From NCBI RefSeq assembly GCF_026210795.1, contig NC_089456.1, positions 1,366,501 through 1,430,500 on the forward strand: a stretch of 64,000 nt of DNA. Direction: 5' to 3'. Under the pieces are notes generated by a model. The model was given only the letters and a program-made list of their open reading frames with translations. It ran no database searches and had not been told where the DNA came from. Below, piece by piece: positions 1-64,000 of this stretch. The DNA is from Rhizophagus irregularis (lineage: Eukaryota; Glomeromycota; Glomeromycetes; Glomerales; Glomeraceae). Every line of letters begins with the position of its first letter. The stretch's first letter is position 1. The position numbers were made by a program, and so were the translations under genes.

Positions 1-337
1 TCAAGTATTCAATATTTTCAAATCTATCATATTCAATCCATTCTAAAATTTCCCTATGATTTTCAGACTTAAGTTGTGTTTGTTGAATAAACTTATCAAT
101 TTTATGATTTCCACTAGTCCAATTTTTAAAATTTTGTTGAAATTTACATTGACACCAATAACTAGAAGCTCTAGGTTGCTTACATTCTTTGCATAAACCA
201 TTTGTTTTATAACGTTCTTTTAATTCTTCATTTAATATTAACTTATCAATTAACAAACTTTCTTCTTCATATAGGCCCCAACGGTCAAAATCTTTTATTT
301 GCTCAAATACATCATCAGTAAGCATAAATTCTTCCAT
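1..337 (-). CDS. Protein kinase family gene, 5' part only (runs off the left edge)
   Basis: The minus strand is open from an ATG at 337 to base 1, about 112 codons, with no stop. The product starts MEEFMLTDDVF and then has a compact cysteine module, CKEC followed 11 residues later by CQC, then the block NWTSGNHKIDKFIQ and EWIEYDRFENI. I know this order (zinc-ribbon-like cysteines, WTSGN..ID.FI, then the start of a TKL kinase N-lobe) from the expanded kinase family of Glomeromycota. The kinase domain itself would lie left of the window, so activity cannot be judged. The ATG is chosen because it is the first in frame. The same module recurs in the four units at 8.7-13.7 kb. Confidence 0.8.
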   Translation of the reverse strand, partial: MEEFMLTDDVFEQIKDFDRWGLYEEESLLIDKLILNEELKERYKTNGLCKECKQPRASSYWCQCKFQQNFKNWTSGNHKIDKFIQQTQLKSENHREILEWIEYDRFENIEYL

Positions 338-1660
338 ATTGTTATGTCTAAACAGAATAAAAAAGATTTTTTTATTATTTTTTTTTTAAAAAAAAAGGGG
401 GCCTTTTAAAACGTACAACAGCGATTGACAAAATTTTATTTTTATTTGGGTCAAACCAATAGTGTTCAAGAAGTCGGCTGATGATCACAAAAATCACAGA
501 TTATTATGAAATTTCCTTTTTTATAAATCCCAAACCTAAAATACTTGTTTCACAAAAAAAAAAATCTTTGTCGATCATCCAACACCAAAATATTATTTGT
601 TAGTAAAATTATACTACAGTATATAGGTACTTTATTGAAAAATATAGTACAGTCAATCAATATCATTATAAGTAACAACGTGTATTAAAATTTAAAAATT
701 ATGATAAATCAAAAAGATGTATTATCCAATTAGTTTAGTTTGTTTTAAATTCTATACAAAACTAAAAGAAATATTTTATCATTATTATATAAAGGAAATT
801 CGTATTAACAAATGGAATTCAGTTATAATATAATTCATTATTAATAATTAATAATTATAAAAATTTCAATCTGCTTGTAAATAAAAAAAAAATAATTATT
901 ATGACAAAACAATAAATTATTAAAAATTCATCTATTTTAACATTAATAACATAAAATTTTATTTTTAAAACAATTTTGGTATTTAATGACATACTAAATA
1001 TTTTCTTAAAATCAAAAATATAATAATTTAAAATAACGTCAAAAGTAGTTACGCTCAAAGATACTGTAAAATATGACAGTAAGCTTTAACAACTAGATTT
1101 AATGTTCTGAAAAAATAAAATTTAAAGTATTAATTGAAAGATAAACTGATTAGTAATCAATTATTGCTAAAAAAAAGAAGGTAAAAATTCTGAGTTACTT
1201 CTGTATCATATGCAGATCCCTGACCGAACCTAAAGAAAAAAAAAATGAAGAAAACGAATAATTATTTATTAAGCTCACTGCTCTAGTTATTATTTGCGCT
1301 ATATTATCATGACATAAAAAAATATATATGTACTTACATAAATATTTTCTTTATACTAGTAACAGTAGTATTACGTTTTGGAAAACAAATAATATATTAA
1401 TTTTCTAACAATAGAAAAAAAAATACATCGAATAAAAGCTATATTCTAACCAATTACTGTGATCACAAACAAAATTTATTGGCCACAAATTTTAGTGTAA
1501 CCGACAAAATATCCCGTTCAACACATTGCGATGTTATTTCAAATATTCATATAGTATTCATATAAGCTATTAAATAGGATATATATTAAATATACTATAT
1601 ACTACTTCAAATATTAGTTGGAGTAAATAGTCAATTAAATGATTCCCTTAAGTCAAGTGT
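338..1660. other. AT-rich intergenic stretch, nothing recognised
   Basis: Long A/T runs and short chance reading frames only; no splice-site-supported coding segment, TIR or RNA gene seen. The first part must include the promoter of the minus-strand kinase gene, but I see no clear TATA motif. Confidence 0.5.
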
Positions 1661-1664
1661 ATTA

Positions 1665-1800
1665 GGCCGTCATAATGCCACTCCCATTGATAATAAATTG
1701 TATATTTTGAGTGGTAGTAATTTAGGTGGAAAGGCTTTTATCTTGATGTTTCTGATTCATTTAATACTCATAGAAACCCAAATTAGACTTTCTGAAAAAT
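1665..1800 (+). pseudogene. Kelch-repeat protein relic
   Basis: Plus-strand translation from about 1665 gives GRHNATPIDNKLYILSGSN, which looks like a Kelch blade (usual form: G.R..H.A....NKLY..GG). After one base of frameshift near 1735 the neighbouring frame continues as FYLDVSDSFNTHRNPN and then stops. Kelch blades form beta-propellers that bind partner proteins. Only about one blade is visible, there is no start, and the frame is broken, so this is a relic. The blade resemblance is by eye. Confidence 0.45.
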
Positions 1801-1810
1801 TACATAAAAA

Positions 1811-4684
1811 GAAAAAGAGTCACTAAACAAATCGATTAATCAAAATTTGAATGACCTTAATTATACAGTCTCGTAAGTATTTACAATACAATACTTTGTT
1901 ATTAAATTTCTAATTTCACCTAACAATTTCCTATTTATCTATAGAAAGTAAGATTTAGTACTAATACCAATTAATACATGTTTTTCTTCAGTTTACCAAC
2001 AGGAAACCGGCGATAAAGAGTTTCTGAGCACATTGTAAGACTAGCTAATTACCGAGAGAACTAGCAATTATAAGAATAGAATCCTTATTATTTAATAAAA
2101 AGGATGTACGGGTCAAATGATCAATATCCACAGAACTATACTGAGGTCGTTCTAACTCAATTGAAATTTAATTTATAGTCCGAGATTGATTTTGTGAATC
2201 AAATGATTTATCATTCCATTGAATAAATTATGGAAGCCAAACCAAAAAAAAATTATTATTTTCGGTAACTGAAAATAAAATACTGATTAAAAAAAATTAT
2301 TTTTTCGGTATAAACTGAAAAAAAAAAATAGCTTAAAAAAATAATTTTCAATATTGAAAAAAACAAAAATAAAAAAAATAATTAAAAATTTATTTTCGGT
2401 TTGGAAAGAAAATAAAAGTAAATCAAAAAATTTGAAAAATAAAATACTTTTTTCATTAGTAGTATTATAAAAAAAATTCCTCATAGATTGACAGCGGACA
2501 ACCAACAAAATTATTCTAACCATAATAAAACAGAATAGATCAGGCGTGGGTTTTCATATTACACAATTCTAGTGTTCCTATTTTATATAAAAAATCCATA
2601 AAACTATTGAATTAATGATGTAAATTATTACCGTATTCAGGATCAATCTCAATAAAATATAAAAATTATTAAATACACTAACTTCACATACGATATATAA
2701 AAATTTATTTACTATATGTTTCGTAAATTTTATTAAAGAACCATTCAAAAAATGTTTTTTGACAAATGTAAAGCAAATCATGATTCGCGTAGAACACTAT
2801 TCAAAAATATTTTTATTGAATTAAACGAAAAATTATTTGATTTTTAAATTATAGGTCTAGTCGTAGAATATCGCCTTTTTTCATCCCTATTTTGAATATC
2901 TTGAGACTGTTATTGAATGCCATTTTGAAGTAACGATATCCATTTTGAACTTTGTATATAAAACAATTTTTTTCACCCTATAAAAAATTTTAAGTTATTT
3001 CTGTAAAAACTCTGTAAAAATAGCCTTTCACGGATTCATTCACATAAAATGAGATATAAGGTTATTAATTATAAGCCTTTTACGAAAAAAAAATGGAATA
3101 TAAAAAATGGATCAACTTTTTTTAGGGGTCATTTTTATAAATAATATAATAATTTGAAAGACATTGTCAAATTTAGGTAATTACATAATAGGGTTTTTTA
3201 AAAAAATAATTAAATCATTTATTAGTATATTAATTAACAGACACTATTACGCAAGCAGTTAATTAATCGAATCAGAATTGATTTTATTGGTTATCAAATA
3301 CTATATAATTAATATGTTTAAAATATGAATCATAATTAGTATTTACCCAGCAATAAAATTTTTATTGTAATCGGGTTTAGACATGAGTCAATTGAGTCAT
3401 CAATATAATAAGTCATCTTTTGTGGATGACGATGTATTACATGTATAATATTTTTATTTGTACATACTACATCGTACATTATGATTATGATACTTATTTA
3501 CTTATTTTTTCATTCTATTTCTGCAATGTGAGCCATATTTATTCATTCTTACGTGGATCACATCGTATGTTAAATACATCATGATACTTATTTTTTCACT
3601 AGTTTGTTCTAGATTAATATAAAAAAATATTATATTACCATGCAATATAATACAGTAATAGGTAAATATGTCATGTTGAGTCATAAAAGCGTTTTATGTT
3701 CGCATGAGAATTCTCAAATATTCTGGTAAAAATGGTGTGTTCATACCGAGTCATAAAAGATCTTTGTTTATGATTGATGGTTCAACATGAGTAAAATCTC
3801 ATAGAAAATATATTCCATAAAACTATAAAATCACCTTTTTCGCACTCAAAAAAATCCACTTTTTATATACAAAAAATAATCATACAAAAAATAACCATAC
3901 ATACAAAAATACAAATACAACCGACTGACAGTAGTTTATAATTGTGATATATTTGTTTTTAACACGAAATTCAACACGAAATTCAACTGCGGATCACTAA
4001 CATCGAAAAATATAAGGATTTAAGGCAAGTATTTCCGTTGTATGGTTCTACTTGCTTTATGGGCGTGCGTCATTTTTAAGTGTTATGACATAGGGGTTTA
4101 TGTGTTCGTAGTACGTACCATATGCTACAGGCTAGTAGTCATCTGCTTTGTGCACAAAGTCGTAACTACAATGATGCCATATAGGTGGTCCCACAAGCTG
4201 ACTCATATGGGAGGGCAGGCCGTGGTGCCCGTGGAAGTGACACATATTTCTATGTTATGTGCATACTTGATTATTGATATATGCTAACATAATATTTTAT
4301 ATTTTATCTTTAGTAATTAGGGAATTATTACTGCACTTTTAATTTTGAAATCATCTTTTGAGAACATTTAACAGAGCGTTTCTTTTCCTATCATCATCAA
4401 AATGTAAATAAACAACAATCATTAATATTATAAATTTGTTCATTATTAAAAAATATACATTCTTTATTTTAAGATTTGCTAATACTGTATATTCAATATA
4501 TTCAATATAATTAATTACGTTACTAGTAGTCAAATAAATTTTTTAAATCTATTTTAATGAATAAATAATTTTTTTTTACATTTATTGATTAGCTTTATTG
4601 ATAATATATGAATCATTACAAATAATAAAATTAGGTTTTTATACTTAAATAGACTATAAATTAACTCGTGACTGATTTAATATC
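1811..4684. other. AT-rich intergenic stretch
   Basis: No convincing coding exon. Around 2240-2400 short hairpins of the type TTTTCGGT..ACTGAAAA recur in A/T runs. At about 4040-4255 there is a patch clearly richer in G and C than its surroundings; it can be read as a short open frame but resembles nothing I know. Confidence 0.4.
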
Positions 4685-4792
4685 CCAATATTATTAAATA
4701 ATTTTTTAAATGAAAAATTAAGTTAATTTAAATTATATGTAAATATTATAACAATAAGCATAATAATGACTTATAACTTATCAACTATACAT
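4685..4792 (-). repeat. Solitary relic of the 100-bp intron-like array unit
   Basis: This segment closely matches the unit amplified at 37.9-42.75 kb: TATTATTAAATAATTTTTTA, then TTTAAATTATATGTAAATAT and a CTTATAACTTA end. Here the donor is decayed: the minus strand reads TAG-TTG-ATAAGT where array units read TAG-NNN-GTAAGT. It lies 33 kb from the array, outside any recognised gene, so the unit has existed as a dispersed element or was copied out of the array. Confidence 0.6.
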
Positions 4793-5405
4793 GTGATTTC
4801 GGATAATTCACTTTCGGTATCATAAAAAGTTATTGAACTTTATTATTATTTTTTTTTTTTACAAATAAAATTTTGATAATATAGTTTTGAATCAATATTC
4901 TGTGATGTGCGATATTTTAACTTTATGTTCTTTGTGTTTCTAATATAATTATTCCATTACATTGTATTCTTATTAAAACTCTTCCAGGTTCTTGCTTATA
5001 GTTTTCGGATTTTTAGCACTATAATGTCTTTTCATTTTCTTTAATGATTTCCGTAAATGTCGTTTTTGTTCATTAAGTTAAATAAGAGTTTATAAATAGT
5101 GAAGAAAAAGAAAATCTTTGATGTCATTGATATACCATAATACATAATTTGATTTATATTATTATAGACAAATATTTATTACAACGATTTTTCATAATGA
5201 TATTTTATTTATTAATAAATCAGAGGAAATTGGTAGCGTTATCGTCAAATAATATTTAATGCATCAAAAAAAACAACTTATATTACATTTTTTTTAGTGA
5301 CATTGACATTTAACACTTGTTTGCCAACTAATTAAGAATATTTTTTTTTAATATTGAAAAATCATGTTATCAATAGTTTTTAGTTTTACAACATTATTTA
5401 CCGTT

Positions 5406-5524
5406 GTAACACCAACAATTTTATAATTAAAATTATACCCACGTGACTGGTGGCATTTGGGTGTGATGCCAGTGATGAATATTTTTAGGTCACGTGGGTA
5501 GAAAATTCAGTTTGTTGGTGTTAC
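5406..5524. repeat. Inverted-repeat (MITE-like) element with paired CACGTG boxes
   Basis: The ends are perfect 13-base inverted repeats, GTAACACCAACAA (5406-5418) and its complement (5512-5524). Inside lie a second pair, ACCCACGTGAC and GTCACGTGGGT, so the element carries two CACGTG boxes in mirror orientation. I see no clear target-site duplication. It lies 210-330 bp upstream of the F-box start codon and about 30 bp upstream of a TATA-like box, so it is either a tiny MITE or a palindromic promoter element; CACGTG is the classical core bound by bHLH factors. Confidence 0.6.
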
Positions 5525-5550
5525 TATTTGATGTCGATCATTTGGCTGGG

Positions 5551-5557
5551 TATAAAA
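5551..5557 (+). promoter_or_regulatory. TATA-like box of the F-box gene
   Basis: TATAAAA lies 177 bases upstream of the ATG, just downstream of the CACGTG inverted repeat and upstream of a C/T-rich stretch before the start codon. The assignment rests on motif and position only. Confidence 0.4.
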
Positions 5558-5733
5558 TATGCCCAAATACCCAAATGCAGTAATTTGCGCCTAATTATTG
5601 AAACATGTTACACACAATTAATTGACATTAATTGTGCGACAATATCGGTAATTTACTCCGAAAATTGATATAATTTACCCAGTTCGGCGTTAATAATAAA
5701 TTTCCCCTTTTCACTTTTACTTTCAATTACAAT

Positions 5734-7329
5734 ATGTCATATTCAAAAGTATTTTCAGGGGATTTACCTGAATTAACATATGAAATTATAAAATATTTTC
5801 AGAATGATATTTCAACTTTACATTCATGCATTTTAGTTAACAGATTATGGTGTCGTTTAGCAATTCCATTATTATGGGAAAATCCATTTTCATTTCGTAC
5901 CGGAAATTATAATTTTATTGAAATTTACTTACACAATTTGAATAATGATTTAAAATCAAGATTAAATGAATACAAAATTAATGATAATTCATTACCTTTG
6001 AATACACTGTTCAATTATCCTAGGTTGTTAAAATATTTGAATACTTTTAATATTGATTCTTGTGTTGAGATATGGTTTGAAGTTGCTGTCAGGACATCAA
6101 AACCAGGAAATAGATATTTTTTGAAAGATTTAAGTAGTTATTCAGTATCTGATTTTAAAAGATTGATTAATATATCATTATTTAAAATATTTATTGAAAA
6201 TGAAGTAAATTTACGTACTCTTGAAATTGAGATCCCAAATATTTATAGTAGTAAATATCTTAATTATATTCTTGAAATAATTTTACAAAATACAAATTTC
6301 ATTCACAATATTAGAAATTTAAATCTTTATATTATCAAGTCATCTAACGTTTCAGATGACAATATTAATAATGAATATGAGTTAATTGAGAATCGTGTAT
6401 CACAAATTATTAATTTACATCAAAATACCAAAAAAATTTTATTAAGTAATGATAATATTCCTTTATTTCAATCATTATTATTATCAAAACATTCTAATTG
6501 TTCAAATACCTTAAATACAATTATATTTTATTATGCCAATCTTAATGGTATGATCAATCTAGATAAAATATTTAAACAATTAAATGTTTTGGAATCTGTT
6601 CATATAATTTATTGTTATTCTTTAAATACTCGTTTTATTCAACAAATTATTAATTTAACTAAACCGATTAAATTAAAATCTTTATTTATAAATGATTTAT
6701 CCCAGGTTGATAAATCATTACCATTATTAATACAGAAATATGGTGATTATTTAGAAAATTTTGGGTTTGTACTTGGAGATCTATCACAAAAGCAACAATT
6801 AGGGGAATTAATTATAAAATATTGTAAAAATATAAAATTTATTGATTTCTATGAATTTGAAAGTAATCATCAAATAATAACCAATTATATTGAAAATATT
6901 AGACAAAATCTTAATTATCTTTCAATCAAGATAGTATATGAAGATCCAAATGGTAATGGTGAACGTAGTTCAACCTTATTACAAAATTTAGGACAAACTC
7001 TCCCTTCTAAACTTGAATACTTAAGTTTGACTCTCAGAATTAAAGAAAATGATTTTAGAGTATTCTTGGAAAATTCTCAAAATATTTTTATTAATAAATT
7101 GAAAATAATGCAAGATGATAGTTATAGTAATATCTTACATTGTATAAAGGAATATATTATGAAGGAGAAAAGAGTCAACTATTTGGCTATTAGTAATCAT
7201 AGAGGGGATGATTTGTATTTCTTTAAAGATGAAGTGAAGGAATTTAATTTATATAATATTAAAGTTCTAAATTTTTATGATTTAGCTTTAGCTTATAATG
7301 CTTATAACTTAGTAAGAAAAATTGATTGA
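5734..7329 (+). CDS. F-box protein, single exon
   Basis: Single exon of 531 codons ending in TGA. Residues about 10-50 (LPELTYEIIKYF, then LHSCILVNRLWCRLAIPLLW) match the fungal F-box pattern, with the conserved LVNR.WC.LA.P.LW core. F-box proteins bind Skp1 and deliver substrates to SCF ubiquitin ligases. The remaining 480 residues are Asn/Ile/Leu-rich with irregular leucine-repeat-like stretches (for example LESVHIIYCYSLN) but no sharp LRR consensus, so the substrate-binding part is unidentified. The ATG is the first in frame and follows a TATA-like box. No introns or damage are seen. Arbuscular mycorrhizal fungi carry very many such genes, so this one cannot be named individually. Confidence 0.85.
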   Translation: MSYSKVFSGDLPELTYEIIKYFQNDISTLHSCILVNRLWCRLAIPLLWENPFSFRTGNYNFIEIYLHNLNNDLKSRLNEYKINDNSLPLNTLFNYPRLLKYLNTFNIDSCVEIWFEVAVRTSKPGNRYFLKDLSSYSVSDFKRLINISLFKIFIENEVNLRTLEIEIPNIYSSKYLNYILEIILQNTNFIHNIRNLNLYIIKSSNVSDDNINNEYELIENRVSQIINLHQNTKKILLSNDNIPLFQSLLLSKHSNCSNTLNTIIFYYANLNGMINLDKIFKQLNVLESVHIIYCYSLNTRFIQQIINLTKPIKLKSLFINDLSQVDKSLPLLIQKYGDYLENFGFVLGDLSQKQQLGELIIKYCKNIKFIDFYEFESNHQIITNYIENIRQNLNYLSIKIVYEDPNGNGERSSTLLQNLGQTLPSKLEYLSLTLRIKENDFRVFLENSQNIFINKLKIMQDDSYSNILHCIKEYIMKEKRVNYLAISNHRGDDLYFFKDEVKEFNLYNIKVLNFYDLALAYNAYNLVRKID

Positions 7330-8735
7330 TTATTTATATAAAATGAATATTATATATTATTTGTATGTTATTACAATTAAACAATTATTAGAGTTGTTTT
7401 TTAAACTTATTTATTCTAAAATTATTTCTTTATTATGAGATTTATTGAGAAAATTTTTTTTTATTCATGAAAATTTTTATCATTATTATTATGAGCCTGT
7501 TTGGTATATGATTGGTATAAAAATAAAATGCTACTACAAAGTTGTATGAATTTAATAAAATAAAAAAAAGTGCATTTATTATTTAAAATATTATATGTAC
7601 AATATCTTTAAAATGATCTCGCGGGTTTTATTCAACTAGTACATTGATTTCATTAATTTATTTCGAGTTCACTGATTTATCCCATTGTTCCGTTCCAGAT
7701 TAATAGAAAAAATAGGAAGTGGTTGGAGGCGTGATGCAATGTGCTAAATAACCTACCTAAGCACCTTAACCTAAACCTTATATATTATTGAGAGGAAATC
7801 ACGGCATCCGATCATAATGGGATAAATTAATAAATCGGTTTATCTCGATTTATGATACGATGATTAAGCGATATGCATAAAATCATAGTATAGTCGGATC
7901 CATAATAACGCATCCAATAAAATTTGTTTATTTTAAAATAAAATAATTGTTTTTTTGGTATGTATATTTAGTAAAATCTTAACATAATTTGGTATTTATT
8001 AACCTAAATTATAAAATGACGTTGAGATTATTTCAATTGAATATCTAGATCAAAAGTTATTAGCTTCCAAAGTTCAAGTACTTTATTAATATAAGGAAGG
8101 ATTTGAAACATATAATTCTGGCCAGAATTTCTAAAATTCTATAATGTGGGCCAGATTAAAGATATGTATCATTACACAAATAACTTGTATTTAAGTTACA
8201 AAAAATTTTTTATACATTGTTAATCTTAATTTTTTTACTTTTATATCTTAAGTGCAAGCTGATTATACATTAAAAAATATAAATCACATCGGGCTGTTTC
8301 AAATTTTATTTTTGAAAATATTGAAGAATTAATAAATAAATATTTTGCCTGCATTAATAAGTATATTTATATTAACTTTACGTATTTGAATTTTAACCAA
8401 TCACAAATCATTATTGTTGTGATCACGTGATTTTTTTAAAAACTTCAATTTGAAACATTTATAAATTAGTTGATGTCTTATTGTGGGTTCAACCGTACAT
8501 ACGACTGATCTAAGCTAGTTCAATAATGTAGAATAAAAAAAATTAAGTATAACCCTATAAAAATACATAATGAACTAAATATGACTATGGTGATTTATTC
8601 CTAGAATTAAACTTATAAAAAAATTATACATATACTAACAAAAAAAAATAAGTTTACAAAAAAAAAACTGTTATTCCAAGTCGTTATTATTTACCAAAAC
8701 ATCTAATTATAGTATTGGAAATATTAGTATTATTA
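7330..8735. other. Intergenic stretch with a probable decayed MITE
   Basis: No gene seen. A pair of GGCC motifs (AATTCTGGCCAGAATT at about 8121 and GGGCCAGATT at about 8147) and a GATCACGTGAT palindrome at 8421-8431 match the internal modules of MITEs elsewhere in the window, so a degraded insertion is likely around 8.1-8.45 kb. ATTTATCCCATT and its complement at about 7675 and 7820 form a weak foldback. Confidence 0.4.
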
Positions 8736-10285
8736 CTACAAATAAATCATTACTTTATTAATAATAGAAAAAAATACTATACCATTAGATAGTGATGAAC
8801 TTGCAACTCCTAATTCACATAATTGAGAATCTATAATATTATTTAATAATTAATAATTTTTTTAGAAAAAAAAAAAATAAACGAAAATGGTAATATTTAA
8901 GTTAATTATTACTAACCTCCATTTTCTTCTTCATCAAGATATGAAGTAATTACAGATGAATTGACAGGTTTTGGTAAGTTACTAAATGAAAACGCTCTAC
9001 TGGCATATATAGCATCAGGATTAGCTTTATATGAAGTTACAATATTTGCTATTTCTTTATCAGCTTCTTCAAATATAGCTTTTATATCTTTTCCTCCATA
9101 TTCCCTTTTTTCTACTTTATACCCTCTAATTGCACCATACCAAAGCTTTAATGTATCATGTAGTTCATTAGATGTTGGTCTTTCACCTGGGTTAGCATTC
9201 ATGCATTTATAAGATAATTTCTTGTAAATATCAGGGGTTCCCTTTCCAAATTCAGGTCTATGACCATTACATATTTCTAATGCCAAATTAAAATCATGTT
9301 TTCTATTATGAAAAGGTGGTTTCCCAGACGACAACTCAGCCATAATTACACCAAAACTATAAATATCAGATGATGAAGTATATGGCTTTTCATCCAAGAC
9401 TTCTGGAGCAATATATGGCAATACTCCATATATTTTATAATTTGATTTTTGTTCACTCGCTGGTCCGGATAATCCAAAATCTGTGATATAAGAATCTGTT
9501 ATTCCAAATTTTGTATTTTGTAATAAATTTCCACTATGAAAGTCTTTATGAAAATAGCCTAGCTTATGTGCATTTTGGAGATTATATATTAAATCATATA
9601 AACATTTAATTTTGTCTTTCCATAAAATATTTTTAAAATTTTTTGAAAGAACATTTCCCAAAGCTCCCTTATTTGCAAACTGTAAAATCATCATAAAATC
9701 ATTGGTTTCTGGATCCTTAGTCATCCCATAAAAATTTAAAGTATAAGGACTTTTTAAGTAAAGTTCCCAATGTATTTTGAGCTATTGATATAAAAAATTT
9801 AATTAGATTAATAATATATATATATACTGTATATATGTATAAATGATAAAATATTTATATAATTACAAAAATATACAGTACCTCATTAAGATATTTAGCC
9901 GACATATTCTGTGATTCATTTAGCTTTTTCAAAGCGACTTTTATAGGTTCAGATTCTAATTTTTCCCAACTTCCATCATCCTGTTTTTTATAAGATGGCT
10001 TACCATCTGTCCATATTGCAGAATATACTTTAGCAAATCCACCTTCACCAATTTGTTTCATGTTTGTAAATCTATCAAAAGATACCCATTCGAGAAATGT
10101 AGGATTTTTATTTTTATTTCTTGCATTATAAATTGTATCTTTTATAAACCTATCAATATCATGGTTACCACTGGTCCATCCTTCTAGTATGCAAAAAGGA
10201 TCACATTTTTTACACCATAATTCTTTATTAAGTGATTTATTACAATAAGAACACCCTTTGTAATTAATATTATAAAATTTAGTAT
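8736..10285 (-). CDS. Kinase unit A (last of four tandem units; catalytically complete)
   Basis: Proposed exons: 9882-10285, 8917-9781 and 8736-8830 (introns of 100 and 86 bp, GT-AG). The first exon carries the cysteine module (CSYC..WCKKC), GW(T)SGNHDIDRFI and the N-lobe: glycine loop IGEGGFAKVY and VALKKL. Exon 2 carries HKDFHSGN (catalytic Asp), ITDFGLSG, YIAPEVL and SFGVIMAELSSG. All key TKL kinase residues are present, so an active Ser/Thr-type kinase is predicted. The last exon, joined at GGAG|GTTAGT in phase 1, adds about 31 codons; without that splice the frame stops at 8912. The unit begins at a phase-1 acceptor, not at an ATG, and the frame is continuous with unit B upstream, so it probably is the 3' part of one multi-kinase gene. 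Confidence 0.75.
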
Positions 10286-10336
10286 CTATTTTCGTTACAG
10301 AAAAATATAAATAAATAAAAATAAATAAATACATAC

Positions 10337-10897
10337 TCTTATATGCCATAATCAACATTAATTCATTAGTTTTTAGATCTCTAGTTATCCCATAAAATCT
10401 TAAGGAGTCTGGCTTATGATTCCAATCTACCTTTATCTATTATATTATAATTTAATCAATAAATAAAACAACGTAATTTAAAGATAATATATTAAAAAAA
10501 TATACCTTCTTTAAATAGTCCGCTATCATATTTTGTGATCCTTTTAACTTTGTCAATGCAACTTCTATGGATTCAGGTTCTAATTTTTCACAATTTCCAT
10601 CATGATATTTTTTATAAGACGAATGACCATCAATCCATGTAGCAATATATTCATCGTTAGATGAGTCAATTTGTTTTATATCTGTTAATCTATTAAATGG
10701 TACCCATTCAAGAAATAAAGAATTTTCATTTTTATTTATTGCGTTATAAATTGCATCTATTATGAGCTTATCAATATCACGATTTCCGCTGGTCCAACCT
10801 TCTAGCATGGGATAAAGATCACATTTTTCACACCATAATTCTTCATTAATATAAGGTTCATTGCAATAAATACACACTCCATAATTAGTATTGTAAT
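10337..10897 (-). CDS. Kinase unit B: truncated, degenerate N-lobe fused to unit A
   Basis: Exons 10506-10897 and 10337-10436, intron 69 bp. It has the cysteine module (CIYC..WCEKC) and WTSGNRDIDKLI, but the glycine loop is lost (IDSSNDEYIATW) and the VALK lysine is replaced (VALTKL). The second exon starts IKVDWNHKPDSL and breaks off at the kinase hinge (ELMLIMAYK), where other units continue into the C-lobe. The next sequence is a 51-bp stretch with GTATGT and TAG ends, then the cysteine module of unit A. Because 51 is divisible by three and contains no stop, the B-A fusion stays in frame whether or not that intron is removed. Unit B cannot be a kinase; it can only be an N-terminal extension or a dead repeat. 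Confidence 0.65.
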
Positions 10898-10974
10898 CTT
10901 TTTTTAAATGAAGTATTGATTAGTAGAAATATAGTATTATAGAAGAAATCAAAATAAATATAAAAAATAATTAC

Positions 10975-12291
10975 CCATATCGTTTATATTTTCTTTAAGA
11001 TAATGTGAAATAATAGTAGGTGAATTAACAGGATTTGGTAAATTATTGAATGTAAATTCCCTACTGATATATGTAGCATCAGGATTCTTTTCATGAGTAG
11101 TTGAAATATTCGGAATTTTTTTATTAAACATATTTTGAATCTTTTCTTCTTTGCAACTTAAAATTATATCATTATGAAGAACATCATTCCAAAGATTTAA
11201 ATACCGATATAATTCTTCAGCTGTTGGTCTTTCATTTGAATTAGCATTCATACACTTATGAGCTAATTTCTTATAAATATAAGGGGTTCCTTTTCCAAAT
11301 TCTGGTCTAAGACCATCACATATATTTGATGCTAAATCTAAATCATGATTCCTGTCATGAAAAGGTGGATTACCAGATGATAATTCAGCCATAATAACGC
11401 CAAAACTATAAATGTCAGATGATGATGTGTATGATTTTCCATTTAAAACTTCTGGTGCAATATATGGTAATACTCCATATATTTTGTCATCCGATTTTTG
11501 TTCATTTGCTGGTCCGATTAATCCAAAATCTGCAATGTAAGTATCATAAATATCGGTTATTCCAACTGAAGTGTTAGTATCACAAGTATCAGTTGTTCCA
11601 AGTAATATATTTCCACTATGAAAGTTTTTATGAAAATGACCTTTTTTATGTGCATTTTGAAGGTTATGTATTAAATTATGTAAGTATTTGATTTTATATT
11701 TCCATAAAATATTATCAAAATTATTTGAGAGAGTATTTCTCAAATTTCCCTTATCTGCAAATTGTAAAATCATCATAAATTCTTTAGTTTCTGGATCCCT
11801 AGTCATTCCATAAAATTTTAAGAAGTTAGGATCACTTGAAAGTTTCCAATATGTTTTAATCTACATATTATTTTAATAAAAATAATTAATAAATAAAATA
11901 ATACAATGCTAATATAATAAAAATACACTACCTTATTAAAGTAATTAGTTGACATATTTTCTGATCCATTTAATTTCTTTAAAGCAACTTTATAATTTGG
12001 TCTTTTAACAGCCGATTTGTACCATATTGCATTATACACTACCGAAAATCCACCGGTATCGATTTGCGTTTTATCTATTAATTTACCAAATGGTACCCAT
12101 TCAAGAAGTATAGGATCTTTCATTTTCATTTCTTGCATTATAAATTGTATCTTTTATGAAATTGTCCAAATCATGATTTCCGCTGGTCCAACCTTCTATC
12201 AATTTATAAGGATCACACTCTTCGCACCATAATTCTTTATCAATAAATGGCTTATTGCAGTAAGAGCACTCTCCATAATCAGTATAGGAAT
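10975..12291 (-). pseudogene. Kinase unit C: frameshifted, HRD-Asp changed to Asn
   Basis: Exons 11932-12291 and 10975-11860, intron 71 bp. The cysteine module (CSYC..WCEEC) and WTSGNHDLDNFI lie in one frame, while the N-lobe (PILLEWVPFGKL, IDTGGFSVVY, VALKKL) lies in another: there is one extra base in an A-rich run near 12118-12121. The catalytic loop reads HKNFHSGN, with Asn where the family has Asp; the DFG (ADFGLIG) and APE motifs are intact. The first glycine of the loop is also lost. So even without the frameshift this unit would be a pseudokinase. Its 5' boundary is a phase-1 acceptor (AAAAG) 77 bp downstream of a donor at the end of unit D. A base-call error in the run cannot be excluded. 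Confidence 0.65.
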
Positions 12292-12368
12292 CTTTTCAAA
12301 ATGAAGTATTAATTAGTTATTTAGTATTTTAAGGGAAGTCTAAATAAATAAAAAAAAAACACAATTAC

Positions 12369-13711
12369 TTTCATCATTTATATTCTCTTCAAGATAATAT
12401 GAAATAATAATAGGAGAATTAATAGGTTCTGGTAGAAACTTGTTAAATATAAATTTTCTACTAATATATATAGCATCAGGATTCTTTTTATAAAAGGTTG
12501 AAATATTTGGGATTTTTTTATTAAACATATTTTGAATTTTTTTTTCTTGAATTTTTTCTTTATAAAGAATATTATTCCAAAAATTCAAAACACAATATAA
12601 TTCTTCAGCTTTTGGTCTTTCATTTGAATTAGCATTCATACATTTATGAGCTAATTTCTTATAAATATAAGGGGTTTCACTTCCAAAATTTGGTCTAAGT
12701 CCATTACATATTTTTAACGCTAAACTATAATCATGTTTTCTGTTATGAAAAGGTGGATAACCAGATGATAACTCGACCATAATAACGCCAAAACTATATA
12801 TATCAGAAGATGATGTGTATGGTTTCCCAATTAAAACTTCTGGAGCAATATATGGTAATACTCCACATATTTTATTATCTGATTCATTTGCTGATCCGAA
12901 TAATCCAAAATCTGAAATGTGATATAAATAATTATTTCGTAAGATATTTCCACTATGAAAATTTTGATGAACCTGTCCTGATCTATGTGCATCTTGAAGG
13001 TCAGATATTAAATCAAGTAATAATTGGATTTTATCTTTCCATAAAATATAATTAAATTTATTTAAAAGAACATTTCTCAAATTTCCCTTATTTACGAACT
13101 GTAAAATCATCATAAATTCTCCAGTTTCCGGATCTTTAGTCATTCCATAAAATTTTAAAACACTAGGATTGTCTGAATAAAGATTCCAGTGTACTTTAAT
13201 CTATTATTAAATAAGGTAATTAATAAATGATAAAAATATAAAACCGTAAATTCATGATAACTGAACTTCTGAACGTGCTAGTAATGAAAATATACTCTAC
13301 CTTATTTAAATAATCAGTTGTCATATTTTGGGATCCATTTAGTTTTTTCAAAGCAACTTTAATAGGTTCAGATTCTAACTTTATCCAACTTTCATCATTT
13401 CGTTTTTTATAAGATGATTTACCATCCATCCATATTGCAGAGTACACTTTGGAAAATCCACCTTCACCAATTTGATTAATATTTGTAAATTTATCAAAAG
13501 ATACCCATTCAAGAAATGGACTAGAATCAACATGTCGTACATTATAAATTGTAGCTTTTATAAACATGTCAATATCGGGATTTCCGCTAGACCATCCCTC
13601 AATAATACAACGAGGGTCACATTCTTTACACCAGAATTCATTAGTAAATGGTTTATTACAATAAGAACAAATTTTATCTATAATTTTATTGTTAGATATT
13701 GACAAGTACAT
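12369..13711 (-). CDS. Kinase unit D: first tandem unit, probable pseudokinase
   Basis: Exons 13301-13711 and 12369-13200, intron 100 bp (GTAGAG..ATAG). Order of parts: cysteine module (CSYC..WCKEC), WSSGNPDIDMFI, glycine loop IGEGGFSKVY, VALKKL, then HQNFHSGNIL (Asn instead of the catalytic Asp), ISDFGLFG, YIAPEVL. ATP binding looks intact but phosphotransfer is doubtful. The start is uncertain: an ATG at 13711 opens the frame, but CTAAC..TTATAG just upstream of 13677 looks like an intron end in phase 1, so the true first exon may lie further upstream. At the 3' end a donor (GAAA|GTAATT) at 12368 precedes the stop at 12340 and joins unit C in phase 1. Confidence 0.65.
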
Positions 13712-14570
13712 TTTCTTGAATAATATTTAATAATATATTGATAAGAATAAATAAATAAATAAGTATAATTTTGTGATCGTTAAGAAAAAATAAAATATTT
13801 AAATAATAAACGTTTCACGTTACGTAAAAATAATAAAATATGAATATAAGATATTTAAGAAAAAAACAGTAATCTTGTATAATATTTTAATATTCGTATA
13901 TTTTGTTTTTTTTACACGCCTAATTATTAATATATATATACTGTATATTACCATTCTTTCTATTCAGAATTGTGTCGATCAAAATTCATCATTATGATTC
14001 ACTGTAAGAATTTACTTTGACACATGTGAAAGTCTGTGAAACAATGTGTATAATATACTCCATTTTTGAGAATTTTAATTAATTAATTTTTTATATATCT
14101 TCTAATTATTTTATCATTTAGGTGAAAAATATGGTTAGTGTTCTGCATAAATTGATTCATAATACGGTGTAACTCTAATTGATCCCAAAGAGTAAAAATA
14201 TTTTAGTGGTATGCCACGCTTTAATATAATTTTTTAAGTTACGATCTTCTTTGACATAAACAATACTAAATGTCAATTTTCATTTGATCATACTCGGCTG
14301 ATTTTATCAATTTAAAAAAGTAAAGTTTTTTTTTTCCCGAGTGGTCACGTGATTAATTTATATAATCTTATTGGCTGATTTTTATGACGTGAGGTAATTA
14401 TCGTAAAATCGTTAGCGTAAAATAGTAATTTATTGATTAGAAAAAAATGACTGATTCGTGTAATTCGTTAATACGTTTATTTAATTATAAACTAAAGAAA
14501 AAAAAAATCTGTTCTATCTATATTCTAGAGTGTAATAATCATCACTATATAGATTGCTTTCATCAGGGTA
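13712..14570. other. Intergenic stretch between kinase array and F-box/LRR gene
   Basis: AT-rich; includes a GGTCACGTGATT box at about 14344 and the presumed promoter or first exon of the multi-kinase gene near 13.7-14.0 kb. A possible tiny first exon (ATG at about 13953 with a GTATAT donor in phase 1) is speculative. Confidence 0.35.
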
Positions 14571-16804
14571 TCAGAAACGCAAGAATCCGTAAGTATGCAT
14601 AATCTTTATAAACAATTTTCTGTTTCTATTTTCTTCAATATAACGTTCAGCTTTTTCAGTACAACCACCAATGAGTAAAACTTCTTTTAATCTTGAATGT
14701 TTTTCCAATTGTTTAATATGATTTCTATGTAAATTAGAAGGGATCATACATAACTTTTCAAGATTTTCAAAGTTATGTAAAATATTAATCAATTTCTAAC
14801 AATAAATAAATAAAAAGGGGGGAATCAATAAATTATACAAATTTTATATAAAAAATACAAAGATATAATAAAAAATTACTTACATCACCAGTTATATTTT
14901 CAATTTTACTATTTCTAATCATTAATTTTCTTAAATTAGGACAAGATTTTGATAATTCTTGTAATAATTTTTCATTAAATTTTTTTCTTAATCTAAGATT
15001 TTTCTTCAAAACATTTCTCCTTTCCAAATCAATCAGATCATTATTAATCATAAAAGTATTCGTTATCTCGTTTAATAAATTAATTATTTCATTTTTAAAA
15101 TCATCTAAAAATTGATTAGCACTAATAACCATACTTTCAATCATATCTTCAATATTATTTGCTGATACTGATCTTGATGAGATAGATGAGATAGATGAGA
15201 TATTAGTATTGTTATCGTTACCAATATTGTTGTTACCGTTACCATTACTATTATTGTTATCATCATTATCATCATCATCATCGTCGTCATCATCATCATC
15301 GTCATCGTCATCATCATCATCATTAAATTCTTCAACATTTTCATCAATAGGATATCTATAACTTGATTCCCTAAATTTCAATTCTTCCAAATAATAATTC
15401 TTACCATTTTTAATAATTTCATAAATTATACCAACGGCAATACTTTCTGGTAAACTTCCCCTTAATTTTCTTAATTTCTTACAATTCCTGATTATCATCA
15501 CCAAACTATTTAATGTAATCCATTTACAATTTTCTAAATCCATTATTTCAAGATTTGAACAATTTTCTGAAATATGAGTTAAACCAATATCAGTGATCTC
15601 ACTTCTAAATATGAATAATTTTTTTAAATTTTGATTTCTTCCTTCAGCTAAAGCGATATAAGATGAATCTGTTAATTGAGAACACCATTTTAATTTAATA
15701 GATTCTAAAGAATTACAATGTTTTACTATAGGTATAAAAGAATCATCCCTTAAACCAAAACAATGAATTAATTCTAATTCTTTAAGATTTTTTTGATATG
15801 AAGAAAATATATTAAAAAATTTTGGAAAATTTGAATCATAACCTATAGTAAGAATAAATTTTTCTAATATAGAAAAATCTTTTGCGTAATGAAAAGTATT
15901 TTCATCATTTATATCTTGATCTTCATTATCAAATGCTAATGTTAATTCTTTTAAATTTCTTAATCCTTTGACCAAAATCTTTAATCCATCATTTGTTATT
16001 GAATGACATCTAAATTTTTCTAATTGAGGGTATGAAGAAATTATTATAGAAGCTATATCTTTAGTTATTAATAAAGGAGCTGAAATAGATTTAATATTTT
16101 TACAATTTAAAGAAATCTTTTTTAATAATACGGTAGTTTCTAATGTTTCATATGACCAATTTTTTAATTCAATATGATATAATGATCTTACGGAACGATT
16201 CGTTATAATAGGATTCAATGCGTTGGTAAGCCATTCTATAGTACAACTTGGCGCAACGATTGATTTTAAATTAGGGGAATTTATTAAAAATTGGGAGAAT
16301 GTATGAGAATTGAATGGATCTTGCATCCATGATACTGTAAGGTTCGTTAAATTCGTACATATTTTGGCAAGAAATAAAATATCTTTTTGTGTGAATGAAG
16401 GTGGATCTCGATTTTTATGTGGTGTGAATGAAAGGTTACGAATTAATGTAGAGTAAGGAAAATAAGGAGTAGGACATTGAAGAGTTTTAATAAAACATGC
16501 GAAGGATTTTGTCGAAGTCCATAAAGGTGATTTCCATAAATTCTTTATTAAAATCTAACGAAAAAAAAAATTGTTATATTAAAAGTTTAGAAAAAATCAA
16601 TACGATAATTGTAAGAAAAAAAATAATATAATAGTTATGAAAAAAATTATTATGATATTATGATATTTATAAAAAAAAAATCACCTCAGTCCATATTGAG
16701 TGAACCGTCAATAACGAATAAATATCATCCTGTCTTTTAAGATTACTAAAAATCGTATAAAGAATATCTGTCGTTAAAAATATTTTTTGAGACGATTTTG
16801 ACAT
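14571..16804 (-). CDS. F-box/LRR protein with an acidic poly-Asp insert
   Basis: Three exons, 16685-16804, 14884-16554 and 14571-14795, joined at GTGATT..GTTAG and GTAAGT..TTAG; total 671 codons. The N-terminus (IFLTTDILYTIFSNL, VHSIWTE) is an F-box-like start. Exon 2 has leucine-rich repeats of the cysteine-containing kind (LKELELIHCFGL, LESIKLKWCSQLTD, LEIMDLENCKWIT), as in SKP2/FBXL adaptors, which present substrates to SCF ubiquitin ligase. At 15230-15320 a run of GAT/GAC codons gives about 18 Asp in a row followed by an Asn/Gly/Ser-rich stretch; this low-complexity loop splits the LRR set. The last exon continues the LRRs (LEKLCMIPSNLHRNH). The ATG at 16804 is the first in frame. Phases agree at both junctions. 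Confidence 0.85.
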
Positions 16805-17750
16805 GATTATTTTTTTTTATTTTCTTGTTTTCTATACATATATATGTTTATATATACAGAAAAGAGAAAGAAATTCCTGTCATTCGAATTTCAACGGTTT
16901 AACCTTTATTGGCTCTTTCTTGTGTTACATTTTCATATTTTCATAAGACTTATAATCACCTTTGTAAGGTTAGAACCCGTTTTAGGTAAAAAATGTTGTA
17001 TATCATAGGGGTAAAAAAGTATTAAATCATGTAATACGAAATCGTTGCGCTTTTCCTCTTTAGTTTCGTAAGAACTTTCGAAAAAAAAATTTTTTATGAT
17101 TTTGATTTGCCGGAGTCGGGGGGCATGGGGGGAAAATTAATTTGGTTAGATCTACTAATTAGGAGAACGTACATTATTTATGTATTTTATAATTTTCAAA
17201 ACAATAAAAAAAAAATATATCTCTTTTTAAATACGTTACATATGTAAATATGTAAATGTTTGGTGTAACCATGTAATCAAACTTTATTTATAATTTTTTA
17301 AGGATGAATTTTTTTTTTTGACAATGGGGGAATCTGTTTCTCGTCAGCTGACGAAAATATATCGTCATCGGTAACGAAAAATTGACCATTTAATTTATTT
17401 GATTGTTATTAAATAAACTAAAAAGGCAAAAAAAAAACAAGTAAAAACAAGTGTAAACAAATAAAAAAATTTTTTTCGATAAGATTTCATTCATACATTT
17501 ATAGTTACTTATTCATAGAGTAAATAACAGAAATAGAATTTTATTTTTGTTTAAGGTGTCACAAATAATTTTAATTATTATTTTTTTTTTATGCCAAGGG
17601 ATTTATTTGTTTATAAGAAACAAGTGGCCAGGATTTTCTTTTTTACGATTCTCAAAAATTTTTTCAAAAAAAAAAAAAAATTTACGAATTAATTTTTTTA
17701 ACTAATTTTCTAACAAAAAAAAAAAAATTATAATATATATATATATATAC
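16805..17750. promoter_or_regulatory. Divergent intergenic region (F-box/LRR gene and methyltransferase gene)
   Basis: 946 bp separate two divergently transcribed genes, so both promoters lie here. TTTCTCGTCAGCTGACGAAAA at about 17336 is a near-palindrome. An alternating TATATATA run directly precedes the methyltransferase ATG at 17751. No other element is recognised. Confidence 0.35.
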
Positions 17751-18807
17751 ATGGGTAACTCAGGATCGGTAAATTATTTAGTGAAAGTCGACGAGGTGCA
17801 AGTAGATAGAATTCAAAAGTTACACCATATAATCAAAAGTTGTTTTAATAACACAAATTATTCTGCACCAATTTCTAAAGATTTGGAACGTGGTATTGAA
17901 GTGTTGGACATCGGGTAAATGATTAAACTAAATATAATCACATTTGTCTTTTTTTTTAATATAATGTAAAAAAAAATAATATTAATAACGTTGTTTAATT
18001 TTTTATTGAAAGATCGGGTCCAGGTACATGGATATTTGACATGAGCTCGGATTATAAAAAATCGAAATTCACAGGAATAGAAATAGAATCATCCATTGTA
18101 CCAGCAATCCTCCCATTTAATACAAGATTCATATATCATAATGTATTGGATGGAATACCATTTTATCCAAATTCTTTCGATTATATATTTATGAGAAGTA
18201 TGGTACTTTGTTTTAATGAATCACAATATGAGCAAATTATAAAAGAATCCATTGATTTACTTAAACCTAATGGTTATTTGGAATTATGTGAAGGAGAAGT
18301 TATTTTTCATAATATGGGTCCTATTTCTCGAAGAATTTTTTATTCAAGTACGTAAGAATTTGATTATATAAAAATGTGATGTAAAAATTTAAAGATTTTA
18401 ATACAATATTTTCATATTTTAGTGGAAAAGATATTACGAAATAGATCTATGAATCCACTCATGTGTAATCGTTTACATGAATTTCTTGCGAAACATAAAT
18501 TAAGACACATTCAACAAGAGGATGTAATGATACCATTAAGTCCTTTAAATGGTAAAATTGGTAAGTATTCATTTATTCTCATTAAGTATCACATCAAGTT
18601 ACGTTAACGTTCTATATATTTATAGGTGAATTACACGGATTAAATGCTTATTATTCTTTGTATGGAATGAAAGATGTTTTAGCAAAACATATGAGACTGT
18701 CAAAATGGGAAACGGAAAGATTAATCGAAGGTTTTCTTGACGAAACTAGGACATATCAAATGTATTGTAAATATACGAGGGTTTACGGTAAGAAAATTGT
18801 CACGTAA
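17751..18807 (+). CDS. SAM-dependent methyltransferase (class I fold)
   Basis: Four exons, 17751-17914, 18013-18347, 18423-18560 and 18626-18807 (introns 98, 75 and 65 bp), total 272 residues. The donor of intron 2 is GTACGT (phase 1), not the later GTAAGA, because only the former keeps the frame. Motif I, LDIGSGPGTW, at residues 52-61 is built across the first splice and is followed by FTGIEIE (acidic residue that would hold the ribose). FDYIFMRSMVLCF and LLKPNGYLELCEGE match the later class I motifs. Similar fungal proteins are annotated only as generic methyltransferases (some LaeA-like), so the substrate is unknown. It has no signal peptide, so it is probably cytosolic or nuclear. Ends with KKIVT and TAA. 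Confidence 0.85.
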
Positions 18808-19499
18808 AATTATTAAATAATGGTCAAATTGGTATTTGTTGATATCTTATTATTTTAATTTATTTAATAATGTATATTTTTAAAAATGAGGAATTATGTA
18901 CATATTTTATTAATTATTGTTGATTTTATTATTTAAAATATTTAATAAATTAAATATTTGATAATGTTAATCCATGTATTGTACAAGTAGACTTGTAAAA
19001 TAAATAAATTTTATTATTATACGTAGGAGAAATCCATTCAAACTCTCAACAACCCATCAAAAAGGATCGATAGTCGTTTAAAATTGAGGTGTAGTGAGAG
19101 TTAGCGGGAGCGGGAGTGTGACACGACCACACGAGTGACATATTTTTCAAAAATCGCGTACTTTTAAATATCTTTGCTCTTAATTATATTCGGTGTTATA
19201 TTCAGGGCAGTAGAGAAATATGGAGATGATAATGCCGAATACATTTTTATATAATTTCAGAGTCAGACAAAAATTGATTCTTTATTATATAGTTGGGGCT
19301 AGTGTGCAAATATTCAAAAGGTAGCAAAAGGTCTTCGTTAAAAAAATTCTTTAAAGATATTAAATTTCGCAAATCAATTTCTTGTATGTAAAACAAGTGA
19401 TAAACTTGACAATCCTGAACATTCTGGAACTTTGGAACGTCAATGGTAACAAAAATTAAATAATTTTAATTTGAGGAAACCGATGTTGTAGCCTGGAAT
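18808..19499. other. Intergenic stretch after the methyltransferase gene
   Basis: The 3' flank is AT-rich with several AATAAA-like signals near 18950-19010. The rest (a GC-richer patch at about 19080-19150) is not recognised. Confidence 0.35.
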
Positions 19500-19895
19500 T
19501 AGAGGACCGATCCGTGGAGGATATTCGGATAGTAGTTTTAGGTGGCGGATAAGAAATCACAGATGTGCGGATATCCATGAATAGCTTTGCGGATTTCGTC
19601 CCCTATTCTTTTTTTTATCAGATGACTCATGGCAGATCTTGATTGGACGAATTAATAATTTACCGTACCATTGTCAAAAAATCATTTACTTTATAGAATT
19701 GGGTGATTTAAATATTTAATGAATGATTTTTTTTTCTCTTTAGAGACAATTTATCACAGCTGGTGTGTTTTATATATAAATAATTATCCATCACGGATAA
19801 ATCCCGATTCATTATGATTTATCCGGATTTTACGGATCACAAATCCGGATTTGTGAAAGAGCTTACGGATTATTCGTTCACGGATCGGATCACTA
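19500..19895. mobile_element. hAT-like MITE (396 bp) with 8-bp target duplication
   Basis: The left end TAGAGGACCGATCCGTG and the right end (complement TAGTGATCCGATCCGTG) form imperfect terminal inverted repeats. Flanks CCTGGAAT (19492-19499) and CCTAGAAT (19896-19903) agree in 7 of 8 bases. TAG-type ends with an 8-bp duplication are typical of the hAT superfamily. Many CGGAT motifs sit near the ends (subterminal repeats). No transposase is inside, so it is non-autonomous. Confidence 0.7.
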
Positions 19896-19903
19896 CCTAG
19901 AAT

Positions 19904-20615
19904 ATTATTCAAAACCATAAAAATTGGATTAGCACTTACAAAGACGACCCAGTAAAACTTACAATAAGCCTCTGACAAACTCTTCAAAAGTATCCGTGAT
20001 ATTATTGATAACAGTTCAGATAACTCGGAAATTAGGAATGTTCTCGATCTTTTTTCGACTGGAAAGCAAGTTGTATCGTGGGTGCGGTGCTGCTTCAGGA
20101 TAAGTCTCTCCATAATTATGAACTTTTATCATCACAACAAGGGGTGCAGCTGTTAGGTGTCCCTCTGATGGACTGTTCGTTCGTTGTGTCGCTGCTACGG
20201 CACGAGTGGAGATTCTAAATAACTATTTGGTTATATAATCTAGGAAGTGTAGCTGTTCGATACTCCTTTGATGAACCGTTCGTTTGTTGTAGCCTGCTGT
20301 ACACGGAGTTTAGCTTAACGAAACGTTTGCTAACGTTACGTTTCGGTTTTTTCTTTTTTTTAGACGGCCTGGATGCATGGATTTGATAGAAATCGGAAAT
20401 AATTTATTTCTTTTAATAAAACGTTTTTAATATCACGTTTCTTTTCTTTTAGTGAAACGTTAAAATATTTCATCATTTACAAACACTTTTACTTCGTTCT
20501 TTAATTGACAATTTCACCTTTGAAAAAAAAATTGGGATCGCTTTTCCAATAAGTAATACGAGAGATAACAAGGTTATAGTTATAGGAATATATACGCACC
20601 GCTATTTACTAATAA
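19904..20615. other. Intergenic stretch with a duplicated 50-base segment
   Basis: Contains a diverged direct repeat (about 20146-20200 and 20256-20310; shared core GTGYAGCTGTT..CTCY.TGATG.ACYGTTCGTT.GTTGT). Motifs of the AACGTTACGTTTCG type recur at 20320-20460. No gene seen. Confidence 0.4.
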
Positions 20616-21353
20616 TCAAACGTACGGAATTGTAACAGTTGAAGGTAAAGGATCAAAATTATTGACTGTAAGGAATGATGAAGTTGCTGAAGATTCTAAA
20701 TTAGTATCTGTCTCTGGTACTGTTGATAAAGATCCGGTAGCTGAATCATCAATAGTGGAAGTATTCTCAACCACGTTGCAAATAATACGACCACGAGTTG
20801 ATGAACTAAACGAAAAAAATGGAACACGAAATTTGTAATCTTGAGGATTCGGCAAATATGATTTTTTGTTGTATTTGAGGTGTTTGATAGGTTTGTTGAC
20901 AAATTGTGATTGTAAAAAGAGAAAATGATAACGTTTCCCAGCTACCAATCGATCATCTAGAGAAGTAATAGGGTTAGATTTGTTGGTTCTGAAAATTCTT
21001 CGACAATGACGTTTAAAACGCGTTTCTTGTCTTTTTCTCATACGTGGATTGTGACTGTAATTGTGTTTAAAGTTATCTAATCTTTTTCTATACATAAAAT
21101 GATTACCGTGCAAAAGCACATTTTTTGATCCGTTCGCTTGATATTTAAACGTGTATTCAATCCCTAAACGTTTAGAATAAACACGTTTTTCTTGAAGAGT
21201 ATTCCAAGCGGAGAAAAGATTATTTGCGTGTGTGATTTTGTTGTTTGTAGGGGATATATTATTATTGTTATTTTTAAGAGAAAGAGATTTTAGATGTAAT
21301 TGATGAAAAATTTTTTTTTGATGAGTGACGCATGCACGTCGATGATTAGACAT
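20616..21353 (-). CDS. Hypothetical basic protein, function unknown
   Basis: Open frame of about 245 codons from ATG 21353 (MSNHRRACVTHQKK) to 20616. The frame is open upstream of this ATG too, but no earlier ATG exists. The middle is strongly basic (RKRLDNFKHNYSHNPRMRKR, then RFKRHCRRIF), suggesting nucleic-acid binding or a nuclear signal; the C-terminal third is Ser/Thr-rich and acidic. I do not recognise a family. The 3.2-kb nested transposon starts 85 bases upstream of the ATG, so the promoter has probably been displaced. Without that insertion the frame would stay open about 30 codons further upstream before a stop, still without an ATG. It could be a truncated gene. Confidence 0.45.
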   Translation of the reverse strand: MSNHRRACVTHQKKIFHQLHLKSLSLKNNNNNISPTNNKITHANNLFSAWNTLQEKRVYSKRLGIEYTFKYQANGSKNVLLHGNHFMYRKRLDNFKHNYSHNPRMRKRQETRFKRHCRRIFRTNKSNPITSLDDRLVAGKRYHFLFLQSQFVNKPIKHLKYNKKSYLPNPQDYKFRVPFFSFSSSTRGRIICNVVENTSTIDDSATGSLSTVPETDTNLESSATSSFLTVNNFDPLPSTVTIPYV

Positions 21354-21668
21354 AACAAAAGGAGAAGGAATAGTACATTCATTATTAAGAATGGGCAAAA
21401 ATTCATTCGTGCAAATGACCCCACACGGAATATAGATTAGGGATCGGAAAAGATTCGATTAAAATCGAAACTATCGAAAATCGATAAGAATCGATTTTAA
21501 ATCGAATCTCGAATAAAAATCGAATCTACTTATTGTGGCGCAGTTTCGTTAATTAATGACCGTAAATTATTATTTGTTCATAATAGTTTACAAGGGCGGA
21601 TCCCTTAATTTTAGCCAAATTCATAATTCCGGCCGCGAATCACGTGACTGAACACAAACTTCCTAAAA

Positions 21669-24438
21669 GGGGGACGTCTAAAGCGGAGCAGAGTCACGTG
21701 ATACGCCACGTATTTGCACCGCCACACGGCTGTTTATTTATTTATTTTTTTTTAAAAAAAATTTTTTTGTCAGGCTCTTTCTTTCTTTCAAGCCTTAGGA
21801 TTTACAAATCATGTAAACCTTTTCCCTCGTCCTTTTGTTCATTTTATGAATAGCATCGTACTATTTTCATATTAAGTTCATGTATTTCAAAAAAATATTG
21901 TAAATATTTTTTTTTGTTTTTTTTGTAAGTTTTTTTATTTAGTCCTTTTTTTTTTACTAATATTAAACTTATAAATTAATAGTTAAGTTAAACATTTTTT
22001 CCATCTTTTTTGTTGTCATGTCTGTCTCTTTGGTTAATACTTCCGCTACCACTTTGGTTGCCACGCAAATGACAAATATCACTTCAGAAGAAAAGCAGAA
22101 TCTCCTTTTTGATGTAAATTGCTCTTTGGAAGTTCAAATGGAGGATTTTGATGAAATTTGGTGGCCATTAGTTTCAAATATATGGACACAATGGACTTCA
22201 TATAAACAAGTAAATGGAAACTTTTGGAAGATTTTTACCTGCCGTTTTACAAAGCATCTAGACTCTAGTACACGACAAAAAGAAAATATTTCTAATGAAA
22301 AATGCTGAATAACGAAGACAAGACCATCTGGATTATGTCATGCTAAAATTAAAGTTGAATGGTTAGTCTCGTTGAAAATAGTTAAAGTTGGATGTTATAA
22401 AGACTCTTCCAACCATACACACTCATTGTTAGATGTCAATAGGCTTAAACGTCCTCAAATTATTCGAACTTTAGTGGAAAAAGAAGCAGTCAAAAATTAT
22501 TCGCCTCTGGCAATTACTGCTACCATTAAAGAATATACAACGATTGAATTAGGTCTTGATGCAAGTGCACAGTGCAAGGAAGTAACGAACATTAAGTATA
22601 AAGTTCGTGGACCTATGGAAGTTCATCTTGTTGGCAATTCTGATTTAAAGTTAGATATTTCACAATCAGTATCGTATTTAAAAGAGTAAGGATATCAAGT
22701 TGAAATTTATCATGTCCACCAACGATCTACTAAGGGCATTGTTTTTGCACACCCTGAGCAACTTGAGAAACTTGAGAATCATGGATGGTTGACTCTAATT
22801 GATTCCACCCATAAAACAAATAGATATGATTGGCGTCTATTTACACTGTACGTTCACGACACTTACGGATGCTGGAATATAGGTGCGCACTTTTTTGTGA
22901 GCAGTGAGGATAGTGACACTGTTGCAGAAGCTTTATAAAAATTTGCAGCTATTGCCGTTGGACTTTCCGCTACATCCTATCTGATCAAAGTAGTGTTGAG
23001 TTTAAAAGTGTTAAAATTGTTTTTCCTGGTGTAAACGCTGGTGAGCAAGAGTGCAAAGTATTACTTTGTGTTGTACATATTATGCGGATGTGGATGTCAA
23101 AAATTCATGAAAAAAAATCTGTGATGTTATGATCGCGGCAATGCATAAAAGGACAAAGATCGGTTGCAAAAAACTGATTCAAGAAGCTATTAACAACTGT
23201 CCTGTTCCTACTATTCAGAATTATATTAGAAGGAATTACATGAGAAATACACAACAATGGGCATTGTGGGCGTGCCAACATTTCCCTTTGCTTTTGCAAG
23301 TCACCTCCACAAATCCGTTAGAATCTTACCACAGTGAATTGAAAAGGAAAACATCATCCTTACATGGTTTAATTGGTAAAATTCTACTTTTTTATTGTTT
23401 TTTCCACCTTTCCGCCTCTTATTTTGATGCTTGAATCTATAAAATTTGCAATTTTTTTCTTCTTTTCCATACTAAAGGTAATTACATACTAACACGAATT
23501 TTCTATGTAACGTTTGCCGATTTACTCTTATTAACTCACTCAGACACTCACTTTTTGTTTATTCATTCATTTTAGGTGCCATCCATAATATCGTTGCCAT
23601 TGATTGTAAAAAACAATCCGATTCCAAAAGTGCCACCTTTGACTTTCATGTTAAAAAAGTATCAGCTTATGGTGTAGAAAAGGATATTATCAAGGAGATT
23701 CACAAATTCCCCTTACCATTTCAACATTTACTTATTAAAGAGGCCTGTGCCATAATGGATAGATTGGAGAAAGGTAAAGGTGCACCGGGTTTGACTTCAC
23801 TTGATTGTCACTGTTTGTTTTACAATCAATACTTGTTACCGTGCAAACATATTTTTCACGAACATATGTATGGAGACGTGAAATTATTAACTACTGATGT
23901 ATGGAGAATGTTTCAGAAAATATTTGAGGAGAGCGGGTTTGAAGTATATGAATATCGTGAATTAGTGATAGAGTTTGTACAAACAGAACAACAAAAAAAA
24001 GCCAAAAGTCGGAAACTTACTGTGTTCGAATTGACTGAAAGAGTCTGCGATAGATACTGGAGTGTTGAAGAGGGGGTATTAAATGCTGAGAGAACAGAGG
24101 CTTTTATTTCTACATTAGAAGTCTCTTTAAATCCTATTATCATACAATTTAAATAATTATAATAAAATATTCGTGAAAATTTGGTTTATTTATTTTTTTG
24201 AAATTTGGTTTTTTTCGTTTTTTTCATGTTTTTTTTTCATGGTATTTTTTGAAATTTCAATGGTTTTTCAAAAAATTTGCTTTTTTGTTATTTTTCATGA
24301 AAATTTCATGATTTTTTTGTGAAATTTTTATGGTTTTTTTAAAAAAAAAATTTTTCATGGAAAAATTTTTTTGACATCGTGGCTTGTGGCTTGTAATAAT
24401 TGGTTAAGTCACGTGACTCTGCTCCGCTTTAGATGACC
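21669..24438. mobile_element. MULE (Mutator-like) transposon nested in the hAT-like element
   Basis: Terminal inverted repeats share CTAAAGCGGAGCAGAGTCAC and continue GTGA, so each end carries a CACGTGA box. The flanks TCCTAAAA (21661-21668 and 24439-24446) are identical, a target duplication of 8 (possibly 9) bp, as expected for Mutator-like elements. It contains a broken transposase gene. Confidence 0.75.
22018..24156 (+). pseudogene. MULE transposase, broken
   Basis: From ATG 22018 the reading frame is interrupted by stops (first at 22306) and frame changes. The domain landmarks are in order: LIDSTHKTNRYDWRLF (first catalytic Asp of the MULE DDE domain, about 22797), YILSDQSSVEFK (second Asp, about 22975), LCVVHIMRMW, NPLESYHSELKRK (catalytic Glu region, about 23317), and a SWIM zinc finger CHCLFYNQYLLPCKHIFH at about 23803. 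The part 23384-23575 looks like an intron (GTAAAA..TTTTAG). The catalytic triad is recognisable, but the multiple stops make it inactive unless the stops are sequence errors. Plus orientation within the 21669-24438 element. Confidence 0.75.
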
Positions 24439-24671
24439 TCCTAAAAAGGAAATTTTATCTCCCAATAAAATTCAAGTTGCTATCGCACAAGGTTGTACAA
24501 GTTTCCAAAAAAGGAAATTTGTTCATCGATCACAGTAATTTTGTAATCACGTGGATGTGTTTTTATAAATAGTATAAAAAAAATTGGTATTTGCAAAATG
24601 ATTTAATCACAATTAATCAATTTTAGAATCGATTCTAATAATGGGAATCGATTCCAATCCCTAATATAGAT

Positions 24672-25833
24672 CCCAAAATAAAAATGATGACGTTTGTATG
24701 AGAAATTAAAAAATGTTTTTGTAAAGTAGTTCCGTTAAGAAGTACTTGTAACATGTGACCTGATAATCTTAATACGGTCCAATAATTTAGCATGGATTAA
24801 GTCAAAATACTTTTGTTGGATACGTCTTGGTAAAACTCTTTAAGAGGTAAAAAAATGCGTGAGCATTTTGCTAATTTGGTATTTATAATTCAGAACTTTG
24901 CTCGTGAATTTAAATCTAATCGGGGTGGTATTTATGTGATAATCATTTGTGTAAATCTTTAAGTGAATATCATTGGTGCACATTCTAGGATTTATAACCT
25001 CGAAAAGGAAACTTCTTGAATGTTTAATTTCATAGATCTTGTTGTGACCAGTGTAATGACAGCTTCTGCCACTCTGTCACCACAAGAATTTAGTCTCTTT
25101 CATAAAGTCATAAAATTTATAATTTAATAAAAGGTTTATTCTTTAATATATAAGAATATGTCATTATAACACAATTATTTATTAAATATAAAATAATATA
25201 ACAGATAATCATAAAATTTCATCAGAACATTATAAAATAATTATAATAATTAGAAAAATTGTTTTTATTAAAAAGAATTAAAAGAAACTAAAAGAAAAAT
25301 GTAAAATGAATTGAAAGGAACTTCCAATACTAAGTCAAAAAGTTGGGGTTTATATAATAATTTACATTTTGATCCTTTGATCAATGTAAATAATATAACA
25401 TAAAAGATAGATTATAAGAATAACACATAAAATGGAAAGATAGCGAATTAAAAGAACATGTAAAATAAAAATACATAAAATAATATTAGAAAGATGAAAG
25501 AATAACATATTAGAAAATGGAACAGAAAGATAACAGATTAGAAAGATGAAAGAAAGAATAACACATAAAAGATAGCACATAAAATAGTACATAAAATAGA
25601 AAGAAAATCAAATTTGTAAAAGTATAAATAGGAGTGGAATTCAATAGGAATTCCGTAGTTCAGAGTAACTCAATTTAATTATTTGTTAATAAAGTATAAT
25701 ATTAATAAAAGGTAATATGCACAGGTCGAATAAAGAGGTATCGGGTATATTAAAATCGGATAAATATCAGGTTATATCGGAAAATTGAAATTTGCCGATA
25801 GACAATAAACATATAAGGTAAGATTCAGTATAC
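24672..25833. other. Intergenic stretch with purine-rich repeats
   Basis: 24.7-25.1 kb is unrecognised. At about 25370-25610 the plus strand is a nearly pure A/G tract built from variants of AGAAAGATGAAAGAATAACA, a low-complexity direct repeat. At 25720-25810 ATCGG/CCGAT motifs recur and reappear at 31830-32010, so these two clusters may be subterminal repeats of the transposon that carries the Tnp2-like gene; this is not proven. Confidence 0.4.
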
Positions 25834-26061
25834 TTATTGACATATGATATAATGCCGATGTGTTAATATAGGGACCAGGCAACGATTTCTTCTGTAGATT
25901 TTGACAAACCCGTTTAGAACCCTATTTGCAGTCTTATCCTTTAGGGGTTCTGCATCGACTTGTTTATCTGCGACTTCCACCACTACGAGGAAATAGTGGA
26001 ATCCTTTGGGGTCAATTTCGAAGCTAAATCGGTAGATTATTAATAACCCGATAGATTCCAT
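25834..26061 (-). pseudogene. Integrase (rve-type) core fragment
   Basis: About 75 codons read FEIDPKGFHYFLVVVEVADK, then VDAEPLKDKTANRVLNGFVK and IYRRNR. This resembles the start of a retroviral-type integrase core (usual form: Y.LVVVD..S....AEPLK.KTA..VL..F..I..R). The second invariant Asp of the usual VVVD is Glu here (VVVEV), and the sequence ends at ILTHRH where TD.G is expected. No start and no rest of the element, so an inactive fragment of an LTR retroelement or Maverick/Ginger-type element. Confidence 0.55.
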
Positions 26062-26274
26062 AAAGGTATATTTGATATGTATATCAACAATCGGAAACCT
26101 ATCAAAATCTGATACGAGTTGTATATTATTTTTGGAGCAAAATATTTTGTAAACATAAATTTATTATATTTATATGAGATTATATTAGTGTATTTTGCAA
26201 AATAAAAGTAAAAACTATCTAGCATTATGAAAATAAAAAATTACGAAATTGTTAAACAACAAACGTATATAAAA

Positions 26275-29200
26275 TTAAATATGAAATTTCCTATTTATTG
26301 GAATAACTGCCATATACTTTTTCGGATTTCTTTGCCCTACTTCAAAAGTTCCTGAAACAAATCTACATAAAATATTATGTATAGGAATGATACAATCTCT
26401 TCCCATCTCATAAAATTTATCACTCCATAATTCAATATTACATGAATTAGCATCATCATCAATTTTAAAATAAAATCTTGTTTTACGATTTTCGGCTGGC
26501 TTATACCATCTCACAAAAGCTAAATAATGCGTTCTGGGGCCCTCTTGCAAGTAAACAGTGTGTTCAAAAAAAAATTGAACCTGGCCGGGAAATGTTTCAA
26601 TAGTATCATCATTCAGAATAAACTGTGCCAAAATTTTTGCTGATTTGGCATGTCGATAGGACAATACTGAACCAAATATCTCCGTTCCGATTTTTAATCT
26701 GCTAAACTGGTTGACTTTTGGAAGAACAGGAATAGAATGTTCTGGAGCATTATGAATGTGCGACAATGCAACAAAATCTTTTTCATAAACATTACAATAA
26801 AATTCTGTTAATAATAAATAAATATCTTGCGTAAGCAATACATCTTTTTTTGATGGACCTAAAAAGGAGCCTGGAAATATTTCAAAACCGAAAGCTGCGC
26901 CTTCTTCAATTGTAGTTGATAACAAGCGAAATGCTTTATAATCTTCGTCAGTATATTCATCATACATTGAAAGGCTTCCGACCGAATCTCTAGGTTTTAA
27001 TATTATAAGAACTTCCTGAAGGTGAGGATTTTGGTCGGCATGGGATGTTAATTCATCTAAAAGAGCATTATGTTGAATAATTTTCATAAGCTCAATTTCG
27101 ATCTTCCTATGACTGTTGTGAAACGATCCTAAAAATAAATTTGTGTTATAAAAAATAAAGGGGTGTGAAAATTGATCATTTTTATTCTATAATTTACCCA
27201 CCCAATAAGCCATTCATACGCTCCGTTGAGAAACACCAAAAAGCGTACAAGGGTCCATAGTCCAAAGAGCATTCACATAGATGCAAGCACAAGTGCAGGT
27301 TTGGTGTTATTTTTTTAGGCCCGTATTCTCTCTCTATATCCTTTACCATTTCTACCAAACGTGTATGAGCTTCTTTAAGACCACTTATTGATACTATTCT
27401 ACACACTAAAATACTACACACACGCACGAAGTTTACCAAAATTCTCTGGTCTGCTTCGTTTAAAAGATCCCAAGTAATAGGTATGGCAAATATTAACATG
27501 AATGTTTTCCACTGATCGGCAGAAAAGCCAGAAAAGCCTTCGCCTGTTGATATTTTACTTGGAATCCTACCAATGTCTACTGGCACCTGGATATTGCTGG
27601 CCCTCTTTTGCATAAGTGAGAGATTTTGTGGCGTTAACTTTCCTTTTTCAATCCAAAGTCTCGTCACGATCCATTTTGCAATTCCAAGGAAAAGACAGTG
27701 CATAGGATCTATGACTAAAAATCGTATAGGATTAAAGTAGGGTAGGCGATACATTTCAGACCATCGTACCAATGTTACTGATACATAGTTCCGTCGTTGT
27801 TCTTCTGTTTTACACTGTTTCCATGCAAAAGTATTGTTCTTAATTTCTTCAACATCTCTTTCTACAAACCAGTTATTCATATCATCAAGTCCTCCAAAAT
27901 TCGGCTGATTCCTGTCATCGTAATTGGCATGTTTGAGATACCTATAACATGCAATTCTTGCAGATATATGTCCACAAAGCTTTCTTGCGGCAGGTATGTC
28001 ACAAGAACAACATATCACAGCGGCCTTAATTGTTTTTCCGTCGGAATGTTCAAAAGTTTCTGATAGATCAATACCATACCATAATTCAATTAACTGGTCG
28101 ACCAGAGGAGCAAGGTAGTGGTTTAGGCGATGTAATGATGGTTCATTTGGTTCTGGGATTAATGCCAACGTTAATATATTAGATGGTTTAAATCGTTTAT
28201 TCCTGGGTAAGTTGCAAATGATAGCATAAATTGCTCCGGTGCTATATTGGGAATTTTCAAACGGTTGAAACCAATCTATGTTAAGCATTATTCCAAGATT
28301 GGTATCTGCTAAGTCTTGCTGAAAGAAGGTTGACCCATTTTCGTCTTTAAAAGATTTCCATATCCTTCCATCATATATATCGGCAAGAATTTCTGGATCA
28401 GAGGGACGGTTAACCCACTTTCTGCAAGCTTCTTCAAAGCCTTTTCGCTTGAACAAAAGATATAATTGATGTTTCAAGCTAATTGTGGGAAATATCAATG
28501 CTGGTTTTTTGATTATACCGTTCTTCGTAGGGACAAGTTTATATAAAGGATTTCCGCAGATCTCTCTTTTATTACTCATTGGGTGGTTAGGAAACTCTTG
28601 GAACACACAATCTGTGAATTTAGGCGTAATATCAGGACTGTTACTAGACACATCGGCAATTCTATACAATTTGCAACACTTTTCGCAAGCCGCATATTTT
28701 GTTAGATGCGCGCAAATACCAAGATTCTTGTGTGCCATATAGAGAGATGTAGGAAACGTCAAAAATAAGTTTTTGTTTATATTCATGAGAACATAGCGGA
28801 AAAACTTAAAAAGAGAATTCGTAGCCACATTAGGTAGACGAAATCTCTCTTGGTACTTCAAGATCCATATAATGATCCAAGAAAAGGTGTCATCTAATCC
28901 TTCTTTCGGGTACTTAAGATCATCTTCTAATTCCAATTCTGGAGCGTCAAAATTCAATTCAGAATCATCTGATGAATATCCTAAAGTATCATCATCAGAG
29001 TTTTGTTCGTTTTCCTCTTCAGATACATTATCACCATCGTTGTCATCACCACCATCATCATTATCATCTCCTTCATCATCATCAGAGAATAGTTCATTAG
29101 TTACTTCTGGAACCGAAATCGTAGATTTTATGTTTTTTTGAAATACTGGTAACATTTTTCTAACTAAGAATTGATAGTTTTCTTGTGGATCGTCATCATC

Positions 29201-29437
29201 ATTTGTTTCCATAAATTCTCCCAAAGGAGGTATTGGATCAATAGGTTGATTTTTTGATTCAGAATTTCTAATAGCTTCTCTTTGAGGTACGATCCTATCT
29301 TTTTTAGCATAATGACTTTTTTTGGTTCTAGGATCTACCAGTTTTCCTTTACAACTTGGACAATAACATTGTACAAATTTTCGCGTTCTAGGAGGACGAA
29401 CATATGAAGGAGTATTTTTATTATTGATATAAGACAT
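26275..29437 (-). CDS. Tnp2/DUF4218-type DNA transposase
   Basis: Two exons, 27202-29437 and 26275-27128 (73-bp intron), 1029 residues. The donor is GTGGGT (phase 1), because only this gives NGLLG|SFHNSHRKIEIELM, the usual continuation in the family. N-terminus: a CYCPSCKGKLV zinc motif and an acidic Asp/Glu stretch (about residues 75-150). Middle: Tnp2-like core with LNIDWFQPF, FLVIDPMHCLFLGIAKWIV and AVICCSCDIPAARKLCGH. C-terminus: DUF4218-like NLHLCLHLCECSLDYGPLYA and GQVQFFFEH, CNIELW. Such proteins move CACTA/Plavaka-type elements. The frame is intact, so it may be functional. A second gene is divergent at 29633. Element ends not identified. Confidence 0.8.
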
Positions 29438-29632
29438 TATTTAATTGAAATTTTATTACTGAATAGATAATTTTGATATAATAACAAACATACGAAAGAT
29501 CATAAGTAATAATTGATTTAATCGTTTGTGTATTATCTAATCCAACCAAAAAGCTTAATTTTAGTATATAAATAGTCTACGGATTATCCTAATTGTATTG
29601 TAATTCTTTCTCTCACGCAGTCACTCCTTATC
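29438..29632. promoter_or_regulatory. Divergent promoter region of the transposon genes
   Basis: Only 195 bp separate the start codons of the transposase (minus) and of the partner gene (plus). TATATAAATAG at about 29566 is a TATA-like box for the plus-strand gene. Confidence 0.4.
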
Positions 29633-31517
29633 ATGAGAAATTCTAGATACAGGTAATATTTGTTTGTTTAATTAAAAAAAAAAAATATCGATTTTATTTT
29701 CATTTAATTTAAAAAAAATATCGATTTTATTTTCATTTAATTTAAAAAAATATCAATTTTACTTTCATTTAATTAAAAAAAATTATCGATTTACATTTTT
29801 ACTTTTTTTTTTTATTTATCAGTATGCAAAATTCCGGAGAAGAATTTATCAGGGAAAGTCCGTTTCAATGAAGAGGAAGGACGATATACAACAGAAAAGA
29901 GCCATTGTACAGCGGGGGTAGCTCGCATGAAAAAGAAAAGTTGGTACATGAGAGAGGCAGAAGCCGAACTCCGCGTAATCCTCCTTCATTAGAAGAACGC
30001 TACAATAGGGAACGAGAAAGGGAAAGAGACGTGAGTGGAGAACGCTACAATAGGGAACGAGAAAGAGAAAGAGACGTGAGTGGAGAACGCTACAATAGGG
30101 AACGAGAAAGAGAAAGAGACGTGAGTGGAGGTTATGGAAGGGAGAAAAGGCGCAAAAGGAATGAGAGTAGAGAAATTCGAAATCAAGAAGGTAATTTATT
30201 ATAAAAAAGAAATTGTGTATGAATGAATTTTATAATGAAAAAATTTGAAAATAATTAACATTAATTTTATTTAAATCAGAAATTACAGAGTTACGTTCAA
30301 TTGTGATGGAATTGACAGACAAAATCGAAGAACTTCACAGGAATAGAAGTCGAACAAGAATACCTTCTGCATCACCTGATACTTCAGCAAGTATCAAAAA
30401 AGCTCGGAATAATTTAGAACCTATGAATAAAGATTACAAAAAAGTTTTCCGGGTCAGTATTTGTATTATTGCGCTCAAGTTGTGTAGTTTTTTAAGTAAT
30501 TTACTTAACTTACTTCTCTTCTATCTATAATAGGATGATGTTGTCAACATATTAAAAAGCTTGGATGCCTCTTTACAGTTAGACTATAAGAATCGGTGGA
30601 CTGACATCGAGATATATGTGGTTCAAAATGTAATTCCGGCTATAAAGAAAGTGCTTGGCGAAAGATTTCACTACACTGACACGGGATTGAAGAAAGTTCT
30701 TCAGAATTATCATCGTCACCAAAGAGACACCTACATTTTGTCATTGAATCCTCAGAAACAAAAAGCAAACAGACAAAGAACGGGTATAAACAGTAGAAGG
30801 AAAGATGTAAGTACAACTTTACTTTAGGTTTGAAATAGGATGATGGCGCTCTTTATTGAATATCATCATCAAGTTAGTAAGATATAAGACGTCTCAAATT
30901 TGCAGAATATCTATTTAACATTTTATGTATTTATATTATTTTTGTTGCAAAGAAAAAGGAAAGACGTCAAAGAGGATTGAAGCGTATGATAGATACCAAA
31001 GATCAAATGCTCACGGATTTAGAATTTAGCAATTTGATCAAGGATTTAAGAGAAATCATTAATGATTCAAATTACCATTTGGACGAAGTTTCGGAAACAG
31101 ACGAAGAAGAAGGTTTGTGTTTTCTGCGTATAATAGTTGCTACTATCATTGAAATACTAACACTTTACGATATCATTTTTTCCTTTCACATAAGCTCAAG
31201 AAGAGAAAAACATGAAGATTCGTCCATCTAGGAACGAAAATACGAATCACGTTCTTCATGTATACGATAAGAAGTGAAGATCGCAAAGGGTGAGATATAT
31301 GCTGAATTATTACATTGTATTTTTTTTCAATTACTTACATAATTAAACTTTTTAGTTGCGGATTCTCTTGCAACACGCTGATGAAGTAGGTGAAGCCACT
31401 CAGAACTTAAAAATAGTAAGGAAACGATGGTACGACGATCAAATGTACATAGATAATTCCAAGCCACCTCGTAATGCTCCGGAATGGGCTATTTCATCTT
31501 CCTACCAGTCCGAATAA
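29633..31517 (+). pseudogene. Arg/Glu-rich partner gene of the transposon, two in-frame stops
   Basis: Seven exons fit in phase: 29633-29652, 29823-30190, 30280-30452, 30534-30806, 30953-31112, 31195-31289, 31356-31517. The frame has two TGA stops, at 29869-29871 and 31275-31277; the second stands where related proteins have Trp (VYDKK-stop-RSQRLRILLQ). The product is highly charged: RERERERD repeats, a coiled-coil-like ITELRSIVMELTDKIEELH, then VLGERFHYTDTGLKKVLQN and HRHQRDTYILSLNP, ending PRNAPEWAISSS. I know this second part from Glomeromycota hypothetical proteins near transposons. The divergent pairing recalls tnpD/tnpA of CACTA elements; that role is inference. It is probably dead. Confidence 0.6.
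29995..30129 (+). repeat. Three tandem 45-bp coding repeats
   Basis: Copies at 29995-30039, 30040-30084 and 30085-30129, almost identical, each encoding ERYNRERERERDVSG. The repeat length is a multiple of three, so copy-number change keeps the frame. Confidence 0.9.
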
Positions 31518-32364
31518 TAAATATTTTTTATTTTACCAAGTAAGTTTTTTATTTGTTCGTTAATATTTTATAATAATTAGTTTATTAATAATTATTTTAA
31601 TTTTTTTTCAAGTAGATTCTATAATATAAATGAAATAAATAAATCGGAATCAAGCAAGATTTAAACTTACTACTTCGTATTTGTAATAACATAAGTTGAA
31701 TATAATGTAGCAATTTATTTATTATAATTTAAATAGAACAATATTACATGCAATATTTAATTGTAAAATAAAATACTATATTTATTTAAATTAAATTTTC
31801 GTGATTTTATCAATATACGATTTAAAACTGATATTCAAATGATATACACCTGATTTATCGGAATATTATAGTCATATCGGGATGCTTAGATTCCTCCTGG
31901 TTTTGGCATTGAACTTACCCGATATTCTCTAATCCGATAGCCATGTTATTTATCCCTGATTTACGCCAAAAATCGGTTAAATTTCATATAGGCCTGCCAG
32001 ATTCTATTCAAAGCGGAATCGATGGAAAAACATAGGGCTATCAGGTGATTGAAAATCACCTGATAGCCCTTTATTCGGTTCACCCTAAACTTTGATTAAT
32101 GTTTGCTTAATTAATTTTAATTATATAAAATGATAATCACAAGAAGAAATAAATATACACTTTCATAAGGAGAATTATCAAAGTTTTGAAGTTGAAATAA
32201 GTATATATTTCATAGCGAGAGTTATCAAAGTTTAAAAATGTTAATAAAAAGATGAAATATGGGGAAAATTTAGAGAAGTTAAATTTATTTTATATCATTT
32301 GATGTTTTGTATTACTAACGTGATTTATTTTATGTGAACCAAGAATGTTGTTTGTTGAATATAT
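31518..32364. other. Intergenic stretch after the partner gene
   Basis: AT-rich to 31.8 kb, then 31830-32010 with repeated ATCGG/CCGAT motifs (GATTTATCGG, CATATCGGGATG, ATCCGATAGCC), and a short inverted repeat GGGCTATCAGGTGATT / AATCACCTGATAGCCC at 32035-32070. These may be the subterminal region of the transposon that carries the two upstream genes. Confidence 0.4.
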
Positions 32365-32521
32365 GGGCGCTTTGCAGTAGAAAGAGACGAAACTACTAAA
32401 AAAAATAAAAAATGAGTTAATATAAAATCTGAACAAATTATAGCATTTAGAATATTTTTGGCATATAAAAGAAAATTTGAATTTTTTTAGTAGTTTCGTC
32501 CCTTTCTGCTGCAAAGCACCC
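32365..32521. mobile_element. 157-bp MITE with 40-base inverted ends
   Basis: Ends GGGCGCTTTGCAGTAGAAAG and (complement) GGGTGCTTTGCAGCAGAAAG continue as inverted repeats to ACGAAACTACTAAAAA, about 35-40 bases with few mismatches. The 4-mers ATAT flank both sides (32361-32364, 32522-32525). The interior is only about 75 bp of AT. Superfamily not determined. Confidence 0.8.
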
Positions 32522-32689
32522 ATATTATTTGTTGATCATAATTGTTCGTTCATTCATTTATTCATTCGATCGTCCATGAGAATGCCGATTTGATGTGGCA
32601 ACTCTTTATATTGATGAAAGAGGGAATCAGGGGATCTCATCACTAATCTACCATACATTCTGTATCTATCTTCTATTCTCATTATTCAC

Positions 32690-35230
32690 ATTACTAAATA
32701 CCAGGTTACAGGTTACTTGGTTATGACCTCTTTGAATACATTTTTGACATTGTTTTCTAGTGTCTTTTTCTCTATTTGGTTGTAATCTTCATTATATGGT
32801 TGAATATTATCAATATTTAATAACAATTTTCTTTTCTTTGCATGTGAAATTGTGAATATTGAACTTCTATAGTACTTTTTGCTCTGCTAGGAGGTCTCCC
32901 TTCCCAAGTAGAAATAACATGATTGGTATCAATTGATTGTTTACTTGAAAGAAATCCCTGAAATAGTCCAATTATTAATTCATCATATGAATTTATACTT
33001 ATAGCCTTATAGCAATATCAATACTTCCTTCATTATACACGCCCATATTTTTGTCTATTATTATCATTAATCTTTTAAAAAACTAGTGTATATTATTATT
33101 CATTACCACGAATATATTTTAATATTCAAAATTGAATAATACTAACATTATCTGAAGATGACTCTATACATAAAGAAATTGGTGCTTGCTGAACTAAATC
33201 ATTATTTTTTAGTTTGTCATCTTTATACCACTGAGTTGATATATGCCATTTTGCATTAGGAGAAGTTCAAAGAATTTTGTAAAAATGACAGCATGTATGG
33301 ATAGCCATGTGTAATTGCATATTACAAAGGACCCTACAAGTACACCTGCCTTTAAAACTACAAATTGATTTTTTTACTACAAGAAAAGCTAGATGCCAAT
33401 TTCAACAATCTTTGATATTTCAATTGTCTGTAAAATATCACTTGACAATCATCAGGAATTTTTTTCCATTTAAAATCCACATGAAAATCCATATCAAATA
33501 CTGTGGAAATATGTGGAAATCTAAATAGTTTCAATATTTTCCGAATACTCTGTGATGAAACATGTGGTATTTTTGGCATAAGTCCACGAAATTTAGTGTG
33601 GATCCATGTAGGATATTAGGAATGTGTGGAATTCCACGTATTTCTGAGAAAACCCACATGGAATTATATGGACTGACCCACCTAAAAACTTCCTGATGAT
33701 TGTTGTACATCATCATCTGTAGTATGTATTTAAATAAAAAAAAAGAATATTTATAAGTGTATTATTATACAGTATTTTACACAAAATATATAGTAATTAC
33801 TTGCATAATTGAATTCCAATCTGTGAGGTAAGTTTAAATGCATCATAAAAGAAACATTCTTGCATTTATTTACAAACAGAGATTTTTGTTGGTATTAGGA
33901 GATATTCATCAACAATAGCTTCTAATGTTTTAAAATATGTTTTCGGTATAGTAACGAGACCAATAGCTGGTATTTAATTTTTATATTCTTCCATATGAAC
34001 ATATTCTGATTCTTTATTAAAATATCTTGAATTTCTTTAAAAAGATTAATTAAAGATGAGTTTGCTTTTACATACTAATCATGTATCACACTATTTAAAC
34101 TTTCAACATGCTGTGTGCTATTAGCTCCTGCAGTAAATTGGTTATTTAGCCCATTTTGTTTTTAAGGTTCTAGTTGGCGTTTAATATAACTGCTAGCAGC
34201 TGTATATTTCATCTTAAAAGATTCAAACCATTTTTCAAAGATTTCAATAACCATTGTATTTATGTATAAAAATCTTTTCAAGAGTCCTGAAATTGAGTTG
34301 CTCCCATCTTCTCAATTTTTTTTTAAATTTAAGTCTAAATAAAAGATACATAAACAGTGTACAGAACTTGAAAATTCTGCCATTATTGCATTTGTTATTG
34401 CTGGATCTGAATCTGTATATTTGACATTTATTAAGCATATGAAGCGTCCAAAAAAACTTCAAAAAAGATTATATCATGAAATCTTGTCCAAATATATTGT
34501 TGTTGTTCAGGAACAACCAAATAATGCAACATAATCTATGTTCAGGGCCATCAATTTTCGCTTTTAGTTTTAAGATTATACAAATGTTGCAAAAGATCAG
34601 ACGCATCCAAATTAATATTAGGAGTAAGTTTTTTCTTGGCATTTTGGATGACATTATATAAATTTTCTGATAAATTTTTCTTCCTGGAAATTTCCTTTAA
34701 AAGGCATCCTATATTTCGTGCTCCAGTTGTACCATGTGTAACACAAAAATCAACAAATTGCACCATATCATCATTATTAATTGATAGTAAAGCCTAAAGG
34801 TGTTATTGAATGGTTATGTAAATCAACAACTGTTATAAAAATAATAGCAGAAGATTTTTTTAGGAAGGTTTCCATCTACTCATTAGTACATTTTGACTGA
34901 TGGTTACGAGGATATATAATTTTTTTAGGATGATATTTACCAGCGCAGCTGCATTCCCAACTAATTTTACGTACAACCTTTATACTATATTCAACAGGAA
35001 CTTCAGCAAGTCTTCTTCTAAAGCTGAATCCTTTTTGTAATGCATATTCATTTAGAAAAGTTTCTGCATCAACCCATGTTTGAAAGACTTGGCCTACATA
35101 AATTTTAACGAAGGTTCTAATACCATATTTTTATTGTCAAAGTCATCAGTATCAAAAATTTTCAATGATTCATTAGTAGGTTCATTATTACTTTCTATTT
35201 CATTAATAAAAAGCAAAGTCATCTCTGATA
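32690..35230 (-). pseudogene. FAR1-type MULE transposase, heavily decayed
   Basis: Minus-strand translations in shifting frames give, in order: a FAR1-like domain (about 35090-34880: WVDAETFLNEYALQKGFSF and KVVRKISWECSCAGKYHPKK), VQFVDFCVTHGTTGARNIG, LLKEISRKKNLSENLYNVIQ (34760-34560), TDSDPAITNAMMAEF (second-Asp region, about 34410), LNLKKNL, near the end WHISTQWYKDDKLKNND (about 33250), and a zinc knuckle CQKCIQRGHNQVTC at about 32720-32760. This is the domain order of FAR1-type Mutator transposases. There are many stops and frame changes. No TIR found. Confidence 0.65.
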
Positions 35231-36038
35231 TGTTACATTTACAATCCTATTAAAAGAGACTTTTAATAAACTCAAATGGAATTGTAATATAAATTGGAAC
35301 TCCAACTTGCAAATACTGTAAAATGTTTGCATAATAAGGAAATTATTCAATGTGATTTGGTAACCTAATAATTTATTGTACTGTACATTTGCTTTTTTTA
35401 ATTCGATTATACTAAGCAATAAATTATATATTCATTTATAGTATGCACAAAATGTACTTGTAAATCAAGTAAAATAAAGTCAATAGACTTTAGTTTATCA
35501 AGAGTAATAACTTAATAACTTATGTGTCATATAAACCAGCAGTTATCTTTGGTGTAGTACCTTTGTCCCAAAATATTTACAGTAAATCATATTAAGAATA
35601 AAGTCAACAATATATATTAAAATATAATCAACTCTTGAAATGAGTATAAAAAATTTTACATTATTTATTTTTAATTTTATATATTAGAAATATTAGAAAT
35701 GGTTTTGTACTTATTATTATTTTGATAATTTACATTTAATAATTTAAAAGTTATAAATAAAAAAGATTTATTTAAATTACAAACTAAGAAATTATAAAAT
35801 ATTTACTACTCTAGCCTTAGTGTTTAAATAATTCTTAAAAGAATAATAAAATATAAAAAAAAGGAATTATTTAAATTACAAACTAAGAATCTTGTAAAAT
35901 ATTTTACTAGTACTCTAACCTTAGTGTTTAAATAAATCCAAAAAGAATAAAATCAAGAACAATTTCTGTTGAATGCATAATATCAAATATTATTACTTAA
36001 AAAAATATAAATCCTTTTTTAAAAATACAAACAATCGG
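35231..36038. other. AT-rich stretch downstream of the kinase gene
   Basis: 35640-36000 holds two diverged copies of a segment of roughly 90-110 bp (CTAAGAA..TAAAATATTTACTA..ACTCTA.CCTTAGTGTTTAAATAA at about 35787 and 35880). No coding exon recognised. Confidence 0.4.
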
Positions 36039-37866
36039 TTAATTTTCATCTGTTTTAATATATAAATAATTAAATAAATAAAGTTAATTAATTTACAAAA
36101 TTAATTTTTTTATATATCATAGCACATACCTAATGACTCCAAATCTTTAATTATATAATCATTCAAATCTTCACTTGCTAGCATTTCATTCGCTTTTACA
36201 CTAGCTTGTGAACCTTCACTTTCAAGAATTTTATTTGACTTTTTACTGGTATTTTCATCTAAATAATTAAATAAATAAATTAATTTACATAAATAATTTT
36301 GCAAGATTAATTTTTTATATATTATAGGAGTTTACTAGTAAAAGCTCGATATTCGATAAACCGGATCACGTGATCATTAACCAATAAAATTTAAGTAACG
36401 TGATGCAGTAAATCTTAATTTTGGCCAGAATTATAAAAATCTTAATTCCGGCCGAAGTTATAAATTACTTATATATTCAATTAAAAATATTTTATATTCA
36501 TTTTCAACTTAAAACTAAGATGAAAAATTAAAATATAGTGTATATTAATTTTATTAGCATGAATTCTTTAAAAAAATCCAGTATAATAGATTTCCAATAT
36601 ATCGAAATTTTTTCGCTATACTGGATATCCCGATAAACCTGATAAACCGGATATTTTTAGTGGAACCGATAGATCCGGTTTATCAAATTTTACTGTGTAC
36701 ATACCTAATGACCTTGAATCTCTAATTACACAATCATATGCTTGTGAATCTTCACTTTCAAGAATTTCATTCAATTTTTTACTAGTAAAATCAAGTAAGC
36801 GACTTGTATAACATGCTTTAGGATGAGATTTTGTAGCTAGATTGTTATGCCCAATTGGTGCATTTATAAATTCCATAATATTGCATTTTAATTCTTCATT
36901 AAATTCTTCAATTTCCTCACCAAAAGGAGGAAAAATCCATTTTCTAATAATATTTAATACTTCTTTAGAAGATGGTCTTTCTGATGGATCTTCATTCCAA
37001 CATTTTTCATTAAATCCACATAACATTGTGGAGTATTTTCAACAATTTCAGGACGTTCACCTTTACAAATACTTAAACTAAGTTGAATATCATGTGCTCT
37101 ATTATTAAATGGTGGTATTCCAGATGTAAGTTCCCACATAATCATAGAAAAACTATATATATCACTAGCTGGGGTATAAGATTTGCCTCTTAAAACTTCA
37201 GGAGCAATAAATGTTATGACACCATAAATATCATACTTTTTCAAAAATGATTTTACAGGTTGACATAATCCTAAATCACTAATAAAAATTTTATCATTAT
37301 TATCATCATTATGATTTAAAATATTGCCATCATGAAAATCACAATGAATAAGGTCTTTTTCATGTATCATACTAAGTCCAGAAATAATTTTGTACAACAT
37401 AAATAATTTTTGATCCCATTTCTTTTCAACTATTCTTGTTAAATTTTCTCTTAAATTACCTTTATTTGCATAATCCATTACTACCATATATTTTGAAGTA
37501 TTTGGATCTTCTGTAAATCCATAAAAATCTATAACATCACTCGAACTTAAAACACTTTTATGATATTCCCACTATAAAAAAAATAATAATTTATCAATAT
37601 AAATAAATCTTATTTTAAATTAAAAATAGAAAATAATATATTATCATACTTCTTTTAAAAATTCATTTAAATTTTCATTCAAATTTTTATGGCATTTAAG
37701 AATTACTTCTTTCCTTATATTATTCTTTAACCAAGTAGCTTTATATATAGTACCAAATCCTCCTTCATTAAGATATGCAACGTTGTTAAATTTGTTATAA
37801 GGAATCCATCTTAATCTATTTTTAAAAATAAAATCATCCATAATTGCATTTTCACTTTTTCCAAAT
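36039..37866 (-). CDS. Protein kinase gene, 3' exons; one frameshift in the C-lobe
   Basis: Exons 37650-37866, 36705-37571, 36130-36258 and 36039-36049. The first (phase 2 at its 5' end) reads FGKSENAIMDDFI, RWIPYNKF and NEGGFGTIYKATW (glycine loop). The second has IHCDFHDGN (catalytic Asp), SDLGLC (DLG variant of DFG), FIAPEVL, SFSMIMWELTSG. At 37003-37007 a run of five A (minus strand) where six would keep the frame breaks the sequence just before CWNEDPSERPS. This is a pseudogene or a homopolymer error. Two tail exons end alike (..SLG|GTATGT), and the last is only four codons with stop (36039-36041). The 446-bp intron holds a transposon. The 5' part is described under the array. Confidence 0.7.
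36336..36695. mobile_element. Transposon (360 bp) inside the kinase intron
   Basis: Ends TAGTAAAAGCTCGATATTCG and (complement) CAGTAAAATTTGATAAACCG; both lead into GATAAACCGGAT. The shape CAGTAAAA..CGATA resembles pogo/Tigger-type Tc1-mariner ends, which duplicate TA; the TA flanks are not clear here. Inside are GATCACGTGATC (36364) and the GGCC module pair (about 36421-36455). It explains why this intron is far longer than its neighbours. Confidence 0.55.
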
Positions 37867-40800
37867 CTATAAATTTAAATAGTTAAAATTATATTATAGC
37901 TTATATTATAATTATACTAAATAAATTATTACTTACTCTAAAATTTAAATAAAAATTTAACATAATATAAATCTTAGTTTTTGGATAAATATATATAATA
38001 ACTTATAATTTACAACTTACCAACTAAATTAACAGATATGTTTTAAATGAATTCAGTTAACAAATAAATATTATATAAAATAAATAATAATAGAAATATA
38101 AATATCTTACAAGCTATATCATAAATAATTTATAAAGAAATTAGTTAGTTTAAATTATATATAAATATTATATAAATAAGTAATAATAGAATTAGATAAA
38201 TAACTTACACCCTATAATATTTAATAATTTTTTAAATAAAGAAATTAGTTAGTTTAAATTATATGTGAATATTATATAAATAAGTAATAATAGAATTAAA
38301 TAAATAACTTACTCTCTATATTATTTAATAATTTTTTTAAATAAAGAAATTAATTAGTTTAAATTATATGTAAATATTATATAAATAAGTAATAATAGAA
38401 CTAAATAAATAACTTACCCTCTATATTATTTAATAGTTTTTAAATAAAGAAATTTGTTAGTTTAAATTATATGTAAATATTATATAAACAAGTAATGATA
38501 GAATTAAATAAATAACTTACCCCCTATATTATTTAATAATTTTTTAAATAAAGAAATTAGTTAGTTTAAATTATATGTAAATATTATATAAATAAATTAA
38601 TAATAGAATTAAATAAATAACTTATAACTTACAATCTATTAAATAAAGAAATTAGTTTATGGTTTAAATTATATGTAAATATTATATAAATAAGTAATAA
38701 TAGTATTAAATAAATAACTTACTCTCTATATTATTTAATAATAATTTTTTAAATAAAGAAATTAGTTAGTTTAAATTATATGTAAATATTATATAAATAA
38801 GATTAAATAAATAACTTATAACTTACCATCTATTAAATAAAAAAATTAGTTAGTTTAAATTATATGTAAATATTATATAAATAAGTAATAATAATAATAG
38901 AATTAAATAAATAACTTACACCCTATATTATTTAAATAAAGAAATTAGTTAGTTTAAATTATATGTAAATATTATATAAATAAGTAATAAAAGAATTAAA
39001 TAAATTAAATAAATAACTTACACCCTATATTATTTAATAATTTTTAAATTATAGGTAAATATTATATAAATAAGTAATAATAGAATTAAATAAATAACTT
39101 ATAACTTACGATCTATTAAATAAAGAAATTATTTAGTTTAAATTATATGTAAATATTATATAAAATAGATAATAATAGAAATATAAATATCTTACAAGCT
39201 ATATCATAAATAATTTATAAAGAAATTAGTTAGTTTAAATTATAGGTAAATATTATATAAATAAGTAATAATAGAATTAAATAAATAACTTACTTTCTAT
39301 ATTATTTAATGATAATTTTTTATATAAAGATATTAGTTAGTTTAAACTATATGTAAATATTATATAAATAAGTAATAATAGAATTAAATAACTAACTTAT
39401 AACTTACCATCTATTAAATAAAGAAATTAGTTAGTTTAAATTATAGGTAAATATTATATAAATAAGTAATAAAAGAATTAAATAAATAACTTACCCCCTA
39501 TATTATTTAATAATTTTTTAAATGAAGAAATTAGTTAGTTCAAATTATATGTAAATATTATATAAATAAGTAATAATAGAATTAAATAAATAACTTATGA
39601 CTTACCAACTAAAATAAATTACAAAGTAATTTTAAATAAAGAAATTATTTAGTTTAAATTATATGTAAATATTATATAAATAAGTAATAATAGAATTAAA
39701 TAAATAACTTATAACTTACGACCTATTAAATAAAGAAATTAGTTAGTTTAAATTATATGTAAATATTATATAAATAAGTAATAATAGAATTAAATAACTA
39801 ACTTATAACTTACAATCTATTAAATAAAGAAATTAGTTAGTTTAGATTATATGTAAATATTATATAAATAAGTAATAATAGAATTAAATAAATAACTTAT
39901 AACTTACAATCTATTAAATAAAGAAATTAGTTAGTTTAAATTGTATGTAAATATTATATAAATAAGTAATAATAGAATTAAATAAATCACTTATAACTTA
40001 CCAACTAAAATAAATTACAAAATAATTTTTTAAATAAAGAAATTAAAATTAAATAAATATTTATAACTTACAATCTATTAAATAAAGAAATTAGTTAATT
40101 TAAATTATATGTAAATATTATATAAATAAGTAATAATAGAATTAAATAAATACTTACTCACTATATTAATTAGTTTTAAATAAAGAAATTAATTAGTTTA
40201 AATTATATGTAAATATTATATAAATAAGTAATAATAGGATTAAATAAATAACTTACACCCTATAATATTTAATAATTTTTTAAATAAAGAAATTAGTTAG
40301 TTTAAATTACACGTAAATATTATATAAATAAGTAATAATAGGATTAAATAAATAACTTATAACTTACAATCTATTAAATAAAGAAATTAGTTAGTTTAAA
40401 TTATATATAAATATTTTATAAATAAGTAATAATAGAATTAATTAAATAACTTATGGCTTACCAACTAAAATAAATTACAAAATAATTTTTTAAATAAAGA
40501 AGTTCATTAGTTTAAATTATATGTGAATATTATATAAATAAGTAATAATAGAATTAAATAAATAACTTACTCTCTATATTATTTAATAATTTTTAAATAA
40601 AGAAATTAGTTTAAATTATATGTGAATATTATATAAATAAGTAATAATAGAATTAAATAAATAACTTATGGCTTACCAACTAAAATAAATTACAAAATAA
40701 TTTTTTAAATAAAGAAGTTCATTAGTTTAAATTATATGTAAATATTATAACAATAAGTAATAATAGAATTAAATAAATAACTTACACCCTTAATTTTTTA

Positions 40801-42845
40801 AATAAAGAAATTAGATAGTTTAAATTATATGTAAATATTTTAACCATATAAAGTAATAATAGAATTAAATAAACAACTTATAACTTACGATCTATTAAAT
40901 AAAAAAATTAGATAGTTTAAATTATATGTAAATATTATAACAATAAGTAATAATAGTATTAAATAAATAACTTACCCCCTATATTATTTAATAATTTTTT
41001 AAATAAAGAAATTAGTTAGTTTAAATTATATGTAAATATTATATAAATAAGTAATAATAGAATTAAATAAATAACTTATAACTTACGATCTATTAAATAA
41101 AGAAATTAATTAGTTTAAATTATATGTAAATATTATATAAATAAGTAATAATAGAATTAAATAAATAACTTACCCCCTATATTATTTAATAATTTTTTAA
41201 ATAAAGAAATTAGTTAGTTTAGATTATATGTAAATATTATATAAATAAGTAATAATAGAATTAAATAAATAACTTATAACTTACAATCTATTAAATAAAG
41301 TAATTAGTTAGTTTAAATTATATGTAAATATTATATAAATAAGTAATAATAGAATTAAATAAATAACTTACCTCCTATAATATTTAATAATTTTTTAAAT
41401 AAAGAAATTAGTTAGTTTAAATTATATGTAAATATTATATAAATAAGTAATAATAGAATTAAATAATTAACTTACTCTCTACATTATTTAATAATTTTTT
41501 AAATAAAGAAATTAGTTAGTTTAAATTATATGTAAATATTATATAAATAAGTAATGATAGAATTAAATAAATAACTTATAACTTACTACCTATTAAATAA
41601 AGAAATTGGTTAGTTTAAATTATATGTAAATATTATAAATAAGTAATAATAGAATTAAATAATTAACTTACTCTCTACATTATTTAATAATTTTTTAAAT
41701 AAAGAAATTAGTTAGTTTAAATTATATGTAAATATTATATAAATAAGTACTAATAGAATTAAATAAATAATTTATGACTTACCAACTAAAATAAATTACA
41801 AAGTAATTTTTAAATAAAGAAATTAGTTAGTTTAAATTATATGTAAATATTATATAAATAAGTAATAATAGGATTAAATAAATAACTTATAACTTACGAT
41901 CTATTAAATAAAGAAATTAATTAGTTTAAATTATATGTGAATATTATATAAATAAGTAATAATAAATAACTTATGGCTTACCAACTAAAATAAATTACAA
42001 AATAATTTTTTAAATAAAGAAGTTAAATTATATGTAAATATTATATAAATAAGTAATAATAGAATTAAATAATTAACTTACTCTCTATATTATTTAATAA
42101 TTTTTTAAATAAAGAAATTAGTTAGTTTAAATTATATGTAAATATTATATAATAAGTAATAATAGAATTAAATAATTAACTTACTCTCTATATTATTTAA
42201 TAATTTTTTAAATAAAGAAATTAGTTAGTTTAAATTATATGTAAATATTATATAAATAAGTAATAATAGGATTAAATAAATAATTTACTCCCTATATTAT
42301 TTAATAATTTTTTAAATAAAGAAATTAATTAGTTTAAATTATATGAATAATATAAATATAAATACCATATAACTTACACCCTATAGTATTATTAATTATT
42401 AATTAGTTTGATATAAATATAATATAAAAGTATTTACTGCAAGTTATACTATATATTACTTACAATCTAGTTATTTAAATTAAGAATATAATTAGTTGAA
42501 TTATATAAAATATCAAACAAATAAATATAATATATATACTGTAATTTACCATCTGTAGTATAATTAATTATTAAATAGTTATTTAAATAAAGAGTTTAGT
42601 TATTTGAATGTAAAATAAATAAAGCAAAGAATTGAAGATTAAATAACTGATAACTTTACCAACTAGTATAGTATTATTAACTATTAAATAAATTATTTAG
42701 TTATATGGTATACAATAAAATAATGAGTAATTCATTATATTAACTTACTAGCTAAAAATTTAACATCAAAATATAAGGTATAATTATTGATAGTATTCGA
42801 ATTGTTTATAAATAAAAATTTAATATTTCAGCTTGTTTGATATAC
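37867..42845 (-). repeat. Tandem array of about 50 intron-like units with 3-base spacers between acceptor and donor
   Basis: About 50 units of roughly 75-120 bp. On the minus strand each reads GTAAGTTAT.. (or GTAAGTCAT, GTAAAT), then AATTTAAACTAACTAATTTC (CTAAC branch-like core), then an AT stretch and TAG. Between each TAG and the next GTAAGT there are exactly three bases (49 cases; one acceptor is AAG, one CAG) and once a single base (37939). Triplets include GGG, GGT, AGA, ATT, ATC, ATG, TTG, GTA, GAG, CTA, TGA. Three subtypes exist: TTG units with CCAACTAAAATAAATTACAA, AT-N units with TCTATTAAATAAAG, and GGN/AGA units with CTATATTATTTAATAATT on the plus strand. Either a micro-exon chain or a satellite derived from an intron; see findings. 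Confidence 0.9.
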
Positions 42846-42971
42846 CTTTAGATTCCTTGGTACCACTTACTTCAAATTCCTCAATGCTACTCCTTTCAAA
42901 TTCTTCAATGCCACTCCCCTCAAATACTCTAGCACCACTTTCTTCAAATCCTTCAATATTATTACTTGAAA
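42846..42971 (-). CDS. Coding exon upstream of the array (Glu/Phe-rich repeats)
   Basis: 126 bases between AACTAG and GTATAT, phase 1 at both ends. It encodes SSNNIEGFEESGARVFEGSG and then two more IEEFE units: imperfect 24-27-base repeats. An internal GTAAGT after the last IEEFE could be an alternative donor. Style and composition resemble the kinase tail exon at 36130-36258 (LESEGSQAS, MLASEDLN), so the exon belongs to the same kind of gene. Its position on the same strand, directly before the array and in the same phase, makes it the likely 5' neighbour of the micro-exon chain. Confidence 0.55.
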
Positions 42972-43082
42972 CTAGTTTTGTTATATTGCAAATTTGGTTT
43001 AATTATATTTGATTATTTACAATTAAATTTTTTTAATAAATAAAAATCTTAATATTTCATCTTTGTTTTGTATTATATTTAC

Positions 43083-43109
43083 CTTCAGGTTTCTTGGTAT
43101 TACACAAAA
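43083..43109 (-). CDS. 27-base coding exon
   Basis: Bounded by AAAACTAG and GTAAAT, phase 1 in and out, encoding LCNTKKPE plus split codons. Its 3' half (ATACCAAGAAACCTGAAG) matches the end of the next exon (GTACCAAGGAATCTAAAG), so the two arose by exon duplication. Confidence 0.45.
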
Positions 43110-43191
43110 CTAGTTTTATTTTATTGCAAGTTTATTTTAAAAATTTTGAATAATTCTAATTTATATTATATGTTTATGCCATATGCTTTAC

Positions 43192-43257
43192 CTTTGCCAA
43201 TACATTGGCCCATTACTATATTAAAATTTTCTCTAATTGGAAAAGATAAAGTAATAT
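43192..43257 (-). CDS. Upstream coding exon of the array-containing gene
   Basis: 66 bases from a possible AAAAAAAG acceptor to GGCAAAG|GTAAAGC, phase 1 at both ends, reading ITLSFPIRENFNIVMGQCIG. Only an open frame, phase agreement and a plausible donor support it; the true 5' end of the gene is not found. Confidence 0.35.
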
Positions 43258-43427
43258 CTTTTTTTACTATTATTACGTCTTTATTAGTATAAATAAATAT
43301 GGTAATAATATTTATGCAAAATGTATTATATGCAAAATGTTGATTACAACCACTGCATATATGTTGTGCCTCAATGTATGATACAATTTATTTAACGATC
43401 GTCAGTTACAATCTGAGGCATTTTTTT

Positions 43428-43562
43428 TGGGTCTGGTACAAAATTCCGAATGTCAAAATCCCGAAAATCCCGAACCAGGCAGCATTATGCTTAATGCTGG
43501 CCAATTTTTCGGGATTTCAAACCATTCTGGATTTTGACATTCGGGATTTTGTACGGATCCCA
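43428..43562. mobile_element. 135-bp foldback MITE
   Basis: Ends TGGGTCTGGTACAAAATTCC and (complement) TGGGATCCGTACAAAATCCC lead into CGAATGTCAAAATCC in both arms. The centre CAGCATTATGCTTAATGCTG is itself a hairpin, so the whole element can fold on itself. It sits between runs of T. Confidence 0.75.
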
Positions 43563-43689
43563 TTTTTTTTTAACGAAAAAAATAAAAACTTATAAACGCA
43601 AACATAATATACTTTTATTATACATAATAAATCTTTTGTTATAACGGGTTGTTATAACGGGTCACAACTTATAACCTACATATATTAAA

Positions 43690-45843
43690 ATTTAAGAGGA
43701 AAAATACCAGGATTGTTTAAAAAAATAGAAAGAGAAAGTAATTGAAGATCAAATGACGAGAAGAGTTAAAGATAAATATTTGTGTGGAGAGAAAAATTTA
43801 AAAGAGATACATCTGAAGTTATTTGACGAGGAAGAGAAGATAGGTAAAAATGAGATAATTTCTTAGAATAACGATCAAGGAATGCCAATTTTTGGGATAG
43901 ATAAAAAGAAGTCAAAGAAGTAAAAAATATAAAAGATTAGGATATCATATGGTTGCTAATAGTGATATAGTAGATCTTGACAACTCGCCTGAGTTAGTGA
44001 AATGCAGTGGATGCGAAAAGAATGTAAGTAAGCAGAATAATAAAGAAGATGAGAATGGTTTTTGTTTAATTTATATAAATAATCAAAAAAGTAGAATTAT
44101 TAAAAAAAGAGTAGAAAAACAATTTTTAAAACCTTATGAGTCCTTAAGGAATATTATCAAGAAAAATGAAATAATAAGAGAATACGTGGAATATGATATA
44201 AATGATGAATTTTATAATTGGAGAATTGATTTAATCGATAAATTAATAGAGACTGATGAAAATTTTATTAAATTTTTAAAAAATAGTTTAATAGAAGAAG
44301 AAAAAAGGGTATGAGGAGAGAAGAAATATTTTTATTAGTGGAAAATATAAAAATAAGAAATAGGATGGAAGAGAATGGTAAAAGAAGTTATGAATATATA
44401 TTAGATATTTTAATTAGGAAAAATTATAATAGCGATAAGGAAGAACTGAAATTTAGTGTAAGATATGACGATAATCTTGAAAATGAGTTTAAAGCTATTA
44501 TAAGAGGTATTATTTTGGGAATATTAATAATTGATAGAGGAAGTGACGTTGGATTAGGAGTTAATAGTTATGTGCTTAGATTATTAGAAAAATTTAAAAA
44601 TAGTAGTAATAGAAGGAAATTAGACGAAGAGTTATATTTGGAATTAGCTTTTTTAGAAAATTATATGGAAAAAATGAATAGAAAATGAATTTTTGATTTT
44701 ATCTAGTTTAGATAAAATAAGGTTAAAGTTAAGAGAGGAATTAGTAAATAATAAAGCGATGATGGATTCTAAGTCGTATAAGATGAAATTTATAGATGAG
44801 GTAATGTCATTTGATGAATTTAATCTTTATTGGAAGAAAATTTTAATTTCAGGAGGGCTTAGAGCGTGGCGTAAAAAGTGTTCTGAATTAATTTGGAAAA
44901 ATGAAATGCTTAACAGTAGTAAGGTGGAAGATCTCTTTTATTATAATTATAAGGATGAATTCGATTGGAATAAAACATTACAGTTTATTAGTAATAGAAA
45001 TATTTATACATCATGGGAAATTGAGAAAGATGATGTATGGGAGCGTTCATATAAAATTAAAAATTTTTTAAAGGATTTACCAACGTATGAGGTGTTATAT
45101 AAAAGAGATGTAAACAAGATAGAAACAGATCAATGTATTAGGTGCAAGAATGGTGTGGAAGATTGGGACCATTTATGGATCTGTGAGACTAATGAATTAA
45201 CGATAAAAGAAGTTTTGGAACTTTCGATTAGTAAATTTGAAGAAAGTTTATTGAAGGAAGAAAAGCATGAAAAAATCAAATTTTTACAGAACATAAATTT
45301 TAGTTTTTTAAAAATTTTATACGAAAAATCAGAAGTTTTACTTGGAAAAGAGAAATATTGGGAATTGATTAGAGGAGTTTATAATCGAAAATTTAATACG
45401 TTATCAAAGATAAAGATGAGAAAGAAGTTATTAACGAGCTTTGGAGTTTTTGTTTCAATGCGTTAAAGAAAGAGTTTTGGAACAAAATGTGTAATGAAGT
45501 TAATGAGATAGAACTAAGTTTAGGTATTAAAAAATTGGATAAAAGAGTTAGAAAATTTATAGATAGGGATATGAAGTGCGGAGATAAAAGTATAGAAAAT
45601 CAAAGAAAAAAATTAAAAATTAGTGAAAAATACAAAAATAGAGAACAAAATATTAAATTAGTAACGAAAAATAAAATAATTACTATAAAATTAGTTTAGT
45701 GTTTTTTAGATTAGATAAATATTAGTAGATAGTATTTGTTCGAATACTTTAGTTATAGAGGGTAAATTAATTTTATTTAATTTGCTTTCTAAGTGTTTTA
45801 ATGTTTATGTAATCTTTTCTGAAAAATGATTAATAAATAAATA
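43690..45843 (+). pseudogene. LINE-like retrotransposon, 3' part, decayed
   Basis: Consecutive overlapping or frameshifted open frames: 43949-44314, 44311-44688 (overlap ATGA), 44693-45466 and 45487-45699. The third has SYKIKNFLKDLPTYEVLYKR followed by CIRCKNGVEDWDHLWIC, a CxxC..H..C zinc motif of the kind found after the RNase H domain in LINE-like elements, then WELIRGVYNRKF. A frameshift near 45432 separates the last part (FWNKMCNEVNEIELSLGIKK). The 3' end runs into AATAAATAAATAAA at 45827-45843, a tail-like microsatellite. No reverse transcriptase domain is seen, so it is 5'-truncated. LINE assignment is by resemblance only. Confidence 0.45.
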
Positions 45844-45872
45844 AACGCGTTACTAATTTTTTTTTAAAAAAA

Positions 45873-46306
45873 TGGTTATTGCTAAATATCACCAGTGGTG
45901 ATCGTGACCACACCACTTAATTCTGGCCGAAAATTATAATTTTGGCCAGAGTTAAAAAACACATCGTAAATTTTTTTTCAAAAATTTCAATTTAAATAAT
46001 AAATGTGTAAAACAAACCTGAGTAGATACTAATCACACTAAAATTTTGAAAATTTGACTAAAAAAAATCTTTTTTAAAACAAAAAATTGTATTTTGCTTA
46101 TAAAATCAAACTTTCCTATTTTTCTCAAAAACTATCTAAACAACAGCCTTTATAATCTAAGGCAAACTTGTTCTGCCCATAAATTTACATATAGTAATGA
46201 TATTCATATTATAATTAGAATAATATCTAAGTCAAAAATTTTTGAAAATTCAAAAAATATTTTACATGTGGTGATGATCACCACTGGTGATATTTAGCAA
46301 TACCCA
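45873..46306. mobile_element. MITE (434 bp) with 31-base inverted repeats
   Basis: 45878-45903 and 46276-46301 are a perfect 26-base inverted repeat (core TAAATATCACCAGTGGTGATC); with one mismatch the arms extend to 45873 and 46306. Each arm contains its own palindrome, ATCACCAGTGGTGAT. The interior carries the GGCC module pair at 45925-45955. No transposase; flanked by A/T runs, so the target duplication cannot be read. Confidence 0.8.
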
Positions 46307-46744
46307 AAAAAAATTAACCTACATATATTATTTAAAAATATTAATAAGTGATTGAAATTTTTTTAAATTATTGGAGTGGTTATCTACATTCTTTTTGAAT
46401 ATAAATTTAATAAAATTTATTAGGTAGTTAATGAAATATTAATTTTTTTTGCAATTAACTGAGTTTTCTTTCGATTTCAGCATCACGTGATATTAATAAA
46501 TGATCAACATAGATTTCGTATAAAGGAACCCTACCCTTAAGTAAAAGAGACGAAATTTTAATGAACAAAAGTAAGAGAGTGATTAAATTTTAGCATAATT
46601 GAGTAAAGTAACTTAAAATTTTAATGTAAGGGAATAAGAGGAGTACAAAATTATGCGAGAGTAAAAGGATGTTAAACAAATTTAACTAGTTATCAATATA
46701 ATATGTATCATATAAATTTTTTTTTTGATTAATTAAAGAAAAGC
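46307..46744. other. AT-rich stretch
   Basis: No gene seen; one CATCACGTGATATT palindrome at 46481-46494. From 46530 to 46680 the plus strand is G/A-rich with repeated AAGTAA and GAGTAAA motifs. Confidence 0.35.
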
Positions 46745-47815
46745 AATATAAATGGGGAACTCTCCCCGCTGATCATTCAGTCCACAAATTTTGGGACGAA
46801 ACAAAAGGCAGAAGGGTTCAAAGGTGCTTTATGGGAAGTCAGTTTTTTACGCATTTCACCTAGTGTTCCGAAAGGGTCGAATCGGGTTTGGTTTAAGGAT
46901 GTATTCGAACTCGACCTGAGTATAAAAACCAACCCGTACAAATATCCAGGTTAATATTTATATAACCTGACCTCTGACCTGACCCGATATAGTTTAACTC
47001 CCGGATAACCCAGGTCCAAATAAAATTTTCAAATGTTCAGCAAAAACAATTATATTTACGTTGCACAACTTAGTTTTATTTTAAAATTTTATTTTAGATT
47101 GCCAGTTCCTCCAGAAAAGATCTTCAACTGGAATACTTGCAATTACGGGTAAAAAAAATTTAACCAATTTTAATATTATTCAATGATTACAAGATAATCT
47201 CTTGCCATTGCTGCTAGGTGTGAAATTGTGAATACTCTATTTAACTACGGTATATATTTTCATAACGAATTAATAAAATCTAATAAATTATATGATACTA
47301 ATATTATTAAGCATATACCTTCCATCATAGTAGAACATCTTAATTTCGATCTGCTCAAGGGTTAAATACTTTTCTAGACTTCTTAAATAAGTTCGCTTTC
47401 CAAGAGTTAATTTCTCAGCCTCACTCATTTTTATACACAAATAAAGTTAAGAAATTAAAATCATGTAACGTAAACATTTTGTAAATATTTTAAATATAAA
47501 TATCTGATTAAACCCGGGTCAACTCGGGTTAACCTGGGTCAAGCAAAGGTGTGACCCTGACCTGACGAGTCGGGTTGAATATAAAACTCGTGTCAAATAA
47601 TGATAAACCCGATTCAGATTTTAAACACGGGTCAGGTCAAATGACCCGGGTTTGACCCGACCCTTTTGGAACACTAATTTCACCATTACCAACTGCTTAT
47701 GCAGTCCTTTACGAACATTTTGATATAAAATTTAGTGGAAGTTCGTCAGAAGTTTTCAAGTTTTTCGACCAAAAAGTTATTTCTCGCTGTCAGTATATAT
47801 GGTAGTGACCCAAAA
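46745..47815 (+). pseudogene. Coding remnant split by a hAT element
   Basis: Before the insertion the plus strand reads HKFWDETK, then after one base of frameshift A-E-G-F-KGALWEVSFLRISP. After the insertion it continues LPTAYAVLYEHFDIKFSGSS and SEVFKFFDQKVISRCQYIW to a stop at about 47802. Removing 46861-47676 and one copy of the target duplication restores a continuous frame across the junction (FLRISP-LPTAYAVLY). The family is unknown to me. A frameshift before the insertion point shows the host sequence is itself decayed. Confidence 0.5.
46861..47676. mobile_element. hAT element, diverged copy 1 (816 bp)
   Basis: Starts TAGTGTTCCGAAAGGGTCG and ends (complement) TTAGTGTTCCAAAAGGGTCG. The flanks ATTTCACC at 46853-46860 and 47677-47684 are identical: an 8-bp target duplication. 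Many GACCCG/CGGGTC motifs lie near both ends. The interior shares GCAATTACGGGTA with copies 2 and 3. Non-autonomous. Confidence 0.9.
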
Positions 47816-48021
47816 ATGGCCAAGTAGGGTGAGGTGTTGCTCCAACAAAACGTTTTCAGAAGGCGATAACAGAGACTTGAAAAAATACAAAGAAACTGAC
47901 CTTTGGATAGTGGAGTGTATCATTCAGCACAGAGAAAGTTTAGCAAGCGGATGGATCCAAAATAGTAATGGAAAATTCAGCGAGGAAACAATAGGAATGT
48001 TGAGAAATGGGTGATTTATTG

Positions 48022-48432
48022 TGGGACAAAATTGCGGTAACAAATTTATCCAAGGGATCAGCCATATCCGCAGTAGTTACGTGTGTAATGATGACGAAAG
48101 GAACCTTATTCTCTAGTCCCATGCTTGCATGAGAAACAAATTTTCGAGAAACAAATAAAAGGTTTCCTAAGGTCCAGTATAGATTTTTGAGGAATTTGAA
48201 TTATTTTTTTCAAGATTGGATATCAGCGTGGTGTTTGAGGAACAAGAACACTGGAGTGGAGTATGACCATGGAGGGCCAACCGCTAGTCTTCTTCCTTGG
48301 GGACATCACATAATTTTTTGGTTTTTGTAGAACAATGTCAGAGAGAGAAGAATGTAGTGGGAATAGGTAACGAGGTGGGACAAATTCGGCAGCAAATTTA
48401 TCTGAGGAAGGATCAGCCATATCTGCAGTAAC
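48022..48432. repeat. Diverged direct repeat, about 355-base period
   Basis: GGGACAAAATTGCGG..AACAAATTTATC..GGATCAGCCATATCCGCAGTA (48022-48078) recurs as GGGACAAATTCGGCAGCAAATTTATC..GGATCAGCCATATCTGCAGTA (48377-48430). On the minus strand both read T(A)DMADP..DKF, so a duplicated exon is possible. Family unknown. Confidence 0.5.
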
Positions 48433-48744
48433 AAGAATAAAATTTTTGAGAAAAAAATTAAAGAAGGTTTTCTGATCATGGTTCGTGTATGGGGACTAAA
48501 TGTTAGGGAAGAGGTCAACCTACACACTAGTTTACTTGCAATTTTCTAGGCTTAGCGCGAAGCTTCTCTTTTTTTAGTTCCTATTTAGTAAATTTAGTTA
48601 GTCATATTAGATTAGGATTAGTTTAGGTTTGTTTGTGTGTTTTTTTTATGTTTTTTTAAGCCGTATCATGTTGCACGTGCGGTTCCAGATACTTATGAAA
48701 ACCGGTAATGAAAATATCACGTGATTTTTCGTGACATTTTTTTC
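48433..48744. other. Unassigned stretch
   Basis: No gene seen. Contains GCACGTGC (48673) and TATCACGTGATT (48716). Confidence 0.35.
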
Positions 48745-49110
48745 GTTATATTTTACTGGATGGAATTTTATCTAATTCAGGTTCAGGAAAGGTTGCTGTT
48801 CCAAGTGGCTCTAATTCATTAGCAGTATAATAAATTTTATTATTTTCAGTTTTTCTATAATTTTACATGGCAAAGCGGGAAATCAATAATCAATTTTTGG
48901 AACAGCAACTCTTATCAGATCTCCAATTTGATATTCTTTAATTCTCTTTATCCCTGTAAAATTTCATGAGAATTATTTGATGGATCCTGATTTGTAATAT
49001 CCAAAATAATTGGATCAATAGAAATTGGATCATTTGACCATTATTCAATTCATTTTTATTTATTAATTCATTATTATTTTGATCTGGTTGATAAATTAAA
49101 AAAAATAATA
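48745..49110 (-). pseudogene. C-terminal integrase remnant
   Basis: In shifting minus-strand frames: FDPIILDITNQDPSNNSHE, then IKRIKEYQIGDLIRVAVPKI, LPCKIIEK and YYTANELEPLGTATFPEPEL. The block GDL.RVAVPKIDR...LPCK..EK..N.Y..GS..G.I...Y.A.ELEPLGT is one I know from the C-terminal region of integrase-like proteins in Glomeromycota genomes (often labelled KRAB-A-domain-protein-2-like). An in-frame stop follows PKIDY and frames change, so it is dead. Confidence 0.55.
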
Positions 49111-49203
49111 TTATTAAATATAAAACCACGAAATTCGGTTAACTTAAATTATTAGTTCTTGAATAATAATTACATCATACTTGAAAAGACATGATTGGAC
49201 ATA

Positions 49204-49800
49204 TTGACTTAGATTTTACCTCGTAAATCGTCCAAATCATCTAAATTTTCAGTACTATCAAAATTTTGTATAGTGTCAGGAATATCTAGCATTTTTAATA
49301 ATAGTTTGGAAGCACCTGCTGTTTTTGTAAATGCAATGATTAATTTAGATGATAACTGAAAGGTTACGATTGAATGATTGAATTTAGAAGGAACTAACGA
49401 ATTTAAAAATTTAAAAAATATAAATAAGCAGAAAGAATTTTTTACAAATATGACAGACAATTGAACTTGCAAAATGTATTCCATTAGATCATTCAAAAAT
49501 ACATAAAATTAAAAATATTTTGAATTAAGTTCAGAATTACTTTTAATATTTATTCCTTCAAATGAAAATAATTTAATAAAAAAAGTTCAAAAGATGTTTT
49601 TAGAATCTTTAGTTAAAGCTGATAAAAATATTATAACATATCTTGATATTAACAAGGATTATGGATTTCAAAAACGAGTAAAATTTTTTTAGTTATAAGT
49701 AAAAGCTTGACGAAATATTTTAAATAATAAATATCCTTTTTTTATTCTAAGGGAAGAAATTAAGATCAATTTTGAAGATTTCATAAAGAATATTTAAATT
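49204..49800. other. Two unrecognised coding-like fragments
   Basis: Minus strand 49204-49420 reads SKLIIAFTKTAGASKLLLKM, then DSTENLDDLDDLRG up to a GTAAAATC donor-like site. Plus strand 49537-49692 reads ELLLIFIPSNENNLIKKVQK and AYLDINKDYGF-like text to a stop. Neither resembles a family I can name, and no starts are found. Confidence 0.25.
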
Positions 49801-50267
49801 TTAATAATCATATAGATATAAAGAGGTACTTATTATTTATATTAATTATATCAAATAATTATTTATTGCATATCAGATATTAAAATTTATATTTGATTAT
49901 TTAGGGAAACAATAGAATTGTATTTAAAGTGGCACTAATTATTATTGATATTGTAAACGATATCACATTCATTATATGTAATCAAAGATAGCTTTAAGCA
50001 TTTATATCTTTATAAAGTGTTTAGAATAAATTGTTTAGTGAATTAATTTCTTTATTTTTTTTTTAATAATAAATAGATTTTGTATGCCATAAATATTACC
50101 ACTTCACATAAAATTTTGCTTTTATTACAATTTACAAATAATGTTATCTTTATTAGTTGTTATAGTAGAATATGGGTATTATATTAGTAATATAATTAAA
50201 AAACATTTTGGCAATAATACTGTAATAAAGAAGTTAAATCTGGTGATGAGGTTGAATTGGATTAATT

Positions 50268-51125
50268 TAGTGCTCCTACCGGGTCGGATTCGGTCGGGTT
50301 TGGAGAATATATCCGACTCGACCCGGCAAAAATAGAAATGATCCGATTTTAACCTGACCCGAGTATATTTAATTCGAATAACCTGGGTTAGACCCGAAAT
50401 TTTCATTGGATAATATACTGTATGCTTAGTAATATATCAAAAATATTTTTTCAAATATAATTTTTTCAATAACGCAAGGTAATTGATCTACAAGATGATC
50501 ATATAGGTCACACAACTTTTTGTTATTAAAACTAAAGCTAAGCACGAATTTAAAGATATCTTAAATTCCTGTTTATTTATTGCTTTATATTTGAACTATA
50601 AAATCGAAATTATATCACTTGTTTTAACAGAAATTTGACTATACTTTACGTCTGCCAGGACTTTAAACACATGCATGCTATAATTGTATCTGCTTTAAGA
50701 TTACATCTTTTTGCAGCTATCAAATCGGTTCCACCGGAAACTACTGGAATGCTGGTTGCTTTATTAATCATCAAAATCAACTTATTAGTTAATGTAATGT
50801 TAATAATTAAAATAATAATTCATACACATACCCGTAATTGCAAGGTGTCTCTAGCAATTTTCGCTAGGTGAGCATATACTACCTCATTCATCTAACAAAA
50901 TTATATAAACATAATCAATATTAACGCGTAATTGATATGTGATTAGTGATTTTAATGATCATCCGGGTCTAATTCAGGTCAAAACTCGAGTCAAGGAAAT
51001 GAATGACCCGACCCGACGGGTCGGGTCATGCGGGTCACGGGTTATTAAAATTGTTAGTACCGACCCGATTTAAAATTCACTCGGGTTGAATTATCCGGGT
51101 TAGACCCGAATTTTGCGGAGCACTA
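50268..51125. mobile_element. hAT element, copy 2 (858 bp)
   Basis: Starts TAGTGCTCCTACCGGGTCGG and ends CCCGAATTTTGCGGAGCACTA. Identical 8-bp flanks GATTAATT at 50260-50267 and 51126-51133. Nearly identical in sequence to copy 3 at 63092, so both moved recently. Many GACCCG/CGGGTC subterminal motifs. It contains the last part of a hAT transposase gene on the minus strand and lacks the rest: an internal-deletion derivative. Confidence 0.95.
50646..50751 (-). pseudogene. hAT transposase, C-terminal dimerisation segment
   Basis: The minus strand reads SIPVVSGGTDLIAAKRCNLK, then ADTIIACMCLKSWQT and a stop. It is preceded, across an intron with GTATGT and ACCAG ends, by YAHLAKIARDTLQLR (about 50827-50870). 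This matches the hAT C-terminal pattern LA..AR..L.IP..S...ER.FS......R..L.P.T....CLK.W, except that the usual ER-FS core is degraded. The remaining transposase is absent. Confidence 0.6.
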
Positions 51126-51133
51126 GATTAATT

Positions 51134-51699
51134 TGAGATTAAAGAGTCAATTATTATTATGGTTATTATCTATTACTTTTATGATGTTAGTTTTAACGTT
51201 ATTACTGTACTTATTATAATAAATTATTTGAAATTTCAATAATTATATGGTTTTAATGAATGATATTTAGCAGAAATTGGCTAATATTATGATAATGAAA
51301 TATTAGGCAGTAAAGGGCATAAGTAATTTATATTAGAAATATAATAATTACATTTAATACTAATTATTGTCAATATAAAAGATACATAGTACTACAATGA
51401 AACAGTTGATATGACAAATTTTGTTGTTCAGTACATAAATCTATTGTGAAATTAGTTAAAATATTGTAAAATTGCAATAAAACCGATTAAAATAATTGAA
51501 TACAAAAGGTGCGCACTTGTTCACTTTACGTCGGATAAAAAATAAAAGTGCTCGTATCCTACCAGGATCTAAAGGCGGTTGCGGATTTTTATTAATATTT
51601 TGTAAAATTCGTGAATTGTTACGCAAGCAACTCTTCACGTGATTAAATTATATGAGGTATGTTTTTGTTATACTTTTTGTCTAGAGAAATAATATTACC
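51134..51699. other. AT-rich stretch
   Basis: No gene or repeat recognised; CTTCACGTGATT at 51634. Confidence 0.35.
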
Positions 51700-51880
51700 A
51701 ATTTACATCAGGAGCCTCGAATGAGGTAGTGTAGACTGGGAGCAATGACGATACTCCCTAAGGGAAGGTTAGAGATGGACGTAGGGTGGTACCAACTTTG
51801 TTGGGCCACCCTATATCGCTAACGAAGGGTGAGTCCGCCGGTTGGATTTCGTATATCTAGTCTAGATTTGTACTTATATT
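51700..51880 (+). other. GC-rich structured island (SINE or ncRNA candidate)
   Basis: About 180 bases of clearly higher G+C in AT-rich DNA, with no open frame. GGTAGTGTAGACTGGGAG at about 51725 resembles a pol III A box and GGTTGGATTTCG at about 51840 resembles a B box; short complementary stretches (GGGTGG..CCACCC, ACTCCC..GGGAG) allow folding. It could be a SINE, a non-coding RNA or the 5' end of a retroelement. No tRNA cloverleaf could be built by eye. Confidence 0.3.
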
Positions 51881-52589
51881 ATGTCTTTTTGTCATAGCGA
51901 TCAATATCTGACGATGTATTCATCTCGTCTAAAGTAAAATAAATTTAGAAATAATGTTTAATAAAAATGTGTTGCTTTTTTATTTATACTTTTTTTTTAG
52001 TCTATTTTTTTTGATCCCTTTCCAGTTTTGAATACAAGACAAAAAGATGATCATTTTTTTTTTTCATATTAAATACGTTATTTTCTTCGCTACAATTATT
52101 TATTTTTCGTTTTAAAATGTGATTTCTTGGAACAATAGATAGGTTTTCGTTTCTTATTATTTTATACTATGTTCTTATTAAAGAATTCAATGATTGTTTA
52201 AATCCCATTTGAATGAAAATCGAAATTATAAATATTCTCAAATTATACAGTAAAAGAAATGACTTTTAAACGTAAATTTATTATTAAAATTGACCAAATC
52301 AAATTACAAGGTATATTACGACCCATAATAAATTTTATTTTGTAAAAAAAAGTAATAAAAAAAAAATTATAAATATTTGAAAATAATCCAAAATTTCATA
52401 TAATATTTAACAAAATGTCTGGAAATAGATGAAATATCAGAAAAATCAAAATTTTCTTATTGAAAGTTTCGAAAGTGCAAGAAATAATATCAAATTGATA
52501 AATAATTAATAATAATGACCCATTTTAAAAAATTTTCCAATCATCATATCCTCATTTTTTACTCTTATTACTATTAAATACAGCTTCTC

Positions 52590-52930
52590 ATAAGATAAAT
52601 ATTACATCATGAGTCATAAAGAAAGAATTGTTCACCTGTTCAAATATTAAAATTTGCAATTATAAGATATTCATATAATAAAGCACCAACATCAAAAGAA
52701 CCTAATACACCCATAATGTTTGCAATTTTCCTTGAACCAATAAATTTTTAACAGGTAAATTTAAAACTTTCATTAAGCAATAATCACGAAATAAATGGTA
52801 CACTAAATAAATATTTAGTGTTAAATAGGAATGTAATAATCTAGAAACATAAGCAGAAGGAGAAAGGATACCAGATCGAATTAAAATAGATTTGCAATCA
52901 TTTTTCTCTGATGTGAAATGACGGCGTAGA
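52590..52930 (-). pseudogene. Unidentified coding remnant
   Basis: The minus strand gives CKSILIRSGILSPSAYVSRL, then LVYHLFRDYC and VLNLPVKNLL in one frame; after a frame change, GKIANIMGVLGSFDVGALLY with a later stop. Protein-like text across about 100 codons, but I cannot name the family. No start. Confidence 0.35.
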
Positions 52931-55900
52931 TTACAAATAGTAAATTAATGAGTGCGACCTGTCTTGCTGATCAATGATCAACCACTCGATTATAAAATGA
53001 AAACTTTATACCGCCAGTCCAATGAATGGTCAAAAGTCTGTGTCGATCCTGGCTGAAAGACTGGGACCAGACTGAACCGATCCAACCCTACAATGTATAT
53101 GAGATTAAACGGAAGTGTCCTCCAATTACATTTCAGACAATAATCATGTTACAGTATATAAAAATTAAAAATACGTTGCACGTCTCTTATACAGTACACA
53201 TTTATATTTTATTTAGATTATTAATATGTTTAATGATAAAAAAAAAAAGGAGAAAAAATTGTCAAAGACTTAACTCCTCTTTTTTTTTTAGCATCAAACC
53301 TTATAATTAGTTTATTATTATATCTCGGCTTATTCCGAAGAATTTGATTACATACGTAACTGCTGATCCGCTCGGCTCATCTACTTGCATAATTAACTTT
53401 TGCTACATTTGGCTAAATCAATAAAAAACCGTTTTTATGATCATAAGGTACCTAAAATCTTAACTAAGAAAGTTCTTTTCCCTCTTTTTTTCTTATTGTC
53501 TAAATATCTTTATTGATGTTACACAAATTTCTAATATTGGTATATACAATTAAATATATTATATATATATTATACAATAAAAAATATCGTATAAAAATTA
53601 TTAATCAGAAACCTTATTTTATTTATATTTACAATTGATAATATATAGTTGATTTTAAGACTAAAATGTGATTTTTTTTTACATTTGAAGAATTTTATTG
53701 AGTATGAAAAGGTAGTTAATTATATTAATACATAGTATATAAACCAATCTTTGCACTTTTAGTATAATACATTAATACATAATATATAAATTATGATAAA
53801 ATGATTACAAAGCAATGTATGGAAGAAAATATTAATAGATAATATTAAATAAGGGATGACGAAAAAAAAAAAGTTTAAAATCAATTTTGGTGTTTTAAAA
53901 TATAATTGTTCTTGAATGTTTTTATAATATTACATTTCTAATATAACTTTTAAAGCTTTGATTATAAAAGTTATGTCATTTTGAAAAAGAATGTTAAAAA
54001 AATTAATCATATATATTAAAAATATTATTTGCACCAAAAATAAATATAATCTCATTTTTTCTCGTCCATGTATTACAAATAGTACAAGAATTAATAACGA
54101 TAACACGTAACAGTCGTAAGTCGTAACACGCTTGTTAGTATTTAAGATTATAAACTAATTGTTTGTTATTTAAATTCAAATAATTTATATAATATTAACT
54201 GACAAATACAACAATCGCACAGAGAAAGCATAACATTATTTTTAATTAATTAAACGATAAAAAAATTTTATTTTGTGAATTTATTCGATCAAAAAATTTC
54301 CTTAACCGAAATGAAAGAAATAAATAATAAACGAAATTTAAAAATAATGCGTAACAAATTGAAAATAAAAATTACGAAATAAAACAATAAATTGTAATAC
54401 GTTTTAGCAAACAAAATTTATAAAAATAATAAAAAGATAAAAATCTAATTAATATTAAAGAAAGAAAAGAAATAATTAAAAAAGTAATAAAAAAAATAAA
54501 AAAAGAAAGAAGGTAAAAGTGATTACGAATTGAGTATAAATATTTTAAATTACGAAAAAACATTAATATTATTTAACGGACTTTATTTTACGATGAGACG
54601 AATGTTTCCGAAAATAACATTCGGGGAAAAATTCGAAATTATTACTATAAAAATACGAAGCGAATTGTTACTAATTAGTATACAACATAGAAAAAAAATA
54701 ATTATTGAGATTGTGAAATTAACTAACCATATTTTATTTCATTATAATTGCATATATTATAATATGTAAAAACATATTCAAATCTTATATCTTATATATC
54801 TTAATTCTTAGACTCATTTTGCAAGTAGGTTGAATTGTAGCTGCTTTTATATTATATTTGAATCCTGCGCAGTATCATAGAAGCCTATAAATTATGAATT
54901 GTTTTTCCGCACCAATTTTAAATGATTCATTCTAAAACAAATCGAAGTGGATTCGAATTCGTAGAAAGAATAACGTATTCGATATTTAGAAAAGTATTTT
55001 GTTAGCTATTTTAGTACAAGTTATTGATAGGTTTACGGGATATATTGTTAAACAATAGAGAAAGGATGCATCAATCAAAAGATTTAAAAAATACATTTAT
55101 AATGAAACATCTTTTACGAGTATGAAATAATTACGTATTTTGCTCAAAATATACGCAGTAATCCATTAGGTAATAACGGGCAGGACAGGAGTGCATAATT
55201 ATTTATAGACAGGCACTGCTTAAAGTTTATTCCAATTGAGTTAATTTTAAATAGGAGCACATATCGGAACGTGTCCGATGTCCTATTTAAGAAAAAACAA
55301 AAGGAATAAACGGTAAAAAAATTTCGCTTTTGTTTAAATTATGATTATATCATCCAAATATTATTCACTATTTTCCAAATAATGCGGAAGTTTTTCCTAT
55401 TCGATTCGATAATTCCTGATTGAGTTGAGTTTCCATGTGTATCATTGATGGGCGTTGTGATGCATCTTATGCATGAGTAAGCAGTATTTCACAAAATAAA
55501 AAAAATAATAGATCTGCACGTTTTGAGAATAAAAGATAATAATAAACTTTCGAAACATGCATGTTGAAATAATTTGCATAATTAATGATTTTTCATTGGT
55601 GCACTTAGTGACTTTTAAAGTAGTTTTATTATGTAAAATAATTAAAAATTTTATTAAATTTCCTTTATTAACGTAAATCGGGTAATAAAATATTTTATAT
55701 ATAAAATTAAGTAGAAATCATTTAATTTTAATATAACCCCTTTATCAAGAAATCTGTCTCATTTTAAAATATAATATTTCGTTCACAAAATTCTAATTTT
55801 TTTTTTCTTTTGAATTGCTTCAATCCTATCCTTATTCGTAAAAAACTTGTATCGAGTCGATCGACCGGGTATTCATGATAATCCAATCCGATTCAAATAA

Positions 55901-57146
55901 ATTTGTAAAAATATTTACTTAGGCAATAAATTGTAATTTGTATTTTATTAATTTTGTTACCCAAATTTTATTTTCGTTTTGACGAATGAAAATAAGTAAT
56001 TAATGAATGTAATAAGGTTAGTAATATACGACACTCGGAAAATTCCGATATAATATGTAGACATTTTATTTTAGACTTATGAATTAATAAATGTTTGTTT
56101 TGTTCAAACAATCATTCACATAACGATGGAATTCTAGTGATGTCTTCAGAATCATGTTAGAAACGGTTGCAGCTAATCGGCTAAACTATTTAATAGTATT
56201 CGCGCTTAATAATATTTGCGTTTCAGCCAGCTGACATAATTTTTAGCATCTGGTATCACTACATTAAATAAAAGAAAAACTTGGCATATTTATTATCAAA
56301 GGGTAAAAAAATGGGCATAGTGTTGTTTGAGTGTTTCGGGAAAATGAATTCTGGAATAAGTTCAAACATTATCCGAAACTTCCGAAATTATAATTTGAAA
56401 CTAGTAAATTATAAGTTACGTAGAAATCTTTTTTTTTTTTCTAGAAAACTTTATTCGGCTAAACAATTTCTATCTTTATAAAATAGATTGTTTATTAATA
56501 ATGAATTAAACAATGTAATTTATAATTATTAATTTTTTTTTAAAAAAAAAAACAATCGTGTAATGATGTCATATATCATATAATAAATTTTTTTTTCTGA
56601 TATTCCATCGGATTAAACATTTGAAAATTTTATTGTAGATACTTTAATTTAAGACAATATACTATTTTAACTAGTATCTTATTACTTTTTTATTGTTATA
56701 TATTATTATAACCAATAATCAAGAAGTATTTGTTTGTAATCATATTTATTCATTAAATTATTTTTATTTCTAAATACTATAAAATTACTTTTTCTTTAAT
56801 TGATAAAAAAAAAACATATTCAAAAGCTTTAAATTGTGTATATAAATAAATCTACAGTTTAGGACTTTACCGACTTGCAAAAAAAAAATACTTGTTCAAC
56901 TATACAGTATTGCGAAATTTACTTTTACTTTGAAATTCATTACTTCACTGTCCAATGCTTTTTTACGTTAAAAAAAATATAATATAAAGACAGTGACCGA
57001 AAAGTTTCAATTATACACTACATGTTTGTTATATATCCGGAGGTTAAACACCAACAGTGTTCGGTGATGTATGCAAGTTTTATAAAAAAAAAACCACTAA
57101 TAATATAAATCCTTTGAAGTCCTTCATAATAACTAGTAGAAGTTAA
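52931..57146. other. Gene-poor AT-rich region
   Basis: Apart from the kinase-tail-like relic at 55375-55500 I see no gene, TIR pair or RNA gene here. 53.3-54.8 kb is almost pure A/T with chance short frames. 53020-53100 is slightly GC-richer but unrecognised. Confidence 0.4.
55375..55500 (-). pseudogene. Kinase C-terminal relic
   Basis: The minus strand reads LLTHA, a stop, then DASQRPSMIHMETQLNQELS and NRIGKTSALFGK before a double stop. DASQRPSM resembles the end of a kinase C-lobe (D...RPSM). The internal stop and lack of other kinase parts make it a fragment. Confidence 0.35.
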
Positions 57147-57693
57147 TAGGCCTGTTCATTTCTACTTGTTCGAGTTTTTAATTACAAAAACCGTTAACTG
57201 TTCACCATTCTAATTAAATTGCGACCAATAAAAATTTAGATCTCTGAACGGGGTACAACATATATGAAACGCCATACTATTCAAAATTACAGGGTGATCA
57301 CCCTAAATAAATCCTTAGTTACCCTGGTATGAAGCACCGTACTAATCAAAAATCCCGGGTAGATGCATCCACCCTAATAGATCTAGGGTATTGATCCTAT
57401 GTATCCTGGATACTTTATACCCTTGATGTGATGATCATTGAATTTTTAATTTTTTTACGGAATAAATGATCGGCACTGCAATTAGGTCCCTTGATCCTGA
57501 TGCTTGGCGGAATATTTTCGGGTGTTACCGGAGATCGCTGAATGCTATGATCATCGGGAGTAATTTTTTAACATCCAGGCTCCAGGGCATCTCCGGATAA
57601 TCCCTTGTTGATCACCCAGGATAACCAACCAAGATTTTTGAGTCAATCTAAGATCAATCAAAAACCCGAATGATCAAAAAATGAACAGTCCTA
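57147..57693. mobile_element. hAT-like MITE (547 bp)
   Basis: Ends TAGGCCTGTTCATTTCTACT and (complement) TAGGACTGTTCATTTTTTGA. The interior is GC-richer with repeated GATCA, CCCGGG and TATCCTGG-type words. The flanking 8-mers do not match, so it is old or the ends are slightly misplaced. Confidence 0.6.
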
Positions 57694-58429
57694 ATGTCTT
57701 ATTATAAGACGAGGAAACGGTAACCATTGATGCGTCCGAAGCGTCATAAATCACTTGCTCATAAAAATCAAAAATGGTATAATATTACAATGAAATCACA
57801 CTGTGAAATAAATTGTTTTAATTTTTTTTATTTATTTCTATTTTTAAAAAAAATGAATTATAAATTAAAAAGTATGTAAAATTTTTAATTTTTTAAATGC
57901 CGTAAAAAATTTTTAATCAGGGACATAAACAAAAAGTGTTACACGTAATTTTATTGGTCATTCACGCGTGCGGACAGACAACATATGCATGGTTTGCAGT
58001 AGAATGGAAGTGTCCTACGCATACGCTTCGGACAATTAAAAATGTAGAAACGATTATTATAATTAATTTTTGTAATAATGTGTAATTATTTTTTATTTGT
58101 AAAAGCTTTAATAATTATTTGCCATTTGCCAAGAGTTTAAAAAAGTTGTAAATAAACAATTATTAAAAATAGTTCTAAAAAGGTATTATATGAACAAAAT
58201 TACAGCAGATAAGATAAGATAAAAATTCGTTTTTGGTACTCTAATAAATAAAGTTATTAAGATGACTATTTTTGCTGCAATTGTCGTTTCTTGATTTTTG
58301 CTGAGTTTTTTTTATTTTCATCAAACTTCATCTTATGATAAATAGAAATCATAACATTTAGTTTTCAATAATAAATTTTAAATACAAGCTTTTACCTTTC
58401 TCTATTTACTTTATTATGGTTTTCTGAAG
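57694..58429. other. AT-rich stretch with a foldback
   Basis: GTCCGAAGCGT (about 57736) and its complement (about 58028) form an 11-base inverted repeat, perhaps another degraded MITE. Otherwise nothing is seen. Confidence 0.35.
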
Positions 58430-59169
58430 TAGGGATTGGAATCGATTCTGCGATAGTTGAATTAATCGGAAAATCGATTAATCGAAAATCGCATGAAAAA
58501 AATCGAATCTGGTGGCTAAACAATTTTTCATTCTTATGACCTTTTATGATCCTAGTCAATCGTTTTCATTGATGTTTGGCCTAAAATAATATAAAAAATT
58601 TTTAAGAGTTCAACGATTAAATAAAATTATAATTCCGACCGGCATTAAGGCTCGGCCGGAATTAATTTCGTGTAACCTAGAAAAAAAGTTTTCAAAAACT
58701 TATACCAACCAATAGGGAATACACGCATTTATATGTAAATAGTACGTAGTCAAAATTTGTGTAACGTTACTGCATAAATGCCTTTGCTTAAAGCGAAACT
58801 ATTTCTAATGGTTAAAGTGGTCAATTTGACTTAGAAAGTGGTCGATTTGGCCTATTTAATGAAAATTCATGATTATTAGCTACTTCAAGGCCAAATTGGC
58901 CATTTTCAAGGTCAAATTGACTAGCCAGAATTAACCAGCGGTGGTGATGTAAATATTAAAAGAATAAAAAAAATTCGATTTTCCGTGATCATCAAAATTG
59001 TGACACCCCAAATGTCATGATTTTTATGGTACATAATATCGAATTAGAATCGATTAATCGAAACCGAAAATCGAATTTTTAAATCGAATCTTGAGATTCG
59101 ATTAATCGCGATTAGTCGATTCTAGAATCGATTCTTAAAATTAGAATCGATTCCAATCCTTATTAAATC
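58430..59169. mobile_element. hAT-like MITE, TAGGGATTGGAATCG family
   Basis: The left end TAGGGATTGGAATCGATTCT and the right end (complement TAAGGATTGGAATCGATTCT) match the element at 21438. Seven of eight bases of a target duplication are visible (TTCTGAAG before, ATCTGAAG after about 59169). The interior carries the GGCC module pair (58631-58665) and a hairpin. Confidence 0.7.
58819..58925. repeat. Internal hairpin of the MITE
   Basis: GGTCAATTTGAC (58819-58830) pairs with 58911-58921, and ATTTGGCCT (58845-58853) with AGGCCAAAT (58888-58896), giving a stem of about 40 bases with small bulges around an AT loop. Confidence 0.7.
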
Positions 59170-61082
59170 TGAAGGAATGAAGGTAAATTGCTTTACCACG
59201 GCATCAAGAAATTATTTACACTCTACAGCGTTGGAAATAAGTACTATATATAGTAGTAGCTGATGATCATTGAATTTTTGAATAATATTGGATTCATTTA
59301 GTTTTGTAAACAAGTTTGAAAAAAAGTATTTAAATAAAGTATTTTCGTGACTTTATTGTAATTTTATTTTTGAAGAAAACAGCCACAATTTAATCTAATT
59401 AACACAAATGCTTCAACCAATAATATTCAGTAGTGTGTCAAAAATTACCAATTTTTTTTAAAAAAGATAAAATATTCTAACTAGTATAAATACACTTTTA
59501 AACATTTATTTACAAGTTTTAGTACAAACTTTCAAAATAATATTATTATATATATAAGTATAACAATAATATTTATAGTATATATCTATTTAAATAAACT
59601 ATTATGTTTTAAATAATGAATGATTTCAAAGGTTGAAATACTTAAACTCTTAAAGATTATATTCAGTTTGGAACATTTAAAATGTCAAATGTAAAATTCA
59701 TTATTTTAAAATGTAAATAAATACTGTAGTTTTTAATTCAAATTACCAATTATTTTATTGTAAATATTTATTTTTTTCTTAAATAATTCATTTTTAAAAA
59801 TAAATTCTAAATAACAAAAAAAATTTTGGATAATTTTTTACTCATATATGAATAATTGGTGAGATCTTTCCCACCCTGGTAACATTAATGTGTAACATTA
59901 TATAATTTAAATTACAAATGGGGAGGCTCATTGGCGGCTCTCATAAATAAAAAATGTGCTTCGTGCATTAAAATTTGACGATCAATTAGAAAAATTTTGA
60001 TTGGCCACAATAGCTGGTCTGTGATCATCGATTTCTCTTGAATCGGTTTTTATGGCAAAAGTAGTTTTGAACTCAGGAGATTCAGAATCTTTTGAATTTA
60101 GGATCAGTTCCAGAATCGATTCGAGTCGACTCAGCATGACTAAAAATCCTAAAATCTATAAATAAACATAATAAATTAGCCAATTACTGCCAATAGTTTA
60201 TAAAAAAATCATAATTTCTATTGGCTATTTATTTACCATGCCAGTCGGCTCATTTTAAGCTGTTTTCATCTATAGTTACAAATGGACTAATAATCACATG
60301 TAACTTGATGCTGCGGTTGACGGAAACACTAAATTAAATCAATAATCATATGTTGATAAAGTAAAAAGCTAAAAATAACTATATATAAATTTTTATCATA
60401 TATTTTTTTGATTACCATACTTTTATCACCGGTCACTTGGAGTGGATTTTATTTAAATTAAGATCAACGTTAGTAGTTTGCTTTTTTATCACGACCTTTC
60501 CTTTCTTCTTTTTTCCTTCTCTTTCTCCCTTTTTTATTTTCGAAGAAGTATAGAAATAATTAACAAAATATTGTGAGTAAGAGGTGTGGCATAGTGAATT
60601 TACGTTTAAAGGAGTTACTTAGGGTAGAGTAAGGGTAAGGATAAAACATTAAGCGGTTGATTTCGGAATTAATATATTTATGTCGGCTAAATCACGTTTA
60701 ATTTCGGAACTATTAAATTTATTTCGGATCGATAAATCATAAACGCGTATAATGCAAACTCGGGATCACGTGATTGTACATACGAGTTCACACTTCACAC
60801 ACCCCGTGTATACTTTGAAATCTCCCAGTATAAAGATAATAATTTTAATTTGGTTCATTTTGGTGAAGCTAAATTTGACGCCAACGTGCTTTGGTATATG
60901 GCACTGATTAGGATAGAATGTTAGAATGGTAAACTTCTTTATTATTATTTTCTTTTAGGATTTTGAATATGACATATTTTAATAAACTTGCATGATAAAA
61001 GGATAAACAATTAAATTCCCGAGGGCGCAGCAGGGTTTTTGCTTAATTTCCTAAATCTGCCACAATATATCATAATTATTTG
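59170..61082. other. Gene-poor AT-rich region
   Basis: No gene recognised. CGATTCGAGTCGACTC-type words at 60080-60135 suggest a decayed end of a hAT-like element; GGGATCACGTGATT lies at 60763. Confidence 0.35.
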
Positions 61083-61891
61083 TAGGGATTGGAACCGTCA
61101 AAAAAAAGCTTAACCGGTTAATAACCGGTTAATTAGAGCGTCTAACCGGTTAATAGTCGGTTAATTAATCGGTTAATTAACCGGTTAATTTGTAATGAGG
61201 CTAACCGGTTAATAACCGGTTAATATATAAATTTTATATTTTAACGTGTGTTTAGAGTCCTATTTTTTGTATTTTAACGCGCGTTTAAAGATAAATTTTT
61301 GTGTTTTTAACTAAATAGTATTATTTAAGAGTAATTTCTGGTAAATATTTATATTAAAATGTATACATTAGTAAAAAATTACATACAGTATATTGTAATT
61401 ACTTACTACCCAGTCATGCAGTGGTCACCGGTATCAGCATTAAGTTGAAAAGTTTTTTAATTATATTTTTAGTTCTATCCGAAATTCCATTCCAATTCTG
61501 ATGGCCACTGTAGTATTCAAATTTTTGCATTTTTTCTTATTTAAAATACTATACCCGATCATATGCTGATTTCTGCATAAATCAAGGTTATAACTTTAGA
61601 ATATTTTAACATAAATAATGTTAAATTATAAATATCATATACAATATATTATATTAAAATATAAGATTGCAGGTTTATCATCGAATCTATTAGGGTGGGC
61701 AAAATTAAAGTTAATGCTAGTAAAGTTAAAGTTAGAAGTTGGCTAGGAATTACTAATTTAGGATGATCTGTATTTTAACCGGTTAAGTTAGCCGGTTAAT
61801 TAGTCGGTTAATTTAACCGGTTAAATTAACCGGCTAACCGTTTTTTGAGAGGTCTTAACCGGTTAACCGCCTTAACCGGTTCCAATCCCTA
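61083..61891. mobile_element. hAT-like element (809 bp), TAGGGATTGGAACCG family
   Basis: Ends TAGGGATTGGAACCGTC and (complement) TAGGGATTGGAACCGGTTAA; identical 8-bp flanks ATTATTTG at 61075-61082 and 61892-61899. Both subterminal regions are packed with TTAACCGGTTAA-type palindromes, probable transposase binding sites. No coding capacity. Confidence 0.9.
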
Positions 61892-62473
61892 ATTATTTGG
61901 AATACAATGAATACAGAAAGTAGTACTATTGAACGATGAGCTAAAATAATTGAGTCTTGTTATACATATTAATAAATTCATTCGGTTATCATTAAAATCG
62001 TTATTTTGTTTGTGCCCTGAGGTATATATTTAATTATTACAAGAAACAATACAATATACAGTGTATAACAGGAAGTTGTTGTAAAAGTTGTAATAAGATT
62101 AGGTAAAGATAAAGGGATTTAAAAAAAAAATGCCGATTAAAATGTGCAAATGTATAGCAAAGAAAGAAAGATAAAACGCAAATATGTAATAGAAATGTGA
62201 GAAATAGTAGAGATGGGAAAAGAAAAAATGGCAGGCAATGAATGGTAACGACCAATCATGATATCACGTGACAATATGACTATAGTCAGAGACGATAGAA
62301 AATGGAATATTTGATATATATGTGTTGCATAGCAACTTATTTAGTAGTTAAATTCTGTGCAAATTAAATACTGGCTTTATTGCACGGTAGGTCTTTAAAT
62401 AAATCATCCGGCAATGTTAAAGAAGAATGATAAGGAATACATAGTAAATCGTTACAATACGAAAGGTACGGTA
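61892..62473. other. AT-rich stretch
   Basis: Purine-rich tract at 62030-62240; a GATATCACGTGAC box at 62260. No gene seen. Confidence 0.35.
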
Positions 62474-62793
62474 CGATCAGTCGCCACTGGTTATAGCGAA
62501 CTTGTTTGTACTGAAATCTCGTTATACCGAACCGGAATTTCCAGAACCGATTTTTTATAAATAATTTCGCTGGAATATAACGAATAGTCATGTGACTATA
62601 TACTAATCCAGGCCAAATTTATAGTGCCGGCCGGGATTATCAGTAATTTTTTCAAAAAATTTTTGTCAAACGAAATTATAATTCTGGTCAGCGCTCAAAT
62701 TTCCCAGAAGTTCAGTATATTATATAACGAATTCACTATATACCGAACTAAACCTCCTCCTGAATGGAGATTCGTTATATCCAGTGGCAACCG
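62474..62793. mobile_element. Tc1/mariner-pogo-like MITE
   Basis: Inverted ends around GTCGCCACTGGTTATAGCGAA (left) and, as complement, GGTTGCCACTGGATATAACGAA (right), with TA just outside both (62472-62473, 62794-62795). Ends of the CAGT..CTCGTTATA.CGAA type and TA flanks are characteristic of pogo-like elements. Inside: GTCATGTGAC and the GGCC module pair (62611-62690). Confidence 0.6.
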
Positions 62794-63091
62794 TACAGGT
62801 ATGATTGTTGTTATCAAGTTAAGATGTTACGATTGATTTATCTGATTTCGATTTAGCTGAATTCGATGAAATGAATGAACCATTTAGAATTTGATCCATT
62901 TGTAAGAAAAATTTAAAAAATTGTGAAGAATAAATTTATTATTGTAAAAGGAATGGTAAAAGAGTTCTATAATTAACAAGTTTCAGTAGCAATTTTTTTG
63001 CATGTTTAAAAAAAGAATAAAATAAAATAAACGTATAATATCAAATAAATTTTTATTACATAAATAAAATAAGTTTGACAATTTTATTAAT

Positions 63092-63938
63092 TAGTGCTCC
63101 TACCGGGTCGGATTCGGTCGGGTTTGGAGAATATATCCGACTCGACCCGGCAAAAATAGAAATGATCCGATTTTAACCTGACCCGAGTATATTTAATTCG
63201 AATAACCCGGGTTAGACCCGAAATTTTCATTGGATAATATACTGTATGCTTAGAAATATATCAAAAATATTTTTCAAATATAATTTTTTCAATAACGCAA
63301 GGTAATTGATCTACAAAATGATCATATAGGTCACACAACTTTTTGTTATTAAAACTAAAGCTAAGCACGAATTTAAAGATATCTTAAATTCCTGTTTATT
63401 TATTGCTTTATATTTGAACTATAAAATTGAAATTATATCACTTGCTTTAACAGAAATTTTACTATACTTTACGTCTGCCAGGACTTTAAACACATGCATG
63501 CTATAATTGTATCTGCTTTAAGATTACATCTTTTTGCAGCTATCAAATCGGTTCCACCGGAAACTACTGGAATGCTGGTTGTTTTATTAATCATCAAAAT
63601 CAACTTATTAGTTAATGTAATGTTAATAATTAAAATAATAATTCATACACATACCCGTAATTGCAAGGTGTCTCTAGCAATTTTCGCTAAGTGAGCATAT
63701 ACTACCTCATTCATCTAACAAAATTATATAAACATAATCAATATTAACGCGTAATTGATATGTGATTAGTGATTTTAATGATCATCCAGGGTCAAAACTC
63801 GAGTCAAGGAAATGAATGACCCAACCTGACGGGTCGGGTCATGCGGGTCACGGGTTATTAAAATTGTTAGTACCGACCCGATTTAAAATTCACTCGGGTT
63901 GAATTATCCGGGTTAGACCCGAATTTTGCGGAGCACTA
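63092..63938. mobile_element. hAT element, copy 3 (847 bp)
   Basis: Starts TAGTGCTCCTACCGGGTCGG and ends TTTTGCGGAGCACTA. Identical 8-bp flanks TTATTAAT at 63084-63091 and 63939-63946. Differs from copy 2 at only a handful of positions, the largest being a short deletion near 63790. Confidence 0.95.
63469..63574 (-). pseudogene. hAT transposase C-terminal segment in copy 3
   Basis: Same 106-base segment as in copy 2 (SIPVVSGGTDLIAAKRC..CLKSWQT, stop at 63469). The upstream mini-exon AKIARDTLQL is present too. Confidence 0.6.
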
Positions 63939-64000
63939 TTATTAATTATTATATAGTATATAAATGAAATTATTATTCATCACAAATATAAAAAATCAAT

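Follow-up and report, generated by a model that had tools for sequence, protein, structure and literature searches.

Tandem near-identical introns in a kinase gene of Rhizophagus irregularis: a candidate chain of single-codon micro-exons

In Rhizophagus irregularis, an array of tandem, near-identical introns ahead of a protein kinase domain very probably constitutes, as judged from its sequence, a coding chain of single-codon, fast-changing micro-exons. The array lies on the minus strand of a stretch of 64,000 nucleotides (assembly GCF_026210795.1, contig NC_089456.1, positions 1,366,501 to 1,430,500), which is called the window hereafter and in whose numbering all coordinates are given. Each unit of the array would be a complete spliceosomal intron of about 70–115 nt (GTAAGT...CTAA[C/T]...TAG) followed by a 3-nt exon, and all introns would be excised, in an inferred order of removal, by ordinary intron definition. 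This would place the 49 triplets, linked in their genomic order, between exon 3 and a 1-nt exon, each codon being composed of the last base of one triplet and the first two bases of the next, and the 1-nt exon would set the chain in the kinase frame. The translated product would be a protein kinase in which a short acidic N-terminal part is followed by a variable segment about 50 residues long, which may serve in recognition or docking, and then by the kinase domain.

Results

Architecture of the array and its flanks

Scanning the minus strand from 43100 to 37700 with the pattern [ACT]AG-NNN-GTAAG[ACT]/GTAAA[TG] yielded 49 acceptor-NNN-donor junctions, all 49 with a spacing of exactly three bases, while spacings of 0, 1 and 2 occurred at one site each and spacings of 4–7 at none. 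The tandem units at an exact three-base distance that the initial annotation had described are thus confirmed, and so are its acceptors: TAG in 47 of 49 cases, CAG once (42552) and AAG once (40788). The intron array with its micro-exons extends over 37938..42845, the first triplet being located at 42751-42749 and the last at 38023-38021. The donor ahead of the chain is GTATAT, starting from 42845, and the acceptor behind it ends at 37867. After the 49th triplet a TTTTAG-A-GTAAGT unit, which had gone unmentioned before, leaves a single base, the 1-nt micro-exon A at 37937, and is followed by a final intron of 70 nt (37867..37936) ahead of the kinase. Within the window the tandem repeats also show higher-order periods of 104, 198 and 302 bp.

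Upstream of the array, likewise on the minus strand, exon 1 (22 nt, 43192..43213) encodes MGQCIGK plus one base, ends at a GTAAAG donor and has an N-terminus also present in the public models P0001, P0121 and P0019. Exon 2 (27 nt, 43083..43109) encodes VLCNTKKPE, is in phase 1 on both sides and has a homologous stretch in P0001 and P0121. Exon 3 (126 nt, 42846..42971) encodes VSSNN...TKESK, adds the first base of the following codon (phase 1) and is the coding exon that ends at 42846, directly before the array. On the other side, the first kinase exon (37650..37866, FGKSENAI...FLKE) begins at 37866, and the second (36954..37571) matches Pkinase (PF00069) with an E value of 8.8e-29; PF00069 and PF07714 are above cut-off in P0001, P0002 and the window exon. 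In comparison with relatives such as P0002 the second kinase exon loses its frame near 37000, and this copy may therefore not make a full kinase.

Does the chain connect the two flanks in frame? Exon 3 ends after the first base of a codon and the kinase exon starts at a third codon base. The triplets together with the 1-nt exon, which in the window would form a joined chain of 148 nt, match both flanking frames, which the triplets alone do not, and direct joining of 42846 to 37866 was rejected because it gives the wrong frame and the 1-base exon is needed. Read in this way, the joined triplets are open in the exon 3 frame and the window is open from the ATG via the chain into the kinase, so that, as expected of coding exons, an open frame set by independent flanking exons runs across all joins. 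The initial annotation had proposed one codon per exon; the codon size of the exons is strongly supported by the frame and by the stop-codon evidence below, but each codon is itself split between adjacent micro-exons, and the kinase frame is reached only by way of a last exon of 1 base.

Arrays elsewhere in the genome

Arrays of this kind appear to characterise a family of protein kinase genes; including that of the window, 20 of them with 786 triplets were examined in the 146.7-Mb assembly. In 20 stretches of 10 kb from this genome, picked for matching an array unit, a junction spacing of 3 was found 671 times, a spacing of 1 was found 17 times and any other spacing from 0 to 15 at most four times each, which is an excess of spacing 3 beyond chance. 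Identical units occur on different chromosomes. A phase-1 exon end upstream of the chain could be read in 12 of the 20 arrays, and the 1-nt exon is present in 17 of 20; its sequence context, allowing up to two mismatches, was found at 56 places in the genome as compared to none for a reversed-pattern control. Every unit is resolved in five of the 20 arrays, the window among them, and the other 15 contain one to four gaps. In three arrays there are junctions that are not multiples of three, namely two of 4 nt in L043, two of 2 nt and one of 4 nt in L047, and one of 2 nt in L037+38, and these are taken as broken copies or assembly errors. A wider donor set was used for the splice-word counts, the branch motif, the flank drift, the comparison of units between chromosomes, the test on T-ending triplets and part of the subset re-tests. 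Since a few of its sites lie beyond the arrays, such as two found downstream of L039, the stop counts in 723 joins and the lag and reversal controls are treated as the primary set.

Stop codons are avoided at neighbouring joins

In the frame set by exon 3, none of the 723 joins between neighbouring triplets in the 20 arrays creates a stop codon, as compared to a mean of 28.7 (standard deviation 4.0, minimum 17) in 2000 within-array shuffles. With the triplet order reversed, 32 of 723 joins contain a stop, and joins that skip units contain stops as well (24/660 at lag 2, 35/606 at lag 3 and 2.9–6.7% at lags up to 15). When each distinct ordered pair was counted once per array, the result was 0/546 (shuffle mean 24.3, minimum 14 in 1000 shuffles). 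The count also remains zero when the window is left out (0/707), when only strict TAG/GTAAGT sites are used (0/582) and when the three frame-broken arrays are omitted (0/602, shuffle mean 21.3). Higher-order duplication as the source of the deficit is unsupported by the lag, reversal and distinct-pair controls, and also with the window or the three frame-broken arrays omitted. Moreover, in the wider donor set the dinucleotides AA, AG or GA begin the next triplet in 0 of 199 cases after triplets ending in T and in 135 of 557 cases after other triplets. In all 16 arrays scored, the triplet that precedes the 1-nt A has G or A as its final base, where T would give TAA. Phase 0 and phase 2 readings were discarded, with 3 and 99 stops, respectively. 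As only a spliced mRNA exposes these joins to selection, stop avoidance between neighbours suggests that the triplets act as exons.

Splice signals and divergence of the triplets

The units have the properties of U2-type spliceosomal introns, with a GT donor consensus, a branch-like motif, an AG acceptor and a length usual for fungi. In the wider donor set the donor is GTAAGT at 738 and the acceptor TAG at 788 of 821 sites, and the 756 introns between neighbouring sites have a median length of 100 nt and contain a CTAA[CT] branch-like motif in 85% of cases, as compared to 27% after shuffling. In 12,168 unit pairs compared within arrays, whose 80-nt flanks differ at 55% of sites, divergence at the nine splice-site bases is 4.1%, in agreement with the earlier observation that the splice words are kept while the units drift. 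Retention without an in-frame stop is possible for four of the 756 introns; the other 752 hold a stop, so nearly all would have to be removed if the chain is expressed as proposed.

In 338 unit pairs with an identical 80-nt flanking intron, the triplets differ at 27.2% of sites, as compared to a mean of 1.7% and a maximum of 4.9% for 26 intron windows treated alike. The triplets thus appear to evolve at a much higher rate than the surrounding introns. Of 67 groups with identical flanks, 22 contain more than one triplet, which indicates that certain unit types account for most of the variability. Codon-position bias was dropped as a test of selection, since it may be confounded by C-to-T changes where a CpG arises with the donor G.

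Searches for related proteins and processed copies

Predicted chain peptides from parts of 10 of the 20 arrays had no protein match at E ≤ 1 (5.8 billion proteins, 5,458 candidates), and public models such as P0001 read the triplets in another frame. No processed, intron-free copy of the chain was found in the same genome for the window array and parts of nine others, although an empty result of this search is uninformative. In the open literature no published report of such a chain was found with the terms used, and on that basis a chain of single-codon exons would be without precedent in the literature searched.

Discussion

Alternative readings of the array

It could be imagined that units are left out in many different combinations, one gene then giving rise to many chain variants, as has been suggested for schistosome micro-exon genes (PMC3961193). 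Nearly all junctions have the same length and phase and skipping any number of them would preserve the frame; one-unit skips create a stop in only the 24 of 660 cases given above, the others being free of stops, and mis-pairing should be easy as the splice sites are so alike. Unit-skipping joins, however, carry stops at the unselected rate (2.9–6.7% versus about 4% in shuffles). That stops are avoided at neighbour joins only argues that selection sees full, in-order inclusion; skipped forms may also occur, and combinatorial splicing seems a rather unlikely account of the array. Several public models (P0001, P0007, P0024, P0029, P0030 and P0110, with endings such as LSKFGKS) instead read the triplets in phase 0 and leave the chain via a 5-nt exon AGTAA with the donor GTAATA. 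P0001 includes GEEGILELVIE, which corresponds exactly to 11 successive L051 triplets in phase 0, and five further irregularis models as well as R. diaphanus P0015 resemble it. On the other hand, this frame contains three TGA triplets in the 20 arrays, one of them in the window, takes no account of the exon 3 phase or of A|GTAAGT, the better donor, and leaves the phase-1 stop deficit unexplained, making it very improbable. P0001 takes in intron sequence near the chain start and omits some triplets, which points to a prediction, and it was rejected as transcript evidence on account of that intron sequence and its different frame.

The initial annotation had considered a satellite that arose from an intron; the entire 4,979 bp would then form a single intron with unused inner sites. 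The appearance of the DNA, with its higher-order tandem repeats and identical units on different chromosomes, fits such an origin, but an inert satellite would not avoid stops across units: it gives no reason for 0/723 stops, for an effect lost from lag 2 on or for splice sites outlasting the drift of their surroundings, and a direct join of 42846 to 37866 misses the frame. As an inert element the array is thus scarcely credible. Recursive splicing, in which one long intron would be removed step by step, the sites acting as landing points and nothing being left in the mRNA, had also been put forward, and acceptor and donor do lie close together in every unit. Yet ratchet sites join AG directly to GT, and the window has one such spacing-0 site versus 49 spacing-3 sites; the three bases always intervening would stay in the mRNA and be under stop-codon selection there. 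Given the fixed spacing in the window and in the 20 fetched stretches, this suggestion does not fit and its probability is close to negligible.

Comparison with known systems

TAL-effector repeats are near-identical, differ mainly at a hypervariable di-residue and are read in order. A TAL-effector repeat is wholly translated, whereas each unit of the array is taken to lose everything except its variable triplet through splicing. Schistosome micro-exon genes (MEGs) contain chains of small exons of 6–36 bp with lengths that are multiples of three, and their splicing is thought to yield protein variation (PMC3961193). Both have symmetric exons in tandem whose lengths are multiples of three bases, but here each exon of the chain measures exactly 3 nt, with a single further one of 1 nt, the introns are near-identical tandem copies inside a kinase gene and the codons straddle exons. 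Aphid bicycle genes have many tiny internal exons, about 17 on average and more than 100 microexons in the megacycle gene, almost all internal exons begin at codon position 2 and the products evolve fast (PMC9168663). The array triplets share the start at codon position 2, exon 3 ending in phase 1 and the phase being kept; single-codon exons, homogenised tandem introns and a kinase are absent from the excerpted bicycle description, which served as the basis of comparison. In plants, APC11 and VPS55 contain a 1-nt exon with a strong GTRAGT donor that was missed by annotation and is needed for the frame, in each case one isolated micro-exon proven by RNA-seq and RT-PCR (PMC8831610). The 1-nt exon of the array is predicted from sequence and, unlike the isolated plant exon, follows 49 3-nt exons. 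Fungal introner-like elements are near-identical spliceosomal introns that multiplied in the genome (PMC4457414); unlike these, the array copies stand head to tail in one kind of gene with one variable codon each, as seen in stretches sampled around array matches. Stwintrons, two directly adjoining introns, have also multiplied in some fungi, and in the (D1,2) type they share an overlapping G and no exon remains between them (PMC8469720), whereas here three exonic bases always lie between acceptor and donor.

Implications

In the chain of single-codon micro-exons, duplication and exchange of units would lengthen and reshuffle the variable segment codon by codon, the introns remaining nearly identical as the triplets diverge. 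It is tentatively proposed, as a possibility short of an even chance, that a diversity-generating system, made of recombining tandem introns with one fast-changing codon each, uses these introns as its copying vehicle. Exchange within arrays and between arrays on different chromosomes would homogenise the introns and reshuffle the codons, and dozens of kinases may in this way gain quickly changing recognition segments, perhaps for hyphal self/non-self or partner sensing, which would be put together in the RNA through some 50 one-codon splicing events per transcript.

If true, some 50 successive introns separated by 3-nt and 1-nt exons would be an extreme test for the spliceosome, the gene would evolve one codon at a time through intron duplication and a protein segment would diverge faster than its non-coding surroundings. 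Standard annotation is blind to the chain, as the 10 predicted chains without a protein match and the models in another frame illustrate. The arrays furthermore provide a large natural set of near-identical introns for studies of intron definition, splicing order and fidelity, and, in an arbuscular mycorrhizal fungus that is a widespread symbiont of plants, they point to a candidate recognition system.

Gene structure and reading frame in the window

The gene starts at 43213 on the minus strand with three short exons, each ending in phase 1, namely exon 1 (22 nt from 43213, MGQCIGK), exon 2 (27 nt, VLCNTKKPE) and exon 3 (126 nt, VSSNN...TKESK), and its MGQC start resembles an N-myristoylation signal. 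This N-terminal part is also present in the public protein models P0001, P0121 and P0019. On the same strand follow a 4,979-bp array (42845-37867), a 1-nt exon at 37937 (TTTTAG-A-GTAAGT) and a kinase exon starting at 37866. The initial annotation had described intron-like units separated by exactly three bases, with a TAG, CAG or AAG acceptor before each triplet and a GTAAGT-like donor after it; our junction scan reproduced this arrangement ([T/C/A]AG-NNN-GTAAGT-like), with the three-base distance in 49 of 49 junctions.

Exon 3 ends with one base of a codon and the kinase exon starts with a third codon base. A direct join of the two is out of frame and was rejected; a join via the triplets without the 1-nt exon is likewise out of frame. 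Triplets and 1-nt exon together restore the kinase frame, and in the window reading is open from the ATG via the chain into the kinase, with the predicted chain peptide AIDDWWKKIDLESKRDWDRDRFEIDWLNFDYCLGDETYRWYENWEERSFE. Each codon takes its first base from the end of one triplet and its other two from the start of the following one. The frame strongly supports the earlier proposal of one codon per exon, with the correction that each codon straddles two triplets. The best protein matches are Rhizophagus irregularis kinases, and Pfam kinase models match P0001 and P0002 as well as the second kinase exon of the window. The kinase frame of the window breaks near 37000 (36954-37038, minus strand), where two open reading frames overlap end to start and P0002 and similar relatives are intact, a break that points either to damage in this copy or to an error of the assembly.

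Other features lie elsewhere in the window. Several tandem open reading frames at 8912-13726 (minus strand) encode another protein kinase type with short Cys-pair N-terminal stretches, one of them (12340-13200, minus strand) matching Pkinase. A 748-codon frame at 27194-29440 (minus strand) matches Transposase_21 (tnp2, PF02992), 29994-30130 holds three near-perfect copies of 45 bp inside a plus-strand frame that encodes RERERERDVSGERYN-like repeats, and short tandem arrays at 61111-61190 and 61775-61837 have the palindromic unit TAACCGGTTAA.

Arrays elsewhere in the genome

An array unit used as query had 504 matches in the 146.7-Mb assembly (32 contigs), in which the window is C28:1366501-1430500. 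About 150 of these were listed, and around listed matches 20 stretches of 10 kb were fetched, plus one at the P0001 locus. Arrays were present in all 20 fetched stretches, which had been selected for an array match. Junction spacing in these stretches was 3 in 671 cases and 1 in 17; within the range 0 to 15 no other spacing exceeded four cases. Merging two adjacent pairs and including the window and the P0001 locus left a set of 20 arrays, each with 14 to 73 recognised triplets.

The array ends are shared. ATT GGT is found near the start of 19 of the 20 arrays; the five leading triplets could be read in 12 of these 19, and follow CT[T/C/A] T[T/C][G/A] A[T/C][G/A] ATT GGT in 11. Exon 3 could be read to its phase-1 end in 12 of 20 arrays, and a peptide resembling exon 3 has matches at 35 places. 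Of the 20 arrays, 17 show the 1-nt exon (the L035 stretch ends before the tail, and L034 and L050 could not be read there), and its context recurs at 56 genomic places with at most 2 mismatches (reversed pattern: 0). A script matched the kinase exon behind it in 9 of the 17, and missed the pattern in the remaining 8, which nevertheless have the same ..TAG|ATTTGG. The triplet directly preceding the 1-nt A, scored in 16 arrays, is TTG (9), TCG (5), TCA (1) or TTA (1); its middle T/C change is silent in the proposed frame (TTT or TTC, Phe), and a terminal T, which would create TAA, occurs in 0 of 16.

Evidence against a coding chain, besides the frame break in the window's kinase, is that some junctions are not a multiple of three in 3 of 20 arrays (L043, L047, L037+38), and that all arrays but five (L042, L044, L046 and L049, besides the window) have gaps left between recognised units. 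Some gaps hide GC-donor units such as TTG|GCAAGT in L043. Two arrays are interrupted between recognised units, by 3,210 bp in L040+41 and 627 bp in L031, perhaps through insertions inside an array intron.

Stop-codon avoidance and probable selection on neighbouring triplets

Which frame is used? In the frame set by exon 3, 0 of 723 joins between neighbouring triplets contain a stop codon, versus 28.7 ± 4.0 after shuffling triplets within arrays (lowest of 2000 shuffles: 17); stops number 3 and 99 in the remaining two frames. Counting ordered pairs once per array gave 0/546 (shuffle mean 24.3, minimum 14 of 1000), excluding the window 0/707, strict TAG + GTAAGT sites 0/582, and excluding the three arrays with frame-breaking junctions 0/602 (shuffle mean 21.3, minimum 10). 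A wider donor set (821 sites, a few outside arrays) gave 0/756, with AA, AG or GA following T-ending triplets in 0/199 cases versus 135/557 after other triplets. Block duplication or composition is not supported as source of this deficit, since the deficit is absent at non-neighbour joins: stops occur in 24/660 joins at lag 2 (one unit skipped), 35/606 at lag 3 and 2.9 to 6.7% over lags 2 to 15. Reversed triplet order gave 32/723. As an intron separates the members of each avoided pair by about 100 bp, such joins can be visible to selection only in spliced mRNA; and as protection is limited to neighbours, the predicted isoform under selection is the one that includes every triplet in genomic order.

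The triplets could alternatively be read in phase 0, as in P0001, which contains GEEGILELVIE, equal to 11 successive triplets of array L051 in that phase, and seems to leave the chain via AGTAA|GTAATA. However, P0001 also takes in intron sequence and omits triplets, for which reason we regard such models as predictions that use a wrong frame. Predicted chains of 10 arrays, read in the exon 3 frame, had no protein match among 5.8 billion, another point against a coding chain.

Triplets also differ where introns do not. In 338 within-array unit pairs with identical 80-nt flanks 27.2% of triplet sites differ, compared to a mean of 1.7% (maximum 4.9%) for 26 three-base intron windows treated alike, and 54 units from 10 arrays combine the same 80 flanking bases with 13 different triplets. 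Only 22 of 67 identical-flank groups have more than one triplet, confining the variability to some unit types. For certain intron endings the triplet nearly always belongs to a single class (ATT/ATC, TTG/CTG, ATG), and one common ending carries most other triplets. This would follow if something drives the triplets apart, if conversion homogenises the introns under selection that keeps the triplets, or if mutation targets the triplets.

Proposed splicing and relation to known systems

Neighbouring sites are separated by a median of 100 nt (range 67-132, n=756). The branch text noticed initially inside the units recurs as CTAA[CT] in 85% of these 756 intervals versus 27% after shuffling, and only 4 of 756 would keep the frame free of stops if retained. 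The simplest mechanism would be removal of the introns one after another by intron definition, because acceptor and donor 3 nt apart could hardly be bound at once.

The array would work like the micro-exon genes of schistosomes and the bicycle genes of aphids, but one-codon exons in a tandem intron array lie outside those genes as far as the consulted parts of both accounts describe them (PMC3961193, PMC9168663). In plants, exons of a single nucleotide have been proven (PMC8831610). Fungal introner-like elements (PMC4457414) and stwintrons (PMC8469720), as portrayed in the parts consulted, share intron multiplication and not the architecture. No description of such a chain was found in the open-access literature searched.

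P0121, a public model from a different R. irregularis record, has a MULE-like stretch joined to exons 1-3 of such a gene, and its end lies in the sequence read here as the first array intron. P0015 of R. diaphanus has a low-complexity N-terminal stretch followed by LSKSGKSENAI that looks like a chain in phase 0, and arrays may thus be present in this second species. Predicted chain peptides vary among paralogues, being D/W/E-rich in the window, Glu/Lys-rich in L037+38 and Gln/Phe-rich in L035, and the chain segment might serve these kinases for recognition or docking.
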